Below, in pieces: positions 1 to 64,000 of a stretch of 64,000 bases of DNA (the first letter of the stretch is position 1; every line of letters starts with the position of its first letter). The stretch is taken from assembly GCA_022821085.1 (NCBI GenBank), contig JAJEEG010000006.1:2501330-2565329 (forward strand), in the 5' to 3' direction. Source of the DNA: Candidatus Latescibacterota bacterium. Its GTDB lineage: Bacteria; JAAXHH01. The notes beneath the pieces were generated by a model that worked only from the letters and a program-made list of their open reading frames with translations, ran no database searches and was not told the origin of the DNA. The translations under genes were made by a program, and so were the position numbers.

Positions 1-186
1 CAAGAACGGGCGAACCCGCGTGAAATCGAAGGGAAGCAGGCGCTCTTCGTGGTGAACCTGGCCGAGCGGAAAATGGCCGGCGAAGTTTCCCAGGGCATGC
101 TCTTCGATATGGGCTATGCGGACGGTCTTAAGCCGTGCCTGCTGGTACCCGAATTGCCTGTGCCGGACGGCGCGAGAGCGGGTTAG
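1..186 (+). CDS. tRNA-binding-domain protein, C-terminal part
   Basis: Frame 1 is open from the window edge to a TAG at 184-186 and encodes the last 61 residues of a protein. The segment VVNLAERKMAGEVSQGMLF matches the end of the EMAP/CsaA/MetRS-beta type tRNA-binding OB fold, where an asparagine-leucine turn is followed by a G-x-x-S-x-GM motif. Such domains bind tRNA or act as small chaperone-like proteins. The N-terminus lies outside the window, so I cannot say whether this is a stand-alone CsaA-like protein or the C-terminal domain of a methionyl-tRNA synthetase; the short tail after the domain fits either. Confidence 0.7.
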   Translation, partial: QERANPREIEGKQALFVVNLAERKMAGEVSQGMLFDMGYADGLKPCLLVPELPVPDGARAG

Positions 187-303
187 TGCCGTTCCGGGAG
201 GGGTAGCCGAATTGGCGCGTCACACCTTGCCTCTCGGTCCTCGTATTGCAGGTGCCAAATGGTGCCTGGGCGGGATAAACATTGACGCGATTATGGAGGC
301 AGC

Positions 304-1572
304 ATGACTTCCGGAACAGCGACTGGCAAATCTCAGCGTGAGCACGCGCGATATGGGGCCGCCACCCAGCAGGCATTCGACGGTCCCCTGCCGCAACCTT
401 TTCCCCGGGAGATCGGTCCGCGCGCCAAGGAGTACCTGGCCGAGGTCGTCGATTCCGGGCTCACCTGCGATATGGTGGGCCGGTTCGAGCGCGCTTTCGC
501 CGAGGCCAACGGCGTCGCGCACTGCATCGCCACGCCGGGCTGCACGCCGGCCCTGGCGGTGCTGGCGGCGGCCTTCGACTTCGAACCCGGCGACGAGATC
601 GTGGTCAGTTCGGTCAGCGACTTCGGTACCGTGCAGGGCCTGATCAGCGCCGGCTACATCCCCGTGTTCGCCGACACCGCGCCCGGCTCGATCAACGTGA
701 GCGCCGAAACCGTCGAGGCGTGCATCACCGAACGCACGCGGGCAGTCCTCGCCGTGCATCTGAGCGGCCTGATCTGCGACATGGACGCCATCAACGAAGT
801 CGCCACGCGCCACGGGTTGGTGGTCTACGAGGATGCCTGCCAGGCGGTCTTCGGCCGGTACAAGGGCCGCTACGCCGGCACGCTGGCGTCGGCCGGGGGC
901 TTTTCATTCGATTCGGAGAAGACCATGGGCTCCGACGTGGGCGGCTGCATCTTGACCGACGACGATGCGCTGGCCGAACGGGCCCGTTTCGTCGGCCACA
1001 GCCGCGCCGGCGAGATGGTGGAGCACTTCGGACGCGTCCACACGGTGAACGGATTCGCCCATCGCATGACCCAGTCCACCGCGGCGATCAGCCTGGCCCA
1101 GCTCGATATCATCCGGCCGCAGGTGGAGAAGCGCGATCGCATGATCCGCCTGTTGAGCGAACTCCTCGACGAGATTCCGGGCATCACGGCATTGCCTATT
1201 CCGCCGGAGACTGAAGTGTACTCCTGCTGGATGGCGGGATTCAACATCGACCCGGAACAGTTCCGATGCGACGTGGAGGAGTTCGGCACGCAGGTGGCGG
1301 CCGGCGGTATCCCCGGTGCGAGCCCTATGCGCTATTACCTGCTGCCGTTAGCCCTGCCATTCCTCGACGAGGCGGCGAAACAGCAGCGCTTCCCCTATTC
1401 GCAACCTCCCGCGTCACACACATACCGCTACGACGCTTCCAGTTGTCCGAATGCCCACGGAATCCTGGAGCGATTCATCCGCTGGAGCTCGTTCTGCGAC
1501 AAGTACGAGCCCCACCACTGCGAACAGGCGGCCGCGATCGTGCGCCGCGTTGCCGACGAGAACAGGATATGA
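304..1572 (+). CDS. DegT/DnrJ/EryC1/StrS family PLP aminotransferase
   Basis: 422 residues, the usual length for this family of sugar and secondary-metabolite aminotransferases. A clear ribosome site (GGAGG, 294-298) precedes the ATG. The PLP aspartate region reads YEDACQAVFGRYKG (about residues 178-191) and the Schiff-base lysine region reads FSFDSEKTMGSDVGG (about 201-215). The lysine is conserved, although the usual glycine-rich GEGG end is changed to SDVGG. The gene overlaps the next one by 4 bases (ATGA), so the two are probably translated together. The natural substrate cannot be read from the sequence; a keto-sugar or keto-cyclitol is the family expectation. Confidence 0.85.
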   Translation: MTSGTATGKSQREHARYGAATQQAFDGPLPQPFPREIGPRAKEYLAEVVDSGLTCDMVGRFERAFAEANGVAHCIATPGCTPALAVLAAAFDFEPGDEIVVSSVSDFGTVQGLISAGYIPVFADTAPGSINVSAETVEACITERTRAVLAVHLSGLICDMDAINEVATRHGLVVYEDACQAVFGRYKGRYAGTLASAGGFSFDSEKTMGSDVGGCILTDDDALAERARFVGHSRAGEMVEHFGRVHTVNGFAHRMTQSTAAISLAQLDIIRPQVEKRDRMIRLLSELLDEIPGITALPIPPETEVYSCWMAGFNIDPEQFRCDVEEFGTQVAAGGIPGASPMRYYLLPLALPFLDEAAKQQRFPYSQPPASHTYRYDASSCPNAHGILERFIRWSSFCDKYEPHHCEQAAAIVRRVADENRI

Positions 1573-2363
1573 CTGGAAACGGCACCGACAGATCCCCAGG
1601 CAGCACACTTCAACTTGCCGCCCGATACTATCGATCCGTGCCGACGGACCGCGCGGGATACGAAGACGTCACCCTGTCACTGCCCGTGGACAGGACCGCT
1701 TTAATCGGCCTCCACTGCTGGAACATCGGCTGCCCCGACGGTCCGGCAACGGACCCCGACTACTGCGTCGGCATGGGCTGGCCGCAGCCGACGCGGGAGG
1801 CTGGACGCATCATGGCCGAAGTCATCCGTCCGGCCATGGACCTGGCCCGTTCGATCGGGATGGCGGTCTGTCACGTCGAAAGTGACTGGCTGGACCACCA
1901 GTATCCCCACATCGAATCGCGGCGGTCAGACGCGGCGGCATCCGTGCATCCGGTCAGGCAGGAACTGTTCGAGCGAGCCCACGGCGTCGACTACATGAAA
2001 CGCTCGCCCCTGGCAGAGATGCGTCGCGCCGAAATCGTATCCCCGGTCGGAGACGAACCCCTCGTGTTCTACTCGGACAAGCTGGACGAATACCTGCGCG
2101 CCCGAGGCATCGAGACGCTCATCTACATGGGGTTCGCGACCGACATGTGCCTGCTCGGCGCCGAGGGCGGAGCGCGGCACATGCTGGCGCGCGGCTATCG
2201 CTGCGTGGTCATGCGGGACGCGACCGTCGGGGTCGAGTCGCCGGACACGTTTCCGCAGCGTTTGGCGACAAGCTACGGCCTCCACATCTTCGAATGGACC
2301 CTGGGTCATGGCTGTTCCTTCGCGCAGTTCGAACAGGCTGTCAAGGAGTTGAGCGACGCGTAA
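1569..2363 (+). CDS. isochorismatase-fold cysteine hydrolase
   Basis: 264 residues counted from the ATG that overlaps the stop of the aminotransferase gene; a longer in-frame reading lies inside that gene and was discarded. The nucleophile elbow is visible in GFATDMCLLGAEGGARHM with the family cysteine. The strand that normally carries the catalytic aspartate in a V-x-D-M-Q motif here reads TALIGLHCWNIG, so the aspartate is not in its usual place. Family members hydrolyse amides such as nicotinamide, N-carbamoyl compounds or biuret, or vinyl ethers. The changed triad makes activity uncertain. It probably works with the flanking aminotransferase and deacetylase. Confidence 0.75.
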   Translation: MTGNGTDRSPGSTLQLAARYYRSVPTDRAGYEDVTLSLPVDRTALIGLHCWNIGCPDGPATDPDYCVGMGWPQPTREAGRIMAEVIRPAMDLARSIGMAVCHVESDWLDHQYPHIESRRSDAAASVHPVRQELFERAHGVDYMKRSPLAEMRRAEIVSPVGDEPLVFYSDKLDEYLRARGIETLIYMGFATDMCLLGAEGGARHMLARGYRCVVMRDATVGVESPDTFPQRLATSYGLHIFEWTLGHGCSFAQFEQAVKELSDA

Positions 2364-2432
2364 TCATACGTCCGATTAAGCACGATCACCCATGAGCCGA
2401 GCAACAGTGAATCCGAAAGCAGCCGTCCTCAA

Positions 2433-3455
2433 ATGAGCCTGAGCATCTGTCCCTGGAAATACGGCAAGCAATGGGTGTACTCGATTACCTACGACGAGGC
2501 CCTGGCCGACCTGCACCGCTTCGCCGTCCCCATGCACGAGGAGTACGGCATCCCCGGCCACGTGGAAGTCGTGGTCGGCCAGATGGGCGAGATCCGGCAT
2601 ATCGGCAACTCCAGTTTCAACGGCTACCGCCACATGAACGGGACCGAGTTGCGCGACCTGCTCGATCGCGGCTGGGGCGTGGGAAACCATTCGTGGAGCC
2701 ACGAGGTGATTACGCCGAATATGGTGGACCGGGAGATCGGCCAGGCCAAGGAAGTGCTGGAGGAAGCGCTCGGCGAACCAATCATCTTCTATTGCTCGCC
2801 CGGCGACAACACGAACATGTCCGATCACGTCCTCGAGGCCTGCCGCCGCCACAACTACCTGGGCGCCATGAGCCTGACGGACGCACTGAATCTGCCCGGC
2901 GACGAACTGTTCTGGATCAACCGCACCGCCCTGCACGACCACTACTACCCGCCTTTCTACAGCGCTTACGACCCGTACAGGAATATCCGGCAGGCCCAGA
3001 CAATGCAGGGCTGGATCATCGATTACTGCCACTGTCCGCTGGAGACGGCCGTCCATCCCAACAAGGACTGCTCTGAAGCCCAGCTAAGGCAACGCCTTGA
3101 AACGATTCTGTCCGAAGGAGGCGACGCGGTCTGGTGCGCGGTGCCGGAAGAGGCGCTGAGTTATCACCTGATGCGGCGGCATGCCCGGATCGAGGAGGTG
3201 GGCGGGAATGGGACTGAAGATGCCGACCCTAACGCGCAGCGCTACCGCATCGCCCTGCCTGAATTGCCCGGTCAGGTACCCTACCGCAGCCTGACGTTGG
3301 AGGTCAGCGTCCCGGCCGCCTGGTGTCGCGATCCCCGCATTACGGTGGATGGGCAGGAACTGGCTGCGGAGGTCCTGCGGCCGGGCGTGTTACGGGTGAC
3401 TACGCCTGTGCGGAAAGGGACCGAAGTCGAGATTCGAAACCCTCCGCATTCCTGA
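2433..3455 (+). CDS. polysaccharide deacetylase (NodB-like) family protein
   Basis: 340 residues. The N-terminal strand reads YSITYDEALADLHRF, where the family normally has T-Y/F-D-D, and the metal-binding H-x3-H motif is NHSWSH at about residues 87-92. The core is followed by about 100 residues with a beta-rich tail. No signal peptide is evident, so the protein is probably cytoplasmic. Members remove acetyl groups from N-acetylated sugars or hydrolyse related C-N bonds. The gene follows the isochorismatase-like gene by 69 bases on the same strand and may form an operon with it. Replacement of the second aspartate by glutamate is a mild deviation. Confidence 0.8.
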   Translation: MSLSICPWKYGKQWVYSITYDEALADLHRFAVPMHEEYGIPGHVEVVVGQMGEIRHIGNSSFNGYRHMNGTELRDLLDRGWGVGNHSWSHEVITPNMVDREIGQAKEVLEEALGEPIIFYCSPGDNTNMSDHVLEACRRHNYLGAMSLTDALNLPGDELFWINRTALHDHYYPPFYSAYDPYRNIRQAQTMQGWIIDYCHCPLETAVHPNKDCSEAQLRQRLETILSEGGDAVWCAVPEEALSYHLMRRHARIEEVGGNGTEDADPNAQRYRIALPELPGQVPYRSLTLEVSVPAAWCRDPRITVDGQELAAEVLRPGVLRVTTPVRKGTEVEIRNPPHS

Positions 3456-3581
3456 CCTTTACTTCCCTGGCAGCAGTTTGGCTTCTGGCCTCGGAATCCG
3501 GCCGGAATGTGTCGTATGCGGATCTGGCGCGTATGCATATCCAGCATTCACCAATGGAATTTACCGATATGGGAGGGAGAG

Positions 3582-3971
3582 TTGTCGCGTACGTCATTGG
3601 GTAAGATCTCACCGTTTTTTATCGTAGGCGAATTGTCGCCTTCGGTCGCGTTTTACAAACAATTGGGATTCGAAGTCCGCCACCAGTCACCGGAAGAAGA
3701 CCCCTTCTTTGCAATCGTCGGTCGAGACGATACCCAGATTCTGCTGAAGGAAATCAACGAAGATATCAATCCGCAGCCGAATAGTACACGTCACCCGTGG
3801 GCACGCTGGGATGCGTTTATCCGCGTCGAGAATCCCGATGCGTTGGCAGCAGAATTCACAGAGGCCAGCATCAGGTTTGCCAGGGAGCTTGAGGATACCG
3901 AGGATGGGCTAAGAGGTTTCGAGTTGCGGGACAACGATGGATATGTCCTGTTCTTTGGTCGGCCGCGGTGA
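3582..3971 (+). CDS. VOC (glyoxalase/bleomycin-resistance) family protein
   Basis: 129 residues from a TTG start that has a GGAGG site 5 bases upstream. The frame stays open further upstream to an ATG at 3507, but that extension has no ribosome site and no family similarity. The fold signature is FFIVGELSPSVAFYKQLGFEV at the N-terminus and a C-terminal FELRDNDGYVLFFGRPR. VOC proteins bind a metal through a beta-alpha-beta-beta-beta fold and act as lyases, dioxygenases or antibiotic-binding proteins. The expected metal ligands are only partly obvious, so no specific reaction is assigned. It is a single gene between the deacetylase and the esterase. Confidence 0.75.
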   Translation: MSRTSLGKISPFFIVGELSPSVAFYKQLGFEVRHQSPEEDPFFAIVGRDDTQILLKEINEDINPQPNSTRHPWARWDAFIRVENPDALAAEFTEASIRFARELEDTEDGLRGFELRDNDGYVLFFGRPR

Positions 3972-4065
3972 TTTGACATAGCCAATACTGAAGCTGTATT
4001 TTCCAGACGGCTTGGGGTACTTTCTCAAACAAAACTTCCAATTGCGAGGATACCAGGGGATACCA

Positions 4066-4800
4066 ATGGTAATAACGAGAAGTCTCTTTCTGTCGGCCGT
4101 GATGTGCTGCCTGCTGTGGAACGTCCAGCCCTGCGATGCCCAGACCGGGGAGCGGCAAATAGCACAAAGTCTAGTGATCGAGAACGGGGAGCATACCGAG
4201 ATGAAATACCTGAAATACCTCCCGCCTGCCTACGACAGTAACGAAGAGAAATGGCCGCTGCTCCTGTTCCTCCACGGCGCGGGTGAACGTGGAAACGACC
4301 TGGAAATGGTAAAGGTCCACGGTCCCCCGAAGATGATCGCCCAGGGGAGGGATTTCCCTTTCGTGGTCATTTCACCTCAGTGTCCGGAGGACGTCTGGTG
4401 GTCCATAGAAACGCTGCACGCGCTGATCAACGAGATCGTCGAGACCCATCGCATCGACAGGTCCCGTATCTACGTAACCGGCCTGAGCATGGGCGGATAC
4501 GGGTCGTGGGGGCTGGCCGGTACCTATCCTGGCCTATTCGCCGCGGCCGTGCCCATCTGCGGAGGCGGGGAACCTGAGAAAGCGCATCTGATGAAAGACA
4601 TACCGACCTGGGTCTTCCACGGCGCGAAAGACACGGCAGTTCCGCTTCAGCGGTCACAGGAGATGGTTGACGCGCTCAAGGCGGCCGGAGGCGATGTTCG
4701 CTTTACCGTGTACCCGGAAGCGGGTCACGTTGGGGCATGGGAGAATGCATACGGGGATCCCGAGCTATGGGAGTGGTTGGCAAAGCAGCGGAAGGAATAA
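4066..4800 (+). CDS. secreted alpha/beta-hydrolase, carboxylesterase/phospholipase-like
   Basis: 244 residues from the ATG at 4066, chosen because it directly begins a signal peptide (MVITRSLFLSAVMCCLLW, cleavage near CDA-Q) and has an AGGGGA site upstream. The family features are the LLLFLHGAGERGND oxyanion region, the nucleophile elbow GLSMGGYG, an acid in HGAKDTAVP and a histidine in EAGHVGAW. This arrangement matches the prolyl-oligopeptidase-like esterases that often accompany carbohydrate-active enzymes (for example acetyl xylan or feruloyl esterases). It is probably periplasmic. The substrate cannot be named. Confidence 0.82.
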   Translation: MVITRSLFLSAVMCCLLWNVQPCDAQTGERQIAQSLVIENGEHTEMKYLKYLPPAYDSNEEKWPLLLFLHGAGERGNDLEMVKVHGPPKMIAQGRDFPFVVISPQCPEDVWWSIETLHALINEIVETHRIDRSRIYVTGLSMGGYGSWGLAGTYPGLFAAAVPICGGGEPEKAHLMKDIPTWVFHGAKDTAVPLQRSQEMVDALKAAGGDVRFTVYPEAGHVGAWENAYGDPELWEWLAKQRKE

Positions 4801-4848
4801 AGTAAATAGAACCTTATGTGTTCGACCTGAATTACACCAATAAGAACT

Positions 4849-4879
4849 TTGACAATATACTCACATGACATGTGATATA
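4849..4879 (+). promoter_or_regulatory. promoter with palindromic operator for the HigA-like gene
   Basis: A consensus -35 hexamer TTGACA lies at 4849-4854. A -10-like GATATA lies at 4874-4879, with a longer than ideal spacer of 19 bases. Between and across them, 4861-4875 is a perfect 15-base palindrome, TCACATG-A-CATGTGA. Its position 25 bases before the ATG of an HTH gene is what is expected of an autoregulated antitoxin operator. The palindrome is directly seen; the binding partner is inferred. Confidence 0.55.
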
Positions 4880-4900
4880 CCGTACCGAAGGGGGATTTCA

Positions 4901-5176
4901 ATGAGCAAAACAAGGGAAGATAACATTAAGCGAGACTGGGTCTCTCCACCAGGCCAAACCATAAAGGATCTACTCGAAGAGCGCAATTGGACGCAAGCCC
5001 AACTCGCGGACCGGTTAGGTGAGTCGCGCAAACATGTGAGTGAACTGATTACCGGAAAAGCTGCAATCTCGGAAGCAATTGCCACCAAACTGGCACGTGT
5101 TCTGGGAAGTACAATCGGTTTCTGGCTGAGTCGTGAAGCTGGGTATCGTAGGCGTTCTTACTCCAATGACAACTGA
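4901..5176 (+). CDS. HigA/VapI-like XRE antitoxin-type regulator, apparently C-terminally shortened
   Basis: 91 residues from an ATG preceded by GAAGGGGGA. The core has SPPGQTIKDLLEERNWTQ, then a helix-turn-helix LADRLGESRKHVSELITGKA and the family end VLGSTIGFWLSREAGYR. This matches the N-terminal domain of HigA-type antitoxins, including longer versions fused to an ImmA/IrrE peptidase domain. Here the protein stops about 12 residues after the HTH domain and no toxin gene lies on either side: an esterase is upstream and a convergent lyase-like gene is downstream. The surrounding 4800-5230 is visibly more AT-rich than its neighbours, which suggests a transferred remnant. It may still repress its own promoter. 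Confidence 0.75.
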   Translation: MSKTREDNIKRDWVSPPGQTIKDLLEERNWTQAQLADRLGESRKHVSELITGKAAISEAIATKLARVLGSTIGFWLSREAGYRRRSYSNDN

Positions 5177-5230
5177 AGACTTGACGGTCAGATACACCTG
5201 GTCATGTTTGCTTCTGCAATCTGGAAGTTC

Positions 5231-7750
5231 TCAATTCTGACTCAGTATGCCACCCCTCCCCCCGGAAACCTCAAAATCATACACCCGGCCACCCACACTC
5301 AACCGGAACCCATCGTCCTCCCTGTATATCCGAGCCTTCGCCGAACTGCTGCAGAAGGCGAAGACCATGACGTCGTCGTCCGTACCCGCCACCAGTCGTG
5401 TTGAGGCGTCGGTTGCGTTTGGAAGAAAGCTGACAAGGCTTCCAGCTGCGAGTCCGGAAGGCGCGTAGGGCACCTCCTCCGTTTGCCACTGAAGCCCCTT
5501 TCCGAACACTGAAACAACCTCCACCTCGCGCGACCCCGCCCCTAAGCGGGCGCGATCATCTTCCAGGTCGAGCAGATCCACGGGATTCAGCTTGTAGGAC
5601 AATTCGCCGCCTCCCGTCTCCGGTCCCATCCCGGTGGCAGGATCCACGGTGAGCCGCTGCCGGCCGTTACATCGCAGGTCGATCAAGGACAGATCGCAGT
5701 CCCTGGAGACGCCCGGCGTCTGTATCGAGCCGCCAAAGGCCAGTGCGGTATTGGGCCTGACGTAGAACGTACGCGGTTCCTTCCGTGAGGCGAGTCCCTG
5801 CGCGTCCCGTCCCATCTCGCCGAAGACCGCCGGATCGTCGAGGCGACTCGACTTGCCATTGAGGGCAATCTCCATCCACGGCTTTCCGCCGCGCCGATTG
5901 AAGCCGCTCCAGGAGATCTGAACGTCGTGCCAGGTCCCGATCTCTACAGAACCAGGCGCCTGTACAGTCACCAGGTTGTAGTTGTGGCTTTGCACGCTGA
6001 AACGTAAGCGTCCGTCCGTATCGACGTAGAGGGCGAAAGTGTTGACCCCAGTCCCGGCATGCCCGCCGACGCCGTTCCCGGTGTTGAACAGCACCCGGGG
6101 ATCGTCAGCCTGTCCCCGTAACCGGAAGTGAAGACGCAGGCGTCCACCGTTGGCGCGGAACCAGCGCTTTGCATCGCATTGCAGGGCGTCGCCGCCACGC
6201 ACCCGGATCAGCGGTCTACCGTCCTCCATAACCCGCACGCCGCGCGGGCGACGCCTCAGTGCCACGAGCAGGACCGGATCATCTCCACGAGATATCCAGT
6301 ATTCGTGCTCGGTCCGCCGGGCGGACACGCGCAAGCGCTGCCAGTCCTTGGTGCGCTTCAGTCCGCCCAGCATGGCGACGGTCTCGTTCTGCCCGCCCAC
6401 GCAGGGCAGGCTGCCGCAGGTCACCGGCTGGGCTTCGAAGGCACTGATCGTGCGCAACAGGGGACTGCCCGCCCACTGCACGTGCAGGCTCATGAAATTG
6501 GCGGCCAGGCCGCCGTCGAACCCGCTGACGCACAGGATGGCCGCGTCGGGTTCGTGGCTGCTGCGCATCATGGCAAACCGGGCTGTGTACATGTCGAAAC
6601 GGCCCGCCAGCGAAGTCACACGCCGCGCCCTGGTTGACCTGAAAGCGGGATCATAGTAGCAATAGGCGTACGGCCCGTAGGAGATCATACATTCCGCAGT
6701 CGATCCTTTGACGCCCATTCCGAATCGATATAGCCTGCCCAGGCGGGGGTCGGAAAGGGCCACGTCGCGCAGCCGCCCGTCTCCGGCCTCCTGGGCGAGC
6801 CTCAGGAGCACGGGTGAGCAGTTGTCGAGCTGGCCACCGAGTACGATGTTGGAATTAGCTGGATAGTAGAGCTGATCGGGGATCTCGCGAGGCGCCGTCC
6901 AGTGGGCGCGGAACCACGCAAGCGGCCGACAAAACCGGTCGGGGACTTCACCCATCAGGTCGATCCCGGTAACGTTGCGCAGCGCATCGGCGAAGTGCAG
7001 GAGCCAGAGGTTTTCAAATCCCCAGAAGGTGGGTCCGTCCACGGGCTCTCCACCGCGACCGCAGCCATGGGGCAGGATGCCACTCCGGAAGCGATCGATA
7101 ACTGCCTGCAGCCATGCTTCCGCCCGGGGGTGCTCACCCAGCAGGTGCACCGCGGCCACCCCGTAGTGCCCGTAGTCGACGACGGTGTGATGCCCGCCTG
7201 CCGTCAAGTGTCGCCGTTTATCCACGTACGGCCACCAGCGTTCCATCAACGCTACGAGGCAGTTTCGGACCTGGTGCTTCTCAGCGTCAGGCAATACCTC
7301 GTCCATCAGGTCGAGGGCCAGCGCGAAAGCCTGCATGTAGCGGTTGGCCGTGTAGAAGTGCTCCTCCACATGGTCTCCGTGGTCCCATGCCGCCGCGGCC
7401 CGCAGCCATGCGCGGGCCCGTCCGAGCCAGCGTGGGTCGCCCGTAAGCCGCCAGGCGAAGGCGTAGTTCTCGATCAGGGCCGTGGCCTGCATGGCGGTAT
7501 AGAAGGTTAGGTAGAGCTGGTGGTTTGGGTGGGGGCTGTGTGCCCGGCGCGGGACCCGTCTCCACGGACGCTGACCGGCATACAACGCGCAGTCATCCAG
7601 CAGGTTGGAAAGGATGCGCCGGCGGACCGGATCGGCCGGTGTCTTGTACTCGAAACCCGGATCGTCGCTTGGCCTGAACAGACGGGGTCGTTCGCGGCGG
7701 ATTACCGGGATCGAGACCTGTTGCGATGTGATGGTGGTGGGGTCGGGCAT
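5231..7750 (-). CDS. heparinase II/III-like (alpha/alpha-toroid) protein with laminin-G-like insert
   Basis: 839 residues. The N-terminal 300 residues are rich in aromatic and histidine-containing helices (for example EEHFYTANRYMQAFALALD and GGHHTVVDYGHYGVAA), as in the alpha/alpha-toroid domain of heparinase II/III, alginate-lyase and DUF4962-type proteins. A beta-rich central and C-terminal half follows. Around residues 540-690 a segment with NTFALYVDTDGRLRFSVQSH and IEIGTWHDVQISWSG-type strands resembles a concanavalin/LamG jelly roll. Polysaccharide lyases of this kind cleave uronic-acid polymers by beta-elimination. No signal peptide is visible at the N-terminus, so location and activity are uncertain. 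It converges on the HigA-like gene. Confidence 0.6.
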   Translation of the reverse strand: MPDPTTITSQQVSIPVIRRERPRLFRPSDDPGFEYKTPADPVRRRILSNLLDDCALYAGQRPWRRVPRRAHSPHPNHQLYLTFYTAMQATALIENYAFAWRLTGDPRWLGRARAWLRAAAAWDHGDHVEEHFYTANRYMQAFALALDLMDEVLPDAEKHQVRNCLVALMERWWPYVDKRRHLTAGGHHTVVDYGHYGVAAVHLLGEHPRAEAWLQAVIDRFRSGILPHGCGRGGEPVDGPTFWGFENLWLLHFADALRNVTGIDLMGEVPDRFCRPLAWFRAHWTAPREIPDQLYYPANSNIVLGGQLDNCSPVLLRLAQEAGDGRLRDVALSDPRLGRLYRFGMGVKGSTAECMISYGPYAYCYYDPAFRSTRARRVTSLAGRFDMYTARFAMMRSSHEPDAAILCVSGFDGGLAANFMSLHVQWAGSPLLRTISAFEAQPVTCGSLPCVGGQNETVAMLGGLKRTKDWQRLRVSARRTEHEYWISRGDDPVLLVALRRRPRGVRVMEDGRPLIRVRGGDALQCDAKRWFRANGGRLRLHFRLRGQADDPRVLFNTGNGVGGHAGTGVNTFALYVDTDGRLRFSVQSHNYNLVTVQAPGSVEIGTWHDVQISWSGFNRRGGKPWMEIALNGKSSRLDDPAVFGEMGRDAQGLASRKEPRTFYVRPNTALAFGGSIQTPGVSRDCDLSLIDLRCNGRQRLTVDPATGMGPETGGGELSYKLNPVDLLDLEDDRARLGAGSREVEVVSVFGKGLQWQTEEVPYAPSGLAAGSLVSFLPNATDASTRLVAGTDDDVMVFAFCSSSAKARIYREDDGFRLSVGGRVYDFEVSGGRGGILSQN

Positions 7751-7822
7751 CGTTTATGCCGGGATGCCAATCGTCAGACTCGTGGTCGAGCAAATTCCGA
7801 GGAATTTACAATATAACTAAGT

Positions 7823-7886
7823 TACTGAATCGACTGACCGTAAGATACTGAATCGACTGACCCATGGAAAAGATGTATATTCCATG
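7823..7886 (+). promoter_or_regulatory. promoter region with 17-base direct repeats and an inverted repeat
   Basis: The 17-mer TACTGAATCGACTGACC occurs at 7823-7839 and again at 7846-7862, a 23-base period. The second copy contains TCGACT (7853-7858), which is 17 bases from a TATATT -10 at 7876-7881. Arms CATGGAA (7863-7869) and TTCCATG (7880-7886) flank the -10. The layout, with direct repeats at the -35 and an inverted repeat around the -10, suggests a regulated promoter for the permease gene that begins at 7940. Confidence 0.5.
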
Positions 7887-7939
7887 AATTACACGTCTCA
7901 TTCCGGGTCAGCACCTGGCCTCCTGTACCAAGACATACC

Positions 7940-10345
7940 ATGATCCACAACTACCTCACCATAGCCATTCGCAGCCTGCTCAGGTATCCCGCCTACACGC
8001 TGATCAACATCGTGGGGCTCGCGATCGGCCTGGCGGCCTGCATGGTGATCCTGCGGTACGTCTGGGACGAGTTGAGCTACGATCGGTATCATCCCCATGC
8101 CGACCGGGTCTACCGGGTCGTCGACGACATAGAAAGCGCCGGGCAGACGGTCCGGACGGCAGGATCGCCCTCGGGATGGGGACCCGCCCTGAAGCGTGAT
8201 TTCCCTGTAATCGAGCTGTTCGCCCGGGTGCGGGGCACGACGTCCGTGTGGTTCATCATGCATGAGGAAAAACGATACTATGAGAAAAAGGTTATCTGGG
8301 CCGATCCGGCCCTGCTGGACATATTTTCCATACCGCTTGTCGCCGGCGATCCCCGCACCGCGCTGACCGAACCGTATTCGATCGTGATCTCGGAGGAGAT
8401 GGCCTTCAAGTACTTCGGCGAAGAGGACCCCATGGGGAAAGTCCTCAGGGCAGACAATGTCTGGGACTTTACGGTGACCGGCGTCATGCGGAACATTCCG
8501 GCAAATTCGCATTTGCGTCCGGGTATGATCATGTCGCTTGTAACCAGGGATGCCCTTTATCCGGATAGCCTGGATGAATGGGAAATGCACGAGAACCGTT
8601 ATACCTACATCAGACTGCATGAAAATGCCGCTCCGGATGACCTGGAAGCGCAGCTGCCCGCCTTCGTGGAACGAAATAAAACAGGCCGTTTCCGCGATTC
8701 GAGCAAAGTGTTGAGACCGTCTCTGCAGCCGCTGGTGGACATTCACCTGCATTCGCACCGGGACAGCGAGCTCGAGCCAAACGGGGATTTCCGCTACGTG
8801 GCGCTCTTCCTGGTCATCGCGTTCCTGATCCCCCTCATCGCGTGCATCAACTTCGTGAACCTGGCCACGGCCCGGTCGGCCATGCGCGCCAGGGAGGTAG
8901 GTGTGCGCAAGGTGATGGGGGCCAATCGGTTTCAGTTACTCGGTCAGTTCCTGGGTGAGGCCGTCCTCATGACGGGGCTAGCCATGATCTTGGCGGTCGC
9001 GCTTGCACATCTCGCCCTTCCCGGCGTCAACGCGCTGGCCGGCAAGCAACTGGACTTTGCCTTGTCGAATGGTTGGGTGCTGGGCACGCTCGCGGCCGGT
9101 ACCCTCGTGATCGCATTGGCCGCCGGCAGCTATCCCGCGGTCTACTTGTCGGGGTTTCTGCCCACCGAAGTACTGAAAGGGAGTTTGAAGTCGGGAACGC
9201 AAGGAATGGGACTGCGGCGGACCCTGGTGGTGATCCAGTTCGCCATGTCCATCTTCTTGCTGGTCAGCACCGCCGTCATCTACGACCAGCTCGAGTACAT
9301 CCAGGACATGCGGCTCGGGTTCAACAAAGAGCATGTCATGGTGATCCCGATTACCGGAGCGGTTCAGCGTGAAAGCACCCAATTGCTGAGACAACGCCTC
9401 GCACAAATGCCGGGCGTGGTCGGTATGGCGACGACCGATGGCGTCCCGGGCGAACAATCACCGCGGATCATGGCCGTCCGTTCCGATAAGATGAGCCCGG
9501 AGGACAACCTGATCGTGTCCGTGTTCTCATCAGATGACCAGTTCCTGGAGGTCATGGAAATCGGCCTCGCGGCAGGCCGGAACTTTCCGGTCGAGTTGGC
9601 CATGGATACCACCATGGTAATCCTGCTGAATGAGACCGCCGCCCGTAAACTGGGCTGGGAAGCTCCGCCCGACGCGATCGGCATGCTCGTGGAATGGATC
9701 GAGTACCGCGGTACGAAAGGACGCGTCCGGGGGGTCATGGAGGATTTCCACCTGCAATCGATTCATGAGGAAATCGAACCGATCGTCTTCATACACTATC
9801 CCTACGACTTCAGTGACATACTCATTCGAATCGGGCCGGAGAACCTGACGGATACCATCGCCCGGATTCAGGAGGTGTGGCGGGAAGTCGATTCCGTCTA
9901 TCCCCTGGCCTACACGTTCCTGGACGAGGATTTCGACAACCTCTACCGTGCCGAACGACAGCTGGGTACGGTCTTCGCGGTCTTCGCCTTTCTCGCGATC
10001 TTCGTGGCGTGCCTGGGTCTGCTTGGACTGGCTTCCTTCTCGATTCAGCAGCGGACCAGGGAGATCGGCATCCGCAAGGTACTCGGCGCCGCCGTTTCGG
10101 ACATCGTCCTGCTGCTCTCGAAGGACTTCATGAAGTATGTCCTGCTGGCCAATGTGATCGCCTGGCCGCTGGCGTACCTCGCCATGGCGCAATGGCTGCA
10201 GAACTATGCCTATGCGGCGGGAATCAACTTCGCGTGGTTTGTAGCGGGTGGTCTCGCCGCGCTGGCCATCGCCTGGCTGACGATCGGTGCGCATGCGCTG
10301 GCCGCGGCGGGGAGGAACCCGGTGAACGCGCTTAGGCAGGGGTGA
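7940..10345 (+). CDS. MacB/FtsX-type ABC transporter permease
   Basis: 801 residues with two MacB_PCD/FtsX modules in tandem, each a periplasmic domain plus membrane helices. The N-terminus, LTIAIRSLLRYPAYTLINIV followed by GLAIGLAACMVILRYV, is typical of the large permeases common in Bacteroidetes and Acidobacteria. The first FtsX block has RAREVGVRKVMGA (about residues 320-332) and the second has RTREIGIRKVLGAA (about 710-723). These proteins partner a LolD-like ATPase and drive mechanotransmission across the envelope, for efflux or lipoprotein handling. No ATPase gene is adjacent. The end of the gene, NPVNALRQG, is repeated in the same frame beyond the stop codon. Confidence 0.88.
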   Translation: MIHNYLTIAIRSLLRYPAYTLINIVGLAIGLAACMVILRYVWDELSYDRYHPHADRVYRVVDDIESAGQTVRTAGSPSGWGPALKRDFPVIELFARVRGTTSVWFIMHEEKRYYEKKVIWADPALLDIFSIPLVAGDPRTALTEPYSIVISEEMAFKYFGEEDPMGKVLRADNVWDFTVTGVMRNIPANSHLRPGMIMSLVTRDALYPDSLDEWEMHENRYTYIRLHENAAPDDLEAQLPAFVERNKTGRFRDSSKVLRPSLQPLVDIHLHSHRDSELEPNGDFRYVALFLVIAFLIPLIACINFVNLATARSAMRAREVGVRKVMGANRFQLLGQFLGEAVLMTGLAMILAVALAHLALPGVNALAGKQLDFALSNGWVLGTLAAGTLVIALAAGSYPAVYLSGFLPTEVLKGSLKSGTQGMGLRRTLVVIQFAMSIFLLVSTAVIYDQLEYIQDMRLGFNKEHVMVIPITGAVQRESTQLLRQRLAQMPGVVGMATTDGVPGEQSPRIMAVRSDKMSPEDNLIVSVFSSDDQFLEVMEIGLAAGRNFPVELAMDTTMVILLNETAARKLGWEAPPDAIGMLVEWIEYRGTKGRVRGVMEDFHLQSIHEEIEPIVFIHYPYDFSDILIRIGPENLTDTIARIQEVWREVDSVYPLAYTFLDEDFDNLYRAERQLGTVFAVFAFLAIFVACLGLLGLASFSIQQRTREIGIRKVLGAAVSDIVLLLSKDFMKYVLLANVIAWPLAYLAMAQWLQNYAYAAGINFAWFVAGGLAALAIAWLTIGAHALAAAGRNPVNALRQG

Positions 10346-10399
10346 TGCTACGGGCAGAACCCGGTCAACGCGTTGAGGCAGGGCTGATGTTTCGGGCAC
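10316..10399 (+). repeat. 42-base tandem repeat duplicating the 3' end of the permease gene
   Basis: Copy 1 (10316-10357) holds the last nine codons NPVNALRQG, the TGA and 12 bases beyond. Copy 2 (10358-10399) repeats this in the same frame, again ending in NPVNALRQG and TGA. The three coding differences (GTG/GTC, CTT/TTG, GGG/GGC) are all synonymous. This is best explained as the residual 3' end of a second, deleted permease paralogue, though a local duplication is possible. Confidence 0.75.
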
Positions 10400-10428
10400 A
10401 CAGATGAGCGATCTTGAGGAGGTCCAAC

Positions 10429-10821
10429 ATGTCGCAGCATAACGCACTCGCCCTTTCGACGATTGGGCAGATATCCGTCACCGTGCAGGAACTCGACAGG
10501 GCAGTCTCCTTCTACCGCGACCAACTGGGTATGCGGTTCCTGTTTCAGGTCCCGAACATGGCGTTCTTCGACTGCTCTGGCGTCCGGCTCATGTTGACGA
10601 TGCCTGAAGAGCGGTCCGGCGATATCCACACTTCCATCCTGTATTACAAGGTCGATGACATCCAGGACGCCTACCGGATTCTGAAGGACCGGGACGTTCG
10701 GTTCAACGGGCGGCCGCACAAGATCGCCGATCTCGAAGACCACGAGCTATGGATGGCGTTCTTCCGGGACAGCGAGATGAACCTCCTGGCCCTCATGGCC
10801 GAGATCCCCCTGCGTCAATAG
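10429..10821 (+). CDS. VOC family protein (glyoxalase-like)
   Basis: 130 residues from the ATG at 10429, which follows a strong GAGGAGGT site; an in-frame start 15 bases earlier would place that site inside the gene. The sequence has IGQISVTVQELDRAVSFYRD at the N-terminus, LGMRFLFQVPNMAFFDCSGV in the middle, and ends with FRDSEMNLLALMAE, all typical of the VOC fold. Candidate metal ligands include a histidine in DIHTSILYYKV and the glutamate of SEMNLLAL. Members include glyoxalases, extradiol dioxygenases and fosfomycin-type resistance proteins; no particular activity can be assigned. It stands downstream of the permease and converges with the sulfotransferase gene. Confidence 0.8.
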   Translation: MSQHNALALSTIGQISVTVQELDRAVSFYRDQLGMRFLFQVPNMAFFDCSGVRLMLTMPEERSGDIHTSILYYKVDDIQDAYRILKDRDVRFNGRPHKIADLEDHELWMAFFRDSEMNLLALMAEIPLRQ

Positions 10822-10823
10822 CT

Positions 10824-11855
10824 TCAGAAAGAGACCTGGTCCAGGTTACGTGCCGAGTTATGGAGGGACAGATATAAGCCCCACAGTTCCTTCTCGATGG
10901 CTTCCCTGATCTCGACCGTCACTTTATTCCGCTTTGTCGCACTGTCCGGAACAAACGGCACGGACTCCCCATCGCTCTTGGAGTAGTATCCGAACTGCTC
11001 GACCATTCCGTCGTATTCCTCCCTGGTCACATCGAGTCCGAAGAAGTCAAGGATTCCGGGAAGGTTTTCCGGCCTCAACTGCGTATAGTCCACGAACAGG
11101 CAGTGGTCGCAGGTGTTTTCGATAGCGATCCGCAGGGTGGATAATTCAACTTGCACGCAGAATTCCAGATCGCTCATCACTTCGATGGCTTCAATCGGAA
11201 GCCCGGCTTCGAAGGCGCCCTCTGCGGAGTTTTTGTTGCGGACAAACCACGCCGGTCCGTCGAGGAAGGTTGGGATAGTTTCGTATGGATTGCGATACAG
11301 GAACAACCAGGGCACACCTGGATATAGCCCGCGGATCATTTCGAGTCGTTTGACGTGGTTACTGGAGAATTTGGCGAAGAAGCGTTCATGTTCCGGCAGC
11401 CGCCTGTGGCCATATATGTTGAGCAAGGACTGAAAATACCGGGCGCGTGTGTTTTTGAATACCTCTTCGAATTCTACGTCCAGTAATTGCTGTACCGGTT
11501 CCGCTTCCTTGATGACGATGTTCCGGCCCAGGCTCGACAACACTTTGGCAAGCAGGGTCGAGCCGCATCGCCCGACGTGGAAGATGAATCCCGCGGGTGA
11601 GAGCGCGTCAGAGTAGAGTTCAGGCTCCTCGAGTACGTCGAGATCGGTAACCGCGGTCAATGCGTCGGCATTGCGCGACAGCAGCTCTTCCGCGGAGATC
11701 TCGAGAAACGTCTCCCGCAGATGCATGTCCCCGAAGTCGAGCCACGTGATCTCGCGTTCGTCGCAGTGCAGCTCGAGCGGCAACAGGCCACGCCGCTCAT
11801 TAAGCAAGGCCCTTACTTCCTCGATGGGCTTGTTTCTGAGATCCTGTCCAGGCAC
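10824..11855 (-). CDS. sulfotransferase family protein
   Basis: 343 residues. The PAPS 5'-phosphosulfate loop is visible as FIFHVGRCGSTLLAKVL (residues 90-106), and the 3'-phosphate-binding strand is LFLYRNPYETIPTFL (184-198). The first 85 residues form an extra N-terminal domain. Enzymes of this family move sulfate from PAPS to hydroxyl or amino groups of sugars, lipids or small molecules. The gene is on its own, convergent with the VOC gene, with only 2 bases between the stops. No PAPS-synthesis gene is in the window. The fold assignment is firm but the acceptor is unknown. Confidence 0.82.
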   Translation of the reverse strand: MPGQDLRNKPIEEVRALLNERRGLLPLELHCDEREITWLDFGDMHLRETFLEISAEELLSRNADALTAVTDLDVLEEPELYSDALSPAGFIFHVGRCGSTLLAKVLSSLGRNIVIKEAEPVQQLLDVEFEEVFKNTRARYFQSLLNIYGHRRLPEHERFFAKFSSNHVKRLEMIRGLYPGVPWLFLYRNPYETIPTFLDGPAWFVRNKNSAEGAFEAGLPIEAIEVMSDLEFCVQVELSTLRIAIENTCDHCLFVDYTQLRPENLPGILDFFGLDVTREEYDGMVEQFGYYSKSDGESVPFVPDSATKRNKVTVEIREAIEKELWGLYLSLHNSARNLDQVSF

Positions 11856-12003
11856 CGATCAACCCGTCTATTATGAAATGAAAGTGGAGGACACTTATGA
11901 ATCATGCACCGGAAAGTGCTTGATCAATACACAACTGCTCAGACTTATGCCGGTAGTATAATGACTGTACCCGATCGTCACAAACCTCTACGGGCCGATC
12001 CGC

Positions 12004-13422
12004 TTACTTCCTGATCCCACACGCCTCATCCGTCAGCACATCGTAGTGATGCACGTACTTGACGCAGTCGATCACCAGCCGGTCGGTGTGCGGCAGATCC
12101 TCTTCCCAGGTCATTTCGACGCCCCAGGAGTGGGGCGGATTCTCCCGCTTTCCCCAAAGGTTGCCGTTGTAGCGCCGGAACAGGATCGTGCGGCCCGCGC
12201 GGGTGATGTACGCCATGACCAGCACCGCACGCTCGGACGCATCTTCGTCGATGTCGAACACGCGCATGCATTCGAATGTCCGCTCGCCGATACGCACCGT
12301 GTAGAGGCCGTGCGAGAACACCTGCGGCGCATCCGGGTTTTTCGTCAACCTTCCGTCCGGTTGCTCCGACAGGAAGCCCTTGGCTTCGACATGACGTGAC
12401 GACATGCCCCAATCCCATCCAAAGTCCTCATCGAGACTAGTCAGCAGCTCCCTGGTGCCATCGGACTTCATGCTTTCGACCGCCAACCACTGCACTTCCG
12501 TCTCCGTCAGGCGGCCCCAGAACCTGGTGTGGCGGGCTATATCGTCCGGATCATGGTTGAGCGGAAGAAGCCCTTCCCTGTCCTTATGGTGAAGTTCCTC
12601 GATCTCGATCTCGACACACTCCCGTCCGTGTATGATCGCGCGACGGGAGGCGGTCGCGGTCTTTTCCTCGGTCAACTTCCAGGCCGTTCCATCGCGGGCT
12701 GGCTCGTAGTCGGCCCATCGCACCCGATCGCCGATCTCAGGAACGATGAACCACCAGGCAAGCTCCCGGAAATCGATGGAGAAAGGGGTGCCTGTACTTT
12801 TCTCGATAGTGATGTCGGGCCGAAGTTCCGGAAATGCCTTCTTCCCTGGTCTGCTTTCTGCGCTCATGGCCATGCTCCTTCTGTTCGTGGTGACGCCCAG
12901 TTCACTCCGAACCATGTCCCTGCCGTGGGACAACCGCCGTTTGATGGTTCCCGGCGGACAGCGATGCCGGGCCGCGATTTCCGCTATGCTCAACCCATCC
13001 AGGTAGAACGACCTGAGTGCTGCCCGTTCCTTTTCGGGTACGTGATCGAAAGCACCGATCACGTCCTCCGCTGCCCGGTGTTGGCGGGCCGTTGGCACAC
13101 CCATGCGGTTTATCATGGTTGAGAGTGCCTCGGACTCGACGAATTGCTCCCTGCGTTGTGCGGAGCGCAGGTAATCGGCGCACCGGTTGCGCGCGACCTG
13201 GTAAAGCCAGGCCCGCACATGCCGGGGAGCCCGTTCGCGCAGCCCCGACCAGGCGTGTACGAGCGTCTCCTGCAGCACGTCTTCGACCGCGTCCACGGCA
13301 CCGATACGATCCCGGATCAGTGTAGCCAGTGAACGCTCGTATCGACGGATCAGGGTCACGAAGGCCTGCTCGTCGCCGGCCCGGATCTGTTGGACCAGCA
13401 TCTGGTCATCGAGGAACCCCAT
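12004..13422 (-). CDS. ECF-type RNA polymerase sigma factor with a large C-terminal domain
   Basis: 472 residues, more than twice the usual ECF length. Residues 1-180 carry sigma region 2 (AFVTLIRRYERSLATLI, VEDVLQETLVHAW, RAWLYQVARNRCADYLR) and region 4 (VPEKERAALRSFYLDGLSIA, then GTIKRRLSHGRDMVR). About 280 further residues follow after a short linker with RPGKKAFPELRPDITIEKS. That part is tryptophan-rich, has no membrane helix and does not resemble the SnoaL-type extensions known to me. In other long ECF factors such extensions gate activity and replace an anti-sigma factor. No anti-sigma gene is adjacent, which supports that reading here. Confidence 0.85.
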   Translation of the reverse strand: MGFLDDQMLVQQIRAGDEQAFVTLIRRYERSLATLIRDRIGAVDAVEDVLQETLVHAWSGLRERAPRHVRAWLYQVARNRCADYLRSAQRREQFVESEALSTMINRMGVPTARQHRAAEDVIGAFDHVPEKERAALRSFYLDGLSIAEIAARHRCPPGTIKRRLSHGRDMVRSELGVTTNRRSMAMSAESRPGKKAFPELRPDITIEKSTGTPFSIDFRELAWWFIVPEIGDRVRWADYEPARDGTAWKLTEEKTATASRRAIIHGRECVEIEIEELHHKDREGLLPLNHDPDDIARHTRFWGRLTETEVQWLAVESMKSDGTRELLTSLDEDFGWDWGMSSRHVEAKGFLSEQPDGRLTKNPDAPQVFSHGLYTVRIGERTFECMRVFDIDEDASERAVLVMAYITRAGRTILFRRYNGNLWGKRENPPHSWGVEMTWEEDLPHTDRLVIDCVKYVHHYDVLTDEACGIRK

Positions 13423-13530
13423 CAGATCGCTCTCCCTTCATCTAACAGGGCGAAGTTCGAGGGGGAAAGGTTCAGGACGTACAACGATTCGACCGAAGTT
13501 TCGAACAGCGCCGCGAAGGAACCGGCTTGC

Positions 13531-13890
13531 TCATCGTGATCCGGAATCCGGCCAGTCCGCGCCGGCTCCCGGTCCGATAACATGCCAGTGCATATGAGGC
13601 GTAACGCCAGGCGCCGCCGCGTTGGCTCGAACATAGAAGCCTTCTCCATTCAAAAGACCGGTGGAAGTGGCGGTTTGCTGGACAGCGCACATCATTGAGG
13701 ACAACAGTTCTCCATCCAGAGCAGCCTCATCCATTAATCCCTTGACGTGGGCTTTCGGCACTACGACCACGTGGACTTCGGATACAGGACGTGGATGATG
13801 GAACGCCAGAACCAACTCGTCCTCATAGACTCGCCTGACATCAAGGTTCCCGGCAAGTACATCCTCGCAGTACCAATCTCGCCGTGCCAC
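13531..13890 (-). CDS. HIT family nucleotide-binding protein
   Basis: 119 residues beginning at a GTG with an AGGAG site 9 bases upstream. The histidine triad is visible as HMHWHVIG with histidines at 99, 101 and 103, and the N-terminal half has the expected VYEDELVLAFHHPRPVSEVH and VVVVPKAHVKGL. HIT proteins hydrolyse or transfer nucleoside phosphoramidates and dinucleotides. The length agrees with the stand-alone Hint-type proteins. The gene lies upstream of the sigma factor on the same strand with about 108 bases between; I see no convincing gene in that gap. Confidence 0.85.
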   Translation of the reverse strand: MARRDWYCEDVLAGNLDVRRVYEDELVLAFHHPRPVSEVHVVVVPKAHVKGLMDEAALDGELLSSMMCAVQQTATSTGLLNGEGFYVRANAAAPGVTPHMHWHVIGPGAGADWPDSGSR

Positions 13891-14059
13891 TTCAGCACAC
13901 TCCTTTCGATTTTCCGACGGAACAAGGCTCGGTCTCCGGGTCTGCCCGATTATTAGTTTAGACGGACCGGGGGTCGGTGTGTAATTTACACGCGAATGAA
14001 GCTGCTGATCAGCGTATAATTCAAATCACCTGTTTTCCTGTCAAATCGGTCGTAGGCGT

Positions 14060-14539
14060 ATGCGGGTCGAACCGGTCAGTACCCATATCGAACCCCTTGA
14101 GACGAAACACCATGCCGGGATGCTCGAAATCGTAGAACAACTCCCCGAATGGTTCGACGAAACCGCCAGGACCAGGTCTGTGCCTGTAGATATTCGACAT
14201 CAGATGGGGTTTGTGGCCGTCAGGGAACAAAAGGTGATCGGGTTTATTACCCTTTACGTCGCAGAGGGACGGATGCACATCGGTTGGCTCGCGGTCGAAA
14301 GGCAGATGCACGGGCGTGGTATCGGCAGCCGGCTACTGAAAGCGGCTGAATCGGAAGCGCACAGGATGGGCATAGGCGAACTGGCGACGTACACGCTGGG
14401 CGAAAGTGTCGCGTACCAGCCCTACGAATCGACCAGACGATTCTACTGGAAGCACGGTTTCAAGGTGTACAAGCGATCCAGGACGGACAACCCCGGATGC
14501 CCCGAGGAGATCTGGATTTCGAAGCGCGTCAAATCATGA
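14060..14539 (+). CDS. GNAT family N-acetyltransferase
   Basis: 159 residues. The acetyl-CoA-binding motif A is HIGWLAVERQMHGRGIGSRL (about 75-94), with the Q/R-x-x-G-x-G/A pattern, and motif B is close to YESTRRFYWKHGFKVYKRS. GNAT enzymes acetylate amines on small molecules or proteins. The gene ends 12 bases before the GTG of a methyltransferase gene on the same strand, so the two are probably co-transcribed. The substrate cannot be inferred. Confidence 0.85.
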   Translation: MRVEPVSTHIEPLETKHHAGMLEIVEQLPEWFDETARTRSVPVDIRHQMGFVAVREQKVIGFITLYVAEGRMHIGWLAVERQMHGRGIGSRLLKAAESEAHRMGIGELATYTLGESVAYQPYESTRRFYWKHGFKVYKRSRTDNPGCPEEIWISKRVKS

Positions 14540-14551
14540 CCGGAGTTCACG

Positions 14552-15358
14552 GTGGACCGTGACGTAATTCGATACTACGAAGAGCTGGAGAACGAATCCG
14601 AGCGACTCGAGAAGGGAACCGCCCGGTTGGAAGCCGAAAGGACCCGGAAAGTCCTTCGGGAGTATCTCCCCGCACCGCCGGCCCGCATCCTCGATGCGGG
14701 CGGTGGTCCAGGCGCCTATGCCTTCTGGCTCGCCGGGCAGTCCTACGACGTCTATTTGCTGGACATCGTCCCGCGCCACATCGAGCAGGCAAAAGAACGA
14801 AATAAAGACGGAATCCTCAAAAGCGTGGCGGTCGGAGACGCCAGAAACCTGGACTTCGAGACGGACTCCATGGACGCGGTCCTTCTGATGGGTCCCCTGT
14901 ATCACCTGCAAGACCGGCCGGATCGGATCGCGGTGCTTGAGGAATCCCTTCGCGTGCTTAAACCGGGAGGAGTCCTCTTCTGTGCGGCCATCTCCCGGTT
15001 CGCTTCGTTCCTCGACGGCATGAAACAGGGATACCTCTTCAATCCCGAGTTCGCCAGAATCGTCCTGAAGGATCTGAACGAAGGACAACACGAAAACCCG
15101 GACATGGATCCCCGATACTTCACCACGGCCTGTTTCCATCGGCCTGAGGACCTCGAAGAAGAGATTACAGACGCGGGATTCGACCTGGTGAGGACAGTCG
15201 GGCTGGAAGGACCGGCATGGCTTTTCGGTAGTTTCGACGAGCTTTGGGCGGACGAGGCCAGGCGCGAGGACATGCTCACCTTCCTGAAGCTGGTCGAGAC
15301 GGAGACCTCTATAATCGGCGTTAGCGCGCACATCCTCTCTGTCGCGAAAGCGCCCTGA
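14552..15358 (+). CDS. class I SAM-dependent methyltransferase
   Basis: 268 residues from a GTG with GGAG 6 bases upstream. The SAM motif I is ARILDAGGGPGAYAFWLA, motif II is YDVYLLDIVPRHIEQAK, motif IV is DAVLLMGPLYHLQDRPD, and motif VI is LRVLKPGGVLFCAAI, all in the standard order of the Rossmann-like fold. The PLYHLQ stretch is typical of the UbiE/COQ5-like and small-molecule methyltransferases. It follows the GNAT gene by 12 bases. The substrate is unknown. Confidence 0.87.
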   Translation: MDRDVIRYYEELENESERLEKGTARLEAERTRKVLREYLPAPPARILDAGGGPGAYAFWLAGQSYDVYLLDIVPRHIEQAKERNKDGILKSVAVGDARNLDFETDSMDAVLLMGPLYHLQDRPDRIAVLEESLRVLKPGGVLFCAAISRFASFLDGMKQGYLFNPEFARIVLKDLNEGQHENPDMDPRYFTTACFHRPEDLEEEITDAGFDLVRTVGLEGPAWLFGSFDELWADEARREDMLTFLKLVETETSIIGVSAHILSVAKAP

Positions 15359-15473
15359 TGTGTGCCGGTCCACGAAGCGTTATGGTGAAGCGGTGCGGTG
15401 AACGGTCCGATGAAGCGGTCCGGCGGGCGTATCAGGCTACCTTCAATCAACCCATTGCAAAGAGGTCGAGTAC

Positions 15474-16172
15474 ATGCCGATTTCAGCCATCTCCTTCGAC
15501 GGCGACATGACGCTGTGGGACTTTCAGAAGGTCATGCGGCATGCTTTGAAGAAAACCCTGGCGGAACTGCGCCGGCTGTTGCCGACGCAACGCGCCTTGG
15601 ACCTCTCTGTGGAAGAAATGATCGCGATCCGCAACCAGGTCGAGAAAGACGAGCACGGGCGGACCTGGAACATGGAGGAACTGAGACTCCTCGCGTTTGA
15701 GCGCACGCTGGAAAGTCTGGGTCGCCCGGACCGCGATTTGGCTGCCCGTCTGAACAATCTGTATATGAAGCATCGCTTCGAAGACATCGAGCTGTATCCG
15801 GACGTGATACCGGCCCTCGACCAGCTTGCGCCGCACTTCAAGCTTGGCCTGCTGTCCAATGGGAACAGCTATCCCGAGCGATGCGGGCTCGAGGGGCGGT
15901 TTGCCTTCGTGGTTTTCTCGCAGGATGTGCGGGTTCGAAAGCCCGACCGGAGGATTTTCGAGATCGCCGCGCGGGAAGCGGGCTGTCCGTTGGACGAGCT
16001 TCTGCACGTCGGGGATTCTTACGAGAATGACGTACTGGGAGCGTATGGCGCCGGAGCGAAAACGGTTTGGCTGAACCGCGAAGGGATGGAAAGCAACGCT
16101 GGAATCAGGGCCGACGCAGAAATAACTTCGCTGACCGACCTGCCTGGGATCTTGGGGCCTGGAGGAATCTGA
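15474..16172 (+). CDS. HAD superfamily hydrolase
   Basis: 232 residues from an ATG with an AGAGGT site. The four HAD motifs are present: motif I AISFDGDMTLWD with the nucleophile D9 and general acid D11, motif II as GLLSNGNS, the lysine in VRVRKPDRRIF, and motif IV as HVGDSYENDVLGA. The helical cap between residues 20 and 100 places it with C1-cap phosphatases and haloacid dehalogenases. Such enzymes usually remove phosphate from sugar phosphates or nucleotides. The gene is separated by about 115 bases from the methyltransferase and converges on the outer-membrane protein gene. Confidence 0.85.
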   Translation: MPISAISFDGDMTLWDFQKVMRHALKKTLAELRRLLPTQRALDLSVEEMIAIRNQVEKDEHGRTWNMEELRLLAFERTLESLGRPDRDLAARLNNLYMKHRFEDIELYPDVIPALDQLAPHFKLGLLSNGNSYPERCGLEGRFAFVVFSQDVRVRKPDRRIFEIAAREAGCPLDELLHVGDSYENDVLGAYGAGAKTVWLNREGMESNAGIRADAEITSLTDLPGILGPGGI

Positions 16173-16189
16173 GGTCGGATCCCTTCCGG

Positions 16190-16849
16190 CTAGAACCCGT
16201 AGCTGAGACCCAGTTTCAGGACCGGATACATGGATGCGACGCCGGGGATGTCTTCGTTGGCCGATTCGGCCTCCGCATCCAGGTCCATCCTGAACTGCGG
16301 GTCCGAGGATACGGGACCGGTAGCCTCGAGGCTGAATTCCGGCGGGCCGTGGTAGGCTACCCCGACATCCAGTGCAAAGCCGAGACCTGTATCGACGGCG
16401 TTGCCCCAACCGAGGCCAAAATAGGGGGCGATTTTGGAGGTCCCGAGCGAGCCGCGGATCGTTCCCACCTGGGCCCTGGTGTATACGTTGTTCCCAAACT
16501 CCACGTCTTCCGCCGGAGCACCCTCGACGCCAAGCGATCCCCCGAAGTAGAGCACGCCCGCACTCAGACGGAAACCACTTTCGTTCGGATACAGATCGAG
16601 CACGGCCGTCACGGCGGCAGCGGGGAAGTCCACATCCAATTCCACGTCATCCACAGTGACCTGGAAATCGACCGGCTGAAAATCGATTCCCCCTCGGAAG
16701 TTGATTCGGCTAGCAAGTGGCGTAGCGACCTGCGCCCCGATCCCGAGCGTGCCCACCTGGACGGATCCCGTAACCCCCTGTGCAAGCGCCGGGATTGTTT
16801 CCAAACCCAGCAGCAAGGCGACGGTGAACCCGAATTTCAGGCTTCGCAT
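16190..16849 (-). CDS. outer-membrane beta-barrel protein
   Basis: 219 residues with a clear signal peptide (MRSLKFGFTVALLLGLET, cleavage near ALA-Q). The rest consists of alternating amphipathic strands rich in glycine, for example VGTLGIGAQVATPL and APYFGLGWGNAVDTGLGFA, and ends in phenylalanine, which is the usual C-terminal signature for assembly by BamA. Strand-rich repeats such as GLGFALDVGVAYHGPPEFSL support an eight- to ten-stranded barrel. A GAGGAAA ribosome site precedes the ATG. The role is not known; it could be a small porin-like or surface protein. It indicates an outer membrane in the organism. Confidence 0.75.
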   Translation of the reverse strand: MRSLKFGFTVALLLGLETIPALAQGVTGSVQVGTLGIGAQVATPLASRINFRGGIDFQPVDFQVTVDDVELDVDFPAAAVTAVLDLYPNESGFRLSAGVLYFGGSLGVEGAPAEDVEFGNNVYTRAQVGTIRGSLGTSKIAPYFGLGWGNAVDTGLGFALDVGVAYHGPPEFSLEATGPVSSDPQFRMDLDAEAESANEDIPGVASMYPVLKLGLSYGF

Positions 16850-16940
16850 CGTGTTTTCCTCGTGATTTTAGCTCAAATTGGTAAGAAAAATGGATTTGCG
16901 ATGTCCCTCATCTCACCCGTTCAACTCAACCCTCAACCTC

Positions 16941-18245
16941 TCAACCCCGCCCCGGCAGGGCGATCCCGTACCGCTGCAGCGTGGTCTCGAGCGTCGGACG
17001 TCCCAGGCGGATCCGGTCACCGTTCAGCAGGTAGGAGAACAGGTAGCCGGCGCCGAGCATGAGGATCCCGATGAGGAAGCAGTACATGACCGCCCGGTCG
17101 GGATAAACGTCTTTCAGATAACCGACGTACAGCGGTCCGAAAATCCCCGCGGCGGCCCACGCGGTCAGCACCGCGCCGTAGATGGTGGACATCTTCTTCG
17201 TGCCGAACACGTCGAGGACGAAGGAAGGCATGGTGGCGAACCCGCCGCCGAAGCAGAGCAGCACGTAGCAGACCAGCGCGGAGAAGACCCAGGGGTTGGT
17301 CTCGGTCATCAGGATGCCGAAGACCACCATCTGGCTGCCGAGCAGCACCCTGAATATCGTAACCCTGCCGAAACGATCGGACAGCAGTCCCCAGAACAGC
17401 CTGCCCAGGCCGTTGCAAATCGAACTCACCGCGATGAGCGTGGCCCCGTACTCGGCCAGCACCGTGGGTTCGATGCTGTCATCCGCCAGGCCCCAGATCT
17501 CCTGCAGGATCTCGGACTGGAAGCTGACCACTGATATTCCGGCCGCGATGTTGAAGAAGAAGACGATCCACATGAAGACGAACTGCGTCGTGCCCAGGTA
17601 GGTGCGGGCGTACTTCGGTTCGTCGGCCTCGTCGGGATCGATCGCGGTGGTCGACGGACCCGACGGATCCGGCGGCGGATCGGAAAGGGCCAGGCTGCAG
17701 GGGATGAGAATCAGGGCGAAGATGATACCGAGCCAGATGAAGACTTCCGGCAAGGCGCCCGCGGTCCTGACGATGAGGAAGGGCGCCAGGCCCTTGCTGA
17801 GCAGAAACGCCCCCACCCCGAACCCCATGACCACGATCCCGGTGGCCAGTCCCTTGCGGTCCGGAAACCACTTCGCAACGGTCGCAACCGGTGTGACGTA
17901 ACCCAGGCCAATGCCGGCGCCGCCGACCACCCCGTAACCGAGATAGAACAGCGGGATGTATTCCAACTCCAGCGCCAGTCCCGAGATCAGGTACCCGCAC
18001 GCAAACATGAAACTGCCGATCAGCGCGAGTTTGCGGGGCCCCATCTTCGGCAGCATGTTTCCGGCCCACGCCGCCGATACGCCCAGGGTGAAAATCGCAA
18101 TGCTGAAGGCCCAGGCCGTCTCGGTGTGGGTCCAGCCGATCTGGCGTACCAGTATGGTCTGAAAGAAGCTCCAGGCGTATACGGTACCGAAGCAGATCTG
18201 CAGCGCCGTGCAGAAGAGCGCGATGGCGCTTCGGGGCATGCGCAT
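16941..18245 (-). CDS. MFS transporter, oxalate:formate antiporter (OFA)-like
   Basis: 434 residues with about 12 membrane helices. The N-terminus has CFGTVYAWSFFQTILVRQIG, and the region GYGVVGGAGIGLGYVTPVAT followed by KWFPDRKGLATGIVVMGFG is the recognised signature of the OFA subfamily that includes OxlT and other monocarboxylate carriers. The gene has an AGGAGG ribosome site. It lies 11 bases downstream of the HAMP-sensor gene and is the last of three genes in the operon. The transported anion is not determined by sequence; formate, oxalate or another small carboxylate is the family expectation. Confidence 0.85.
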   Translation of the reverse strand: MRMPRSAIALFCTALQICFGTVYAWSFFQTILVRQIGWTHTETAWAFSIAIFTLGVSAAWAGNMLPKMGPRKLALIGSFMFACGYLISGLALELEYIPLFYLGYGVVGGAGIGLGYVTPVATVAKWFPDRKGLATGIVVMGFGVGAFLLSKGLAPFLIVRTAGALPEVFIWLGIIFALILIPCSLALSDPPPDPSGPSTTAIDPDEADEPKYARTYLGTTQFVFMWIVFFFNIAAGISVVSFQSEILQEIWGLADDSIEPTVLAEYGATLIAVSSICNGLGRLFWGLLSDRFGRVTIFRVLLGSQMVVFGILMTETNPWVFSALVCYVLLCFGGGFATMPSFVLDVFGTKKMSTIYGAVLTAWAAAGIFGPLYVGYLKDVYPDRAVMYCFLIGILMLGAGYLFSYLLNGDRIRLGRPTLETTLQRYGIALPGRG

Positions 18246-18256
18246 CGCTTGTCCTC

Positions 18257-18997
18257 CTAGCGGGCGTTCTCCGGCGGCGCGCCTGTCGCGCCTGAATCGG
18301 GTGATCGTCCGGAGATGTGGCGGAAGAGACGGGCCAGATCGCCCACTTCGTCGTCGCGTCCAAGGAGATCCTCAGTCCCGTTTCCCGTTTCCTTGTTGCC
18401 TGCGATGTTAACGGCGTAGGCGAGCAGTTCCGCCAGGGGCTTGGCGGCGAGATTGACCAGCCAGATCGAGGCGAGGACGCCCACGACCAGGAATATGCAT
18501 ATAAGGATGACCTGCTGGCCGATGGCGCGCTGGATTTTCAAGGCGACCTCGTCCTGGTCCATGCCGACGTGCACCGTACCCGCGACGCCCGCCAGGATGG
18601 GACTTCCGACCTCCAGGAAATCACCCAGGCCGGGGATGCTGCGCTCCACCGGTTCGGTACTCGCGTGATCGCTTGCCAATATCTCCTCGGGAATCCCCGG
18701 AACGAAGGTATGGGCGAGATATTCGCCGTTCTCGCTGGTGATGTAGATGTACCGGATGCCCTGGATCTCGACGAACTGATCGATCATCGACTGCAGCGTG
18801 GCCAGGTTCCGGTTGAGCAGGATGTCGACGCTGGCATCGGCGACGCTCTTGGCGATGTTCTGGCTGTTGGTCTCGTACTCCGCTGTCAACTGCGTATCTA
18901 CAGTGTATATACACAGGGCGGACGTACAGAGGACGATGACGCCGAAGAGCAGGAAGATCCCAAAGCGGGTGCGCTGGAAGAGCTTCTGTATTTTCAT
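18257..18997 (-). CDS. membrane sensor with periplasmic domain and HAMP, no output domain
   Basis: 246 residues. A first membrane helix lies at about 12-34, a periplasmic PAS/Cache-like domain at about 35-158 (with IRYIYITSENGEYLAHTF, typical of sCache or sPAS folds), a second helix at about 162-182, then a HAMP domain (AAKPLAELLAYAVN). The protein ends shortly after HAMP with a proline-rich tail. No kinase, GGDEF or methyl-accepting domain follows, so the signal must pass to a partner or be used otherwise. It is between the binding protein gene, one base upstream, and the MFS gene. Confidence 0.75.
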   Translation of the reverse strand: MKIQKLFQRTRFGIFLLFGVIVLCTSALCIYTVDTQLTAEYETNSQNIAKSVADASVDILLNRNLATLQSMIDQFVEIQGIRYIYITSENGEYLAHTFVPGIPEEILASDHASTEPVERSIPGLGDFLEVGSPILAGVAGTVHVGMDQDEVALKIQRAIGQQVILICIFLVVGVLASIWLVNLAAKPLAELLAYAVNIAGNKETGNGTEDLLGRDDEVGDLARLFRHISGRSPDSGATGAPPENAR

Positions 18998-18998
18998 G

Positions 18999-20381
18999 CT
19001 AGGATAGCCAGCCTTGCCAGTCCTCCAGGGTCACGAACCGGCCCTCCTGGACGACGGTGTAGTAGACGGTCTGCAGCCCCTGCCTGCGGTCAGGTCCGAA
19101 GGAGACGCGTTCGCCGATCCCGAGATCGTAGTTGTCGACCGAGAACACCGCTTCCTCCAGCCCTTCGCGGTCCGGGCTTCCTCCCAGGCGCCGCAGGATC
19201 TCGGTCATCAGCTTGGCGTCCAGAAAACCCTCGAGACTCACGAAACTCTGTGGAAAGGGGCTGTACGACTCCTGGACGAGTTCTTCGGGAACAGACGGAT
19301 CGTAGCGTTCCATCAGTTCGCGGTACTCCCGAACCGCCGGTATGGACGTGTCCTCGTAGCTCGGGACCACTTGGGAGTTGACGAGATAACGGGAGTAGGT
19401 CTCCACGTCCTCTCCCAGGTCGCTGAGCAGCTGGAGCATGTTTTCGCTGCCCACGAACGAAAGATTGGCAATGGGCACGCGAAGGTCGCGGTCGACGGCG
19501 TCTCGGGCGAAGGCCGCACAGGCGGCGTACGACCCGATGCAGATGACGGCGTCCGGGGAATTGGATTTGAGGATCTCCACCTGCTCGCGCATGCTGCCTG
19601 TGAATCGCTGGCCACGACGGTAGGTCGCCTCGCCCGCGAGCCGCTCTCCGTGCCGGTCCAGCGCCGCCCTTACCCCGGCCCATCCGCTTCTTCCATAGGC
19701 GTCGGCCTGGTAGAACACGCCGATTTTCCGCTTGCCCGCGGCGAGGAAATTGTTCACGAGCCCGGCCGTCTCCTGTCGGTAGGACGCCCTGAGGTTGAAG
19801 GCGAAATCACCGTACGGCGGCTCCCGCTGGGGCTGGGCGCCGGTGAAGGGGAAGAACAGGTAGACCTGCTCGTCCTGGAACTTCTTCAGCAGGGGCAGCA
19901 CGCGTGTTACGGTCGGCGTGCCCACGTACCCGAAGAGCAGGAACACGTTGTCCTCGAGCATGAGCTTCATGGTGTTCCGGACACAGGGATCAGGCTGGTA
20001 ACCGTCGTCATAAAGCTTCAGGGTGATCTTGCGCCCGGCCACGCCGCCGTTGTCGTTTACATGATTGAAATAGGCCATGGCGCCGCGGTACAGCTCGCTG
20101 CCGAGTCCCCTGGACGGACCGGAAAACGCGGCCGACATCCCCAGGACGATCTCATCATCCGTCGCGCCTGCGAACCCGGTTTCCGTTTCCTGTGCTGACG
20201 CCATGTTCGCTCCCCCGAATATGGTTTCGAAGCCCTTTTTCCCCGCAAAGGAAACCGCAAGCAGCCCGGCAAGGCCGCGGCGCAACATGGTCCTCCGCGT
20301 TAACAACGGCGCAGGCGACCCGGGCCTATCCCCTGATTGACCTTTACCGTCACGCCCACTCATACGCTTCCTCGTCATCAA
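18999..20381 (-). CDS. periplasmic binding protein, branched-chain amino acid (LivJ)-like, Tat-type signal
   Basis: 460 residues. The N-terminus has LTRRTMLRRGLAGLLAVSFA, a twin-arginine-type signal, followed by a mature type I periplasmic binding fold: IVLGMSAAFSGPSRGLGSEL, NGGVAGRKITLKLYDDGYQ, then IGVFYQADAYGRSGWAGVR and DAVICIGSYAACAAFARDA. These match the Peripla_BP_6/LivJ family that binds amino acids, amides or urea-like molecules. No ABC permease or ATPase is nearby; instead the gene begins an operon with a HAMP sensor and an MFS carrier. This suggests ligand sensing rather than ABC uptake. Confidence 0.85.
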   Translation of the reverse strand: MMTRKRMSGRDGKGQSGDRPGSPAPLLTRRTMLRRGLAGLLAVSFAGKKGFETIFGGANMASAQETETGFAGATDDEIVLGMSAAFSGPSRGLGSELYRGAMAYFNHVNDNGGVAGRKITLKLYDDGYQPDPCVRNTMKLMLEDNVFLLFGYVGTPTVTRVLPLLKKFQDEQVYLFFPFTGAQPQREPPYGDFAFNLRASYRQETAGLVNNFLAAGKRKIGVFYQADAYGRSGWAGVRAALDRHGERLAGEATYRRGQRFTGSMREQVEILKSNSPDAVICIGSYAACAAFARDAVDRDLRVPIANLSFVGSENMLQLLSDLGEDVETYSRYLVNSQVVPSYEDTSIPAVREYRELMERYDPSVPEELVQESYSPFPQSFVSLEGFLDAKLMTEILRRLGGSPDREGLEEAVFSVDNYDLGIGERVSFGPDRRQGLQTVYYTVVQEGRFVTLEDWQGWLS

Positions 20382-20709
20382 TTGAGCCGTGAGGGTTCCT
20401 CTTCGTGCAACTCACGGCCGTCCGGCAACCGAATCCGGGCCGGGACATTGACTATACCGGGAATCGCAGTACGAATATCTGGTATGGGAAATGTACCAAT
20501 TGTTTCCGTCTTGGAAACTGTTGTAATGATTCAAAAGGATAAGACCGGGAGTATCCCGTTGCAAGGTATTTTTGTGACCGTGCGTGAGTACCCGCGAAGC
20601 CTCGACCACTTCAAAATTGACACGGATCGCCTGCTTCCGAGTAGCGGTCCTATCTGCACATTAGTCTCGGATCGCCAGGACACGGATCGCCTGCTTCCGC
20701 TTAGCGGTC
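20382..20709. other. 328-base gap with repeated gene end, no gene seen
   Basis: Between the aminotransferase-fold gene and the binding-protein gene, both on the minus strand, I see no plausible coding region. The right-hand part is occupied by the 60-base tandem repeat described separately. The remainder (20382-20620) must contain the promoter of the binding-protein operon, but no strong consensus promoter was recognised. Confidence 0.5.
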
Positions 20710-20740
20710 CTACCTGCGCATAATACTCGGATCGAACTCG
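20621..20740. repeat. 60-base tandem repeat duplicating the 3' end of the class V aminotransferase gene
   Basis: 20621-20680 and 20681-20740 align over about 54 bases with about 7 mismatches, sharing CACGGATCGCCTGCTTCCG at their left ends. On the minus strand the right copy contains the gene's end DPSIMRR plus TAG and trailing sequence, and the left copy reads DPRLMCR plus TAG followed by nearly the same trailing sequence. The left copy is therefore a diverged second copy of the gene terminus. The TAG and the bases after it are the best-conserved part. Confidence 0.75.
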
Positions 20741-22119
20741 TACTCGCTGTACGGTTCCGGCAGGCCGTTGTCGGCCACCTCTTCCATCACGTCGCAGAAG
20801 TAATCGAGCTCGGACAGCATGGTGTAGAGATTCGGCGTGATACGGACCCACTGGCGACCCGGATCCTCCCGGTCGTACCGTCCCCGGGAGGTCTGGATCT
20901 GATGTTCATCCCACAGGTAGTCTCGCATCCCGGTCGGATCGACCCCTTCGATCCCGACCCCGGCAATACAGCAACTCATATCCGGAGCCGTTGACGTGTA
21001 TACCCGTATCCGGGGATGCCTCCGAAGTCGTTCCGCCCAGTGATTCTTCAGATACCGGAGCCGTTCTTCCTTCCGCTTCGGCCCGATGGCGTTGTGAAAG
21101 GCAAGGGCCTCGCCGATGGCGAGGTAAGGCGCATGGGACACGGTTCCGACGGACTCGTACTTACGCATGCTCGTCAGGGCGTTGAACCGGCGGCTCGTGT
21201 ACGGTCCGTACAGCGGTTCGATCTTCTCGACGTGCTCGCGCTTCATGTACAGCATGCCGGTCCCTTTCGGCGCGCTGAGCCACTTGTGCAGACTCGTCCC
21301 GTAATAGTCGCAGCCCAGGTCCGAGACCTTGAAATCCAGGTGGCCGACGGCATGGGCGCCGTCCACGACGACTTCGATGCCGTGCCGATGGGCCAGGTCG
21401 CAGATCCGCCGGACCGGGTACACCTGGCCGGTGGTGTACGTGATGTGGGACACCAGGATCACGCGGGTCTTCGGCGTAATGCCGCCTTCGATGACCGCGA
21501 CCAACTCGTCCGGGGATCCGGCGGGGAAGGGTGCCGGCACCTCGACCAGCTTGATTCCTTCCTTCCGCTCACGGTGCCGAAGGGCACTCACCATGGAAGA
21601 GTAATCATGCGTGGTGGTGAGTACTTCGTCGCCCGGGTTCAGGGGGATGCCGTACAGGACCGTCTTGAGCGCCTCGGTGGTGTTGCGTACGAGGGCGATT
21701 TCATCGGGACTGCTCCCGAAAAGGCGGGCCAGGGAATGCTTCACGGTACGCACCTGGTCTCTGGCCTTTTGAACGACCTGCCCGTACGGTACCTGCTCCT
21801 GTTCCCATATGTACCGAACGAGCGCCTCGGTGACGACGCGGGGCGAAGGGCTGGCATAGCCGTTATCCAGGTTGATCAGGCTGCGGTTTACGGTAAACGC
21901 CTGCTTTACTTCGCTCCAGAGTCCTTCGTTCCGGGCGGCCTGCTGTGGCGTCAGACCCGAGACTTCATTTACCGCCGCCTCGACGCCCCGGAGGGAATCG
22001 GGGCCGAGGAACGTGGCCAACCCGGCCGTCAGACCGGCCGTTTTCAGGAAATGACGCCGTTCCATGGTATTCGGACGCCCGCCGGGGCGGTCGTTTGCAT
22101 CGTCTACCGATCTCATCAT
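20710..22119 (-). CDS. secreted class V aminotransferase-fold protein (isopenicillin-N epimerase-like)
   Basis: 469 residues. The N-terminal RRHFLKTAGLTAGLATFL is a twin-arginine export signal, starting about 20 residues into the protein; the chosen ATG has an AGGGGAG site. The PLP fold is clear: IALVRNTTEALKTVL, THDYSSMVSALRHRE, ILVSHITYTTGQVYP, VVVDGAHAVGHLDF, and the Schiff-base lysine in GTSLHKWLSAPKGTGMLY. Homologues include isopenicillin-N epimerases and cysteine desulfurase-like enzymes. Export by Tat implies folding with PLP in the cytoplasm. A repeated 3' end follows the gene, and the transposon lies directly upstream. Confidence 0.85.
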   Translation of the reverse strand: MMRSVDDANDRPGGRPNTMERRHFLKTAGLTAGLATFLGPDSLRGVEAAVNEVSGLTPQQAARNEGLWSEVKQAFTVNRSLINLDNGYASPSPRVVTEALVRYIWEQEQVPYGQVVQKARDQVRTVKHSLARLFGSSPDEIALVRNTTEALKTVLYGIPLNPGDEVLTTTHDYSSMVSALRHRERKEGIKLVEVPAPFPAGSPDELVAVIEGGITPKTRVILVSHITYTTGQVYPVRRICDLAHRHGIEVVVDGAHAVGHLDFKVSDLGCDYYGTSLHKWLSAPKGTGMLYMKREHVEKIEPLYGPYTSRRFNALTSMRKYESVGTVSHAPYLAIGEALAFHNAIGPKRKEERLRYLKNHWAERLRRHPRIRVYTSTAPDMSCCIAGVGIEGVDPTGMRDYLWDEHQIQTSRGRYDREDPGRQWVRITPNLYTMLSELDYFCDVMEEVADNGLPEPYSEYEFDPSIMRR

Positions 22120-22196
22120 AAGACTCCCCTGGTCGTTGAGATTGCCGGCATCCTCTATCCGGAACCTCGGTATCAGAGCGGTGTTATTTCAATAAT

Positions 22197-22221
22197 GCGC
22201 GATAATACGCTTTTGGACTTG
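22197..22221 (+). repeat. left terminal inverted repeat of the transposon
   Basis: Identical over 25 bases to the reverse complement of 24810-24834. Its inner end supplies the first three bases of the -35 box of the transposase promoter. Confidence 0.92.
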
Positions 22222-22247
22222 ACAAGGGTTCCGGTTCATGGTATATT
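22219..22247 (+). promoter_or_regulatory. near-consensus promoter for the transposase operon
   Basis: TTGACA at 22219-22224 and TATATT at 22242-22247 are separated by exactly 17 bases. The -35 box overlaps the inner end of the left inverted repeat, so binding of transposase to the end could repress transcription. An AAGGAGA ribosome site precedes the ATG at 22293. Confidence 0.8.
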
Positions 22248-22292
22248 GTAGGTAAGAGCAAAGGAAACCGACAACCTACAAGGAGATACGCC

Positions 22293-23180
22293 ATGAACAT
22301 CCTCGAACTCTTTCAGACCTTCCAGACGCAGGAACAATGCCTTGATTACCTGGAAGCCATCCGCTGGCGCGGCGAGCCGCAATGTCCGTACTGCGATAGC
22401 AAGAAGGTATGCCGTCATGCCTCAAACGACCGTGCAAATCAACGCTGGCAATGCCAGGACTGCCACAAGGCATTTGCCGTTACGGTCGGGACGATCTTCC
22501 ACCGGACGCACAAGCCCTTGCAACAGTGGTTCCTGGTACTGGCCCTTATGCTGAACGCCAAGAAGTCCGTTTCCAGCCATCAGATTTCCAGAGACCTGGG
22601 GATTCGCCAGCCTACCGTGTGGAGCATGATGCACCGCGCCCGCGTGGCGATGGCGGTAGACCAGAAGGCACAGGAACTGTTGTACGGGATCGTGGAGACC
22701 GACGACGCCTTTATCGGCGGCAAACCCAAGAAGCCGAACAAGAAGTCCGACCGCAAGGGCAAACGCGGACGCGGTACGGAAAAGACCTGCGTGATCGGTG
22801 CGGTAGAACGGGGCGGTAAAGTGAAGGCACAACCCGTTACCGAACTGAACAGCACGAGCATCAGCGAGTTTCTGAGCAAGACGGTGGACACGGTCGGGAC
22901 GATGGTGATGGCCGATCAGTTGCCCGCCTACAACAAGCCCTTGGGGGCGTTCGACAAGTCCGCCCGTATCGACCACAGCACGCAGTACGTGGACGGGATG
23001 ATCCATACCAACACGATTGAAGGCTTTTGGTCGTTGGTCAAGCGGGCGTGGTACGGAACGCACCACCAGTACAGCGTCAAGTTGATCGGGTTGTATATCT
23101 CGGAATCGTGCTTCAAGTACAACCACCGGAAAGCACATAGCCTGTTCGACTACTTCGTGGCCAGGGCGGTGTCGATATGA
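22293..23180 (+). CDS. IS1595 family transposase (ISXO2-like)
   Basis: 295 residues. The N-terminal zinc ribbon has CPYC (31-34) and CQDC (54-57). A helical DNA-binding segment follows, then the ISXO2-like catalytic domain with ETDDAFIGG (135-143), MVMADQLPAYN (204-214) and HTNTIEGFWSLVKR (238-251). These supply the first two acidic residues and the N-x-x-E...K end of the D-D-N-K type triad found in this family. Length and motif order are complete. The gene has a strong promoter and ribosome site inside the element and overlaps the passenger gene by ATGA, so both proteins are made from one message. Confidence 0.92.
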   Translation: MNILELFQTFQTQEQCLDYLEAIRWRGEPQCPYCDSKKVCRHASNDRANQRWQCQDCHKAFAVTVGTIFHRTHKPLQQWFLVLALMLNAKKSVSSHQISRDLGIRQPTVWSMMHRARVAMAVDQKAQELLYGIVETDDAFIGGKPKKPNKKSDRKGKRGRGTEKTCVIGAVERGGKVKAQPVTELNSTSISEFLSKTVDTVGTMVMADQLPAYNKPLGAFDKSARIDHSTQYVDGMIHTNTIEGFWSLVKRAWYGTHHQYSVKLIGLYISESCFKYNHRKAHSLFDYFVARAVSI

Positions 23181-24763
23181 ACCGACTTTTCTACGGAGAC
23201 AACCTGCACGTTATGCATCAGTTGATGGGAAGCCTTTCGGTGGATCTGATATACCTTGATCCCCCGTTCAAATCGAATCGTAATTACAACCTGATGTACA
23301 GTCGCCGGATCGGACGCCCGATACCCGAACAGGAAGAGGCGTTTTGCGATACCTGGGAAATGGATTCCAAGAAGCGGGAACTCGCAAAACAGATGCCCGT
23401 ATTCATGCGGAAACACGGAGTCGATGAGTACTACGTCCGGTTTTGGAAATACTGGATGGACGCCCTGATAAACACGCAACCGAAGTTGCTGGCGTACCTT
23501 GTGTACATGGTGCAGAGACTGATGTACATGAAGTTGATTCTGAAGCCTACAGGATCGATATATCTTCATTGTGACCCTGAAGCCAGCCACTACATCAAGG
23601 TGATGATGGACGCGATTTTCGGGCATGACAACTACCAGAACGAAATCGTCTGGAAACGTACCAGTGCCCACAGTGACGCAAAGAAACTCGGTGCTGTCCA
23701 TGATGTGATTTTTCACTACTCCAAAAGCGACCGATTCAAACGCAATCGCTTGTTTGCTCCGTATGCCGATTCGTACATCGAAAAGCGGTACAGGAACAAG
23801 GACGCGGACGGCCGGCGGTGGATGAGTGCGCCGATAACGGCCAAGGGGCTTGCCGGTGGCGGATACAGGTACGAGTACCGCGGCGTAGAAGACGACTGGC
23901 GTGTCCCTCTTGCCAGGATGCAGGAACTGGATGCAAACGATGACCTGCACATAACCAGGACCGGCGGTCTCCGGTGGAAGAAATACCTCGATCAAATGAA
24001 GGGCGTTCCTATCAATGACGTATGGACGGACATACCGCCGTTAAACTCGCAGGACAAGATGCGACTGGGATTCCCTACGCAGAAACCGCCGAATCTGTTA
24101 AGGCGTATTATCGAGTTATCGACCGACCCAGGGGATCTTGTCTTTGATCCGTTTTGCGGTTGCGGTACGGCCGTCTACGCGGCGCATGAAGCGGGAAGGC
24201 AATGGGTCGGGTGCGATATCGCAATCCTGGCCGTCCGATTGATCGAAGACCAGTTAGGTATCTGGTACAACCTGGAACGGAAAACAGACTACGAGACGAC
24301 GGGCATTCCGAACAGTGTCGAATCCGCCGAACGCCTGTTCCGGCAGGACCCGTTCCAGTTTGAACACTGGATAGTTGAACAGGTAGGCGGGTTTCCGACC
24401 AAGAAGACGGGCGACAAGGGCGTGGACGGCGTGATGTACTACGATATGGATGATGGGGAAATGGGGAAGATGATTTTCAGTGTGAAGGGTGGACACATTC
24501 GGCCGTCTGACGTTCGAGACCTGGAAGGTACGCGGTCGGTTGACGGGATCGCACACATAGCAGGGTTTATTTCGCTACGTGAACCAACAAAGGCCATGCG
24601 CCAGGCGGCGGATGATGCTGGTAAATGGCACTACAAGGGCGAGATATACGACAGGGTGCAAATGCTCACTGTCAAAGAAATCGTGGAAGACAAGCGGTTG
24701 TTTCGCACTCCTACTCGGGTTCAGTACCGAGACGACCACTTGCAACAGTCGTTGGGGTTGTGA
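23177..24763 (+). CDS. site-specific DNA methyltransferase fused to a PD-(D/E)XK-like nuclease domain
   Basis: 528 residues. The N-terminal part is an amino-methyltransferase of the beta arrangement: catalytic motif IV LIYLDPPFKSNRNYN with DPPF at 28-31, a central variable region of about 170 residues likely to read the DNA, and SAM motif I as VFDPFCGCGTAVYAA (322-336). From about residue 395, FEHWIVEQVGGF, GDKGVDGVM and IFSVKGGHI give a D...S-x-K pattern that resembles Mrr-type restriction nucleases, with serine in place of the usual E or Q. Such a fusion could both modify and cut DNA, like a type IIG enzyme. It lies within the transposon and is coupled to its transposase. Confidence 0.8.
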   Translation: MNRLFYGDNLHVMHQLMGSLSVDLIYLDPPFKSNRNYNLMYSRRIGRPIPEQEEAFCDTWEMDSKKRELAKQMPVFMRKHGVDEYYVRFWKYWMDALINTQPKLLAYLVYMVQRLMYMKLILKPTGSIYLHCDPEASHYIKVMMDAIFGHDNYQNEIVWKRTSAHSDAKKLGAVHDVIFHYSKSDRFKRNRLFAPYADSYIEKRYRNKDADGRRWMSAPITAKGLAGGGYRYEYRGVEDDWRVPLARMQELDANDDLHITRTGGLRWKKYLDQMKGVPINDVWTDIPPLNSQDKMRLGFPTQKPPNLLRRIIELSTDPGDLVFDPFCGCGTAVYAAHEAGRQWVGCDIAILAVRLIEDQLGIWYNLERKTDYETTGIPNSVESAERLFRQDPFQFEHWIVEQVGGFPTKKTGDKGVDGVMYYDMDDGEMGKMIFSVKGGHIRPSDVRDLEGTRSVDGIAHIAGFISLREPTKAMRQAADDAGKWHYKGEIYDRVQMLTVKEIVEDKRLFRTPTRVQYRDDHLQQSLGL

Positions 24764-24809
24764 ACGGATCGCCTGCTACTGGTATGATACGCGATCCCGT
24801 GGCAACCCA

Positions 24810-24834
24810 CAAGTCCAAAAGCGTATTATCGCGC
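24810..24834 (-). repeat. right terminal inverted repeat of the transposon
   Basis: The exact reverse complement of 22197-22221. It is directly followed by AATAATGC, matching the left flank at 22191-22198. Confidence 0.92.
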
Positions 24835-24942
24835 AATAATGCATCCTTGACTGGGCAATTTACAGTTTTACACTTTGGATACCCAGAACATTCAAGACTG
24901 CGGAGAACTTCAGCAAATACCTACCGGAAAAGAGCACCATCC

Positions 24943-25626
24943 ATGGACCCACGCCTTCGCCGGAGCATGAACGAGTATTACAACGAACGGGCGGAAGAGT
25001 TCGACGAGATCTACACGCTGGGCAAGCCGCCCGGTACAGTTACGGATCCGGAGCTGTACAAGGAAGAGGCCCGGTCCCTTGGAAACCTCGTCCGGGAACA
25101 CTGCCGCGGCAGCATCCTGGATATCCCTTGCGGGACAGGCTACTGGCTTCAGTTTTACGCCGCCGACTGTTCGGCAATTACGCTCGTGGACCAGTCGGAG
25201 AACATGCTACGGGAGGGTCGGGAGAAGGCGCAAGAGTATGGCGTTGAGTCGATCACAACTTTCATGAAGTCCGACGCCCTCGAGGTGTCGCTGGAAGACC
25301 GATCCTTCGATACCGTTCTGGTGGGGTTCTTTCTCAGTCACGTAACGGACAGCCAGATGGGCCCATTTCTCCACAGACTGCGGAACGCGCTGAAGCCGAG
25401 TGGCCACGTGCTCATCATGGACTCCAACTGGACTCGGTACCGCGGATCCAGGCCCAAGGAAGGCACCACGGTACGCACGCTCAATGACGGCCGGCAATAC
25501 GAGATCTACAAGCGGTACTTCGAAGGAGCGGATTTCGACCGGATGTCTGATGCCTGCGAAATGGATTTCTCCGTGCAATACGAGGGAAAGCTCTACCTCG
25601 GCGTTACGGGAACGGCGCGCCAATGA
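24943..25626 (+). CDS. class I SAM-dependent methyltransferase
   Basis: 227 residues counted from MDPRLRRSMNEYYNERAEEF at 24943; the frame continues upstream across the transposon end, but that part has no family similarity. SAM motif I is GSILDIPCGTGYWLQFYA, motif II is ITLVDQSENMLREGREKA, motif IV is FDTVLVGFFLSHVTD, and motif VI is LKPSGHVLIMDSNW. This is the standard small-molecule methyltransferase order. The stop overlaps the ATG of a second methyltransferase gene by 4 bases. Insertion of the transposon just upstream may have displaced the original promoter. Confidence 0.82.
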   Translation: MDPRLRRSMNEYYNERAEEFDEIYTLGKPPGTVTDPELYKEEARSLGNLVREHCRGSILDIPCGTGYWLQFYAADCSAITLVDQSENMLREGREKAQEYGVESITTFMKSDALEVSLEDRSFDTVLVGFFLSHVTDSQMGPFLHRLRNALKPSGHVLIMDSNWTRYRGSRPKEGTTVRTLNDGRQYEIYKRYFEGADFDRMSDACEMDFSVQYEGKLYLGVTGTARQ

Positions 25627-26435
25627 GCGAGAAAACTCGCGACCGGGGACCAGCGCCGGACTCGGACACCCGGGGACGCGCGCCCAATTCGCACGACCGG
25701 GGACCAGCGCCGGACTCGCGCGACCAGGGGCCCTGTCCCGATCCGGACAACCTGGATCCGGACAACCTGCACCGGGCGACCATCGCGTATTACGACCTGC
25801 GCCAGGTCCACGGGGACATGCCGCACAAGATCCCCCGGGGGCCCGCGCCTGATCTGCCCGCCGAACAGGCCCGGATGGTCCGGGAATCGCAGGAGGCCAT
25901 GCGGGGCCGGAAGGTGCTCGAGGTAGCGAGCGGCACGGGGTCGGCGACCCGGGAAATCGCAGAAACCGCCGTGTCTGTCACGGGGGTGGAGATCGCTCCC
26001 AACATGCTGGAACTGGCCGCGAAAAACGACAACCCGACCAACGTCAGTTTTCTGGCCGGTGATGCCTTCGACCTTGAATCCGTCGCGCCGGGCAGGCGTT
26101 TCGACGGGGGTTTTGCGGCAGGATTCCTGCACACCTGCCCTTCTTCGAGGTATACGGAGTTTCTGAACGGCTTCCACGCCCGGCTCGAGGAGGGTGCTGT
26201 CGTGTTCATGCGATCGTCCAGACCGACCAGCCCCGACGCGGTGAGCAGGCTTTTCAGGGTCAAAGGCCACGAGGACCAGTTCATGACGCGTCAGTTATCC
26301 GATGGTTCCGAGTACATAATGGTGGAAAACGACCCGACTGAAGATGACTTTAGACGCGTTTTCGAACCCATGACCAGGAACCTGGACATACACATCGGAA
26401 ACTACTGGTGGTGGATACGGTACGAGTTGCCCTGA
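25623..26435 (+). CDS. class I SAM-dependent methyltransferase with repetitive N-terminus
   Basis: 270 residues, translationally coupled to the previous gene. The first 50 residues are low-complexity, alternating RDRGPAPDS-type and DPDNL units, and are encoded by exact DNA repeats. The catalytic part begins near ATIAYYDLRQVHG. SAM motif I is KVLEVASGTGSATREIA, motif II is VTGVEIAPNMLELAAKN, and the phosphate-binding segment is FDGGFAAGFLHTCPSSRY. The core fold is convincing. The N-terminal stretch may be a linker or a spurious extension if a later non-ATG start is used. It probably acts with the neighbouring methyltransferase and GNAT. Confidence 0.78.
   Translation: MSEKTRDRGPAPDSDTRGRAPNSHDRGPAPDSRDQGPCPDPDNLDPDNLHRATIAYYDLRQVHGDMPHKIPRGPAPDLPAEQARMVRESQEAMRGRKVLEVASGTGSATREIAETAVSVTGVEIAPNMLELAAKNDNPTNVSFLAGDAFDLESVAPGRRFDGGFAAGFLHTCPSSRYTEFLNGFHARLEEGAVVFMRSSRPTSPDAVSRLFRVKGHEDQFMTRQLSDGSEYIMVENDPTEDDFRRVFEPMTRNLDIHIGNYWWWIRYELP
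25640..25769. repeat. direct repeats in the methyltransferase N-terminal coding region
   Basis: A 25-base unit beginning CGACCGGGGACCAGCGCCGG occurs identically at 25640-25664 and 25694-25718, a 54-base or 18-codon period. Directly after, ATCCGGACAACCTGG and its near-copy form a 15-base tandem pair near 25741. Both periods preserve the reading frame. Confidence 0.85.
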
Positions 26436-26444
26436 GGGCGGGCC

Positions 26445-27326
26445 ATGTACGAAATAGTGCAACATGACCACGCGGAGGAACTCCTCGCGCTTTCCGGTGT
26501 CTTCCTTGAAAAGCGCGAGAGCGAGAACAACCTGCCTTTCGGTCTGGCGCACACGCTGGCCAGGGATCCGCACTACTACGGCGACGATTCGCCGCTGCTC
26601 ATGAGTATCCTGGAGAACGGCATCCCGGTGGGCGTTGCGGTCCGGTCACCGCCCTACAGAATCGTCCTGAGCATATTGGAGACGGAAATCGATGCGGCCG
26701 TGGAACGGCTTGTCCAGCACCTGCAAAGCGGGAAGGCGCGGGTGCCCGGCGTTGTGGGACCGGAGGCCGAAGCCCGATGCTTTTCCAATCAGTGGATGAG
26801 TACTTTTCCAGGGGCTTCGGTTATACCGAAAAAGCGGCTGCGGATGTTCGAGGCGCGGAGTGTTATCGAAGTTTCTCCCGCCCCGGGCAGACTGAGGCTG
26901 GCCGTAATGGATGACCACCGCCTGATGGCGCAGTGGATCGCGGAGTTCTCCCGGGAGGCGGTAGGGGAGAAATCCGATCCGGGGAAGGCGGAACGCAACG
27001 CGGAGAAGTACATCGCGGAGAGAAACCTGTACATCTGGGACCACGATGGACCGGTGTCGATCGCCAGGCAGTCGCGGGCCGTCAAAAACGGTACGAATGT
27101 CACCCTGGTTTACACTCCGCCGGCGTTACGTAACCGGGGATATGCGACTTCGTGCGTTTACGAGTTGACGAAAAAACTGCTTGCGGGCCGGTACAGGTTC
27201 TGTAGTCTGTTTACCGATCTGGCGAATCCGACCTCCAACCACATCTATCAGAAAATCGGCTATGTGCCCATGGCCGCCACGCTGGAATTCGATTTTGATT
27301 ACGCGGCAGCACAGGCCGAATGCTGA
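26445..27326 (+). CDS. GNAT family N-acetyltransferase, two-domain type
   Basis: 293 residues, about twice the length of a single GNAT domain. The C-terminal domain has the acetyl-CoA motif VTLVYTPPALRNRGYATSCV (about 214-233) and the end motif LFTDLANPTSNHIYQKIGYV (about 250-269), both typical. The N-terminal half has weaker resemblance to a second GNAT fold. The gene begins 9 bases after the methyltransferase gene, so these three genes form one transcription unit. The acceptor substrate is unknown. Confidence 0.82.
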   Translation: MYEIVQHDHAEELLALSGVFLEKRESENNLPFGLAHTLARDPHYYGDDSPLLMSILENGIPVGVAVRSPPYRIVLSILETEIDAAVERLVQHLQSGKARVPGVVGPEAEARCFSNQWMSTFPGASVIPKKRLRMFEARSVIEVSPAPGRLRLAVMDDHRLMAQWIAEFSREAVGEKSDPGKAERNAEKYIAERNLYIWDHDGPVSIARQSRAVKNGTNVTLVYTPPALRNRGYATSCVYELTKKLLAGRYRFCSLFTDLANPTSNHIYQKIGYVPMAATLEFDFDYAAAQAEC

Positions 27327-27374
27327 CCCTGTGCCAGTATATCACTAGCTCGCGCCAATAGGAGCGACAACCGC

Positions 27375-27806
27375 ATGGCGAAGATCACCGAATTCAAAGG
27401 ATACACCAGCGAAGACCAGGCCAAGATCCCAGATATCCCCAAACCGGAATCGCCTCCCGACCCCATGATCGTCAATGCCCAGGACGGCGTGCCGGTCGTC
27501 TATCCCGGCTGCAACGGCCTTGGGGTCAGAGTGGTACATCCCGTCAATCCCGCCGCCCCCGCGGAGAACATGGGCCTGGTGCTGTTTTACGTGCCGCCCC
27601 ATGTCATTCTCGAGCCCGGTTCGCATCCCACCGAGGAGACCTATGTCATCCTCGAAGGTTCGGGGGAAATGACCTTCGCGAATTACAAACGCAATGTGAA
27701 GAAGGGCGACTTCGTCTATCTGCCGCCCTGGTGCCTGCATGGCATAGAAAACACCGGTACCGAGACCCTGGTCGTGCTCATCTGCACCTCTCCGCCGAAC
27801 CCTTGA
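27375..27806 (+). CDS. cupin domain protein
   Basis: 143 residues with an AGGAG site. The cupin motifs are present: motif 1 as LEPGSHPTEETYVILEGSGE (about 77-96) with one histidine and two glutamates, and motif 2 as GDFVYLPPWCLHGIENTG (about 113-130) with its histidine. Small single-domain cupins act as isomerases, dioxygenases or ligand sensors. The position directly upstream of a PhyH dioxygenase on the same strand, about 110 bases away, suggests a related function. No substrate can be assigned. Confidence 0.85.
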   Translation: MAKITEFKGYTSEDQAKIPDIPKPESPPDPMIVNAQDGVPVVYPGCNGLGVRVVHPVNPAAPAENMGLVLFYVPPHVILEPGSHPTEETYVILEGSGEMTFANYKRNVKKGDFVYLPPWCLHGIENTGTETLVVLICTSPPNP

Positions 27807-27914
27807 GTTCGAGGAGGAAGAACATCCGTAACTCGACTCCGATAGATGGTTACGACACACCGAATCCCATGGACCGGCGACGCGCCGGTTTGCCGGGTTA
27901 GGGAGGAAAAGGCC

Positions 27915-28748
27915 ATGAGTTACCTGACACCACAGCAACACGCTTTCTTCGATACGTTCGGATACCTGGGATTCCCGGGTTTGCTGGATGATCGCATCGA
28001 CGACATCATCAACGACTTCGAAGAAGTCTGGGCAGGGCGTGGAGGCGGGCACAACGGACGGCCCCACGACGGCAAGGAACGCTCCTGCATCGTACCCTTC
28101 ATCGACCAGCACGAACGCCTGTCCTCGCTGCTGGACGACGAGCGGATCAGGGGGATCGCGACCAGCCTGCTGGGCGACGATTTCAACTACATGGGCAGCG
28201 ACGGCAACTACTACGCCGGCGATACGAGGTGGCACTCCGATGGCTGGCATCCCGAAATCCTGCATATCAAGATCGCCTTCTACCTGGATACGTTGACGCG
28301 GGACACCGGCTGCCTGCGGGTCATTCCCGGCAGCCACAAGCGGGATGACGTCTATGGGGCTTCCTTGCAGGAAAACGTCGGTGAGAGTTCGTCACTGTGG
28401 GATACGGATCCCAAGGACGTGCCGGCGATGGCGCTGGAGACCCGGCCGGGCGACATCGTCTGTTTCAACCACAATACCAAGCACGCCTCGTTCGGCGGCG
28501 GCGGACGCCGGCGGATGTTCACCATGAACCTGTGCCAGCGCTATCCCGAGCGTCTCGTCCCGGAACTGCGCGATTACATCAGCGGCGCTTCCCGCTTCTG
28601 GCTGGAAGAAGCGTACGGGCCCGCGATGCTGAGTTCCGCTTCTCCCGACCGCATGCGTCACCTGGAGCAGGTCATGGCCAATGACGATCATCTACCGGAA
28701 TTGAGCCGTAAGGCCCGGGAAACCATGAGCGAACCGTCGCGGGGTTGA
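27915..28748 (+). CDS. phytanoyl-CoA dioxygenase (PhyH) family protein
   Basis: 277 residues from an ATG with a GGGAGGA site; an upstream in-frame ATG at 27846 gives an extension without family similarity. It has the Fe(II) ligand pair in TRWHSDGWHPEI (H-x-D) and the distal histidine and arginine region KHASFGGGGRRRMFTMNL that completes the facial triad and binds 2-oxoglutarate. The N-terminal segment FFDTFGYLGFPGLLDDRID is usual for the family. Such enzymes hydroxylate small molecules. It is convergent with the creatininase-family gene, with 3 bases between the stops. Confidence 0.85.
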   Translation: MSYLTPQQHAFFDTFGYLGFPGLLDDRIDDIINDFEEVWAGRGGGHNGRPHDGKERSCIVPFIDQHERLSSLLDDERIRGIATSLLGDDFNYMGSDGNYYAGDTRWHSDGWHPEILHIKIAFYLDTLTRDTGCLRVIPGSHKRDDVYGASLQENVGESSSLWDTDPKDVPAMALETRPGDIVCFNHNTKHASFGGGGRRRMFTMNLCQRYPERLVPELRDYISGASRFWLEEAYGPAMLSSASPDRMRHLEQVMANDDHLPELSRKARETMSEPSRG

Positions 28749-28751
28749 TCC

Positions 28752-29606
28752 CTAGGTCATCTTCCACTTCGTATCCGGCACATCCCCGTGCTGGACGCGC
28801 CGCGCCAGTATGGGCGTCCCGCGCAACTCCCGGATCAGTTCGATCACCCCGTTTATGGCAGCCTCCAGGAACTTTTCTCCCTTCTCTTTCGTCGCTTTGG
28901 TGGCGTCCCCCATGACCCCGCTGGGTGAAATCGAGCTCCAGTAGGGCACCATGCGGGCGTCGGAAGCATCGGGATGCCCGCCGGCCAGGAGGTCCGTCTT
29001 GAAACTGTCGGGCAACGGGCTCCTGTTGTCCACGGCCTTGTCCATCTCGACCAGGCCGGGCTTCAGGGCGAGGTAGAGCGACGTCTCGTATTCCCCGCCG
29101 TGGGACGTCCCGCCGTAGTCCGAATCGCGGAGCGCATTGCCCACTTCCCTGGCCTGACGCAGTCCCCAGTGGTTGGCGCTGGCGCACAGGACGCGTCCCT
29201 CATAGTCCAGCACGGTGAGACGGGCGGCCAGGTCGAGGGGCGAGGTGTTGCTCCCGTGGCCGTTGATGATCAGGATGCGCTTGAAACCGTGATAGGCCAG
29301 ACTGCAGCACACGTCCCGGACATAGTTGATGAAGGTGTCCCACCGGATGGTGATCGTCCCGTGGAAATCCATGTGATGGGGGCTGTAGCCGTGGGTCACT
29401 GGAGGGGCGAGCACCACATCTTCCGGAATGCGGGCCGCCGCGCGCCGGCAGATTTCCGTCGCCAGGACCACGTCGACGTCCACCGGCAGATGCGGTCCGT
29501 GGTCCTCGTAGGTCGCCACCGGCAGGAGGGCGACCCGGTCCTGGGCCGCGGCGTCCCTGATCTCGTTCCAGATCATCTCCGCATAATCATACTTGACCGA
29601 TGCCAT
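28752..29606 (-). CDS. creatininase family amidohydrolase; candidate formylglutamate deformylase
   Basis: 284 residues from the ATG at 29606, which has GGAGGT just upstream; a longer frame reaches into hutF and was discarded. The metal-binding residues are in ATYEDHGPHLPVDVDVV (E34, H36, H39), IINGHGSNTSPLD, and SHGGEYETSLYLAL. The family includes creatininase and the archaeal deformylase ArfB, so formamide hydrolysis has a precedent. The gene is the last of the hut operon, 38 bases after hutF, whose product forms N-formylglutamate. No HutG is recognisable in the operon, so this protein may supply that step; this is an inference from position. Confidence 0.8.
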   Translation of the reverse strand: MASVKYDYAEMIWNEIRDAAAQDRVALLPVATYEDHGPHLPVDVDVVLATEICRRAAARIPEDVVLAPPVTHGYSPHHMDFHGTITIRWDTFINYVRDVCCSLAYHGFKRILIINGHGSNTSPLDLAARLTVLDYEGRVLCASANHWGLRQAREVGNALRDSDYGGTSHGGEYETSLYLALKPGLVEMDKAVDNRSPLPDSFKTDLLAGGHPDASDARMVPYWSSISPSGVMGDATKATKEKGEKFLEAAINGVIELIRELRGTPILARRVQHGDVPDTKWKMT

Positions 29607-29644
29607 CAAGACCTCCTTCCACCTCGTGTTTGTGATTTCCTTAA

Positions 29645-30892
29645 TTAAATAAACTTCAGTTTTTTCAGTGACTTGCGGTAAAGTGCCAGCGTCTCTCCGT
29701 AGTGGGCGTGACGGCCCTCGGAGACGATCTGCTTCCCCCCGACCGTGACGGATTTCACCGCTCGCGGCGTGGCGCCGAAGAGGATCGCGTCCGGAGCGAG
29801 ATCCGGGTTGATGGCGGCGATGGACGGATCGTTCCCGTCCAGGTGGATTCGATCCTCCCGCCACGATTCATCCAGACCGCAGGCCGCATAGCCCAGACGG
29901 GTGGCCGCGTCCAACAGATCCGATCCCTCCGCCGCCGCGTGTCGCATCTCAAGGCGGGATCTTTCGTCGAGTTCCACGGCCCTGACTTCTTCGAAGGCGT
30001 TCTCGCAGGCGTGGCTGTCCACACCGACGCAGAGGCGCGCGCCGGCGTCCAGAAGTCCGGTCGTGGGCGGGAGCCCGTCGCCGAGGTCCCTTTCCGTGGT
30101 ACGGCAAATGCAGACGAAAGCGTGGTTCTCGCCCAGTGCGGAGACTTCCGCATCCTCCAGGTGCGTGGCGTGGACGGCCACGAAACGTGGGGACAACACC
30201 CCTTCATTGGAGAGCAGCGAGACGGGCGTCGTCCCGTGCTCCGACCTGCATTCCTCCAGTTCGCCGCGTTGTTCGCTGACGTGCATGTGGAAAGGAAGCG
30301 CGTATTCATCTACGTAGGCCGCCAGCGTCCGGATATCGGATATCGGCACCGCCCGGACACTATGCGCGGCCGCGGCCACGGCTACGTGTGGATCGTCTCT
30401 GTAACGCGAACGCAGGTCATCGAGGTCCTGCATCACGTGATCGATGGACGGGTCGATGAATCGTTCCTGCGCGGGAACCGCGGACTGGCGGTAACCGGCC
30501 CGGAGGTAGGCGGTTCGGATCAGGCAGATCCGGAGGCCGGTGTCCCTGGCCGCGCGGACCACGGCGTCCGCCAGTTCATTGCGATCCGCATAGGGACGCC
30601 CCCCGGGACCGTGATGCACGTAATGGAACTCGCCGACGGCCGTGACGCCGGACATCGCCAGCTCGGTATAGGCGTAACGCGAAATCGCGTACAGGTCGTC
30701 CGGACTCAGCCCCTCGACCAGCCGGTACATCGCGTCCCGCCAGCCCCGGAAGGTGCCCGCCCGTGTCGCGCGACGCTGGGTACGCCCGCGGAGGGCGCGC
30801 TGGAAGGCGTGGGAATGGGCCGTGGCCAGGCCGGGCAGGACCCAATGGCCGGCTTCGAATCGAATCGCGGGCGCGTCGTTTTCTGAGTTCAT
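29645..30892 (-). CDS. hutF: formimidoylglutamate deiminase, N-terminally short
   Basis: 415 residues. It is an amidohydrolase-superfamily enzyme with the metal-binding GLATAHSHAFQRALRGR segment (H26, H28), a hallmark of HutF, followed by the histidine-rich HMHVSEQRGELEE, VAVHATHLED and VCICRTTERDLGDG, and the aspartate in LCVGVDSHACENAF. The reaction converts N-formimino-L-glutamate to N-formyl-L-glutamate and ammonia. HutF proteins are usually about 450 residues with a beta-strand domain ahead of the metal site; here only about 20 residues precede it, so part of the small domain is missing or the start is wrong. Its start overlaps the end of hutI by 4 bases. Confidence 0.85.
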   Translation of the reverse strand: MNSENDAPAIRFEAGHWVLPGLATAHSHAFQRALRGRTQRRATRAGTFRGWRDAMYRLVEGLSPDDLYAISRYAYTELAMSGVTAVGEFHYVHHGPGGRPYADRNELADAVVRAARDTGLRICLIRTAYLRAGYRQSAVPAQERFIDPSIDHVMQDLDDLRSRYRDDPHVAVAAAAHSVRAVPISDIRTLAAYVDEYALPFHMHVSEQRGELEECRSEHGTTPVSLLSNEGVLSPRFVAVHATHLEDAEVSALGENHAFVCICRTTERDLGDGLPPTTGLLDAGARLCVGVDSHACENAFEEVRAVELDERSRLEMRHAAAEGSDLLDAATRLGYAACGLDESWREDRIHLDGNDPSIAAINPDLAPDAILFGATPRAVKSVTVGGKQIVSEGRHAHYGETLALYRKSLKKLKFI

Positions 30893-32172
30893 AGGCTCAT
30901 TACCCGCCCCCGCTTGATCACGGTCTGCACCGGATTTCCACCGAAGAAATAAGGGATATGCCGAAAATCTCCCGCCTTCAATACGAGGATGTCGGCCCGC
31001 TTGCCGACTTCAATGGAACCCGTCTCATCTCCTGCGCCGATCGCGTGGGCTGCGTTGATGGTGGATGCATTCAGCGCTTCCGCAGGGGTGAGTCGCTGGT
31101 ACCTGCACGCGATGGCCATAACCGCGGGCATGGACGGGCAGGGCGCGGAACCGGGGTTCAGGTCGGTGGCGAGGGCCACGGCGGCGCCTGTGTCCATCAT
31201 CGCCCGGGCGTCGGCATACTCCGTCATGCCCAGGTTGAAGTTGACGGCCGGAAGCGGGACGGCGATGGTGCCGGATCCGCCGAGCATCTCGATTTCCGCG
31301 CGGCCCGTCACATCGAGATGGTCCACCGAAGCGGCGCCGAGTTCCAGTGCCATGGGAACGCCACCGAGATTATTGAACTGGTCCACGTGCATCTTCGCCT
31401 TTAAACCGGCTTCGATCCCGGCCTCCAATACGCGGCGGGACTGGCCGAGATCGAAGGCGTGGTCTTCGCAGAACACGTCGATGTACATGGGCACGCCCTG
31501 CGCTGCGAACCGGGACGATGCATACCAGGCCGCCGCTTCGGGCAGGATCTCGTCGATCACGCACCGCGTGTACGCTTCGGCATTCCCGTCGAACTCGATA
31601 GGCACCGCGTGCGCGCCCAGGAACGTGGGTACGATATCGCAGGGATGGTCCCGGTCGAGCCGTTCGATGACCTGGAGCATCTTCAGTTCGTCTTCCACAC
31701 TCAGGCCATAACCGGTCTTGATTTCCACGGTCGTGGTGCCCAGCGCCAGCATCTCGTCCAGCCGGCAGGAGGCGGAACGCACAAGCTCGTCCTCGGACGC
31801 CGCCCGCGTGTGCCGGACCGTACTGACGATACCTCCGCCGGCCGCCATGATCTCCAGGTACGAGGCGCCCTGGATCCGAAGCTCGAATTCCGCCGCCCGG
31901 TCTCCGCCGAAAACCGCATGGGTATGGGCGTCCACGAAGCCGGGACAAACGGTCCGGCCCGAGCAGTCGATCGCGCGTTCCGCCGCAAAGGTTCCATCCA
32001 GTTGGGTGGTCGGCCCGACCGCAACGATCCGCCCGTCCCTGACCGCCACCGCACCGCGCTCGATCACGCCGACCTCCGCCATGCCGGGCCCGCGCTTTGG
32101 TCCGCGGGATGCGCAGGTCACGACCTGCTCCGCATGGTGGAGATACAGTTCTACGGGTTCCATTTTTCTCAT
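30889..32172 (-). CDS. hutI: imidazolonepropionase
   Basis: About 427 residues. I chose the ATG at 32172; 32163 and 32208 are alternatives and no ribosome site is clearly best. The metal site is VCPGFVDAHTHAVFGGDRAA, a strong match, followed by AAGGGIVSTVRHTRAASEDE, VEIKTGYGLSVEDE, AHAVPIEF and the C-terminal DLNPGSAPCPSMPAVMAIAC. All are hallmarks of HutI, which opens imidazolone propionate to formiminoglutamate. It lies between hutH and hutF in the operon and overlaps hutF. The amidohydrolase fold and neighbours make the assignment secure. Confidence 0.92.
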   Translation of the reverse strand: MRKMEPVELYLHHAEQVVTCASRGPKRGPGMAEVGVIERGAVAVRDGRIVAVGPTTQLDGTFAAERAIDCSGRTVCPGFVDAHTHAVFGGDRAAEFELRIQGASYLEIMAAGGGIVSTVRHTRAASEDELVRSASCRLDEMLALGTTTVEIKTGYGLSVEDELKMLQVIERLDRDHPCDIVPTFLGAHAVPIEFDGNAEAYTRCVIDEILPEAAAWYASSRFAAQGVPMYIDVFCEDHAFDLGQSRRVLEAGIEAGLKAKMHVDQFNNLGGVPMALELGAASVDHLDVTGRAEIEMLGGSGTIAVPLPAVNFNLGMTEYADARAMMDTGAAVALATDLNPGSAPCPSMPAVMAIACRYQRLTPAEALNASTINAAHAIGAGDETGSIEVGKRADILVLKAGDFRHIPYFFGGNPVQTVIKRGRVMSL

Positions 32173-32248
32173 CTTTGAACAGGAAGCGATCGTCGATCCG
32201 GAGTTCACGATCCTTCCGGAACGCGTTCGAACCGTGGCGATGAAAGGA

Positions 32249-33853
32249 TCAGTCCAGCGTCGGTCCGGGGACGTCCACCTTGTCTCCGACCGCGGCGGTC
32301 ACATCTCCCCGTGCGACGAGTTTTCGTATGGTTTCAAATAGCGGGGAAAGCGGGACGTCGCGGTCGAGGAACGGGACGTGCCGGCGAATCAACCGGTATG
32401 CAAGGCCGGTACCGGCTCCCATGGCTTCCGAGGTGATCCCGGGTTCCCTGCATCTGAAATCGATGGCCTGGGCGGCGGCGATCAACTCGATGGCGACGAT
32501 GGTCTCCACGTTCTCCACCACCTGCAGCGTGTGGTGAACCGACGCCGCGCCCATGCTCACGTGATCTTCCGTGTTGGCGCCGCTAGGTATGGAGTCGGCG
32601 CTGGCGGGATGGGCCAGCACCTTGTTCTCGGACGCCAGGGCCGCCGCCGTGTACTGGGCGAGCATCAGGCCGCTTTCCAGGCCGCCGTGGTCCGTTAAGA
32701 ACATGGGCAAGATGCCTTCGTTGGAATCGGCGTCCACCAGCCGGGCCGTACGCCGCTCGCTCATGTTGCCCATGTCCGCGAGTGCCAGCTTCATGCTGTC
32801 CATGGCGACGGCGATGGGTTCGCCGTGGAAATTGCCCGCGCTGATGACTTCCGCGTCGTCGGGATCGTCACTGGCGAAGACCAGCGGATTGTCGTTCGCG
32901 GCGTTCAGCTCGATGCCCACGACCCACCGGGCGTAGTCGATCGTGTCCCTGACCGTGCCGTGTACCTGGGGGACGCAGCGCAGGGTATAGGGATCCTGGA
33001 TGTTGCCCGGATTGTCGGCGCGCAGCAGCCGGCTGCCGTTCAGGATGTCCCGCAGGAATCGCGCGCAGGCGATCTGCCGGGGGTGGGGCCGTATGGCGTG
33101 CACCCGGGCGTCGTACGCGCGGTCGGTTCCGGCCAGCGCTTCCAGGGTCATGGCGGCGGCGATGTCCGCCGTGAGGGCCAGGTGGGTCGCCCGGTGGGCC
33201 AGCAGGGCGCCGAGTCCGGCCATGAGCGTGGTGCCGTTCGTCAGGGCAAGGCCTTCCTTCGCGCCCAGGGTTACGGGCCGGAGTCCGGCTTCCCGCAACG
33301 CGGACGCGCCGTCGAGCCGACGGGACCGGTACATGGCCTCGCCTTCGCCGATGAGCACCAGGGACATGTGGGCCAGGGTCGCCAGGTCGCCGCTCGCGCC
33401 GAGGGAACCCCGTCCGGGTATGCAGGGATGCACGCCCGCGTTCAGCATGTCCACCATCAGCTGCACGACTTCGGTCCGTATGCCCGAATAGCCCATGGCA
33501 AGCGTATTGGCCCGGATGACCAGCATGGCCCGCACGGTCTCCTCGTCCAGTTCCGGACCGGTTCCGGCCGCGTGGCTCCGGATCAGGTTCAACTGCAGTT
33601 CGGCGACCTGGCCGGCCGAGATCAGCTTGTCCTTGAACCGGCCGAACCCCGTGGTGATGCCGTAGGCGATCCGTCCCTCCGAGACCAGCCGGTCCACGAC
33701 CTCCCGGGACCGCGCCATGGGGGGAAGGGCATCGGGGTGTATGGCGACGGTCCGGCCCCGCGAGACGGCGACCACGTCGTCGATGGTGAGATCGTGACCC
33801 GTTAAGGCCAGGAGGGTGTCCGTGCGGGTAAGCGTATCCTGGGAACCAGCCAT
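32249..33853 (-). CDS. hutH: histidine ammonia-lyase
   Basis: 534 residues. The MIO-forming tripeptide Ala-Ser-Gly is in GRGSLGASGDLATLAHM at residues 153-155, and the flanking RIAYGITTGFGRFKD (61-75) is the tyrosine loop of the family. Other conserved blocks are LRCVPQVHGTVRDTIDY and QDPYTLR. It removes ammonia from L-histidine to give urocanate. The length is normal (about 510-540). The gene follows hutU by 22 bases. No repressor HutC or activator is next to it, so regulation is not visible here. Confidence 0.95.
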   Translation of the reverse strand: MAGSQDTLTRTDTLLALTGHDLTIDDVVAVSRGRTVAIHPDALPPMARSREVVDRLVSEGRIAYGITTGFGRFKDKLISAGQVAELQLNLIRSHAAGTGPELDEETVRAMLVIRANTLAMGYSGIRTEVVQLMVDMLNAGVHPCIPGRGSLGASGDLATLAHMSLVLIGEGEAMYRSRRLDGASALREAGLRPVTLGAKEGLALTNGTTLMAGLGALLAHRATHLALTADIAAAMTLEALAGTDRAYDARVHAIRPHPRQIACARFLRDILNGSRLLRADNPGNIQDPYTLRCVPQVHGTVRDTIDYARWVVGIELNAANDNPLVFASDDPDDAEVISAGNFHGEPIAVAMDSMKLALADMGNMSERRTARLVDADSNEGILPMFLTDHGGLESGLMLAQYTAAALASENKVLAHPASADSIPSGANTEDHVSMGAASVHHTLQVVENVETIVAIELIAAAQAIDFRCREPGITSEAMGAGTGLAYRLIRRHVPFLDRDVPLSPLFETIRKLVARGDVTAAVGDKVDVPGPTLD

Positions 33854-33875
33854 TTTCCAACCAGCGCTTCCGGAC

Positions 33876-35561
33876 TCAGTCCATCATGGGGATCTTGACG
33901 CCGCGGGTTTTCGCCACGGCCAGGGCTTCATCGTAGCCGGCGTCGACGTGCCGGGCCACGCCCATCCCCGGGTCGTTGGTGAGCACGCGTTCCAGGCGCG
34001 AGGCCGCTTCGGGCGTGCCGTCGGCGACGATGACCTGTCCGGCGTGCAGGCTGTATCCGATACCCACGCCGCCGCCGTGGTGGTAGCTCACCCAGGTTGC
34101 GCCGCTCGCCGTGTTGATCAATGCGTTCAGCACGGGCCAGTCCGCGATGGCGTCCGATCCGTCCTTCATGGCCTCGGTCTCTCGGTTCGGACTGGCGACG
34201 GATCCGCTGTCGAGGTGGTCGCGGCCGATGACGACAGGCGCGGAAATCTCGCCCGAAGCGACCAGTTCGTTGAATTTCAGTCCGGCCCTGGCGCGTTCTC
34301 CGTATCCCAGCCAGCAGATACGGGCCGGGAGCCCCTGGAATTCCACGTGCCGCCGGGCCATCGTGATCCAGCGGAACAGGTGATCGTCCTCCGGAAACAG
34401 TTCGAGGATGGCCTGGTCGGTCCGGTAGATGTCCTCGGGATCTCCCGAAAGGGCGACCCAGCGGAAGGGCCCCTTGCCTTCGCAGAACAGCGGACGGATG
34501 TAGGCCGGGACGAAACCGGGATAGTCGAAGGCCTGCTTCTCCCCGTTGTCATAGGCTCGCTGCCGCAGGTTGTTGCCGTAGTCGAAGACCACCGCCCCCT
34601 TCCGCTGCCACGCGAGCATGGCCTGTACGTGGACGGTCATGGAAGCGATGGAGCGCTCCTGGTATGCGTCCGGATCGCGCTCGCGCAACAGGCGCGCTTC
34701 TTCAGGCGACAGCCCGGCGGGGATGTATCCGTAGAGCGGATCGTGAGCCGCGGTCTGGTCCGTAACCACGTCGGGCACGATACCCCGGTCAAGCAGCTCG
34801 GGAAGTACCTCGGCGGCATTTCCGATCAGGGCGATCGACCGGGCTTCGCCCGCGGCCAGCGCCTCGTCCACCCAGGTCAAAGCGAGATCGAGGTGCTCCG
34901 CCACGGTGTCCACCTGGCGAAGCTCCAGGCGCCGGCGCGCGCGCCACGGATCCACCTCCACCAGCAGTCCCACGCCGCCGTTCATGGTGACGGCCAGCGC
35001 CTGCGCGCCGCCCATCTCGCCCAGTCCGGCCGTAACCACGAGCTTTCCGGCCAGGCTGCCCCAACCGTGCTTTCGAGCGAGCGCGCCGAAAGTCTCGTAA
35101 GTACCCTGCAGGATGCCCTGCGTGCCGATGTAGATCCAGCTGCCGGCCGTCATCTGGCCGTACATCGTCAGGCCCTCGCGCTCCCAGGCGTCGAAGTTCT
35201 CCTGCGTCGCCCAGGCCGGCACCATGTTCGAATTGGCGATCAGGACGCGCGGCGCGTCCTCGTGGGTGCGGAACACCGCCACCGGCTTGCCCGACTGCAC
35301 CATGAGGGTTTCGTCGGGGTCCAGGTTCCGCAAGGTGTTCAGGATGGCTTCGAGGGCTTCCCGGTTCCGGGCGGCCTTGCCCCTGCCGCCGTATACGACG
35401 AGGTTGTCCGGATCGAAGGCGACCTGAGGGTCCAGGTTGTTCTGGATCATCCGGTAGGCCGCTTCGATGAGCCAGTTTCTGCAATGCAGTTCGGTTCCCG
35501 TCGGTGCTTTCACGATCTGGTCCAATAGGCGGCTTACGCCTGCGATTCCCGGTTCTTCCAC
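33876..35561 (-). CDS. hutU: urocanate hydratase
   Basis: 561 residues, the usual length. It has the NAD-binding [20 protein letters not shown], the conserved [18 protein letters not shown] near the N-terminus, [17 protein letters not shown], and the C-terminal [20 protein letters not shown] and [20 protein letters not shown]. It hydrates urocanate to imidazolone propionate with bound NAD. The predicted start lies inside the end of the rraA-like gene (28-base overlap). A later TTG is possible, but the present ATG still gives a sensible N-terminus close to the normal start of homologues. Confidence 0.94.
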
Positions 35562-36208
35562 TTTTCGTAGGTGAATTCGGGACTGTTGATCATGTCGAAG
35601 TGGGACCGTTCCCAGGTCCTGATCTCATTCGCCTTTCTCAGGGTGTCTTCCGCGATGTCGAGCGGGATCTTTACCACGCCGTCCACGTCGGCGAGCAACA
35701 GGTCCCCGGTGTGCACAAGCAGCTGCCCGGCCACAAGCGGCCTGCCGACGGCCCGCACGTTGAAGGGTCCATGGCCGGATACCGTGCCGAGGCCCCATAT
35801 AGGCAGGCCCGCTGCCCGGATGCCCTCGAGGTCGCGGACGCAGCCTTCGACCACGGCGCCCACTACGCCGAGCTTCCTGTGAATATGCGCCATGCCATCG
35901 CCGAAAAGGGCGGCGCGCTTCGGACGGGTGTCGACGTCCTTCATCACCGCGATCATGGGCCCCGGCGTCTCGTTCAGCACGTCGTAGTAATCGGGCCAGC
36001 TCATATTGGCCGGTGTGGCATCCAGCGGGGTGACCTCGGATGTCACGGCATATCCGATCACGGCACCGAATTCAGGCGTCAGGTACTCAATCTCCGGTCC
36101 GGTGTAATCGTCATTCGAAACGCCCTGCACTTTCTCCACGGCGTTGTAAACCGTGGCCGAGTCGAATCCGGCCAGACCGTTCAATACGGCATCGTCTACA
36201 CGGGTCAT
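35534..36208 (-). CDS. RraA-like / HMG-aldolase-type protein
   Basis: 224 residues with an AAAGGAG site. The family motif is [19 protein letters not shown] (about 115-133), containing the R-D pair that marks the RraA-like fold and the divalent-metal aldolases such as 4-hydroxy-4-methyl-2-oxoglutarate aldolase; it is followed by [14 protein letters not shown]. Some members are RNase E inhibitors and others are pyruvate aldolases; the metal-binding residues here favour the aldolase-type group. It is the first gene of the hut operon and overlaps hutU by 28 bases, which is unusual. Its role in histidine breakdown is not known. Confidence 0.8.
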
Positions 36209-36527
36209 CCCAGTAGCTCCTTTAAATTGAAGAAATGCGGTTACCAGACGTATACAGAATCGTTATAGAAGGAAAGGGTTGTTGAACCGTCGCGCCCCAC
36301 GGGCTAAAATCGACCGGGATGAGCCGAAAATCAAGGGAAATACACCGCCGGTCTGCCGTCTCCCGGGGCCGGTCGCGGCATGTGTGTCGACTCTTCCCTG
36401 GTCCGTTTCCCGGGTATCGTCGGGTCAATGCAAATTCGTTGACAGCAACGCTGGTTCTTCTCATTTTGGGCTCGTACGACCTGCTTTAAAGGCAAGTCAG
36501 AACAAGCACCGTTTTCAGGAGGTTTTT
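36209..36527. other. 319-base divergent intergenic region
   Basis: This stretch separates the hut operon (leftward) from the DUF2911 gene (rightward). It includes an AAAGGAG site just before the rraA-like start and an AGGAGG site before 36528. A TTGACA lies at 36439-36444 with a weak CATTTT -10, given separately. No convincing gene is present. Confidence 0.55.
36439..36467 (+). promoter_or_regulatory. possible promoter for the DUF2911 gene
   Basis: TTGACA at 36439-36444 is followed 17 bases later by CATTTT at 36462-36467, which matches the -10 consensus at only three of six positions. Its position 60 bases before the start codon is suitable. Confidence 0.35.
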
Positions 36528-37088
36528 ATGCTTCGCATTACCCGTATGATCGGCGGCCTGGCCCTTGCCATGGCCTTAACTTCCCTGGGCAGCGGGATCG
36601 CAGATGCCCAGACGACCATGCCCTCAGGCGGTGAAGGATCGGACCCCGGCCGGGGCATGGCGGAAGTCATGCTGTCGGGCGGCAAGGTGTCCATCGACTA
36701 CGGCCGTCCCGAGATGAAGGGCAGGGACATGCTCGCCATGGCGCCGGCGGGATTCGTCTGGCGCTTCGGCAGCAACAAATCCACCACCTTCACGACGGAA
36801 GCCGATCTCATGTTCGGCGATATGACGTTGGCAAAAGGCGAATACAGCGCCTGGGTCAAGCACGTGGAAGGCGATGCGTGGTCGCTCATCTTCAACAGCG
36901 AAGTGGGGATCTGGGGCGCACCGGGCGCCAGCCGGGAGAACGACGTGCTGGAAGTGCCGCTGACGTACACGATGGAAGATGACATGGTCGAACGCCTGAC
37001 GGTGGACCTTAGGGACGAGGATGGCAAGGGATTATTGGTCGTTTCGTGGGGGGCCCACTGCCTCACGACCAGTTTCTCGGCCAAGTAG
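36528..37088 (+). CDS. secreted DUF2911 family protein
   Basis: 186 residues from an ATG with a strong AGGAGG site. The signal peptide (ITRMIGGLALAMALTSLGSG, cleavage near ADA-Q) is clear. The DUF2911 core is recognisable: VSIDYGRPEMKGRDMLAM, then VWRFGSNKSTTFTTEADLMF and LAKGEYSAWVKHVEGDAW. These are abundant exported proteins in Bacteroidetes and related groups with no known activity. The gene stands alone, divergent from the hut operon, and is followed by a good terminator. Confidence 0.88.
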   Translation: MLRITRMIGGLALAMALTSLGSGIADAQTTMPSGGEGSDPGRGMAEVMLSGGKVSIDYGRPEMKGRDMLAMAPAGFVWRFGSNKSTTFTTEADLMFGDMTLAKGEYSAWVKHVEGDAWSLIFNSEVGIWGAPGASRENDVLEVPLTYTMEDDMVERLTVDLRDEDGKGLLVVSWGAHCLTTSFSAK

Positions 37089-37120
37089 TTTCCGCCGCGA
37101 TCCAGTAAGAGGCATTTCCA

Positions 37121-37154
37121 AGGGACAGGGGAGCTGATTTTCCTGTCCCTTTTT
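37121..37154 (+). terminator. rho-independent terminator after the DUF2911 gene
   Basis: AGGGACAGG (37121-37129) pairs perfectly with CCTGTCCCT (37142-37150) across a 12-base loop, followed by a run of T from 37150 to 37154. Confidence 0.85.
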
Positions 37155-37167
37155 CATTTCCGCGGGG

Positions 37168-38226
37168 TTACCATTTCTCGGGATTCAGGCCGACCCGGAT
37201 CCCGGCCTCCTTCATCTGCTGCCAAGTGGTGTCGTCGATGCTGATCCCTTCCTCCCGGCGCTTCGCCGCCAATCGAAACTCCGGTTCGCCCGGTATGAGG
37301 ATCTCGTCGAATCCCGGTGCCGTCCGGCTGGCTTTCACGTGGCGGATCAGTCCCTCGACTTCCTCGTAGTACCAGTCCAGGTCCGAAAAGAACGAAATGT
37401 CGTAGACGGTGAAGAGCACCCCATTGCTCGATACGGTCTGCTCGCCCTGCGCGCATCCCTGGCCGCTCAGCGAGCCGCCGAGGATCTCCACGAGCAGGCC
37501 GAGACTGTAGCCTTTGTGGGCGACGATGCCGCCCATGGGCAGGATCGCGCCGTTGGGCGGCGGTCCCTTTATCACGGTCGGATCCGTGGTGGGATTTCCT
37601 TCGTGGTCGATCAGCCAGCCTTCGGGAACCCGCACGCCCTTGTTCGCGGCGACGCGCACCTTGCCCTCCGCGACGACGGAAGTGGTCAGGTCCACCATGA
37701 CGGGATCGTCGTTCCGGCGAGGGGCCGAGAACGCGATGGGATTGGTGCTGATGCGCCCGTCGATGCCGCCGAAGGGCGGGATCTGGCGTCCGAACCGGCC
37801 CGCGTTGACGAAGGCCAGTCCGATCAGGCCCTCCCGGGCCGCCATGAGCGGATAGGCGCCCACGCGCCCCACGTGACTGGTGCGCCGGAGGGTAACCGTG
37901 GCCGTGCCGTGCGTGCGCGCCTTCTCCATGGCCAGTTGCATGGCGACGGTACCGCCTACCTGGCCGAGTGCGCCGCCGTTGTCGACCACCGCCGTACAGG
38001 GACTTTCCCGTACGACCCGCACTTCGGCCCTCGCTTTGAATCGACCCTCGTCCATGATGGCCTTGACGTATTCCGGAATTCGAATGGCGCCGTGGGAATC
38101 GTGGCCGAAGAGATTGGAATCCACGAGGTGGTCCACGACGCTGCGGGCGTCTTCCGCCGTGCAGCCGGCTGCCTCCATCACTTCGCAGCCGATTCGATGC
38201 AGTTTATCAGGGGAAATTACTGGCAT
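37168..38226 (-). CDS. Ldh/MDH2 family malate/lactate-type dehydrogenase
   Basis: 352 residues. The family is recognised from SNLFGHDSHGAIRIPEYVKA, GGTVAMQLAMEKARTHGTAT, RRTSHVGRVGAYPLMAA and KGYSLGLLVEILGGSLSGQG. These NAD(P)-dependent oxidoreductases act on malate, L-lactate, sulfolactate, ureidoglycolate or 2,3-diketogulonate. The central histidines at GHDSHG and the SHVGR segment are the usual catalytic region. It is the last gene of the cluster that starts at 49270, 140 bases after the D-2-hydroxyacid dehydrogenase gene. Co-occurrence of two 2-hydroxyacid oxidoreductases suggests a hydroxyacid is formed or consumed by this cluster. Confidence 0.85.
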   Translation of the reverse strand: MPVISPDKLHRIGCEVMEAAGCTAEDARSVVDHLVDSNLFGHDSHGAIRIPEYVKAIMDEGRFKARAEVRVVRESPCTAVVDNGGALGQVGGTVAMQLAMEKARTHGTATVTLRRTSHVGRVGAYPLMAAREGLIGLAFVNAGRFGRQIPPFGGIDGRISTNPIAFSAPRRNDDPVMVDLTTSVVAEGKVRVAANKGVRVPEGWLIDHEGNPTTDPTVIKGPPPNGAILPMGGIVAHKGYSLGLLVEILGGSLSGQGCAQGEQTVSSNGVLFTVYDISFFSDLDWYYEEVEGLIRHVKASRTAPGFDEILIPGEPEFRLAAKRREEGISIDDTTWQQMKEAGIRVGLNPEKW

Positions 38227-38366
38227 GGTCTTCCTTTCCTGGTCTTACCCGCGTTTTTTGTGTCCGGCGTGTGTCCGGGCTGTGTCCGGCGCAGTGAGCG
38301 GCCTGATGGGTATCGAGTGGTATCTCGCCGCATCGGGTCCCGATTACGCCGCAGCATCGGGCCCGA

Positions 38367-39401
38367 TCATCTCCTGAATCGCTCCAGTTTCCTCTTCAGT
38401 CCCGGACGTTCGAGCACCGCCCGGTTGACCACGTAGGGAGGTTCTTCTCCCCGGGAGACGGCCAGGGCCGCCTTCATGCAGTCGTGCCCGATATCGCGAA
38501 ACAGCTCGTGGGTCCAGCACGAAGCGTGAGGCGCCAGGATGACGTTGGGAAGGGACAGCAGGGGATCGTCAGCGGCAGGCGGTTCCTGCTCGAAAACGTC
38601 AATGGCCGCGCCTGCTATCCATCCCTCCTGCAACGCCTGCTCCAGCGCCTTCTGGTCTACGATGGCGCCACGGGCCGTGTTGATCAGGAAGGCGTCCTTG
38701 CGCATCATGCGCAGCTCCCGCGGACCGATCAGGTACCGTGTGTGCTCGTTCAACGGACAGTGGATGGTGACGAACGTACTGCGCTTGAGCAGCATTTCCC
38801 GGTCCACCTTCGTAACGCCCAGTTGCGCGGCCTCCTCAGCAGACACGGCGGGATCGGAGACCAGGATTTCGGACGGCTCGAAGGGCGCCAGCATGCGCAC
38901 CACCTCGCGGCCGATCATGCCCATGCCGATCAGGCCGACCACGCGGCCCCGGATCTCGCATCCCATGTGATCGAAACGGATGTCCCAGTCGTCGTTCCGT
39001 ACGATGGCGTCCTTGATCGTCACCCGGTGGCAGAGACCGAGTATCAGGGCCATCGTCGCGCTCGCCACGGGTCTTCGCGTGGCCTCGGGGGTGATCGTCA
39101 CCATGACGTCCGCTTCCGTCGCGGCGTCCATATCGATCATATCGTAGCCCACGCCCGTTCGGGCGATGAGCGACAGGCGCTCGATGCCCGCGAAGGACGC
39201 CGGCGTGTAGGATTGCCCCATGGATATCACCGCGTCGAAACCGGCGAGCTGATCGGGAGTGGCGGGACTCAGGTCCTCCTCCAGGAAGGCGTGGGAGACC
39301 CCGGCTTCATCCAGCAGATCGACGCCGAAATCGTCGAACACGACCCCGCCGCCGGGACCCAGCAGGTCGGCGACCAGGGCTACGCGGAATTCGTCGGTCA
39401 T
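38367..39401 (-). CDS. D-isomer-specific 2-hydroxyacid dehydrogenase
   Basis: 344 residues from ATG 39401; a GTG 15 bases upstream gives a slightly longer version. The NAD-binding fold has RGRVVGLIGMGMIGREVVRM with the G-x-G-x-x-G pattern, the catalytic arginine region LINTARGAIVDQKALEQAL, and the histidine in VILAPHASCWTHELFRD. The family reduces or oxidises D-2-hydroxyacids such as glycerate, lactate or phosphoglycerate. The gene starts 47 bases after the membrane protein gene upstream. The substrate is unknown; the cluster includes an amidohydrolase that could supply a deacylated hydroxy- or amino acid. Confidence 0.87.
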   Translation of the reverse strand: MTDEFRVALVADLLGPGGGVVFDDFGVDLLDEAGVSHAFLEEDLSPATPDQLAGFDAVISMGQSYTPASFAGIERLSLIARTGVGYDMIDMDAATEADVMVTITPEATRRPVASATMALILGLCHRVTIKDAIVRNDDWDIRFDHMGCEIRGRVVGLIGMGMIGREVVRMLAPFEPSEILVSDPAVSAEEAAQLGVTKVDREMLLKRSTFVTIHCPLNEHTRYLIGPRELRMMRKDAFLINTARGAIVDQKALEQALQEGWIAGAAIDVFEQEPPAADDPLLSLPNVILAPHASCWTHELFRDIGHDCMKAALAVSRGEEPPYVVNRAVLERPGLKRKLERFRR

Positions 39402-39448
39402 AAACTGTCCGTTCACTCTTTACATTCGTCAGGCCAGGATCCGGGACG

Positions 39449-41524
39449 TCAGAACAGGATCTGGGACGTGGACTTGGCGATCAGCACCAGCGAGACGGCG
39501 GCCATGCCGATCAGTCCCAGGCCGCACCCGTACCCGGCGAGGATGACGGGCGCGTAGGCGCGCCATCTTTTTTCTCCGTAGCGCCGGCCGAAATAGAACC
39601 GGCCCAGCATGGCGCCGATGAACGTGGGCAGCGTGTAGTGTATCCAGGCACCCGTACCCAGTCCGGCCACCAGGCCGTAGAACAGCAGCGGCGGCGCCTT
39701 GAGCAGGCTCAGGACTCCGTACAGAGCCACCGTGAACCCCATCCCGGCGCCGATGTACTCCCACTTGATGAGTTGCCCGATCACATCCGATCCGCCCGGC
39801 AGCGTCGACTTGATCCAGATCGTTTCCATCGTGGCCTGCAGCGGCCACATCTTTTCGACGAAGGGATAGGCCGCGGACGGTATGGGCGCCAGTTTCCAGA
39901 TCAGGGCATAGAACAGGAAACTGAAAACGATGAGCAGCAACAGGCTCAATATATACAGTTTGACCAGGCTTGGAAATCGCGTTCGGGTGAGTTCCAGCTG
40001 CCGGAAGGTCGACACGACGCCGCTGTGATCGAAGAGCGGAACCGGGGCGAACCAGATGGCCACGCCCTTGTAGCCCGACAGGTAGAAGGAGCCCTCCCTC
40101 GCGTAGGGGAAGGATGATCCGTAGGGCGAACCCGTGAGGCCGATCATGCGCGCGCCGATGTAGGAAAAGAAGGGCGTCCACAGGAACCCGAATACCAGGG
40201 AGATCCATACCGGGAACGAAGGTTCGAGATAATAGACCAGGAGGATGAAGCACAGGGTCGAAACCGCCCAGAGCGCGATGGGGATGGGCAGCCTGAAATC
40301 ACCCCGGTCCGGCGGCGGCCGGCGGGGTCCCCGGGCACCGGATGCGCCGTCCGGGTCTCGCCTGAGGGCGCGGGCGAAGGCGACCAGGCCGATCAGACCG
40401 ATGACCATAGAAGTACCGATAGAGGAAAAACTCAGCCAGAAATCGATGGTATTGTTGATAGAGGTGGGGATGGTGCTCATCCCCGGCGCCCAGCTGTGCA
40501 ACAGGCCGAAGTGGTAGAGGGCCGGATTGGCGATGAAGGTGACCACGAAGGAACTGATAAACGTGCCGACCACGATCCAGAAGGGCAGGACGAACCCCAC
40601 CAGGAGCGTGGCCATGTCCGTGCCGATGCCGATGGGCGACGCGGGCAGCACGTCTCTTACCCGCGGCGTGAAATCCGCGAAGGGAATGGGGAAGACCTCC
40701 ACGCCCTTGGTCAGCACCACGCCCGAAACCGTCGGGACGACCACGTAGAGTATGCCCCAGCCCAGGCCGATCATGGCACCGACGGTGAACAGGCGCCATC
40801 GCCAGGTCTCCTCGCCCGCCGACGATTCCGCCAGCGCGGTGGCGCCGGCCGCCTGTACGGGCGCCAGGGGAAAGGGCAGGCGCTCGGTGTCCGCCGTGAT
40901 GCGGAAGAGCACGTAACCCAGCGAAAGGGCGTTGACCAGGCCGAGGATGGACACGAGGATGGCCAGCAGAATCGGCTCCAGCCACTCCATGGAGAAGAGG
41001 GTCCGGGTGATCAGGGAATCGGATCCCCGGGGCGGCGAAACCCACTGGGGCAGAAGCTGGGCCAGGCCGTCCGCCTGGGGGGACTGGATCAGGTACTGGA
41101 ACCAGATCATCTTGGCGAAAGGCGCGCCGTGCACCGATGATCCGGCGGCCATGCCGCTGGCGCCCAGGCCCGTTGCCGCCAGGCCGGCGGCGAGCCAGTA
41201 GAGGATGATGGCTTCCTGGGGCTTCAGCTTGATGAACAGGCGCTTGCCGATCTCGATGAACATGATGATGGTGACCCATTCCGCGGCGCCCGCGAAACTC
41301 TTTCCGGTCACCAGTTCCAGGTAGATCGACCCCGGAAGCATGACCAGCCCGACGAAGAAGGCGGCCCAGATGATCCGGCTGCTGAAACCGTCCTCGTAGG
41401 GCAGGCTGTCCGGCACGATCTGCCACCGGTCGTCCTGTCCGGCGGCCACCGCGTCCTGATCCCGCGCTTCAGCCTGACGCGACCGCTCGCCCCGATCCTG
41501 ATCTTCTCGCCTGGTGTCACTCAT
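39449..41524 (-). CDS. polytopic membrane protein, DUF6785/OPT-like transporter
   Basis: 691 residues with about 14 hydrophobic segments. A charged N-terminal tail of about 35 residues precedes the first helix (RIIWAAFFVGLVMLPGSIYL). Other recognisable stretches are EWVTIIMFIEIGKRLFIKL, EAIILYWLAAGLAATGLGAS and SLGYVLFRITADTERLPFPL. The last resembles conserved parts of two other membrane proteins in this window (47276-49270 and 56089-58086), so I take them as distant paralogues. Transport of a small peptide or organic acid is suspected from the OPT-like length and the adjoining amidohydrolase, 4 bases upstream. The function is not proven. Confidence 0.6.
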   Translation of the reverse strand: MSDTRREDQDRGERSRQAEARDQDAVAAGQDDRWQIVPDSLPYEDGFSSRIIWAAFFVGLVMLPGSIYLELVTGKSFAGAAEWVTIIMFIEIGKRLFIKLKPQEAIILYWLAAGLAATGLGASGMAAGSSVHGAPFAKMIWFQYLIQSPQADGLAQLLPQWVSPPRGSDSLITRTLFSMEWLEPILLAILVSILGLVNALSLGYVLFRITADTERLPFPLAPVQAAGATALAESSAGEETWRWRLFTVGAMIGLGWGILYVVVPTVSGVVLTKGVEVFPIPFADFTPRVRDVLPASPIGIGTDMATLLVGFVLPFWIVVGTFISSFVVTFIANPALYHFGLLHSWAPGMSTIPTSINNTIDFWLSFSSIGTSMVIGLIGLVAFARALRRDPDGASGARGPRRPPPDRGDFRLPIPIALWAVSTLCFILLVYYLEPSFPVWISLVFGFLWTPFFSYIGARMIGLTGSPYGSSFPYAREGSFYLSGYKGVAIWFAPVPLFDHSGVVSTFRQLELTRTRFPSLVKLYILSLLLLIVFSFLFYALIWKLAPIPSAAYPFVEKMWPLQATMETIWIKSTLPGGSDVIGQLIKWEYIGAGMGFTVALYGVLSLLKAPPLLFYGLVAGLGTGAWIHYTLPTFIGAMLGRFYFGRRYGEKRWRAYAPVILAGYGCGLGLIGMAAVSLVLIAKSTSQILF

Positions 41525-41528
41525 CGGC

Positions 41529-42686
41529 TTACTCGGTCCTTATGTAGTCGCCCGCCTTGTCCCAGTCCGGCCGCGTCAGGCCGTTCAGGTCCCAGACCAC
41601 CTCGCCGGCCCGCACCGTCAGCAGGCACCTCAGCCGCCGGTCGCCGCGCATGCGCGCATGGCCCGTGTCCACGAAACCGAATTCTCCGTATTCCAGCTCC
41701 AGCACGGCGACGTCCGCCTCCGCGCCGATGCTCAGCGTACCCAGTTCGGGGCGCCGGATGGCGCGGGCGGGGTTGCGCGTGGAGCGCATGACCACGTCCT
41801 CCAGCGTCATCCCCATGTTCAGGCATTTCGACATGGTCGTGTTCATGCTCGCGTTCGGCATCAGGGCGCTGTACTTGTGGAGGTCTGTGCTGATGGTATC
41901 CGGCAGGAACCCCTGCTCGATGGCCGGCACGGCGATGCGGAACCAGAAGCTGCCGCCGCCGTGGCCCAGGTCGAACAGGATGCCCTTGTCCCGCGCCTCC
42001 CGGACGTAGTCGTTCACCCGGCCGTGCTCGTCCAACAGGGGGATGTGCTGCGCGTAGAGGTGCGTATGAATATCGCCGGGGCTCAGCTTCTTCAGCAGCA
42101 GGTCCCGGTAGCTGCGGGTCGGCTTCGGCGCGAAATCGATCATGGCGATGGTGCCGCTGCGCCGGGCCGCCTCGACGGCGCCGTCCACCGCCTCCCAGCC
42201 CGGACCGCCGAAATGGGCGGTCTTGGACCCCACCACGTGTTCCGGGTACCTGCTGATCATGTCCGCGCAGGGCACCGGGTCCATCTCCGAAACGTCCTGC
42301 TCCACAGCGCCTTCCATGCCGGCGCCCACGATGTTGATCAGGGCCAGCACGCGGGTAACGGACTCGGCGATGACCGTGTCCTTGAAGTCTTCGAACTTCT
42401 TCCAGCCCGCACCCCCCGTATCCAGCACCGTGGTCACCCCGTTGGGGAGCACGTGGGCGTCGGGAAACACCCAACCCCGGTACCCGCCGTAGGCGTGCAT
42501 GTGGATGTCGATCAGCCCGGGCGTGACGTAATGGCCGTGGACGCGGGCGACCTTCCGGCCGTGTTCCGCCGGGATGTCGTGCTCCACCGCCGCGACCAGG
42601 CCGCCGTCGACGGCTACGTCCCGACTGCCGTTGATGCCGTTCTCCGGATCGATGACGTGGCCGCCCTTGATGATCAGATCGTACAT
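41529..42686 (-). CDS. amidohydrolase/deacetylase family metallohydrolase
   Basis: 385 residues. The family signature is the first metal site VTPGLIDIHMHAYGGYRG (HMH near residue 62), then GAGMEGAVEQDVSEMDP, a candidate carboxylated lysine in VGSKTAHFGGPGW, HTHLYAQHIPLLDEHG, FDLGHGGGSFWFRIAVPA and the catalytic aspartate region TISTDLHKYSALMPNAS. This matches the EF_0837/AHA_3915-type deacetylases related to dihydroorotase and D-aminoacylase. These cleave N-acyl or cyclic amide bonds of amino acids. It lies between the permease fusion gene (19 bases upstream) and a membrane protein gene (4 bases downstream), within a catabolic cluster. Confidence 0.85.
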   Translation of the reverse strand: MYDLIIKGGHVIDPENGINGSRDVAVDGGLVAAVEHDIPAEHGRKVARVHGHYVTPGLIDIHMHAYGGYRGWVFPDAHVLPNGVTTVLDTGGAGWKKFEDFKDTVIAESVTRVLALINIVGAGMEGAVEQDVSEMDPVPCADMISRYPEHVVGSKTAHFGGPGWEAVDGAVEAARRSGTIAMIDFAPKPTRSYRDLLLKKLSPGDIHTHLYAQHIPLLDEHGRVNDYVREARDKGILFDLGHGGGSFWFRIAVPAIEQGFLPDTISTDLHKYSALMPNASMNTTMSKCLNMGMTLEDVVMRSTRNPARAIRRPELGTLSIGAEADVAVLELEYGEFGFVDTGHARMRGDRRLRCLLTVRAGEVVWDLNGLTRPDWDKAGDYIRTE

Positions 42687-42705
42687 CGCCGCTCCTCTCC
42701 GCTGG

Positions 42706-45700
42706 TTACAGGGCCGTGTGGCGATCGAAAGCCCTGATGTCCCGGTACCGCGCCTTGATCGGCTCGGCGAGGGTCCGCCACACGAGAAACCGCTTCCTCA
42801 ATACGGTGAAGAACCGCCGGTTGATCGTCTGCCATTGCGCCAGGTCTCCGCTGCGGCGGTGGATCACGATCAGGATGCGGTACAGTCTCTCGTGGAGCAC
42901 GGGCTCCAGTTCTAGCCGCACGTCCTGGCTGATGGCGAGGTCGTACGGCGCCAGCCAGACGGTCGACGCTACGTGATACGTGTCGTAGGTATCCCCCGGT
43001 ATCGCGTCGAGCGTGGTCCCCTCGGCGACGAAGTCCTCCGCCGAACTGTCTTCGTGCGTCTGGAATATGTGGTTCAGGTAACCCGACAGCGGCAACGCTT
43101 CGGGGACGGTCACCGTGAACGGGAACTCGAAGCGCCAGTCGTCTTCGTCGGGCGGCGGGGGCGACCAGCGCCGCGTCACGTCCTCTACGGTCATGTCCGC
43201 GGCCTTCTTTGCCGGGTAGAGGGTGGACAGGAAGACGATGGCCATGACGACCATCGTGGCGTATACGGTCGACAGGGAGGAATAGTTGAGCGACATGCCG
43301 CCCAGCAGGTCGAATTGCGAGAGCCCCATGGTGATGATCTGGCCGGCAAGGTATCCGAATACGGCCCCGAGGGTCGCGAACACGGCGGCTTCGGCGATGA
43401 ACAGGGCGGCGACGTGGTTCGGCGCCAGGCCGACCGCGCTGTAGACACCGATTTCCCGGAACCGTTCGAACACGGCGCCCATCATGGTGTTCAACACCAG
43501 GAACGCCGCGATGAGCACCGGGATGATCAGGTTGGCCAGGCCCGAAACCGAGGTGGCGCCGAGGGAGCTGTAAACCCTCACTTCGTCTTCCATGCCGACG
43601 AACACGGCCAGGAGGACCCGCGACATGAAGGCCTCCACGGAATCGCGGAGCTGTTCGCCGCCGGCGAACCCCGCGATGGCCACGGACCGCGTGGACCCGT
43701 TCAGGTCGAGCGTCTGCCGATAGGGCAGGACCAGCACGTTGCGGGACGGCAGGTGCTCGGAGGCCTGGATGGTGGACATGAACACCTCGATGTCCATATC
43801 GGTCAGGGCCCGGGTCATGGAGAAACTGGCGGGCATGATACTTTCGTCGTCCATGTCCCGGTAGGCGTCGAATCCTTCGGAATCGAGCAGGCCGATCACG
43901 GTATATCGTCCACCGAGGATCTCCACCTCCGCCGTACCCACGTCCTCCGGTCCCACGTTCAACCGCTCGGCCAGTTCCGTGGGCAGCAGGCAGGCCGCCC
44001 TTTCGTCCGGGGCGAACCACCGTCCTCCCGGCACCAGGTAGCGGTCCAGGCCGGTGACGGCCGGTTCGCCGGCGTGCAGTCCCAGGATGGACTGTACCGT
44101 GGTGGCGGTCCCTTTGCCCGGCGCGCGCAGATCGATATAGGGACTGGTCATGTCCTCCGGCTCGTACCAGGACCGGGGTACCACGTCCGCCTGGTCTTGG
44201 AAGGCGTTCTCCACGTAGGGCAGGAATGAAGTGGGCAGGGAGTGCCACGACAGGCTGCGCATGAGGACGCCTTCGTACGGCGGGGTGTTCTCGCGGTCCA
44301 GCGTATAGAACTGGATACCGGTCCTGAAAGAAGTGAAGGACAGCACGGTGAAGGTCAGCAGGGTCAACGTGACCGCGGTCAGCGCCGTGCGCATCTTCCG
44401 CTTGCGCAGGTTCGATATCCCCAGGGAAATGGCCACGGCCGTAGCGCTCAGCCGGCCGATATCCGCCTCGTGGAGGCCAGCCGCCGACCGGGTCAGGTTC
44501 TTCATCTCGGTGTCGAACCGGGTGACGATCATGGTGATGATGATCAGAGCCATGGCCAGGATGATGAAGGCGAGAAAGACCATGTACGGCGTCAGGCTGA
44601 GTTGAAAGGCGGGGTGCACGTTCTGCAGCAGCATGAAGACCGCCGCGAAGATGACGCCCACCGAGGCCAGCCGCTTCCGGATGTCCGTGAATCCGAAGAA
44701 AAGCCGCTCGAGGAAGAAACAGAAGGGAACCAGCAGCATGAAGTAGAACACGATGCCGTCCACCGTGTCGTCCGCGGCGTACCGCACGTCGGGATAGGCC
44801 CGCGCCTCGAAACCCCACGCTTCCCTCGACCGTGCGGCGAAGGCGTCGTAACGGCGGCTTTCCAGGGCCTCCCGGGCGGCCCGAAGCGCCTGAGTGCTTT
44901 CCTCGTGGAGCTCGGCGGCCCGGGCGTTGGTCACGCCGTGGTCCTCCAGTTTCATCAGGCGGGCCCGGTTCAGCGACCACAGGTCCAGGGCGCTCTGGTA
45001 GAAGGGGTAGAGGATCAGGCCCTGGTCCGCCGTGAATCCCCGTCCCTGGGCCTGGGCCATGGCCTCGTCGGAGATACTTTCCGGCGGATCGTCGAGCCAG
45101 GACTCCGGCGTGTTGGTCAACAGGTACTTGACGCCCCGCGGACCCGAGCTCATGAACATCTTGACCCGGTCCTCGGGCCGGGCGAAGACCACCGCGGCGT
45201 TGGTCATCCAGTTACCGAAGAAACTCTGGTCTTCCACGAAGGCCGCGCCGTACTTGCGCAGCGGACTGTTGTCCCGGCCGAGCACGGTCAGGTTGTCGAG
45301 GGCGACGAAAACGCCGGGGTCCACGATATCGAAGAGGTTGATCTCCTCGCAGGGGAAGAGGACCTGGATGGTATTGTTCACCTTTGCGGCGTTCGGCACG
45401 GCCAGGGGGAAGGTGGCGTCGCCCTCTTCGCCCAGGTCCGGGGCGTACACGATCCGTCCGTCGGCGCCTAAGCCGTAGCTGCGCAGTTCCGTCGGTCCTT
45501 GGGGGAACCGGATCATGGACATCCGGAAATGCCCCATCGAGTCGGCGTGGGTAACCATGAACCCCCGCACGCCGCTGTGGCTCTGGTATCCGGGCTCGTA
45601 GACGACCAGGGCATCGGATACCGGGGTATTGGGCTTGAAGAAATCCACCGTGCGGTCGAATTCGAGGACCCGGCCTTCGATGTCGCGGCCCTCGTCCTTG

Positions 45701-47274
45701 AGCCGTATCGAATCGTCGACGTCGAAGGCCTCGGGGTCGGAAAGCATGGCTGGGAGCAGGGTGCCGAGGGTCCGGACCTGCCGGACCAGGTTCGGAAAAT
45801 CCACGTACTCGATCCGGTCCTTCGGGGTATCGATGAGGAGCCTGTTGTCGTTCGCCGTGGCGAAGGTCATGCCGTGGAGTCCGGCGAGCGTGACCATCTC
45901 GTGGTCGAAGGCGGGACCCGCGGGCATGTAGCTTTCCTGCGAACGGAGCGGGTGCGTCAGCGTGTTGAGGTAGGGCGTTCGGCTTTCCTCTTCATCGTGG
46001 ACCCCGGCCTTGCGCGCGTAATTCAGGTACCGGTCCGCGTAGGGTTCATACAGGAGGTCCAGGTTCGAAGTGAAGAAGATGTAATCGCCATAGCTGAACA
46101 GGCCGACCTGGTCCGACCTGCTTGTGAGGTCCAGGCCAAGGAACAGGGCGAAGGGAATCCGGTCCGCTTCGGGGATCCGTTCCAGGAAGAAATCGTCCTT
46201 CCGCTGGTGGCGGTCCAGGAAGTCGTTTATGCCCTGCAGCCCGTGGAAATGAGCGGACGTGGCCAGAAACAGTACGGTGTATCCCGGCGGATGGGCCCGG
46301 AGCACTTCCATCAGCTCCAGCATGGCGGCGATGCCCCCCGCGCTCTCGGCGCCCGGCGCCAGTCCGGGCACGACCGACATGGCGTCGTAAAACGCCGACA
46401 GCACCACGATCCGGTCTTTCCATTTCTCCGTGCCGTCGCCCCCCGGCAGCGGTTCGTCGCGTCCCGGTATCCAACCCATGACGTTCCAGGTCTCGGCCCG
46501 TTCCCACGTCATGCGTCCCCGGATCGTCACTTCGGCCTCGCCGGACCGCGCGGCCGCCAGGACCATCGCCGCATGCTGGTCCGGGACCCAGAAACGCGGC
46601 ACGTCGGCGGGCACGTCCAGGATCTTGCGCTGGGCCTGGTTGTTGGTCACCGCGCCGGGACCGTTGTCGTAGAACAGGACAGCCTGCGCGCCGAGCATCC
46701 GCGCGTTGAGATACTGGTCGCGCCCGTCGAAATCGACCAGGACGATGCTCCCCTCGATCTCTTTCCCGTTGAAGGCCTGGAATTCGCCCCGCCGGCCGTA
46801 GTGCAGGGGGCCCCGGATCCCATCCGGAAAGGAATTCAGCCGCACCAGGTTGGGCCAGAACTGGTACACCGGTATCTCGGTCTCCACGGAGTCGTGCACG
46901 GTCAGCGTGAAACCATGGTCGACGGGAGAGGAGACCGTGAAGGTGTCGACGGCGACATCGGCCAGGCCGCCGGCATGGAAGGCATCGGCCACGTATTCCA
47001 TGGCCGCCCGGTTTCCCGGATATCCGACGACGCGCGACGGGTTTTCGCTCATCGCCCGGACATGGGCCTCCACTTGTTCCAGGGTGACGATTTCGGCAAC
47101 ATCTTCCCAGGACACCGGCGCTTTCTCGAGGGGCCTGGGCGGCACGTCCTCGGGAAGGGAGACGATCCTCAGTATCACGTGCTCCGTCACCCAGGCCGGG
47201 CCGGCAACGGCCACGGCGAGGAACAACAGGACGCCCACGGCGAGGAAAAAGTAACCGAATATCCGAGAATACAC
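42706..47274 (-). CDS. degenerate M28 peptidase-like domain fused to an FtsX-type permease
   Basis: 1522 residues. After an N-terminal helix (residues 8-28), residues 60-350 resemble an M28 aminopeptidase with a PA insertion (about 165-250; EGSIVLVDFDGRDQYLNARM). The expected metal ligands are altered: the AHYD histidine is phenylalanine (SAFYD, F295), the GADDN stretch is GAESA (E310), and the EE pair of the catalytic site is HF (H342, F343). From about 890 there are membrane helices followed by an FtsX domain with FERFREIGVYSAVGLAPNHV (about 1295-1314) and a soluble C-terminal part of about 150 residues. The peptidase part looks inactive and may bind peptide or sense a ligand for the permease. 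Confidence 0.7.
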   Translation of the reverse strand: MYSRIFGYFFLAVGVLLFLAVAVAGPAWVTEHVILRIVSLPEDVPPRPLEKAPVSWEDVAEIVTLEQVEAHVRAMSENPSRVVGYPGNRAAMEYVADAFHAGGLADVAVDTFTVSSPVDHGFTLTVHDSVETEIPVYQFWPNLVRLNSFPDGIRGPLHYGRRGEFQAFNGKEIEGSIVLVDFDGRDQYLNARMLGAQAVLFYDNGPGAVTNNQAQRKILDVPADVPRFWVPDQHAAMVLAAARSGEAEVTIRGRMTWERAETWNVMGWIPGRDEPLPGGDGTEKWKDRIVVLSAFYDAMSVVPGLAPGAESAGGIAAMLELMEVLRAHPPGYTVLFLATSAHFHGLQGINDFLDRHQRKDDFFLERIPEADRIPFALFLGLDLTSRSDQVGLFSYGDYIFFTSNLDLLYEPYADRYLNYARKAGVHDEEESRTPYLNTLTHPLRSQESYMPAGPAFDHEMVTLAGLHGMTFATANDNRLLIDTPKDRIEYVDFPNLVRQVRTLGTLLPAMLSDPEAFDVDDSIRLKDEGRDIEGRVLEFDRTVDFFKPNTPVSDALVVYEPGYQSHSGVRGFMVTHADSMGHFRMSMIRFPQGPTELRSYGLGADGRIVYAPDLGEEGDATFPLAVPNAAKVNNTIQVLFPCEEINLFDIVDPGVFVALDNLTVLGRDNSPLRKYGAAFVEDQSFFGNWMTNAAVVFARPEDRVKMFMSSGPRGVKYLLTNTPESWLDDPPESISDEAMAQAQGRGFTADQGLILYPFYQSALDLWSLNRARLMKLEDHGVTNARAAELHEESTQALRAAREALESRRYDAFAARSREAWGFEARAYPDVRYAADDTVDGIVFYFMLLVPFCFFLERLFFGFTDIRKRLASVGVIFAAVFMLLQNVHPAFQLSLTPYMVFLAFIILAMALIIITMIVTRFDTEMKNLTRSAAGLHEADIGRLSATAVAISLGISNLRKRKMRTALTAVTLTLLTFTVLSFTSFRTGIQFYTLDRENTPPYEGVLMRSLSWHSLPTSFLPYVENAFQDQADVVPRSWYEPEDMTSPYIDLRAPGKGTATTVQSILGLHAGEPAVTGLDRYLVPGGRWFAPDERAACLLPTELAERLNVGPEDVGTAEVEILGGRYTVIGLLDSEGFDAYRDMDDESIMPASFSMTRALTDMDIEVFMSTIQASEHLPSRNVLVLPYRQTLDLNGSTRSVAIAGFAGGEQLRDSVEAFMSRVLLAVFVGMEDEVRVYSSLGATSVSGLANLIIPVLIAAFLVLNTMMGAVFERFREIGVYSAVGLAPNHVAALFIAEAAVFATLGAVFGYLAGQIITMGLSQFDLLGGMSLNYSSLSTVYATMVVMAIVFLSTLYPAKKAADMTVEDVTRRWSPPPPDEDDWRFEFPFTVTVPEALPLSGYLNHIFQTHEDSSAEDFVAEGTTLDAIPGDTYDTYHVASTVWLAPYDLAISQDVRLELEPVLHERLYRILIVIHRRSGDLAQWQTINRRFFTVLRKRFLVWRTLAEPIKARYRDIRAFDRHTAL

Positions 47275-47275
47275 G

Positions 47276-49270
47276 CTAGTCTATCCCGTAGATATGATGG
47301 CCCGCATGGGGAAACCACACGTAGTCGACGAACATGGAGATGACCACGCCGGTGACCACGCCGAAGATCAGGCCCAGGAAGAAGGGCTGTCCCTTCCGGT
47401 ACAGTTCGATGCCGCCGACCCACATCATGATGCTCTTGATGACCCAGCACACGAACATGGACGAGACGATCGCCCTGGCGGGCCAGGAGTATGAAAGGAA
47501 GAAGCCGAGGGGATGCAGCGGCCAACCCGGCAGCCGGGCCCTCAGCGTCATGAGCAGAAACATGAGTGCACCGCCCACCATGAAGAACATCAGCCGCGAC
47601 GTGTCCGGTCCGAAGGGATCCCGCATCTTGGTGAGCGTTTCGTTGTAGGGGATGGTCGATCCGATCCGGCCGAACCACCAGCCGTTGGTGAACTGGCGCG
47701 TGCCCTGGTCGAACCCCAGGTAGATCGTCCAGACCAGCGAGATCACCACGCCGATCACCGCGGCGGTCAGAAGCGACCAACCCAGGCCGCGCTGCCAGCG
47801 CGTGCCGATCTCGGACAGCTTGGCCGCCTGCATGAAGGCGGGCATGAAGGTCGACTTGATCTCGCTGACGGGTCCGTACGTCTGGGCCATGGCCGTCATG
47901 GTAGACATGGACAGGTTGGCCGACCCCACCGAATAGAACACGAGCACCTGGGCGATCATGGGCGAACGCACATAGGGCAGCCCGGCCTCGGCGATGATGC
48001 GGGACACCCCGATGTAGATGATGAATACGCCGGCGAGGAGGAACACGGCGATGGGCACGCTCATACCCAGCTGGTTCAGCCAGACCACCCCGTAGACGAA
48101 ACCTCCGATGAACCCGAAGACCGCGACCCGGTAGGGCAGCATTTCCTCCGAATCGTCCAGGTCCGACCTGCGGCCGAAGGCCTGGGAGCACACGGCGCGG
48201 ATGTGAAACCGCGCCCGCCAGAGCCCCCATCCCACGAAGAGGATGAACGCGCCCATGTTCTGCCAGTCCAGCATGGGATGGATCGAGGTGTAGTTATCCC
48301 GTCCCGGGATGTCGTACCCGATCCGGTGGGCGATGCCCACCTGGATGATCCCGATCATGTAGAACACCCAGAAACCGGCGAGGACGTCCAGGTTGACGAA
48401 ATAGGAAATGCCCAGGATGGCCGGGCGGAAGTTGATTTCCAGCGGGGGAAACCCTTCGCCGAACACGATGGGCGGGGCCGACCCGAAATAGGGGAACTGG
48501 GGCACGACCGGGGTGAAGAACCCGACGATGTTGTACATCATCACGCAGAACGGGATCGAAAAGCCGATCCAGAACCGCTTCTCCGAGAGAAAGGCCGGGA
48601 TACGGCTCGGCGATTCCATGCCCCGGGTGAAGGCGAGGGGGATCTGCATCATGGGAAAGACGAGTTTCTCGTGTTCGACCCACTGCCGCCTGAGGATGAC
48701 CACGAGACACAGGCCCATGAAGATGATCGGGACGATGAAGGTCAGCCACCAGAACAGCGGGATGCCCCACACGCTCCAGGGAATGGACGCGCCGGGCGGT
48801 ATGCCGTCCACCAGCCAGGTGAGGGCGTTGCCCTGGTTCGTGACGTTCGCCCAGGGCTGCAGGTACGGGTAGAAGTACTCGGCCCACTGGTTCTCGGGCG
48901 TCGCCAGCAGATAGGGGGCCATCAGCGTGGAGATGAACGGGGCGCCCATGCCGTTGGTCGTCAGCCCCGATGCCGCCATGCCCATGACCAGGGGGATGAC
49001 GAACTCGTGGGGCGTGAGGGCCCAGTCCTTCTTCCACCTGGCCAGCACCACGTTGAATACGACCAGGTACCCAAAGGCCAGAAACAGCGCGCCGATGTGT
49101 AGATGATCAGCGCCGAGCTGGGACGAGGCCATGGTGTACTGGAAATAGGGGACGATGAGGGAGATCAGGACGACGCTCAGCAGGCCCAGGAGAATGGAAC
49201 GAGGCGTAATGATCCGGGTCGCGGTCGCGCGGACAGCGGAGGCGGAAACACTTTGCTGTACTGAGGCCAT
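47276..49270 (-). CDS. polytopic membrane protein, DUF6785 family
   Basis: 664 residues with about 14 membrane helices. Conserved segments include MASSQLGADHLHIGALFLA, GMAASGLTTNGMGAPFISTL, GIPLFWWLTFIVPIIFMGLC and ILRRQWVEHEKLVFPMMQIP. The last is shared in altered form with the protein at 56089-58086 (ILRKQWIERERLTFPLARVP), so these two are clear paralogues. The family has no established function known to me. The gene heads the minus-strand cluster, and the fusion protein gene starts 1 base after it. Two 13-base direct repeats, TTCTCCGCCCACT, lie just before its start, where I see no good ribosome site. Confidence 0.68.
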   Translation of the reverse strand: MASVQQSVSASAVRATATRIITPRSILLGLLSVVLISLIVPYFQYTMASSQLGADHLHIGALFLAFGYLVVFNVVLARWKKDWALTPHEFVIPLVMGMAASGLTTNGMGAPFISTLMAPYLLATPENQWAEYFYPYLQPWANVTNQGNALTWLVDGIPPGASIPWSVWGIPLFWWLTFIVPIIFMGLCLVVILRRQWVEHEKLVFPMMQIPLAFTRGMESPSRIPAFLSEKRFWIGFSIPFCVMMYNIVGFFTPVVPQFPYFGSAPPIVFGEGFPPLEINFRPAILGISYFVNLDVLAGFWVFYMIGIIQVGIAHRIGYDIPGRDNYTSIHPMLDWQNMGAFILFVGWGLWRARFHIRAVCSQAFGRRSDLDDSEEMLPYRVAVFGFIGGFVYGVVWLNQLGMSVPIAVFLLAGVFIIYIGVSRIIAEAGLPYVRSPMIAQVLVFYSVGSANLSMSTMTAMAQTYGPVSEIKSTFMPAFMQAAKLSEIGTRWQRGLGWSLLTAAVIGVVISLVWTIYLGFDQGTRQFTNGWWFGRIGSTIPYNETLTKMRDPFGPDTSRLMFFMVGGALMFLLMTLRARLPGWPLHPLGFFLSYSWPARAIVSSMFVCWVIKSIMMWVGGIELYRKGQPFFLGLIFGVVTGVVISMFVDYVWFPHAGHHIYGID

Positions 49271-49272
49271 GG

Positions 49273-49301
49273 AGTGGGCGGAGAATGTAGTGGGCGGAGA
49301 A
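49273..49301. repeat. 13-base direct repeat at the start of the DUF6785 gene
   Basis: AGTGGGCGGAGAA is present at 49273-49285 and 49289-49301, a 16-base period. It lies in the leader of the leftward gene at 49270 and takes the place of a visible ribosome site. Confidence 0.8.
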
Positions 49302-49437
49302 CGGCTTTCGCGTTTTTTTCCGGTAATTTCGAATTAAAAAACGGGTCCAGCATATGTAAGGTCGCGCGCGGTATAAGTCAAAGAAAAACGCCTTTCGCCG
49401 TAGTCCTCAAGCCCCGTTGCACTCGCTGTTTTAGTGG

Positions 49438-49466
49438 TTGACACCCCAGTGGTTTACGGGGATATT
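49438..49466 (+). promoter_or_regulatory. promoter for the transporter-bshCBA operon
   Basis: TTGACA at 49438-49443, a 17-base spacer, and GATATT at 49461-49466. It lies about 42 bases upstream of the GTG start at 49508. Confidence 0.65.
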
Positions 49467-49507
49467 TCCATATCCTGGATGTGCGCGATTCACTCGAGGA
49501 ATGCACC

Positions 49508-52021
49508 GTGAAGGCCGAGACCAGAGCCGCCCTAGACCGCTTTCTGAACAGGTACATCGCCTTCATCTGCCGCCATCCGGCAAAGGTTCTGTTGTTCGCG
49601 CTGCTTTCCGCCTCGCTTTCCGTCCATTTCGCCTCCAGGCTTCAGCTGAAAACCGACTTCGTCGAACTGCTCCCCGAAGGCTACCGGAGCGTCGACGACA
49701 TAAACCGGCTCACCGAGCGCGTCGGCGGCATCGGCAACCTGACCGTCGTCATAGAGACGGAAGACCTCGCCGCCGCCCAGCGGTATGCCGACGACCTCGC
49801 CGGCAGGCTCCGGTCCGATCTACCGGATGGGTATGTCCGCTACATCGAATACCGGGTGGACGACGAGAAGCGGTTCTACGAAGACCACAAGTATCTGTAC
49901 GCCGACCTGGAGGACCTTGAAGAGATCCAGAGCCGGCTGAGCCGGCAGATCCTGAAGACGAAACTGGAGCAGAACCCCCTGTTCGTTTCCGAGGAAGACC
50001 TCGGCCTTGAGGTGGAAGACGAGCCGTTCACGGTGAGCGACCTGGAGGAGAAGTACGAGCAACAGGCGTCGGAGAAGCTGGACAAGTGGGTCGGCGGGTA
50101 TTTCACGGGACACGACGAGCAGGGACAGTTTCTCGTCATGGTCCTGAAACCCTTCGGATCGTCGACCGGCGTGTCCTTCTCGCGGGACCTGTGTGAACGG
50201 GTGCTGGCCATCGCGGAAGGGCTCGAACCCACGTCCTACCACCCGTCGCTGAAGGTCGGCCTCACCGGCAAGTACCGCCTGATCCTGGACCAGTACGAGT
50301 CCGTCAATCGGGAGATCTTCACGTCGGCCGGCGTCACGCTGTCACTGGTCGCCCTGGCCATCTTCCTCTACTTCCGCACCGTCGTCCCGGTCATCAACAT
50401 CACGCTGGTCGTGGTCGTCGGCATCCTCTGGACGTTCTGCCTGACCTACTTCCGCATCGGCTACCTGAACATGCAGACCGCCTTCCTGGGCGCCATCATC
50501 ATAGGGAACGGCATCAACTACGGGCTGATCCTGATGTCCAGGTACAAGGAAGAGCGGCTGCGTGGAGAGAACGCCCGGGACGGCGTGCAGATCGCCTTCC
50601 GGAACACGCTCACGGCGACGGTCACCTCGGCGGCGTCCACCGGCCTGGCCTACGGCACGCTCATGATCACTGATTTCCGTGGCTTCAACCATTTCGGGTT
50701 CATCGGCGGCCTGGGCATGCTGCTGTGCTGGCTTTCGACCTTCTCCATCCTGCCGGCGCTGCTGATGCTCTGGGACCGCACCGCCTTCGGGCGGAAGACC
50801 TGGACCCGGAAGGTCTCCCGGGGCAGTTCGATGAGCCGTCTCGCCGACCTGGTGCAGAAAAAGCCGCGGGCCGTGGTGGGCACGAGCATATCGATGGTGC
50901 TGCTGGGCGCCGTCCTGCTGGTATGGTGGCTCCCGAACTCCTTCGAGTACGACTTCTCGAAACTGCGCAACGAGCCGCGGGGCGACACCTACGAGCGGAT
51001 CCTCAACCACCGCGTCAACGCCCTGTTCGGCATATCGCAGTCGCCTGCCGTCATCCTGGCGGACCGCCTGGACCAGGTGCCGGGCATACGCCGGGCCGTG
51101 CTGGACAAGAAAGAAGCCGAAAAGGAAGTCCCCAATCCGACCATCGACCGGGTCCGGACCGTTTTCGACCTGCTGCCGGAGGACCAGGAGGACAAGATTG
51201 ACGTCCTCTGGGACATCGAGTACATGCTCGACACCAATCCGCCCGACGAACTCGGCATCCCGCCCGACCAGCTCGCGAAGATCAACGATTTCCGTGACAA
51301 CCTGAGCCTGGACGAGATCACCGTGGACGACCTGCCCCGGGCGATTACGCGGCCCTACGAGGAGCGGGACGGTACGGTGGGCAGGCTGGTCTACGTCTAC
51401 CCGAGGTCGGACGCCGGACTCTGGAACGGCCGGAACCTGATCCGGTTCGCGGAGGTCGTCCGTTCCAACCGCCTGCCGGACGATGAAGTCATCTATTCCT
51501 CCGGAGAGGCCGTGGTCTTCGCCGACATGCTGAAGGCCGTGGATCGCGACGGCCCCCTCGCCACGATCGCCTGCTTCGCGGGCGTGATCCTGCTGCTCGT
51601 GCTGGCGTTCCGGAGCATCCACGCGTCGGTGGTGATCCTGGCCTCCCTGCTGGGCGGCATGCTGGTCATGGGCGGAGTCATCGCAATCTTCGACATCAAG
51701 GTGAACTTCTTCAACTTCATCGTCATACCCACCACACTGGGCATCGGGGTGGACTACAGCGTAAACCTCTATCAACGCTACCGCCTTGACGGACGCGGTT
51801 CCATACGTAATATGGTACAGCATACAGGCGCGGCCCTGGTCATGTGCTCGTCCACCACGCTGATCGGGTACACCTCGCTCATGCTGACGTCCAACCGGGG
51901 CCTGCATTCCTTCGGGATCATGGCCAACGTGGGCGAGATCGCCACGCTGGCGACCGCGCTGATCGCACTGCCCGCCTACCTGCTCATCATGGAAAAGCGC
52001 CGAACAAGGCCGGTTACATGA
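49508..52021 (+). CDS. MMPL/RND-type transporter, first gene of the bacillithiol operon
   Basis: 837 residues from a GTG at 49508 with GAGGAA 6 bases before it; an earlier GTG at 49481 would add nine residues. It has two large soluble domains and about 12 helices in the usual RND half-and-half layout. Residues following LQLKTDFVELLPEGYRSVDD form the first periplasmic domain. Recognisable membrane blocks are GAIIIGNGINYGLILMSRYK and FIVIPTTLGIGVDYSVNLYQ. MMPL proteins export lipids or hydrophobic molecules, or move sterol-like compounds. The stop overlaps the ATG of bshC by 4 bases, so it is coupled to low-molecular-weight thiol synthesis; export of a thiol conjugate is a possibility, not shown. 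Confidence 0.85.
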   Translation: MKAETRAALDRFLNRYIAFICRHPAKVLLFALLSASLSVHFASRLQLKTDFVELLPEGYRSVDDINRLTERVGGIGNLTVVIETEDLAAAQRYADDLAGRLRSDLPDGYVRYIEYRVDDEKRFYEDHKYLYADLEDLEEIQSRLSRQILKTKLEQNPLFVSEEDLGLEVEDEPFTVSDLEEKYEQQASEKLDKWVGGYFTGHDEQGQFLVMVLKPFGSSTGVSFSRDLCERVLAIAEGLEPTSYHPSLKVGLTGKYRLILDQYESVNREIFTSAGVTLSLVALAIFLYFRTVVPVINITLVVVVGILWTFCLTYFRIGYLNMQTAFLGAIIIGNGINYGLILMSRYKEERLRGENARDGVQIAFRNTLTATVTSAASTGLAYGTLMITDFRGFNHFGFIGGLGMLLCWLSTFSILPALLMLWDRTAFGRKTWTRKVSRGSSMSRLADLVQKKPRAVVGTSISMVLLGAVLLVWWLPNSFEYDFSKLRNEPRGDTYERILNHRVNALFGISQSPAVILADRLDQVPGIRRAVLDKKEAEKEVPNPTIDRVRTVFDLLPEDQEDKIDVLWDIEYMLDTNPPDELGIPPDQLAKINDFRDNLSLDEITVDDLPRAITRPYEERDGTVGRLVYVYPRSDAGLWNGRNLIRFAEVVRSNRLPDDEVIYSSGEAVVFADMLKAVDRDGPLATIACFAGVILLLVLAFRSIHASVVILASLLGGMLVMGGVIAIFDIKVNFFNFIVIPTTLGIGVDYSVNLYQRYRLDGRGSIRNMVQHTGAALVMCSSTTLIGYTSLMLTSNRGLHSFGIMANVGEIATLATALIALPAYLLIMEKRRTRPVT

Positions 52022-53652
52022 ACGCTCATGCAGTGGATTACCGCCAGGTGTTGCCGGACCACCTGCTGCATACCTTTCTCGAAGATTTCGAGTCGTTACG
52101 ACCTTTCTACACCCACGATCCACGCGATCCGGATGTATGGCCCCGCATGATCGAGGCCGTGAAGTCTCGCGCCGCACCACCGCCGCGAAAGGCGATGGCC
52201 AGGATCCTCGAAGTCCAGAACGGCCGGTTCGGGGCGGACGAGACCGTCCTCGCCAACACCCGTGCCCTCGCCGGAGATGATGCCTTCGTCGTTTCCACCG
52301 GACAGCAGACGGGCCTGTTGACCGGTCCGCTGTTCACCATCTACAAGGCCGTAACGGCGATCAAACTGGCGAGACGGGTGTCGGAAGAAACCGGCGTGCG
52401 CGCCGTGCCCGTTTTCTGGATGGCCGCCGACGACCATGACTACGCCGAGATCAACCATGTCCATGTCTGTCGCACGGACGGGGACGCCCTCAGGTTCGAG
52501 CTGAGCCCCGATGACCCCAACGACCGCCGGTCCGCGAGCGACCGCCTGCTCGGACCCGGAATCGAGGCGCTGCTCGGGCAGTTTGCCGAGGCCCTGCCCG
52601 ACTCGGAGTACCGCCCGTCCGCCATCGAGGCGCTTCGGCGGCACTGCACCGCCGGGACCTCGCTGTCCGATGCCTTCGCGCGGCTCATGACGCTGCTCTT
52701 CCGGGAACGAGGCCTGGTCCTCGTCGACCCCACCGACCCGGCGCTGAAACCCCTGATGCGCCCCGTGTTCGAGCAGGAAATCCGCGCGCCGCTCTCGACC
52801 ACGCGTTCGGTCCTGGAGGCGTCCCGCGATCTGGAGGACGCCGGACTGCGTCCCCAGGTCTCCCGGTCCCCGGACGCGGTGAACCTGTTTCTGTACCAGG
52901 ACGGGCAGCGCAACGCCCTGCACTACGAGGACGGGCGGTTCAGCAACCGGGACGAAAGCCTTTCATTTACCGAAAGCGACCTGCTCGAACTGCTCGATGA
53001 GGCGCCCGAGCGATTCACCCACAACGTCATCACCCGGCCCCTTGCACAGGACACGCTGTTCCCGACGCTGACCTATATCGGCGGTCCGGCGGAAATCGCC
53101 TACTACGGCCAGCTCGGCGGGGTCTACCGCCGGTTCGGCCTGCCCTTCCCCGTGGTCTGGCCCCGCGCGTCCCATACGCTGGTGGGCGCGAGGACCGCCC
53201 GGGTCCTGGAGAAGCACGGTCTCGCAATCTCCCATTTCGTCCGGGGCATCGAATCCGTGGTCGATCGGAAACTCCGGGAAGAGATGCCGGTTTCTGTCGC
53301 CGAAGGTCTCCGGGCCGTACGGGGCGACGTGGAAGCTCACTACAGAAGCCTGAAGGGACACGTGACCTCCATTGACCCCGGACTGAGCCGGATCGTCGAG
53401 GCCTCGGAGCGGAAGACCAACTTCGCCCTGGGCAGGCTGGAAGAAAAGACGCTCCGCGCCCTGAAGAAGGCGGACGGGGTCATGCGTGGCCAGATCATGC
53501 GGGCGGACCGGTTGCTGTATCCCAACGGGCACCTCCAGGAACGGGTAGCCAACATCTGGCAGTACGTCGCCCTTCACGGTTTCGACGTCATGAATACCCT
53601 CTTCGAGGCCACGGACGAAACGGACTTCAGACACAGGATGACCCCGCTATGA
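52018..53652 (+). CDS. bshC: bacillithiol biosynthesis cysteine-adding enzyme
   Basis: 544 residues, normal for BshC. The hallmark blocks are VVSTGQQTGLLTGPLFTIYK (91-110) and PVFWMAADDHDYAEINHVHV (131-150), followed by LTYIGGPAEIAYYGQLGGVY. BshC catalyses the last step, joining cysteine to glucosaminyl-malate to give bacillithiol. The gene overlaps the transporter gene upstream and bshB1 downstream by 4 bases each. The presence of BshC, BshB1 and BshA together makes a complete pathway here. The C-terminal coiled region typical of the family is present (residues about 430-500). Confidence 0.95.
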   Translation: MNAHAVDYRQVLPDHLLHTFLEDFESLRPFYTHDPRDPDVWPRMIEAVKSRAAPPPRKAMARILEVQNGRFGADETVLANTRALAGDDAFVVSTGQQTGLLTGPLFTIYKAVTAIKLARRVSEETGVRAVPVFWMAADDHDYAEINHVHVCRTDGDALRFELSPDDPNDRRSASDRLLGPGIEALLGQFAEALPDSEYRPSAIEALRRHCTAGTSLSDAFARLMTLLFRERGLVLVDPTDPALKPLMRPVFEQEIRAPLSTTRSVLEASRDLEDAGLRPQVSRSPDAVNLFLYQDGQRNALHYEDGRFSNRDESLSFTESDLLELLDEAPERFTHNVITRPLAQDTLFPTLTYIGGPAEIAYYGQLGGVYRRFGLPFPVVWPRASHTLVGARTARVLEKHGLAISHFVRGIESVVDRKLREEMPVSVAEGLRAVRGDVEAHYRSLKGHVTSIDPGLSRIVEASERKTNFALGRLEEKTLRALKKADGVMRGQIMRADRLLYPNGHLQERVANIWQYVALHGFDVMNTLFEATDETDFRHRMTPL

Positions 53653-54380
53653 AACTCGACGTGCTCGCCGTATCCCCGCACCCGGACGACGTGGAGCTGC
53701 ACTGCGGCGGACTGATGATAAGGTTCGCAGACCTGGGATATGCCACCGGTATCGTCGACATGAGCCTGGGCGAGATGGGCACCCGGGGAACGATCGACGG
53801 ACGGAAAGGGGAAGCGGCGGCGGCGGCGGAAGTGCTCGGACTGTCCGAACGGCTGAACCTCGAACTGCCGGACGCACGCATCGGTACCTGCCCGACGCAC
53901 CGCGACGCCCTCATCGGCGCCGTACGCCGGTACCGGCCCGATATGCTCCTCGTTCCCCACGAGATCGCCCGCCATCCCGATCACGAGGCGACCACCCGGC
54001 TGGCCCGGGACGCGGCCTTTCTCGCCGGCCTGGAGAAAATCGATACGGGCCACCCGGCCTTCAGGCCACGGAAAGTGATCTTCTACCTTACCCACCACCG
54101 CTACCAGGATCCCCGGCCTACCTTTATCGTCGACATCACGTCGACGTACCACCGGAAAATCGAGGCCGTGAAGGCCCACCGGTCACAGTTCCACGACCCG
54201 GACTCCACCGAACCGGAAACCTTTATCAGCCGGCCCGAGTTCCTTGAAGAGGTCCAGGCCCAGAGCCGTTACTACGGACAGCTGATCGGTGCGCGTTACG
54301 GAGAGCCTTTCGTCGTCCGGGAGTACCTTTCGATCGACGATCCCCTGGCACATTTCGTGGGCAGAGGCGGAAACAGATGA
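53649..54380 (+). CDS. bshB1: bacillithiol biosynthesis deacetylase
   Basis: 243 residues. The LmbE/PIG-L zinc site is AVSPHPDDVELHCGGLMIRF (8-27) and HEIARHPDHEATTRLARDAA (about 108-127); GEMGTRGTIDGRKGEAAAAA follows the first motif as in the BshB1 group. It removes the acetyl group from N-acetylglucosaminyl-malate to give glucosaminyl-malate, the substrate for BshC. It overlaps bshC and bshA by 4 bases on either side, supporting a coupled pathway. Confidence 0.94.
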   Translation: MKLDVLAVSPHPDDVELHCGGLMIRFADLGYATGIVDMSLGEMGTRGTIDGRKGEAAAAAEVLGLSERLNLELPDARIGTCPTHRDALIGAVRRYRPDMLLVPHEIARHPDHEATTRLARDAAFLAGLEKIDTGHPAFRPRKVIFYLTHHRYQDPRPTFIVDITSTYHRKIEAVKAHRSQFHDPDSTEPETFISRPEFLEEVQAQSRYYGQLIGARYGEPFVVREYLSIDDPLAHFVGRGGNR

Positions 54381-55498
54381 ACATCGGCATCACCTGTTAC
54401 CCGACCTACGGAGGAAGCGGCGCCATCGCCGCCGAGCTGGGACAGGCGCTGGCCCGGAAGGGGCACAGGGTCCACTTCGTGAGCTATTCGATCCCCTTCC
54501 GCCTGCAGGAATACAGCCAGAACATCTCCTTCCACAACGTGGAGGTCATGCCCTATCCGCTGTTCAAGTACCCGCCCTACACCCTCGCGCTCGCCGCGAA
54601 AATGGCGGACGTGGCCTCCGAAGCGGAGCTGGACATCCTCCACGTGCACTACGCCGTGCCCCACGCGACCTGCGCCTTCCTGGCGCGGCACATGCTGCGC
54701 GACCGGGACATCAAGGTCATCACGACCCTGCACGGCACCGATATTACCCTCGTGGGAAGCGACAAGTCCTTCTACCGGATCACCCGGTTCAGCATCGAGG
54801 AAAGCCAGGGGGTCACGGCGGTCTCCGAGTCGCTGAAGCGCGACACCCTGTCCCTCTTCGACATCGAGCAGGACATCAGGGTGATCCCCAATTTCGTGGA
54901 CGTCGACCGGTTCCGCCGGGGGGACGGCCACTGCGACATCAGCAACTTCGTCGACGATGACGAGAAGGTCATCGCGCACGTGTCGAATTTCCGGCCGGTC
55001 AAGCGCATCGGGGACATCATCCGCATGTACGCGGAGGTGCGGCGCAACGTAAAGTGCAAGCTGCTGCTCGTGGGGGAAGGTCCGGAGCGCATCCCCATGC
55101 AGGAACTGGCCCGGGAACTGGGGCTTCAGGACGGCGTGGTTTTCATGGGAGAGCAGGAGGGGGTGGACCGCATCCTCTCCTGTTCCGACCTGTATCTGCT
55201 GCCCAGCGAACAGGAGAGCTTCGGCCTGTCGGCCCTGGAGGCCATGAGCTGCGGCGTCCCGGTGATCGGCGCCAATGCCGGCGGCCTGCCGGAACTCGTG
55301 CGCCACGGTGAGACGGGATACATCACCGAGGTGGGCGACATCCGGCAGATGGCCCGGCACGCCACGGACCTGCTGGTGAACGACGACTTGCGAGAGGCGG
55401 TCGGCCGGCAGGCCCGGCAGCGTGTGCTGGACCACTTCGCGGAAGAAGCCGTGGTCCCGCATTACGAAGCCTACTACGAAGAGGTGTTGCGGAGTTAG
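54377..55498 (+). CDS. bshA: N-acetyl-alpha-D-glucosaminyl-L-malate synthase
   Basis: 373 residues, the usual length of BshA, a GT4 glycosyltransferase with a GT-B fold. The N-terminus [20 protein letters not shown], the segment [40 protein letters not shown], and the C-terminal nucleotide-binding [20 protein letters not shown] all fit. It transfers GlcNAc from UDP-GlcNAc to L-malate, the first step of bacillithiol synthesis. It is the last gene of the operon; a convergent rhodanese gene lies 26 bases beyond. Confidence 0.95.
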
Positions 55499-55528
55499 GT
55501 CCCGTCAGGTCCCGTCAGCCCCCGTCAG
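55497..55528. repeat. 10-base tandem repeat between convergent genes
   Basis: Three imperfect copies of GGTCCCGTCA-type sequence lie between the bshA stop and the rhodanese stop. There is no hairpin good enough to call a terminator. Confidence 0.6.
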
Positions 55529-55971
55529 GCTTCTTCCGACTTCGCCGCGAGCGACGCATAACTAACGCCGTCACCGCTCTCGTAGCTCACCGGCAGTCCA
55601 ACCTCCTCCCATCCCGGATTGACCACCTGGCCGAAGGGCGTCATCTCACCGCTGAACCCGCAGCGCATGTTGACGACCTTCTGGTATCCCATCGACTGGA
55701 GCAGTTCGGCGGCATGGTTGGACCGCTGGCCCGTCCGGCAGCCTAGCACGAGCCTGGCATCCTCCGGATAGTTCGCCTTCATCACCCGGACGAAATCTGG
55801 ATTCGGCGTCATCTGCCCGGTCTGCTCGTCCGCGTGCAGCAGGGGGATGTTTACGGCCGGCGCGGGATGGCCCTGGTCGAACTCGGGGACCGACCGGACG
55901 TCGATGTAGGCGTACCCCTCGGATTCGACCAGCCTGGCCGCCTCGTCGGGCATGATCTGTTCCACGCTCAT
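55525..55971 (-). CDS. rhodanese-domain sulfurtransferase
   Basis: 148 residues from the ATG at 55971 that follows AGGAG; a longer frame to 56073 lacks any family similarity. The family features are AYIDVRSVPEFDQGHPAPAV, with the DVR motif, and the active-site loop LVLGCRTGQRSNHAAELL with the catalytic cysteine C78. It transfers sulfane sulfur or handles persulfides. The gene is convergent with bshA. Since bacillithiol persulfides are known in other bacteria, a functional link is possible but only suggested by position. Confidence 0.85.
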   Translation of the reverse strand: MSVEQIMPDEAARLVESEGYAYIDVRSVPEFDQGHPAPAVNIPLLHADEQTGQMTPNPDFVRVMKANYPEDARLVLGCRTGQRSNHAAELLQSMGYQKVVNMRCGFSGEMTPFGQVVNPGWEEVGLPVSYESGDGVSYASLAAKSEEA

Positions 55972-56088
55972 GTAGGAACTCCTTTCAGTTTCAGCTTCTT
56001 GAAAACGGCCATGAATTCGCCGCCGTTGTTGTACCCTCGCCGCCGCGTGCTCCGCGCCATACGACACGCTCACGGCCGGACAAGCCGG

Positions 56089-58086
56089 CTACCAAGTCTC
56101 CACGATGTGGCCGGAATTCGGAAACCAGATCACATCCACGCCATAGGAAAGCGCCACGCCCAGTACGTAACCCACCAGCATGCCGATGAAGAAGGGCTGG
56201 GCCTGGTGGTAGAGCCTCGTGCCGCCCAGTTTCATGATCAAGGCCTTGATGAGCCATACGAGGAAGATCGAGGTGGCGATCATCCCGATGCCCCAGGTCT
56301 TGGCCACCGCCCATCCGATGGGGTGCAGCGGCCACCAGTGGAAATTGTGATGGGCGAGGATCAGCAGCCAGGCGACGAACGCGCCGACTCCGAGGCCCAG
56401 GTACTCGCCGCCGGTCAGCTGGGTCTGGTTGTTTATCCACGTCGTCAGCGTCACGAATCCGTTTTTCGCGTTGCCGAAGGCGTCCCTGAACCCGTCCGCC
56501 CCCGTGGTGTCGTAGCCCAGAAAGATGGTGTAGACGACCGATATGACCGCGGCCATGACGAGCGCCGAGACGATGACGGGGAATATGCCGCGCCTGGCGC
56601 CGCCGACTTCGTCTCCCATCTTGTTGACATGGGCCATGGCGCACATGCCCAGCGTGCGCCAGTTCCTCGAGAAGGTCTGCGACAGGGTCAGGATGGTAAG
56701 GTCCGCCCGATGCAGGTTCGCCGATCCGAAGGAGAAAACGGTGAACTCGTGGGCGTTGTAGGGCAGGTCCAGGTTGATCAGTCCGGCTTCCGCCACCACG
56801 CGGGTGACGCCGAGAAACAGCAGCATGCACGTGGCCAGCAGCGTGGCCGCCGCGGCGAGGGACATCCCCATGCTGACCAGGAAGAAGAACATGTAGATTA
56901 CGCCAACAACCACGCCCGCCAGGGCGGTCCGGTACGAGAAGAACTCGCCTGAATCGTCGATGTCCTGTCCCCGTCCGATGGCCTTCCTCACCACGTCGTA
57001 CAGGTGTCGCCGGGCCATCCAGAGGCCGAAGAGGGTGTACATGAAGAAGCCGCCCAGGTGCTGGGCCGTAACGATCTCGGTCGTCTTCGGAATGCCGAAC
57101 CGGCTCATGATGCCGATCTGGATCGTGGCCAGCAGGAAGAACACCCAGATGCTGAACAGGATATTCAGGTTCGTGAAGAAGCCTATGCCGATGAATGCGA
57201 AATTGATCTTGAACTGAATCGGCGGAAAGGATTCGGCCAGGGTGATCGGTATGCGGTAATCCCCGCCCAGCTCGATGGGAGGCACGACGTCCCAGTACGA
57301 AACGATGTTCCACAGAATGACGAAGAGGGGGATGGAGAAACCGTACCAGAATACCCTGGACCGGGCGATCCGGGGAAGCACGGAGCCGCTTTCGTCATCC
57401 TCGACGAGCAGCAGGGGCACGCGGGCCAGCGGGAAGGTCAACCGCTCCCTTTCGATCCACTGCTTGCGCAGGATCACCATGAGCGATGCGCTGGCGAAGA
57501 AGAGGGCCAGGAAGAAGGTGCCCCACCAGCTCATGGGGATGACCCAGTCCCGCCAGGGGATGACGCCCGTAGAAGGCAGGCCCTCGTAGAACCAGTGCAC
57601 GGCCCGTCGTTCGTCGGTGACGACCAGCCAGGTCGGCAGGTACTCGAAGAACAACTCGACGTATCTGTTCTCGGAATTGGCGTAGTAGTGGGGGATGGAG
57701 GGCACGGCGACCCAGTAAGTGGTAAAGGCCCACCCCGGAATGGCGGAGGCCGTAAACACGATGAAGAAGATGATGATCAGTTCCGGCGCGGTGAAAATCC
57801 GCGTTGGCGCGAAACGCTTCAACAGGCCGTTGATGACGAATACGACCAGCATGAAGGGAAAGAGCGCCGCCATGGGCATGTGGGTTATGGAGAGGTAGGA
57901 GGAGTGGGCTTCGAAGGCGGAATGCACCACCCACCACGCCATGAGCGCGGAGAGTCCCAGGCCCAGGCCCACGGCCCGGAGCGTCATGCCCGACGCCAGC
58001 CCCTCATGTCGGGCGGGAGCGCCCCCTCCGGGAGGCTGGGCATCCGGCTTTCCGGACGGCGCGGAAGACCGCTGGCGTACGCTCAT
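56089..58086 (-). CDS. polytopic membrane protein, DUF6785 family
   Basis: 665 residues from the ATG at 58086; the frame extends 54 codons further into a repeat-rich region and that part looks non-coding. It has about 14 helices and is a paralogue of the protein at 47276-49270: WIERERLTFPLARVPLLLVE corresponds to the same block there, and the ends (GVALSYGVDVIWFPNSGHIV and VVISMFVDYVWFPHAGHHIY) also match. The biochemical role of this family is unknown. Length and topology are those of a secondary transporter. The rhodanese gene follows downstream on the same strand by about 117 bases. Confidence 0.68.
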   Translation of the reverse strand: MSVRQRSSAPSGKPDAQPPGGGAPARHEGLASGMTLRAVGLGLGLSALMAWWVVHSAFEAHSSYLSITHMPMAALFPFMLVVFVINGLLKRFAPTRIFTAPELIIIFFIVFTASAIPGWAFTTYWVAVPSIPHYYANSENRYVELFFEYLPTWLVVTDERRAVHWFYEGLPSTGVIPWRDWVIPMSWWGTFFLALFFASASLMVILRKQWIERERLTFPLARVPLLLVEDDESGSVLPRIARSRVFWYGFSIPLFVILWNIVSYWDVVPPIELGGDYRIPITLAESFPPIQFKINFAFIGIGFFTNLNILFSIWVFFLLATIQIGIMSRFGIPKTTEIVTAQHLGGFFMYTLFGLWMARRHLYDVVRKAIGRGQDIDDSGEFFSYRTALAGVVVGVIYMFFFLVSMGMSLAAAATLLATCMLLFLGVTRVVAEAGLINLDLPYNAHEFTVFSFGSANLHRADLTILTLSQTFSRNWRTLGMCAMAHVNKMGDEVGGARRGIFPVIVSALVMAAVISVVYTIFLGYDTTGADGFRDAFGNAKNGFVTLTTWINNQTQLTGGEYLGLGVGAFVAWLLILAHHNFHWWPLHPIGWAVAKTWGIGMIATSIFLVWLIKALIMKLGGTRLYHQAQPFFIGMLVGYVLGVALSYGVDVIWFPNSGHIVETW

Positions 58087-58410
58087 GAGACGGGTCGCTT
58101 GAGGGAATGGAAATAACTGGATCTGCCGGTCGATCGCCGGTCGATCGCCGATCGGCCACCGGTGAATAACCGGCCGTTCACCGATTATCCACCGGCCGTT
58201 CACCGGCCGTTCACCGGCCGTTCCGGGATGCGCACAATGTATCTGCATGGCGGGGTCCGATCAAGGACTAAAACGGCTGCCGGCGGGCCGCGGGCAGGCC
58301 GCGGACAGGCCGCGGGAACGCGGCTGTTTCCCTTGACACCGGCCCTCGCGCGCCATACCATGGACGAGGTTTTCAGGCCGTTGTTTTCCCGCGGAAAAAG
58401 GACCGTTTTC
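58087..58410. other. 324-base divergent gap, repeat-rich
   Basis: Between the leftward membrane protein gene and the rightward epimerase gene. The left part (58117-58225) is filled with short GC-rich repeats, described separately. The right part contains an AAGGA ribosome site for the epimerase gene. No clear promoter consensus or gene is visible. Confidence 0.55.
58117..58225. repeat. short GC-rich repeats
   Basis: Several copies of CGGTCGATCGCC-type units are followed by four copies of an 11-base CCGGCCGTTCA-like unit. These are probably simple slippage repeats in a promoter-containing gap. Confidence 0.8.
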
Positions 58411-59382
58411 ATGCAGTATCTGCTCACCGGCGGATATGGTTGCATCGGCTCGTGGATCGTGAAGAACCTGGTCGACGACGGGCACGATGTCGCCATCTAC
58501 GATCTGGTGGAACACACCGCCCGCATGGCGTTGATCATGGACGGGGAACAGATCGCCCGGGTCCGGTTTATCGAGGGCGACATCGCCGACGGGACCCACT
58601 TCACCCGGGTGGTCGGAGAAACGGGCGCGTCCCGCATCATCCATCTGGCCGGGCTGCAGGTCCCCGTGTGCCGGGCCGACCCCATCAAGGGCGCCACGGT
58701 CAACGTAATCGGCACGCTAAACGTCTTCGAGGCCGCCAGAATCCACAACGATATCGTACAGCGCGTCGTCTACGCGAGTTCCGCGGCGGTTTACGGCATG
58801 GAGGACGACTACGACGCGGGTCCGGTCGGCAACGACGCGGTGCTGCGGCCCGTGACCCACTACGGCGTCTTCAAGCAGTGCAACGAGGCGAACGCGCGGG
58901 TGTATTACCTGGACCACGGCATTTCAAGCATCGGCCTGCGGCCATGGACCGTGTACGGACCGGGCCGGGACTTCGGACTGACCTCCGATCCCACGAAGGC
59001 GGTCAAGGCCGCCCTGTTGGGCCGGCCGTACGAGATCGGGTACGGCGGGCGGAACAACATGCAGTACGTGAACGACACAGCCCGGACCTTCCTCCGCTGC
59101 GCCGAGGCGGACACCACGGGCGCCGGGGCCTACAGCATCCGCGGCGACGTCGTGACCATCGACGAAGTCATCGCATCCATCGAGCGCGTCGTACCGGGTT
59201 CGGAGGGACTCATCTCCCACCTGGACCTGAACCTGCCCATCGCGCCCGACCTCGATGACCGCGCCATCCAGGAGGACGTGGGCGAGATTCCCTACACGCC
59301 GCTGGACGAGGGGATCCGGGAAACCTGGGACGTATTCCGCCGCCATCACGAGGCCGGCACGCTGAGCACGGACGACCTGTAG
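58411..59382 (+). CDS. NAD-dependent epimerase/dehydratase (SDR extended)
   Basis: 323 residues from an ATG with an AAGGA site. The NAD-binding motif is YLLTGGYGCIGSWIVKNL (G-x-x-G-x-x-G at 7-13), the catalytic S...Y-x-x-x-K is found as VVYASSAAVYGMEDD and VTHYGVFKQCNEANARVY, and the C-terminal block is IGLRPWTVYGPGRDFG. Extended SDRs of this type act on nucleotide sugars or sugar-like molecules. It is followed after 13 bases by a PhyH dioxygenase gene on the same strand. The substrate is unknown. Confidence 0.85.
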   Translation: MQYLLTGGYGCIGSWIVKNLVDDGHDVAIYDLVEHTARMALIMDGEQIARVRFIEGDIADGTHFTRVVGETGASRIIHLAGLQVPVCRADPIKGATVNVIGTLNVFEAARIHNDIVQRVVYASSAAVYGMEDDYDAGPVGNDAVLRPVTHYGVFKQCNEANARVYYLDHGISSIGLRPWTVYGPGRDFGLTSDPTKAVKAALLGRPYEIGYGGRNNMQYVNDTARTFLRCAEADTTGAGAYSIRGDVVTIDEVIASIERVVPGSEGLISHLDLNLPIAPDLDDRAIQEDVGEIPYTPLDEGIRETWDVFRRHHEAGTLSTDDL

Positions 59383-59395
59383 GGATATACCTGCC

Positions 59396-60190
59396 ATGAC
59401 GCTGGAACGTCAGATACAGGCCATGCGGCTCGACGGCTGGTGCGTCCTGGACAACATCATACCGGCGGACAGGCTGGACGAGATACGCGACCGGGTCATT
59501 GCCTCCACCAACCGCCACCGGAACCCCGACGCACCCGCGAACATCGGCCACGTAAGCGGTTTCCTGAAATACGACCAGTCGCTGGCGCCCTGGCTCGCGG
59601 ACCGGCGTCTCCTCGACCTGGCCGGCGCGCTGCTCGGTCGCCATTTCCGTATCTCCTTCACCACGGCCACCATCAACGAGCCCGGGAACGAACGCGGTGG
59701 CTGGCACGCGGACTGGCCCTTCAACCAACGGAACGCAGGACATGTGCCCGCTCCATACCCGGACGCGGTCATGCACCTCACGACCATCTGGATGCTCTCC
59801 TCCTTCACCGGCGAGAACGGGGGCACGCTCATCGTCCCGGGCAGCCACCGCAACGACAACAATCCCACCGGCAACAACGGAGTATCTCCCGACGAACCCC
59901 ATCCAAACGAGCTGAACGTGACCGGCGAGGCGGGAAGCGTCCTCGTCATGGACAGCAGGCTCTGGCATTCGACGGCCGCCAACACCTCCCGGGATCCCCG
60001 CGTGGCCGTCGTTGTCCGCTACGCGCCCTGGTGGCTGAACCTGAACGTGCTGCGGCCCGGTTCGGAAGACCGCCGGATCCTGGTGGACGAGACCGGCGGA
60101 ACGGAGAACCTGGTCCCCTCCCTCCCCAGGGACATCTTCGACGGACTGCCCGGTGAGCTGAAACCCCTCGTTTCCCACTGGGTGGAGTAG
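59396..60190 (+). CDS. phytanoyl-CoA dioxygenase (PhyH) family protein
   Basis: 264 residues. The iron-binding H-x-D is in RGGWHADWPFNQRNAGHV, the distal histidine in SRLWHSTAANTSRDPRVAVV with a nearby arginine for 2-oxoglutarate, and GGTLIVPGSHRNDNNPTGN is the usual strand before it. It differs from the PhyH protein at 27915-28748, so the two are separate family members. It forms an operon with the epimerase gene upstream, 13 bases away. A hydroxylation of a sugar-derived product is possible, but nothing fixes the substrate. Confidence 0.85.
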   Translation: MTLERQIQAMRLDGWCVLDNIIPADRLDEIRDRVIASTNRHRNPDAPANIGHVSGFLKYDQSLAPWLADRRLLDLAGALLGRHFRISFTTATINEPGNERGGWHADWPFNQRNAGHVPAPYPDAVMHLTTIWMLSSFTGENGGTLIVPGSHRNDNNPTGNNGVSPDEPHPNELNVTGEAGSVLVMDSRLWHSTAANTSRDPRVAVVVRYAPWWLNLNVLRPGSEDRRILVDETGGTENLVPSLPRDIFDGLPGELKPLVSHWVE

Positions 60191-60277
60191 GATTCCGTAT
60201 ACCTCGGCAGAACATTCCCCGGGCTCCCGAAACATTAGACCCGTCGCATTAGTCCAATATCCAAAAACCGCAGTAGA

Positions 60278-60305
60278 CTTTTTCGATTCCATGAATCGAG
60301 AAAAG
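60278..60305. other. AT-rich inverted repeat
   Basis: CTTTTTCGATTC (60278-60289), a CAT loop, and GAATCGAGAAAAG (60293-60305) pair over 12 bases with one base bulged. It may be a terminator-like hairpin after the PhyH gene or an operator for the following gene. There is no GC-rich stem and no clear T-run in the forward direction. Confidence 0.5.
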
Positions 60306-60447
60306 AAGGGTGTGTGGCCGGCCCCGCGGCCGGCACGGTCGCAGGAAACCACGAGCGGCGACGCAACCTTTTCATCATCGCCGAAGTCTTAATCGCAGAA
60401 CCGAAAGCTCGATGAACATTAACCATACCACACAGGATTCGGGTCCC

Positions 60448-61221
60448 ATGAATGCATTTTGGAAACTCTCGGTTGCTTGCGTATGTATAGCGGTGAATTT
60501 GAATGCAGCAGCTCAGGATGCGCAGGATACCGAGATGATGCGAACTGACCGGGGATATGTGGAAAGCACCACGGCGACGTACACGGTCGATCCCGGCGGC
60601 GAGCTGACCATTGACGCCGACTTTGGTTCCGTTCGTATCGAGACCGCGGCCACCGACAAAGTGGAGATCCTCGTAGAAAAGCAACGGAAGGAAGGCACCG
60701 AAGACGAGGCCCGCCGCGCCTTCGAGGAAGTGGAGGTAACCACGGAACAGCAGGGCAACGACGTGCACATCCGCGTCGACCATTCGCGATGGTTAGGACG
60801 CAACGGCATGTCCGTCGAGATGACGGTCAAGGTGCCCTATACCTACAATCTGGACATCGAGACGGCAGGAGGCAGCATCATAATCGCGGATCTGGACGGC
60901 GAGATCAGGGCGAAGACGGCCGGCGGAAGCGTCCGGATCGGGGCGACACTGGGGGACGTGAACGCCAGGACCCTGGGTGGGAGCATCCGCATCGGCCCCA
61001 CCGAAGGAGGCGTGGCTGCGAAGACCCTGGGCGGTAGTATAGAAATAGGTGACACGAAGGGAGACGTGTCTGCCCATACGATGGGCGGAAGTATCCGCGT
61101 CGGACGAACCGAAGGTGACCTGACCGCATACACCATGGGCGGGAACATCACCGTGGAAGCCGCTTCGGGCAAAGTGTCGGCCAAGACCCTGGGTGGAAAA
61201 GTCAGGGTCGGTTCTACGTAA
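60448..61221 (+). CDS. exported DUF4097-like beta-repeat protein
   Basis: 257 residues from the ATG at 60448 at the head of the signal peptide (MNAFWKLSVACVCIAVNLNA, cleavage near AAA-Q); an ATG at 60412 is an alternative. After a mixed domain (about 25-130) there are seven 18-residue repeats with consensus (K/R)T-x-GGS-(I/V)-x-(I/V)-G, for example KTAGGSVRIGATLGDVN and RTLGGSIRIGPTEGGVA. Such repeats fold as a right-handed parallel beta helix in the DUF4097 family. The next gene encodes a longer paralogue 48 bases downstream. Export to the envelope is likely. The function is unknown. Confidence 0.8.
   Translation: MNAFWKLSVACVCIAVNLNAAAQDAQDTEMMRTDRGYVESTTATYTVDPGGELTIDADFGSVRIETAATDKVEILVEKQRKEGTEDEARRAFEEVEVTTEQQGNDVHIRVDHSRWLGRNGMSVEMTVKVPYTYNLDIETAGGSIIIADLDGEIRAKTAGGSVRIGATLGDVNARTLGGSIRIGPTEGGVAAKTLGGSIEIGDTKGDVSAHTMGGSIRVGRTEGDLTAYTMGGNITVEAASGKVSAKTLGGKVRVGST
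60850..61218 (+). repeat. 54-base tandem coding repeats in the first DUF4097-like gene
   Basis: Seven diverged copies of an 18-codon unit, each with a T-x-GGS core. They match the protein repeats and could change number by slippage. Confidence 0.8.
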
Positions 61222-61269
61222 CGAGCCGCCGGCGATGGCAACCGCATGTTTTGACAATTGGGAGGAATG

Positions 61270-62604
61270 ATGCGTCTATTACTTAACCTGGTCGGAGTCG
61301 GTCTGCTTGTTGCCTCGGCATACGCATGCAGCGCTCAGGAGGTCACGTTTATGCGCGACGGAATGGGTCACGTGGAAAAAACCCAACAGAGATACGCGGT
61401 GGATGGGGCCGGCACGTTGACCGTGGATACCGACTTCGGCTCGGTCCGGGTCGAAAGCTGGTCCAACGACGAAGTGGACGTCGAGGTGGAAAAACGGCGG
61501 ACGGGTATCAGCGAAGACAGCGCCCGGGACGCCTTCGATGAAGTGTCGGTGGATATATCCCAACAGGAAAACGACGTCGACATCCGGATAGAGCGCGATC
61601 GGAAATACGGGAACGAAGGAATATCGGTGGATATACGGGTCAGGGTGCCGGAAACGTACAGCCTGGACCTCAAGACCTCGGGCGGCGATATCGATGTCGG
61701 AGACCTGCGGGGCGACGTACTTGGCCGCACCTCGGGCGGAGATATCAACGTGGGCAACGTGACGGACGCGGTGATCCGGGTTCACACTTCGGGTGGAGAT
61801 GTGAGTATAAAGGGAGGCGGCACGGAGACTAAGGCTTCCACCTCCGGCGGGGATATCGAGATCCTGAACGCCCGGGGCGCGGTGGATGCATCTACCTCGG
61901 GCGGTGACGTCACCATCGGCGACGCGGCCGGCGAAGTGTCGGCCAAGACTTCGGGCGGCGACATCACGATTGGCCGTACGGACGGCGAAGTGACGGTGAG
62001 GACTTCCGGCGGCGATATCGAAATCGACCAGGCCGGAGGAAACACGGAGGCGACTACCTCGGGCGGCGACATCAGGATCGGCCATACCACGGGAGAGGTG
62101 AAGGCGAAGACTTCGGGCGGTGATATCTCGATCGAGCGCGCCGACGGCGAGGTGGATGTGCACACCTCGGGGGGCGACGTCACCATCGAAAGCGCCGAAG
62201 GCAGATTGAAAGCGGGCACCTCGGGCGGCGACATTGCGATCGGCAATGCGACGGGCGGCGGCGTGACGGCGAAGACCTCGGGCGGCGACATCGAAGCCGG
62301 TTTGACGGCGACGGTTAGCGCGCTGGAGGAAGACTGGTTGCTGCAATCGTCCGGAGGGGAGCTGACCATACGCATTCCAGAGGATCTGCAAGCCTCGCTC
62401 GAAGCGGAGATCAAAATCGGGAGTTCCTGGTTCGGACGCGACAAGGAATATCGTATCGATTCTGATTTCAACCTGGACGAGCAGGACGATGGCGGCCGTA
62501 ACGGCAAGACGATAAGGGCCACGGGCGATATCAACGGCGGCGGCCATCTCATCAGGCTGAAGACGAGCGATGGCGATATAAGGATTCGGAAAGTGTCGTC
62601 CTGA
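61270..62604 (+). CDS. exported DUF4097-like protein with TSGGD repeats
   Basis: 444 residues from the second of two adjacent ATGs, which has GGAGG 4 bases upstream. The signal peptide ends near SAYACSAQE, where a cysteine might also mark a lipoprotein. The N-terminal domain (about 25-130) is related to that of the preceding protein. Then come 12 copies of an 18-residue unit with TSGGD-(I/V)-x-(I/V), for example KTSGGDITIGRTDGEVTV and RTSGGDIEIDQAGGNTEA, followed by a C-terminal region with QSSGGELTIRIPEDLQAS. This forms a long predicted beta helix. The two genes are probably one operon from a tandem duplication. Confidence 0.82.
   Translation: MRLLLNLVGVGLLVASAYACSAQEVTFMRDGMGHVEKTQQRYAVDGAGTLTVDTDFGSVRVESWSNDEVDVEVEKRRTGISEDSARDAFDEVSVDISQQENDVDIRIERDRKYGNEGISVDIRVRVPETYSLDLKTSGGDIDVGDLRGDVLGRTSGGDINVGNVTDAVIRVHTSGGDVSIKGGGTETKASTSGGDIEILNARGAVDASTSGGDVTIGDAAGEVSAKTSGGDITIGRTDGEVTVRTSGGDIEIDQAGGNTEATTSGGDIRIGHTTGEVKAKTSGGDISIERADGEVDVHTSGGDVTIESAEGRLKAGTSGGDIAIGNATGGGVTAKTSGGDIEAGLTATVSALEEDWLLQSSGGELTIRIPEDLQASLEAEIKIGSSWFGRDKEYRIDSDFNLDEQDDGGRNGKTIRATGDINGGGHLIRLKTSDGDIRIRKVSS
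61665..62310 (+). repeat. 54-base tandem coding repeats in the second DUF4097-like gene
   Basis: Twelve copies of an 18-codon unit, each containing ACCTCGGGCGGCGA or a close variant. The period is kept throughout, with only small length changes. Confidence 0.85.
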
Positions 62605-62698
62605 ACCCTTGCCGGGTGCGGACCTGACTGCTTGGATCAGGCCGCGCCCAGGTCGCATCCGGTGGCCGCCCATCAGGCCGCGCCCGGTGACCGTGCCA

Positions 62699-63655
62699 TC
62701 AACCCGCGAGGTACCCAGCGAGTTGTTCGGGCATGATGTTCCCGCCGCTGAGCAGCGCCACGACCTTCTTTCCGTCCAGATTAACGACGCCGTTCAGCAG
62801 GGCGGCGACGCCGACCGCGCCTCCCGGTTCGACCACGAGTTTCGTCGTCCCGATCAGGTACTTCACCGCGTCGATCGCCTGTTCGTCCGATACGAGGACC
62901 ATCTCGTCCACGTAGGCTATTACGTGCTCGAAGGTGAGGTCGCCCGGCCGGGGCGCGACGAGTGAATCGCACACCGTGTCCGGTTCCGGCACCTCGCAGA
63001 TCTTCTTCTTCAGAAAAGACTGGTAAACCGCCTGCGACCCTTCGGGTTGCACCCCGATCACCTTCACCGCGGGGTTCAGCGTCTTCACGGCCGTGGCGAC
63101 GCCGCCGATCAGGCCTCCGCTGCTCACGGGGACGATCACAGCGTCGAGGTCCGGTACCTGCTCCATGATTTCGGCGCCGATGCTGCCGTGGCCCCGAACG
63201 ACGTTCTCGTCTTCCCACGTATTGATCGCGGTGATGCCCCGTTCCCTGCCCAGCCGGTCCAGCGTGTCCCACCTCGCCTGGTTGTGATTTTCGCACAATA
63301 CCGCTTCGGCGCCATAGTCGATCGTGCGCTGCACCTTGTAGGGCGAGGTCTTTTCCATCATCACGATCGCCGTCGGAATCCCGAGCAGCGTGCCCATGTA
63401 GGCGAATGCCGTCGCGAAATTGCCGGAGGACGAAATGGCGGCGCCCTTCCTCTTCTGTTCCGCGGAAAGGCGGTTCAGGATGGTATAGGCCGCGCGCGTT
63501 TTGTATGACCCCGTCACCTGGAGGTTTTCCGTCTTCAGCCAGACGTCCGCGCCGGTCGCATCGGAAATCGCACCCGAACGCAGGACGGGCGTGTAGACGA
63601 CCTCCGGCGGAAGTTCCCTTCTCGCCTGTTCGATTTCTTCCAGAGTGATCAGCAT
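62699..63655 (-). CDS. threonine ammonia-lyase-like PLP enzyme (fold type II)
   Basis: 318 residues from the ATG at 63655; a GTG three codons upstream is an alternative. The PLP lysine is K52 in ENLQVTGSYKTRAAYTIL, the serine loop SSSGNFATAFAYMG, the glycine-rich loop PVSSGGLIGGVATAVKTL, and the C-terminal LLSGGNIMPEQLAGYLAG fit the serine/threonine dehydratase group. No ACT regulatory domain follows, so it resembles the catabolic form or a racemase. It deaminates threonine or serine to a 2-oxoacid. It stands alone, converging with the second DUF4097-like gene. Confidence 0.88.
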   Translation of the reverse strand: MLITLEEIEQARRELPPEVVYTPVLRSGAISDATGADVWLKTENLQVTGSYKTRAAYTILNRLSAEQKRKGAAISSSGNFATAFAYMGTLLGIPTAIVMMEKTSPYKVQRTIDYGAEAVLCENHNQARWDTLDRLGRERGITAINTWEDENVVRGHGSIGAEIMEQVPDLDAVIVPVSSGGLIGGVATAVKTLNPAVKVIGVQPEGSQAVYQSFLKKKICEVPEPDTVCDSLVAPRPGDLTFEHVIAYVDEMVLVSDEQAIDAVKYLIGTTKLVVEPGGAVGVAALLNGVVNLDGKKVVALLSGGNIMPEQLAGYLAG

Positions 63656-63760
63656 GGTCCACACAATCTGTGCCCGGTCATCATGCCGTCAAGCGAATTA
63701 AATTTCGCCACCACGCATGAAATCGGGTAAGTAATTTACGAATTAAACCATGCGTCTTTC

Positions 63761-63789
63761 TGGACAAACCCGGAAACGGTCCCTATATT
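63761..63789 (+). promoter_or_regulatory. promoter of the next gene
   Basis: TGGACA (63761-63766), a 17-base spacer, and TATATT (63784-63789). It lies about 160 bases before the start codon at 63949, leaving a long leader. Confidence 0.6.
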
Positions 63790-63808
63790 CCGCCCGCCCG
63801 ACAGGTTA

Positions 63809-63859
63809 CGGGCATCACTTGAATTCGGGCATCGCTTGAATCCGGGCATCACTTGAAGG
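63809..63859 (+). repeat. 17-base tandem repeat, three copies
   Basis: CGGGCATCACTTGAATT, CGGGCATCGCTTGAATC and CGGGCATCACTTGAAGG lie head to tail at 63809-63825, 63826-63842 and 63843-63859. They are in the untranslated leader between the promoter and the start codon of the gene at 63949. Confidence 0.85.
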
Positions 63860-63948
63860 TTTACACCCGATGGATTGTAGAATATAAGATGGAAATGAAC
63901 GTCCATGTCCGTTGTTCCTGAACGCTTCGTCCGATGTTGGAGGATTTA

Positions 63949-64000
63949 ATGTCTTTATTTCCACCCGTCCGCAAAACCGGCGGCACTTGTTTCATTATGG
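63949..64000 (+). CDS. start of a protein-coding gene, cut by the window edge
   Basis: An ATG at 63949 follows a strong TTGGAGGA ribosome site and a promoter 160 bases upstream. The first 17 codons, beginning MSLFPPVRKTGGTCF, are open to the end of the window. This is too short to identify the protein. Confidence 0.55.
   Translation, partial: MSLFPPVRKTGGTCFIM

What the first reader, a model, noticed from the sequence alone, without database searches (positions are those of the whole stretch)
22191..24842. Intact IS1595-like transposon whose passenger is a methyltransferase fused to a nuclease-like domain
The element has perfect 25-base ends, a 6 to 8 base target duplication and two genes coupled by ATGA. 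The passenger has a complete amino-methyltransferase (DPPF, then FDPFCGCGT) plus a C-terminal GDKGVDG...FSVKGG region resembling Mrr-type nucleases. If both parts work, transposition would carry an autonomous modification/cleavage enzyme, giving the element an addiction-like advantage or a means to mark its own DNA. IS1595 elements are, to my knowledge, reported with passenger genes, but the fused domain and coupling deserve attention. The serine replacing E/Q in the nuclease motif leaves the cutting activity open.
Basis: partly seen in the sequence, partly recalled or inferred. Interest (0 to 1): 0.78.

Follow-up and report, generated by a model that had tools for sequence, protein, structure and literature searches.

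The report
Transposon carrying a methyltransferase–nuclease fusion gene
A small intact bacterial jumping gene carries, next to its transposase, one protein that joins a DNA-marking enzyme to a DNA-cutting-type domain, and related jumping genes in several phyla carry the same or a parallel fusion, so it looks like a self-mobile restriction-type system whose cutting activity is still unproven.

Summary
Confirmed with small corrections. The element is window 22198-24833 (2636 bp), with 24-bp perfect terminal inverted repeats and an 8-bp target duplication (CAATAATG). Genus relatives have the uninterrupted site. Gene 1 is an IS1595-family DDE transposase. Gene 2 overlaps it by ATGA and encodes a beta-class amino-methyltransferase, probably N6-adenine, fused to a C-terminal PD-(D/E)XK (Mrr-like) domain (AlphaFold pLDDT 87.5; Foldseek: EcoO109I, MspJI, FokI).
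It is not a one-off. Elements with the same end sequence and the same fused passenger occur in Alphaproteobacteria, Nitrospira and viral contigs. None of the complete ones carries a plain methyltransferase.
The strongest new evidence comes from the same genome. Its two other IS1595 loci carry the same methyltransferase type fused to an unrelated HNH nuclease. Two nuclease folds thus occupy the same place in the same architecture.
Among homologues the target-recognition part is highly variable (37% identity), while the catalytic part (77-79%) and nuclease domain (65%) are conserved. Asp417 and Lys437 are invariant in 40/40; the questioned serine is the usual residue (32/40), Q or E elsewhere.
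Best reading: a transposon-borne single-chain restriction-modification-type enzyme. Cutting activity and any addiction effect are inferred, not shown.

The parts
22190..22197 (.). target site duplication, left copy (CAATAATG)
   Evidence: identical to 24834-24841; single copy at the empty site in genus relatives
22198..22221 (+). left terminal inverted repeat, 24 bp perfect; core TACGCTTTTGGACTT shared with homologous elements in other phyla
22219..22247 (+). promoter-like site TTGACA-N17-TATATT that starts inside the left TIR; the TTGAC box is kept in the left but not the right end of most homologous elements
   Evidence: sequence; homologous left ends
22293..23180 (+). IS1595-family transposase, 295 aa: zinc ribbon, then DDE domain with invariant D137, D208, N240, E243, K250
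   Evidence: PF12762 E=1.8e-34, PF12760 E=3.5e-10; NF033547 177 bits vs cut-off 75; alignment A3
23177..24763 (+). passenger: beta-class amino-methyltransferase fused to PD-(D/E)XK (Mrr-like) domain, 528 aa; start overlaps transposase stop (ATGA)
   Evidence: PF01555 E=1.1e-41; AF2 model pLDDT 83; Foldseek EcoP15I Mod, M.BceJIV, M.RsrI
23651..24058 (+). variable target-recognition region of the methyltransferase (about residues 159-294)
   Evidence: mean pairwise identity 37% among 10 IS-linked homologues against 77-79% for the flanking catalytic parts
24296..24760 (+). C-terminal PD-(D/E)XK domain (residues 374-528); E401, D417, S435-x-K437, D448
   Evidence: AF2 of the domain alone pLDDT 87.5; Foldseek EcoO109I, MspJI, FokI and phage restriction endonucleases; residue table
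24810..24833 (-). right terminal inverted repeat, 24 bp
24834..24841 (.). target site duplication, right copy (CAATAATG)

Best explanation
A complete, recently inserted IS1595-family transposon whose single passenger gene encodes a one-chain restriction-modification-type enzyme. A beta-class methyltransferase reads a short DNA site through its own recognition region and methylates it, probably at adenine N6. The fused C-terminal PD-(D/E)XK domain cuts DNA that carries the unmethylated site. Transposase and passenger are read from one promoter that begins in the left end, and the passenger start is coupled to the transposase stop. The element therefore carries its own mark-and-cut system, which can protect its host from unmarked DNA and may penalise loss of the element. 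Shown: boundaries, insertion event, gene order, coupling, both folds, recurrence, and conservation pattern. Inferred: methylation, cleavage, promoter use, and the benefit.
For: Element and insertion. Same core end sequence and same fused passenger in L013, L014, L015, L016, L017, L065, L066, L074 and L076, four of them with exact 8-bp TSDs (L013, L014, L015, L017). Transposase and passenger distances correlate (Mantel r=0.86, permutation p=0.0016, n=9). Stop/start overlap (ATGA or GTGA) is kept in 7 of 10 elements. Parallel fusion: the two other IS1595 loci in this genome (L043, L044) carry methyltransferase plus an intact HNH domain (HNH E=4.9e-11 and 2.0e-12). A genus relative carries methyltransferase-HNH with TIR and TSD but a frame break (L047), and another carries methyltransferase-Mrr that passes Pfam's Mrr_cat cut-off (L050, 25.4 vs 21 bits). 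The methyltransferase domain also occurs without a nuclease (L091, L095), and a distant relative (31%) is paired with an ApaLI-family endonuclease. D417 and K437 are invariant in 40/40. The recognition region is variable while the nuclease domain is conserved.
Against: The (E/Q)xK position is serine here and in 32 of 40 homologues. The best Pfam match of the domain is a family named inactive REase, and both that match and Mrr_cat fall just under their cut-offs for this protein. Full-length fused homologues sit as lone genes in temperate Streptomyces phages and on plasmids, where a pure modification role is also possible. No methylation or cleavage data exist.
Confidence: 0.58

Rival explanations
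1. The passenger is in effect a solitary methyltransferase. The C-terminal domain is a nuclease fold that no longer cuts and serves as an extra DNA-binding or dimerisation module.
For: Ser replaces E/Q in 32/40; best Pfam match is NA-iREase1, an inactive REase family; lone fused homologues in phages and plasmids.
Against: D417 and K437 are invariant in 40/40 and Q or E occurs naturally at the serine position in 8/40. Acid at 448 occurs in 30/32 Ser forms against 5/8 others (one-sided Fisher p=0.046, not corrected for relatedness), which would fit a moved acidic residue as in Cfr10I/NgoMIV (recalled, not tested here). An unrelated HNH nuclease takes the same position in sister elements.
Confidence: 0.25
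2. The methyltransferase serves the transposon itself: it marks the element's ends to time or limit transposition, or protects incoming copies from host restriction. The nuclease domain is secondary.
For: Tight coupling to the transposase and co-inheritance; Dam control of IS10/IS50 is an established precedent (general knowledge).
Against: The end sequence is nearly constant (core TACGCTTTTGGACTT in all) while the recognition region varies to 37% identity, so one protein family is unlikely to read the ends in all elements. The same protein lives without a transposase in phages and plasmids.
Confidence: 0.12
3. The nuclease helps transposition or spread directly, for example by cutting unmarked target replicons or donor DNA so that repair favours the element.
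For: Nuclease-type domain of two folds carried beside the transposase.
Against: DDE transposases do not need a partner nuclease. Target duplications are AT-rich but otherwise dissimilar. No evidence ties insertion sites to a methylation motif.
Confidence: 0.05

Closest known systems
IS1595-family transposons with passenger genes (tIS; Siguier et al. 2009, cited in PMC5704250 and PMC7986276; e.g. tISCpe8, MTnSag1)
   Same: IS1595-type DDE transposase, terminal inverted repeats, 8-bp AT-rich target duplication, extra gene inside the ends
   Different: Passenger is a methyltransferase-nuclease fusion coupled to the transposase. No paper in the open library searched reports such a passenger; ISfinder and the 2009 paper itself could not be read.
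Type IIG restriction-modification enzymes
   Same: Methyltransferase and PD-(D/E)XK nuclease in one chain with their own specificity
   Different: Known Type IIG run nuclease (N), methyltransferase, specificity (C) (PMC4389544). Here a beta-class methyltransferase with an internal recognition region comes first and the nuclease last.
Type III Mod and Type II beta-class N6-adenine methyltransferases (EcoP15I Mod, M.BceJIV, M.RsrI, CcrM)
   Same: Fold, motif order (IV before I) and sequence of the methyltransferase half
   Different: Those have no C-terminal nuclease; no Res helicase gene accompanies this element
Mrr-type (Type IV) nuclease domains, MspJI, EcoO109I
   Same: Fold and D...xxK core of the C-terminal domain
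   Different: SxK instead of QxK/ExK in this copy; fused to a methyltransferase rather than to a modified-base reader

Membership tests
IS1595 transposon family | ISXO2-like/IS1595 transposase with zinc ribbon | tested here: met
   PF12762 119 bits (cut-off 27), PF12760 40 bits (25.4), NF033547 177 bits (75)
IS1595 transposon family | terminal inverted repeats and 8-bp target duplication | tested here: met
   24-bp perfect TIR, CAATAATG duplicated, empty site in relatives
IS1595 transposon family | actual transposition | not testable with these tools
   single copy in this genome; clean insertion against relatives is indirect evidence
beta-class N6/N4 amino-methyltransferase | catalytic DPPF before FxGxGT-type SAM motif; PF01555 | tested here: met
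   PF01555 143.6 bits (cut-off 26.7); motifs at 28-31 and 323-331; fold match to EcoP15I Mod and M.BceJIV
PD-(D/E)XK nuclease superfamily (Mrr-like) | alpha-beta-beta-alpha-beta core fold | tested here: met
   AF2 pLDDT 87.5; Foldseek prob 0.97-1.00 to EcoO109I and MspJI, though E only 1.5e-3 at best; BFVD restriction endonucleases E about 1e-4
PD-(D/E)XK nuclease superfamily (Mrr-like) | D...(E/Q)xK catalytic residues | tested here: inconclusive
   D417 and K437 present and invariant; E/Q replaced by S in this copy, Q or E in 8 of 40 homologues
Mrr_cat (PF04471) | score above Pfam gathering cut-off | tested here: not met
   16.3 (full length) / 19.6 bits (domain) vs 21 for this protein; the related passenger L050 and the related lone gene L055 pass (25.4 and 27.0)
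Type IIG restriction-modification | methyltransferase and nuclease in one chain | tested here: met
Type IIG restriction-modification | order nuclease, methyltransferase, specificity | tested here: not met
   nuclease-like domain is C-terminal; order as stated in PMC4389544
Type IIG restriction-modification | cleavage and methylation of the same site | not testable with these tools
   needs purified protein or methylome

The most novel reading that the evidence does not exclude
A class of IS1595 transposons that are self-mobile, one-gene restriction-modification systems. A beta-class methyltransferase with a fast-changing recognition region is coupled to the transposase and fused to an exchangeable C-terminal nuclease module, PD-(D/E)XK in some elements and HNH in others, so that the transposon itself carries immunity and possibly addiction.
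Probability: 0.45. Interest if true: 0.75.

Novelty: new variant of a known kind. Interest (0 to 1): 0.58.

Why it matters
Restriction-modification genes are often found near mobile elements, but a unit that moves them within one short DDE transposon, in one gene coupled to the transposase, would explain how they spread and why sites change so fast. It gives a direct test of whether a transposon gains from carrying a mark-and-cut enzyme. The fusion order (beta-class methyltransferase, then nuclease) with two alternative nuclease folds also differs from the described Type IIG arrangement, and could be a new enzyme group if active.

Tried and rejected
(1) Chance or mis-called repeat: rejected by the 24-bp TIR, 8-bp TSD and empty site in relatives. 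(2) Unrelated C-terminal fold: rejected by the two models and Foldseek. (3) Plain methyltransferase passengers in close relatives: not found; all complete close elements are fused, L018 is fused but interrupted by a stop, and L088 is cut by the contig end. (4) Further copies in the genome: none, only the one end pair; short decayed derivatives with the same ends occur in genus relatives (L045, 1287 bp; L051; L062). (5) The methyltransferase reading the element's ends: constant ends against a variable recognition region argue against it. (6) PDB sequence search with the C-terminal profile: no match. (7) Literature for methyltransferase passengers of IS1595: nothing relevant in the open library; ISfinder and Siguier 2009 were not available. 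(8) TIR for the third own-genome element L044: not found, so its boundaries are open. (9) A viral-contig scan with the methyltransferase-HNH protein found nothing, and no plasmid record covers it at 80% or more.

Full report
WHAT IS THERE. The element spans window 22198-24833 (2636 bp). Its ends are perfect 24-bp inverted repeats, CGCGATAATACGCTTTTGGACTTG, flanked by the 8-bp direct repeat CAATAATG at 22190-22197 and 24834-24841. The flanking genes, an aminotransferase and a small-molecule-type methyltransferase, lie next to each other without the element in genus relatives. In G010 the empty site reads TTATTTCAATAAATGCATCC, against TTATTTCAATAATGCATCC in the window when the element and one repeat are left out. 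This is a clean single insertion. Only this one pair of ends is in the genome. The element has 54% G+C against 62% for the rest of the window.

GENE 1. 22293-23180 encodes a 295-aa IS1595-family transposase: PF12762 at 119 bits, the PF12760 zinc ribbon, and NF033547 at 177 bits against a cut-off of 75. D137, D208, N240, E243 and K250 are invariant across 11 aligned relatives. The inner edge of the left end carries TTGACA, 17 bases, TATATT (22219-22247). The TTGAC box is kept in the left ends of most homologues but not in the right ends, so a promoter anchored in the left end is likely (inference).

GENE 2. 23177-24763 encodes 528 aa, and its ATG overlaps the transposase stop (ATGA). Of ten related elements examined, seven keep a stop/start overlap, ATGA or GTGA. 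The first 370 residues are a beta-class amino-methyltransferase (PF01555, 143.6 bits; DPPF before FDPFCGCGT) with the fold of EcoP15I Mod, M.BceJIV and M.RsrI. DPPF suggests N6-adenine (general knowledge). Residues 374-528 form a separate domain. The sequence match is weak but consistent: all 27 aligned domains hit NA-iREase1 and 26 hit Mrr_cat, though this protein is just under both cut-offs. AlphaFold2 of the domain alone gives pLDDT 87.5, with helix, strand, strand, helix, strand. Foldseek returns EcoO109I, MspJI and FokI from the PDB, with E no better than 1.5e-3 but probability 0.91-1.00, and phage proteins annotated restriction endonuclease at E about 1e-4. It is a PD-(D/E)XK nuclease fold.

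THE SERINE. Across 40 homologues D417 and K437 are invariant. Position 435 is S in 32, Q in 6 and E in 2. Serine is therefore the family norm and not a lesion of this copy. An acid sits at position 448 in 30 of 32 serine forms and 5 of 8 others (one-sided Fisher p=0.046, not corrected for relatedness). From memory, Cfr10I/NgoMIV-type enzymes also use SxK plus an acid further on. That is a lead only; the active-site geometry was not measured.

NOT A ONE-OFF. Searching outwards with the passenger found the same two-gene unit, with the core end sequence TACGCTTTTGGACTT, in Alphaproteobacteria (L013, L014, L015), a contig binned as Paceibacterota (L016), Nitrospira (L017) and viral contigs (L065, L066, L074, L076). 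Four of these have exact 8-bp duplications (L013, L014, L015, L017). All complete members carry the fused protein; L065, L066 and L076 are cut at the left by the contig or lack a recognised left end, so they show the passenger and right end only. Transposase and passenger divergence agree (Mantel r=0.86, p=0.0016, nine elements), so the two genes travel together. The fused protein also exists without a transposase, as a lone gene in Streptomyces Likavirus phages and on plasmids of several phyla. The transposon has therefore captured, or donated, an existing enzyme type.

PARALLEL FUSION. A search with the transposase alone found three full-length IS1595 transposases in this genome (a fourth hit is a degraded fragment). 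The other two lie beside genes for the same methyltransferase type, this time fused at the C-terminus to an HNH nuclease with a complete motif (L043, C1:2315-2318 kb, with ends and an 8-bp duplication; L044, C1:2362-2365 kb, ends not found). In genus relatives L047 repeats the methyltransferase-HNH form with ends and duplication but a frame break. L050 carries a divergent methyltransferase-Mrr fusion with QxK that passes the Mrr_cat cut-off. L204 carries a plain methyltransferase next to a 218-aa gene of unknown family with a D...SVK stretch. Two unrelated nuclease folds in the same place are hard to explain if the domain were an inert appendix.

CONSERVATION PATTERN. Among ten IS-linked passengers mean pairwise identity is 79% and 77% in the two catalytic parts, 37% in the recognition region and 65% in the nuclease domain. 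Fast-changing specificity with a conserved methyltransferase and nuclease is what restriction-modification proteins show. The ends of the element hardly change, so methylation of its own ends is unlikely to be the shared purpose.

LIMITS OF THE PATTERN. In a wider scan of 80 IS1595 transposases from viral contigs, only the closest ones carry the fused protein; the rest carry other passengers or none recognised. The finding concerns one clade and its neighbours, not all IS1595 elements.

MECHANISM. Most likely the passenger methylates its site and cuts DNA that lacks the mark, and the transposon spreads this as one unit. Shown: anatomy, insertion, coupling, folds, recurrence and conservation. 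Inferred: methylation, cutting, promoter use, and benefit to host or element. The main rival is a solitary methyltransferase with a non-cutting nuclease fold.

NOVELTY. IS1595 transposons with passengers are known, and single-chain methyltransferase-nucleases are known (Type IIG). Known Type IIG place the nuclease first and the specificity part last (PMC4389544), unlike here. No paper in the open library describes a methyltransferase-nuclease passenger in IS1595, but ISfinder, REBASE and the 2009 IS1595 paper could not be consulted. I rate it a new variant of a known kind.

Noticed in passing
L043 (G000:C1:2315254-2317851) and L044 (G000:C1:2362.6-2364.9 kb), same genome: Two further IS1595 loci with a methyltransferase fused to an HNH nuclease; in L043 the two genes face each other, in L044 they follow each other and no terminal repeats were found.
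   Followed up: partly
L204:594-3181 (relative G002): IS1595 element with ends and 8-bp duplication carrying a plain methyltransferase plus a 218-aa gene of no known family with a D...LSVKST stretch, possibly a separate endonuclease.
   Followed up: partly
L045:3681-4967, L051, L062 (genus relatives): Short or decayed derivatives with the same end core; L045 is 1287 bp, lacks the transposase and keeps only a broken remnant of the nuclease domain.
   Followed up: partly
L228:3405-7151 and L202:1228-2136: Other IS1595 transposons carry a P63C-domain protein (shown for L202; similar by eye in L228) beside the transposase; in L228 a methyltransferase gene follows it.
   Followed up: no
L070:3974-5629 (Streptomyces phage Ejemplo gp47) and relatives: Likavirus phages encode a full-length methyltransferase-PD-(D/E)XK homologue (41-43% identical) annotated only as DNA methylase, beside the integrase gene.
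   Followed up: partly
window 20619-20734 and 25640-25730: Short tandem repeats (60-bp x1.9 and 27-bp x3.3) near the ends of the genes flanking the insertion.
   Followed up: no
window 61897-62188: A 54-bp tandem repeat, 5.4 degenerate copies.
   Followed up: no

Follow-up and report, generated by a model that had tools for sequence, protein, structure and literature searches.

In a stretch of 64,000 nucleotides from a Candidatus Latescibacterota genome (hereafter the window) we found a gene at 42706..47274 on the reverse (-) strand encoding a protein, here termed M28-FtsX, which our structural comparisons identify as a permease of the type VII ABC (MacB) superfamily fused to an ectodomain of M28 aminopeptidase fold. 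As judged from the aligned sequences, the canonical dizinc site of M28 enzymes is gone from this family. A type VII ABC build in which the permease carries a fused pseudo-peptidase ectodomain and is strictly tied to an OPT-like transporter would be new, and in the open-licence literature searched we found neither the architecture nor the parts of the system together described. The gene is one intact open reading frame from a GTG at 47274 to a stop at 42706 (1522 aa). Same-genus genomes encode the protein at 90-96% identity, and at full length where the contig allows. M28-FtsX is therefore considered a real gene, and this conservation ruled out a chance reading frame or a fusion created by frameshift or assembly; the single 1522-residue chain with an FtsX part that a first-pass annotation had reported is thus genuine. 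Two paralogues, 1542 and 1574 residues long, are encoded elsewhere in the genome of the window. Named relatives were mostly metagenome-assembled genomes filed under Candidatus Latescibacterota, some of them labelled Gemmatimonadetes, and also included members of the Omnitrophota.

Pfam recognised M28 (1.2e-9), PA (8e-6) and FtsX (1.2e-13) domains in the protein as well as MacB_PCD below its cut-off (1.9e-5); the Pfam positions are smaller by one than those in the 1522-aa numbering followed below. All parts of the chain given below are encoded on the (-) strand. Hydropathy over the family indicated an N-terminal signal or membrane anchor at aa 5-23 (47206..47262), and a few paralogues carry a lipoprotein-like signal with a Cys at the N-terminus. 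The M28-fold domain, without the canonical dizinc site, follows at aa 49-515 (45730..47130) according to an AF2 model, VIA-align and a table of site residues, and contains a PA-type insert at aa 168-214 (46633..46773; PF02225). The AF2 model of the M28-fold part reached pLDDT 90.1 and pTM 0.89, and its best structural match was 1AMP, an aminopeptidase of Vibrio/Aeromonas (VIA-align Z 28.1, 2.6 A rmsd, 269 residues). Together with the PA match this bore out the earlier view that fold and PA domain had been retained. Towards the membrane the AF2 model showed a beta-rich middle domain and a helical stalk (aa 516-836; 44767..45729), for which a Pfam search matched no family. In one clade (L052:7076-14356 in G054 and relatives of 2400-2550 aa) the protein is larger (about 2430 aa), carries a LysM match close to its N-terminus and has an insert of several hundred residues within the M28 domain.

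The fold as well as the HxD and GAxD loops of 1AMP and of BSAP (6HC6), and the PA insert of the latter, are recognisable in M28-FtsX, but both enzymes retain the dizinc site and the M28-FtsX family does not. With reference to 1AMP, where the ligands are H97, D117, E152, D179 and H256 and the catalytic Glu is E151, we compared 97 distinct relatives including a non-redundant subset of 52. The canonical set was found in none of them (0/97 and 0/52), so that the loss of the canonical site extends to all homologues compared. The alignment placed the three changes that the first-pass annotation had listed for the window's protein exactly where it had assumed them: F295 stands at the His of HxD, GAESA (308-312) at the altered GADDN aspartates, and H342-F343 at the catalytic Glu-Glu. 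Across the family the H97 equivalent is Tyr or Phe in 81 of the 97 relatives and His in 16, the H256 equivalent is not His in 83, and the E152 equivalent is Phe, His, Tyr or Gly in all 97. The only canonical dizinc ligand kept is the equivalent of D179, D382 (Asp in 95/97, Glu in 2/97). A refinement concerns the GAESA loop, which is one residue shorter than GADDDASG and in which E310, at a position acidic in 87/97, may stand in for the bridging Asp (D117).

Several other positions of the pocket were conserved. Tyr296, Asp297 and His342 were invariant in all 52 non-redundant members, which argues for a pocket under selection; His342, at the place of the catalytic Glu, was His in 97/97, and E459 was kept in 92/97. 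The former M28 pocket thus looks repurposed rather than decayed. It is possible that E310, H342, D382 and E459 form a repurposed metal site with some hydrolase activity, and the M28 domain might then still be an enzyme that hydrolyses a peptide or amide at a rebuilt mononuclear site, with the ABC motor feeding or exposing the substrate. The conservation of these residues is in line with this reading, and His342 alone is no proof of lost activity because PDB entry 2ANP is, by its title, a functional mutant of the same fold with the same Glu-to-His exchange (E151H; Bzymek 2005, as cited in PMC3426542 and PMC4320195). A type VII system that serves a hydrolase also exists in E. coli, where YbbAP works with the periplasmic hydrolase-fold protein TesA (PMC12646458); TesA, however, is separate and active, whereas the M28 fold described here lacks the canonical site and is fused to the permease. 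The E151H enzyme moreover retains its whole dizinc site, which no M28-FtsX member does, and the loss of the E152-type ligand in all members and of the H97 and H256 types in most is a stronger argument for lost activity than His342. We therefore regard a surviving enzyme as unlikely.

An M28 fold without the canonical active site is known from nicastrin, where it serves as a receptor or structural ectodomain, and likewise from nicalin and transferrin receptor 1, both of which were among the sequence-profile matches of M28-FtsX. Unlike M28-FtsX, these three proteins are eukaryotic, have other partners and are not fused to an ABC permease. A receptor role of the M28-FtsX ectodomain would give bacteria a counterpart of nicastrin and the transferrin receptor, in which the M28 fold is kept as a receptor.

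Hydropathy and AF2 helices placed three extra membrane helices ahead of the FtsX core (aa 837-916; 44527..44766). The first-pass annotation had proposed a fusion to a mechanotransmission permease with a membrane part from residue 880; the type of permease was right, and the membrane part begins at about 837. Since three helices separate the periplasmic M28 domain from the core, the N-terminus of the FtsX part should be cytoplasmic, as in MacB and LolC, and the loop charges (RKR after the first extra helix, none after the second) fit this topology. The core itself (aa 942-1363; 43186..44451) was delimited by the Pfam FtsX and MacB_PCD matches and by VIA-align and comprises TM1, a large MacB-like periplasmic domain, TM2-4 and a coupling loop in which ERxREIG is kept as ERFREIG (aa 1270-1276). 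It aligned with HrtB, MacB, LolC and FtsX at VIA-align Z 12-16. Core and ATPase were nearest to LolCDE and MacB, although all NCBIfam scores for LolCDE, MacB and YbbA stayed under the curated cut-offs (26 bits versus 473 for LolC and 966 for MacB). VIA-align further delimited a cytoplasmic C-terminal domain (aa 1376-1503; 42766..43149) that is conserved in the family and whose likeness to helix-grip proteins (Aha1 / Bet v 1) is weak, with Z values of 8.7-8.8 near background. The system shares the four-helix FtsX core, MacB-like periplasmic domain, ERxREIG loop and LolD-type ATPase with MacB, LolCDE, HrtBA and FtsEX, but adds to them a large N-terminal M28-fold ectodomain, three membrane helices, the cytoplasmic C-terminal domain, and OPT-like and PqqD-like partners. 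A duplicated permease of the ADOP type was ruled out, the M28-FtsX chain having a single FtsX stretch. The window's genome contains 41 FtsX matches, and an orphan ADOP-like permease with two FtsX domains and no adjacent ATPase is encoded at 7940-10345 of the window.

In distant lineages (G053, L182, L189 and others) the M28-FtsX gene is followed by genes for an OPT-like protein, a protein family here called c47, a PqqD-like protein, a short FtsX protein of 220 aa and a LolD-type ATPase. A TPR protein is often encoded ahead of M28-FtsX, and several of these operons also carry a GAF-GGDEF gene after the ATPase. The ATPase is 67-81% identical across lineages and, in 73 of 87 genomes, lies on the same strand within 3.0-11.0 kb of the permease (downstream in 72). 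The genome of the window has c47, PqqD-like, short FtsX and ATPase genes in a separate block on contig 1 (about 2077372-2080369), some 460 kb away. As this block is not adjacent, the pairing of permease and ATPase rests on orthology here, with 77-80% identity to the ATPases of the distant operons. In the large f42 clade no short FtsX gene was found next to that of the ATPase, so a permease heterodimer is not general. Members of the c47 family (L204:6665-7555, L208:11432-12370) have about 300 aa in two similar-looking halves (GWxGI...P..W) and were found only with the M28-FtsX system; a Pfam search gave no relative, and a profile search against known structures gave none at E 1. Homology of c47 to the C-terminal domain of M28-FtsX was rejected (hhalign probability 0.8%).

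A phylogenetic profile was compiled from 385 genomes around G054, with E 1e-110 or better as threshold for ATPase orthologues. The M28-FtsX permease occurred in 90 genomes and the OPT-like protein in exactly the same 90, accompanied by the ATPase orthologue in 87 and by c47 in 85, while at the thresholds used none of the four was detected in the remaining 295. The assemblies of the three genomes that have a permease and no ATPase (G114, G134, G140) are fragmentary and 61-79% complete. In three others (G065, G066, G123) all four genes are missing, yet relatives at genus or family level carry them, a pattern that suggests joint loss. Some 80 of the 90 genomes with the permease are related to each other, so that the number of independent lineages is smaller, about nine family-level groups, and a Fisher value computed over these genomes should not be taken for a probability; the eight outside the large clade all have permease, OPT-like protein and ATPase. 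Operon structure and phylogenetic profile thus identify the LolD-type ATPase as the predicted cognate partner of M28-FtsX, the ATPase that the first-pass annotation had still to find. A TOBE-type ATPase is encoded upstream of paralogue C (L040:4223-6229) but was rejected as partner, since it is an importer ATPase of the MalK/PotA type and does not recur next to other family members.

The partner genes also bear on the question whether the machine transports at all. Ligand binding by the pseudo-peptidase might regulate the cytoplasmic side (the C-terminal domain, the PqqD-like protein and, in some operons, the GAF-GGDEF protein) without transport, like BceAB or FtsEX, a reading we consider improbable. 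Non-transporting FtsEX is counted among type VII systems in PMC7668044 and PMC11627006, and both the conserved C-terminal domain and the GAF-GGDEF genes after the ATPase would suit a signalling device. The GAF-GGDEF gene, however, was present in few loci overall, in contrast to the OPT-like transporter, which was always present. The conservation of a multi-gene system with OPT-like and PqqD-like proteins shifts the likely role from the pure sensing first envisaged towards ligand capture or transport.

Our preferred reading, to which we give an even chance, is a type VII ABC machine that has a pseudo-aminopeptidase as its receptor and an OPT-like permease as its partner, and in which a peptide-like ligand would be bound and handed over. 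The periplasmic part would be a former M28 aminopeptidase that has lost its dizinc site and kept the groove as a putative binding site, where a peptide-like ligand might be bound without being cut. ATP hydrolysis by the dedicated LolD-type ATPase would move the membrane helices and with them the periplasmic domains, and this movement could pass the ligand to the OPT-like permease, which would be an obligate partner as it is present wherever the system is. All parts are presumed to form one complex. A peptide-like ligand was chosen because of the recurring peptide theme of aminopeptidase fold, OPT and PqqD, which is circumstantial. OPT proteins can work without ABC partners, which counts against this explanation, and the PqqD-like protein would be just as compatible with a role in biosynthesis. 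To our knowledge a strict OPT-like partner is no part of LolCDE or MacB systems. In the genus of the window, permeases and OPT-like genes number three each against a single ATPase orthologue, and these copy numbers suggest one energy block common to several modules. A new kind of ATP-assisted importer, in which a single block of LolD-type ATPase, short FtsX, PqqD-like protein and c47 serves exchangeable modules of pseudo-aminopeptidase permease and OPT-like protein and a dead peptidase is thus the receptor of a secondary transporter, is rather unlikely in our estimate.

In the window M28-FtsX belongs to a run of genes on the (-) strand whose spacing ranges from one to about 140 bases. Directly upstream, after a gap of 1 bp, a DUF6785/DUF6784 permease is encoded (47276..49270; Pfam 5.8e-110). 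Downstream follow an amidohydrolase/deacetylase (41529..42686; PRK09237-like, 371.9 bits versus an NCBIfam cut-off of 371, and Pfam), which separates M28-FtsX from the OPT-like transporter of 691 aa (39449..41524), a D-2-hydroxyacid dehydrogenase (38367..39416; Pfam 3.1e-54) and a malate/L-lactate dehydrogenase of the Ldh_2 family (37168..38226; Pfam 4.5e-107). The OPT-like assignment is based on family matches to PF03169, which were obtained for four of nine relatives (best 1e-10) and not for the window member itself; a profile search of the family against known structures found none at E 1. Permeases of the DUF6785 type were encoded near 51 of 101 M28-FtsX family loci and are probably remote relatives of the OPT-like family (hhalign 79% over 561 columns). 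Several families to which no role has been assigned (DUF6785, the OPT-like family and c47) can now be tested as components of a single machine, in lineages of which few members or none have been cultured. Downstream of paralogue B, several genomes (at L042, L043 and related loci) carry a sugar-isomerase-like gene together with genes resembling those for pyrR, pyrB and dihydroorotase, all named by eye. DUF6785/DUF6784 permeases, two of which are encoded in the window (47276-49270 and 56089-58248), occurred in 15 copies in the genome of the window and in none of 14 control genomes, and they possibly constitute a large lineage-specific transporter family.
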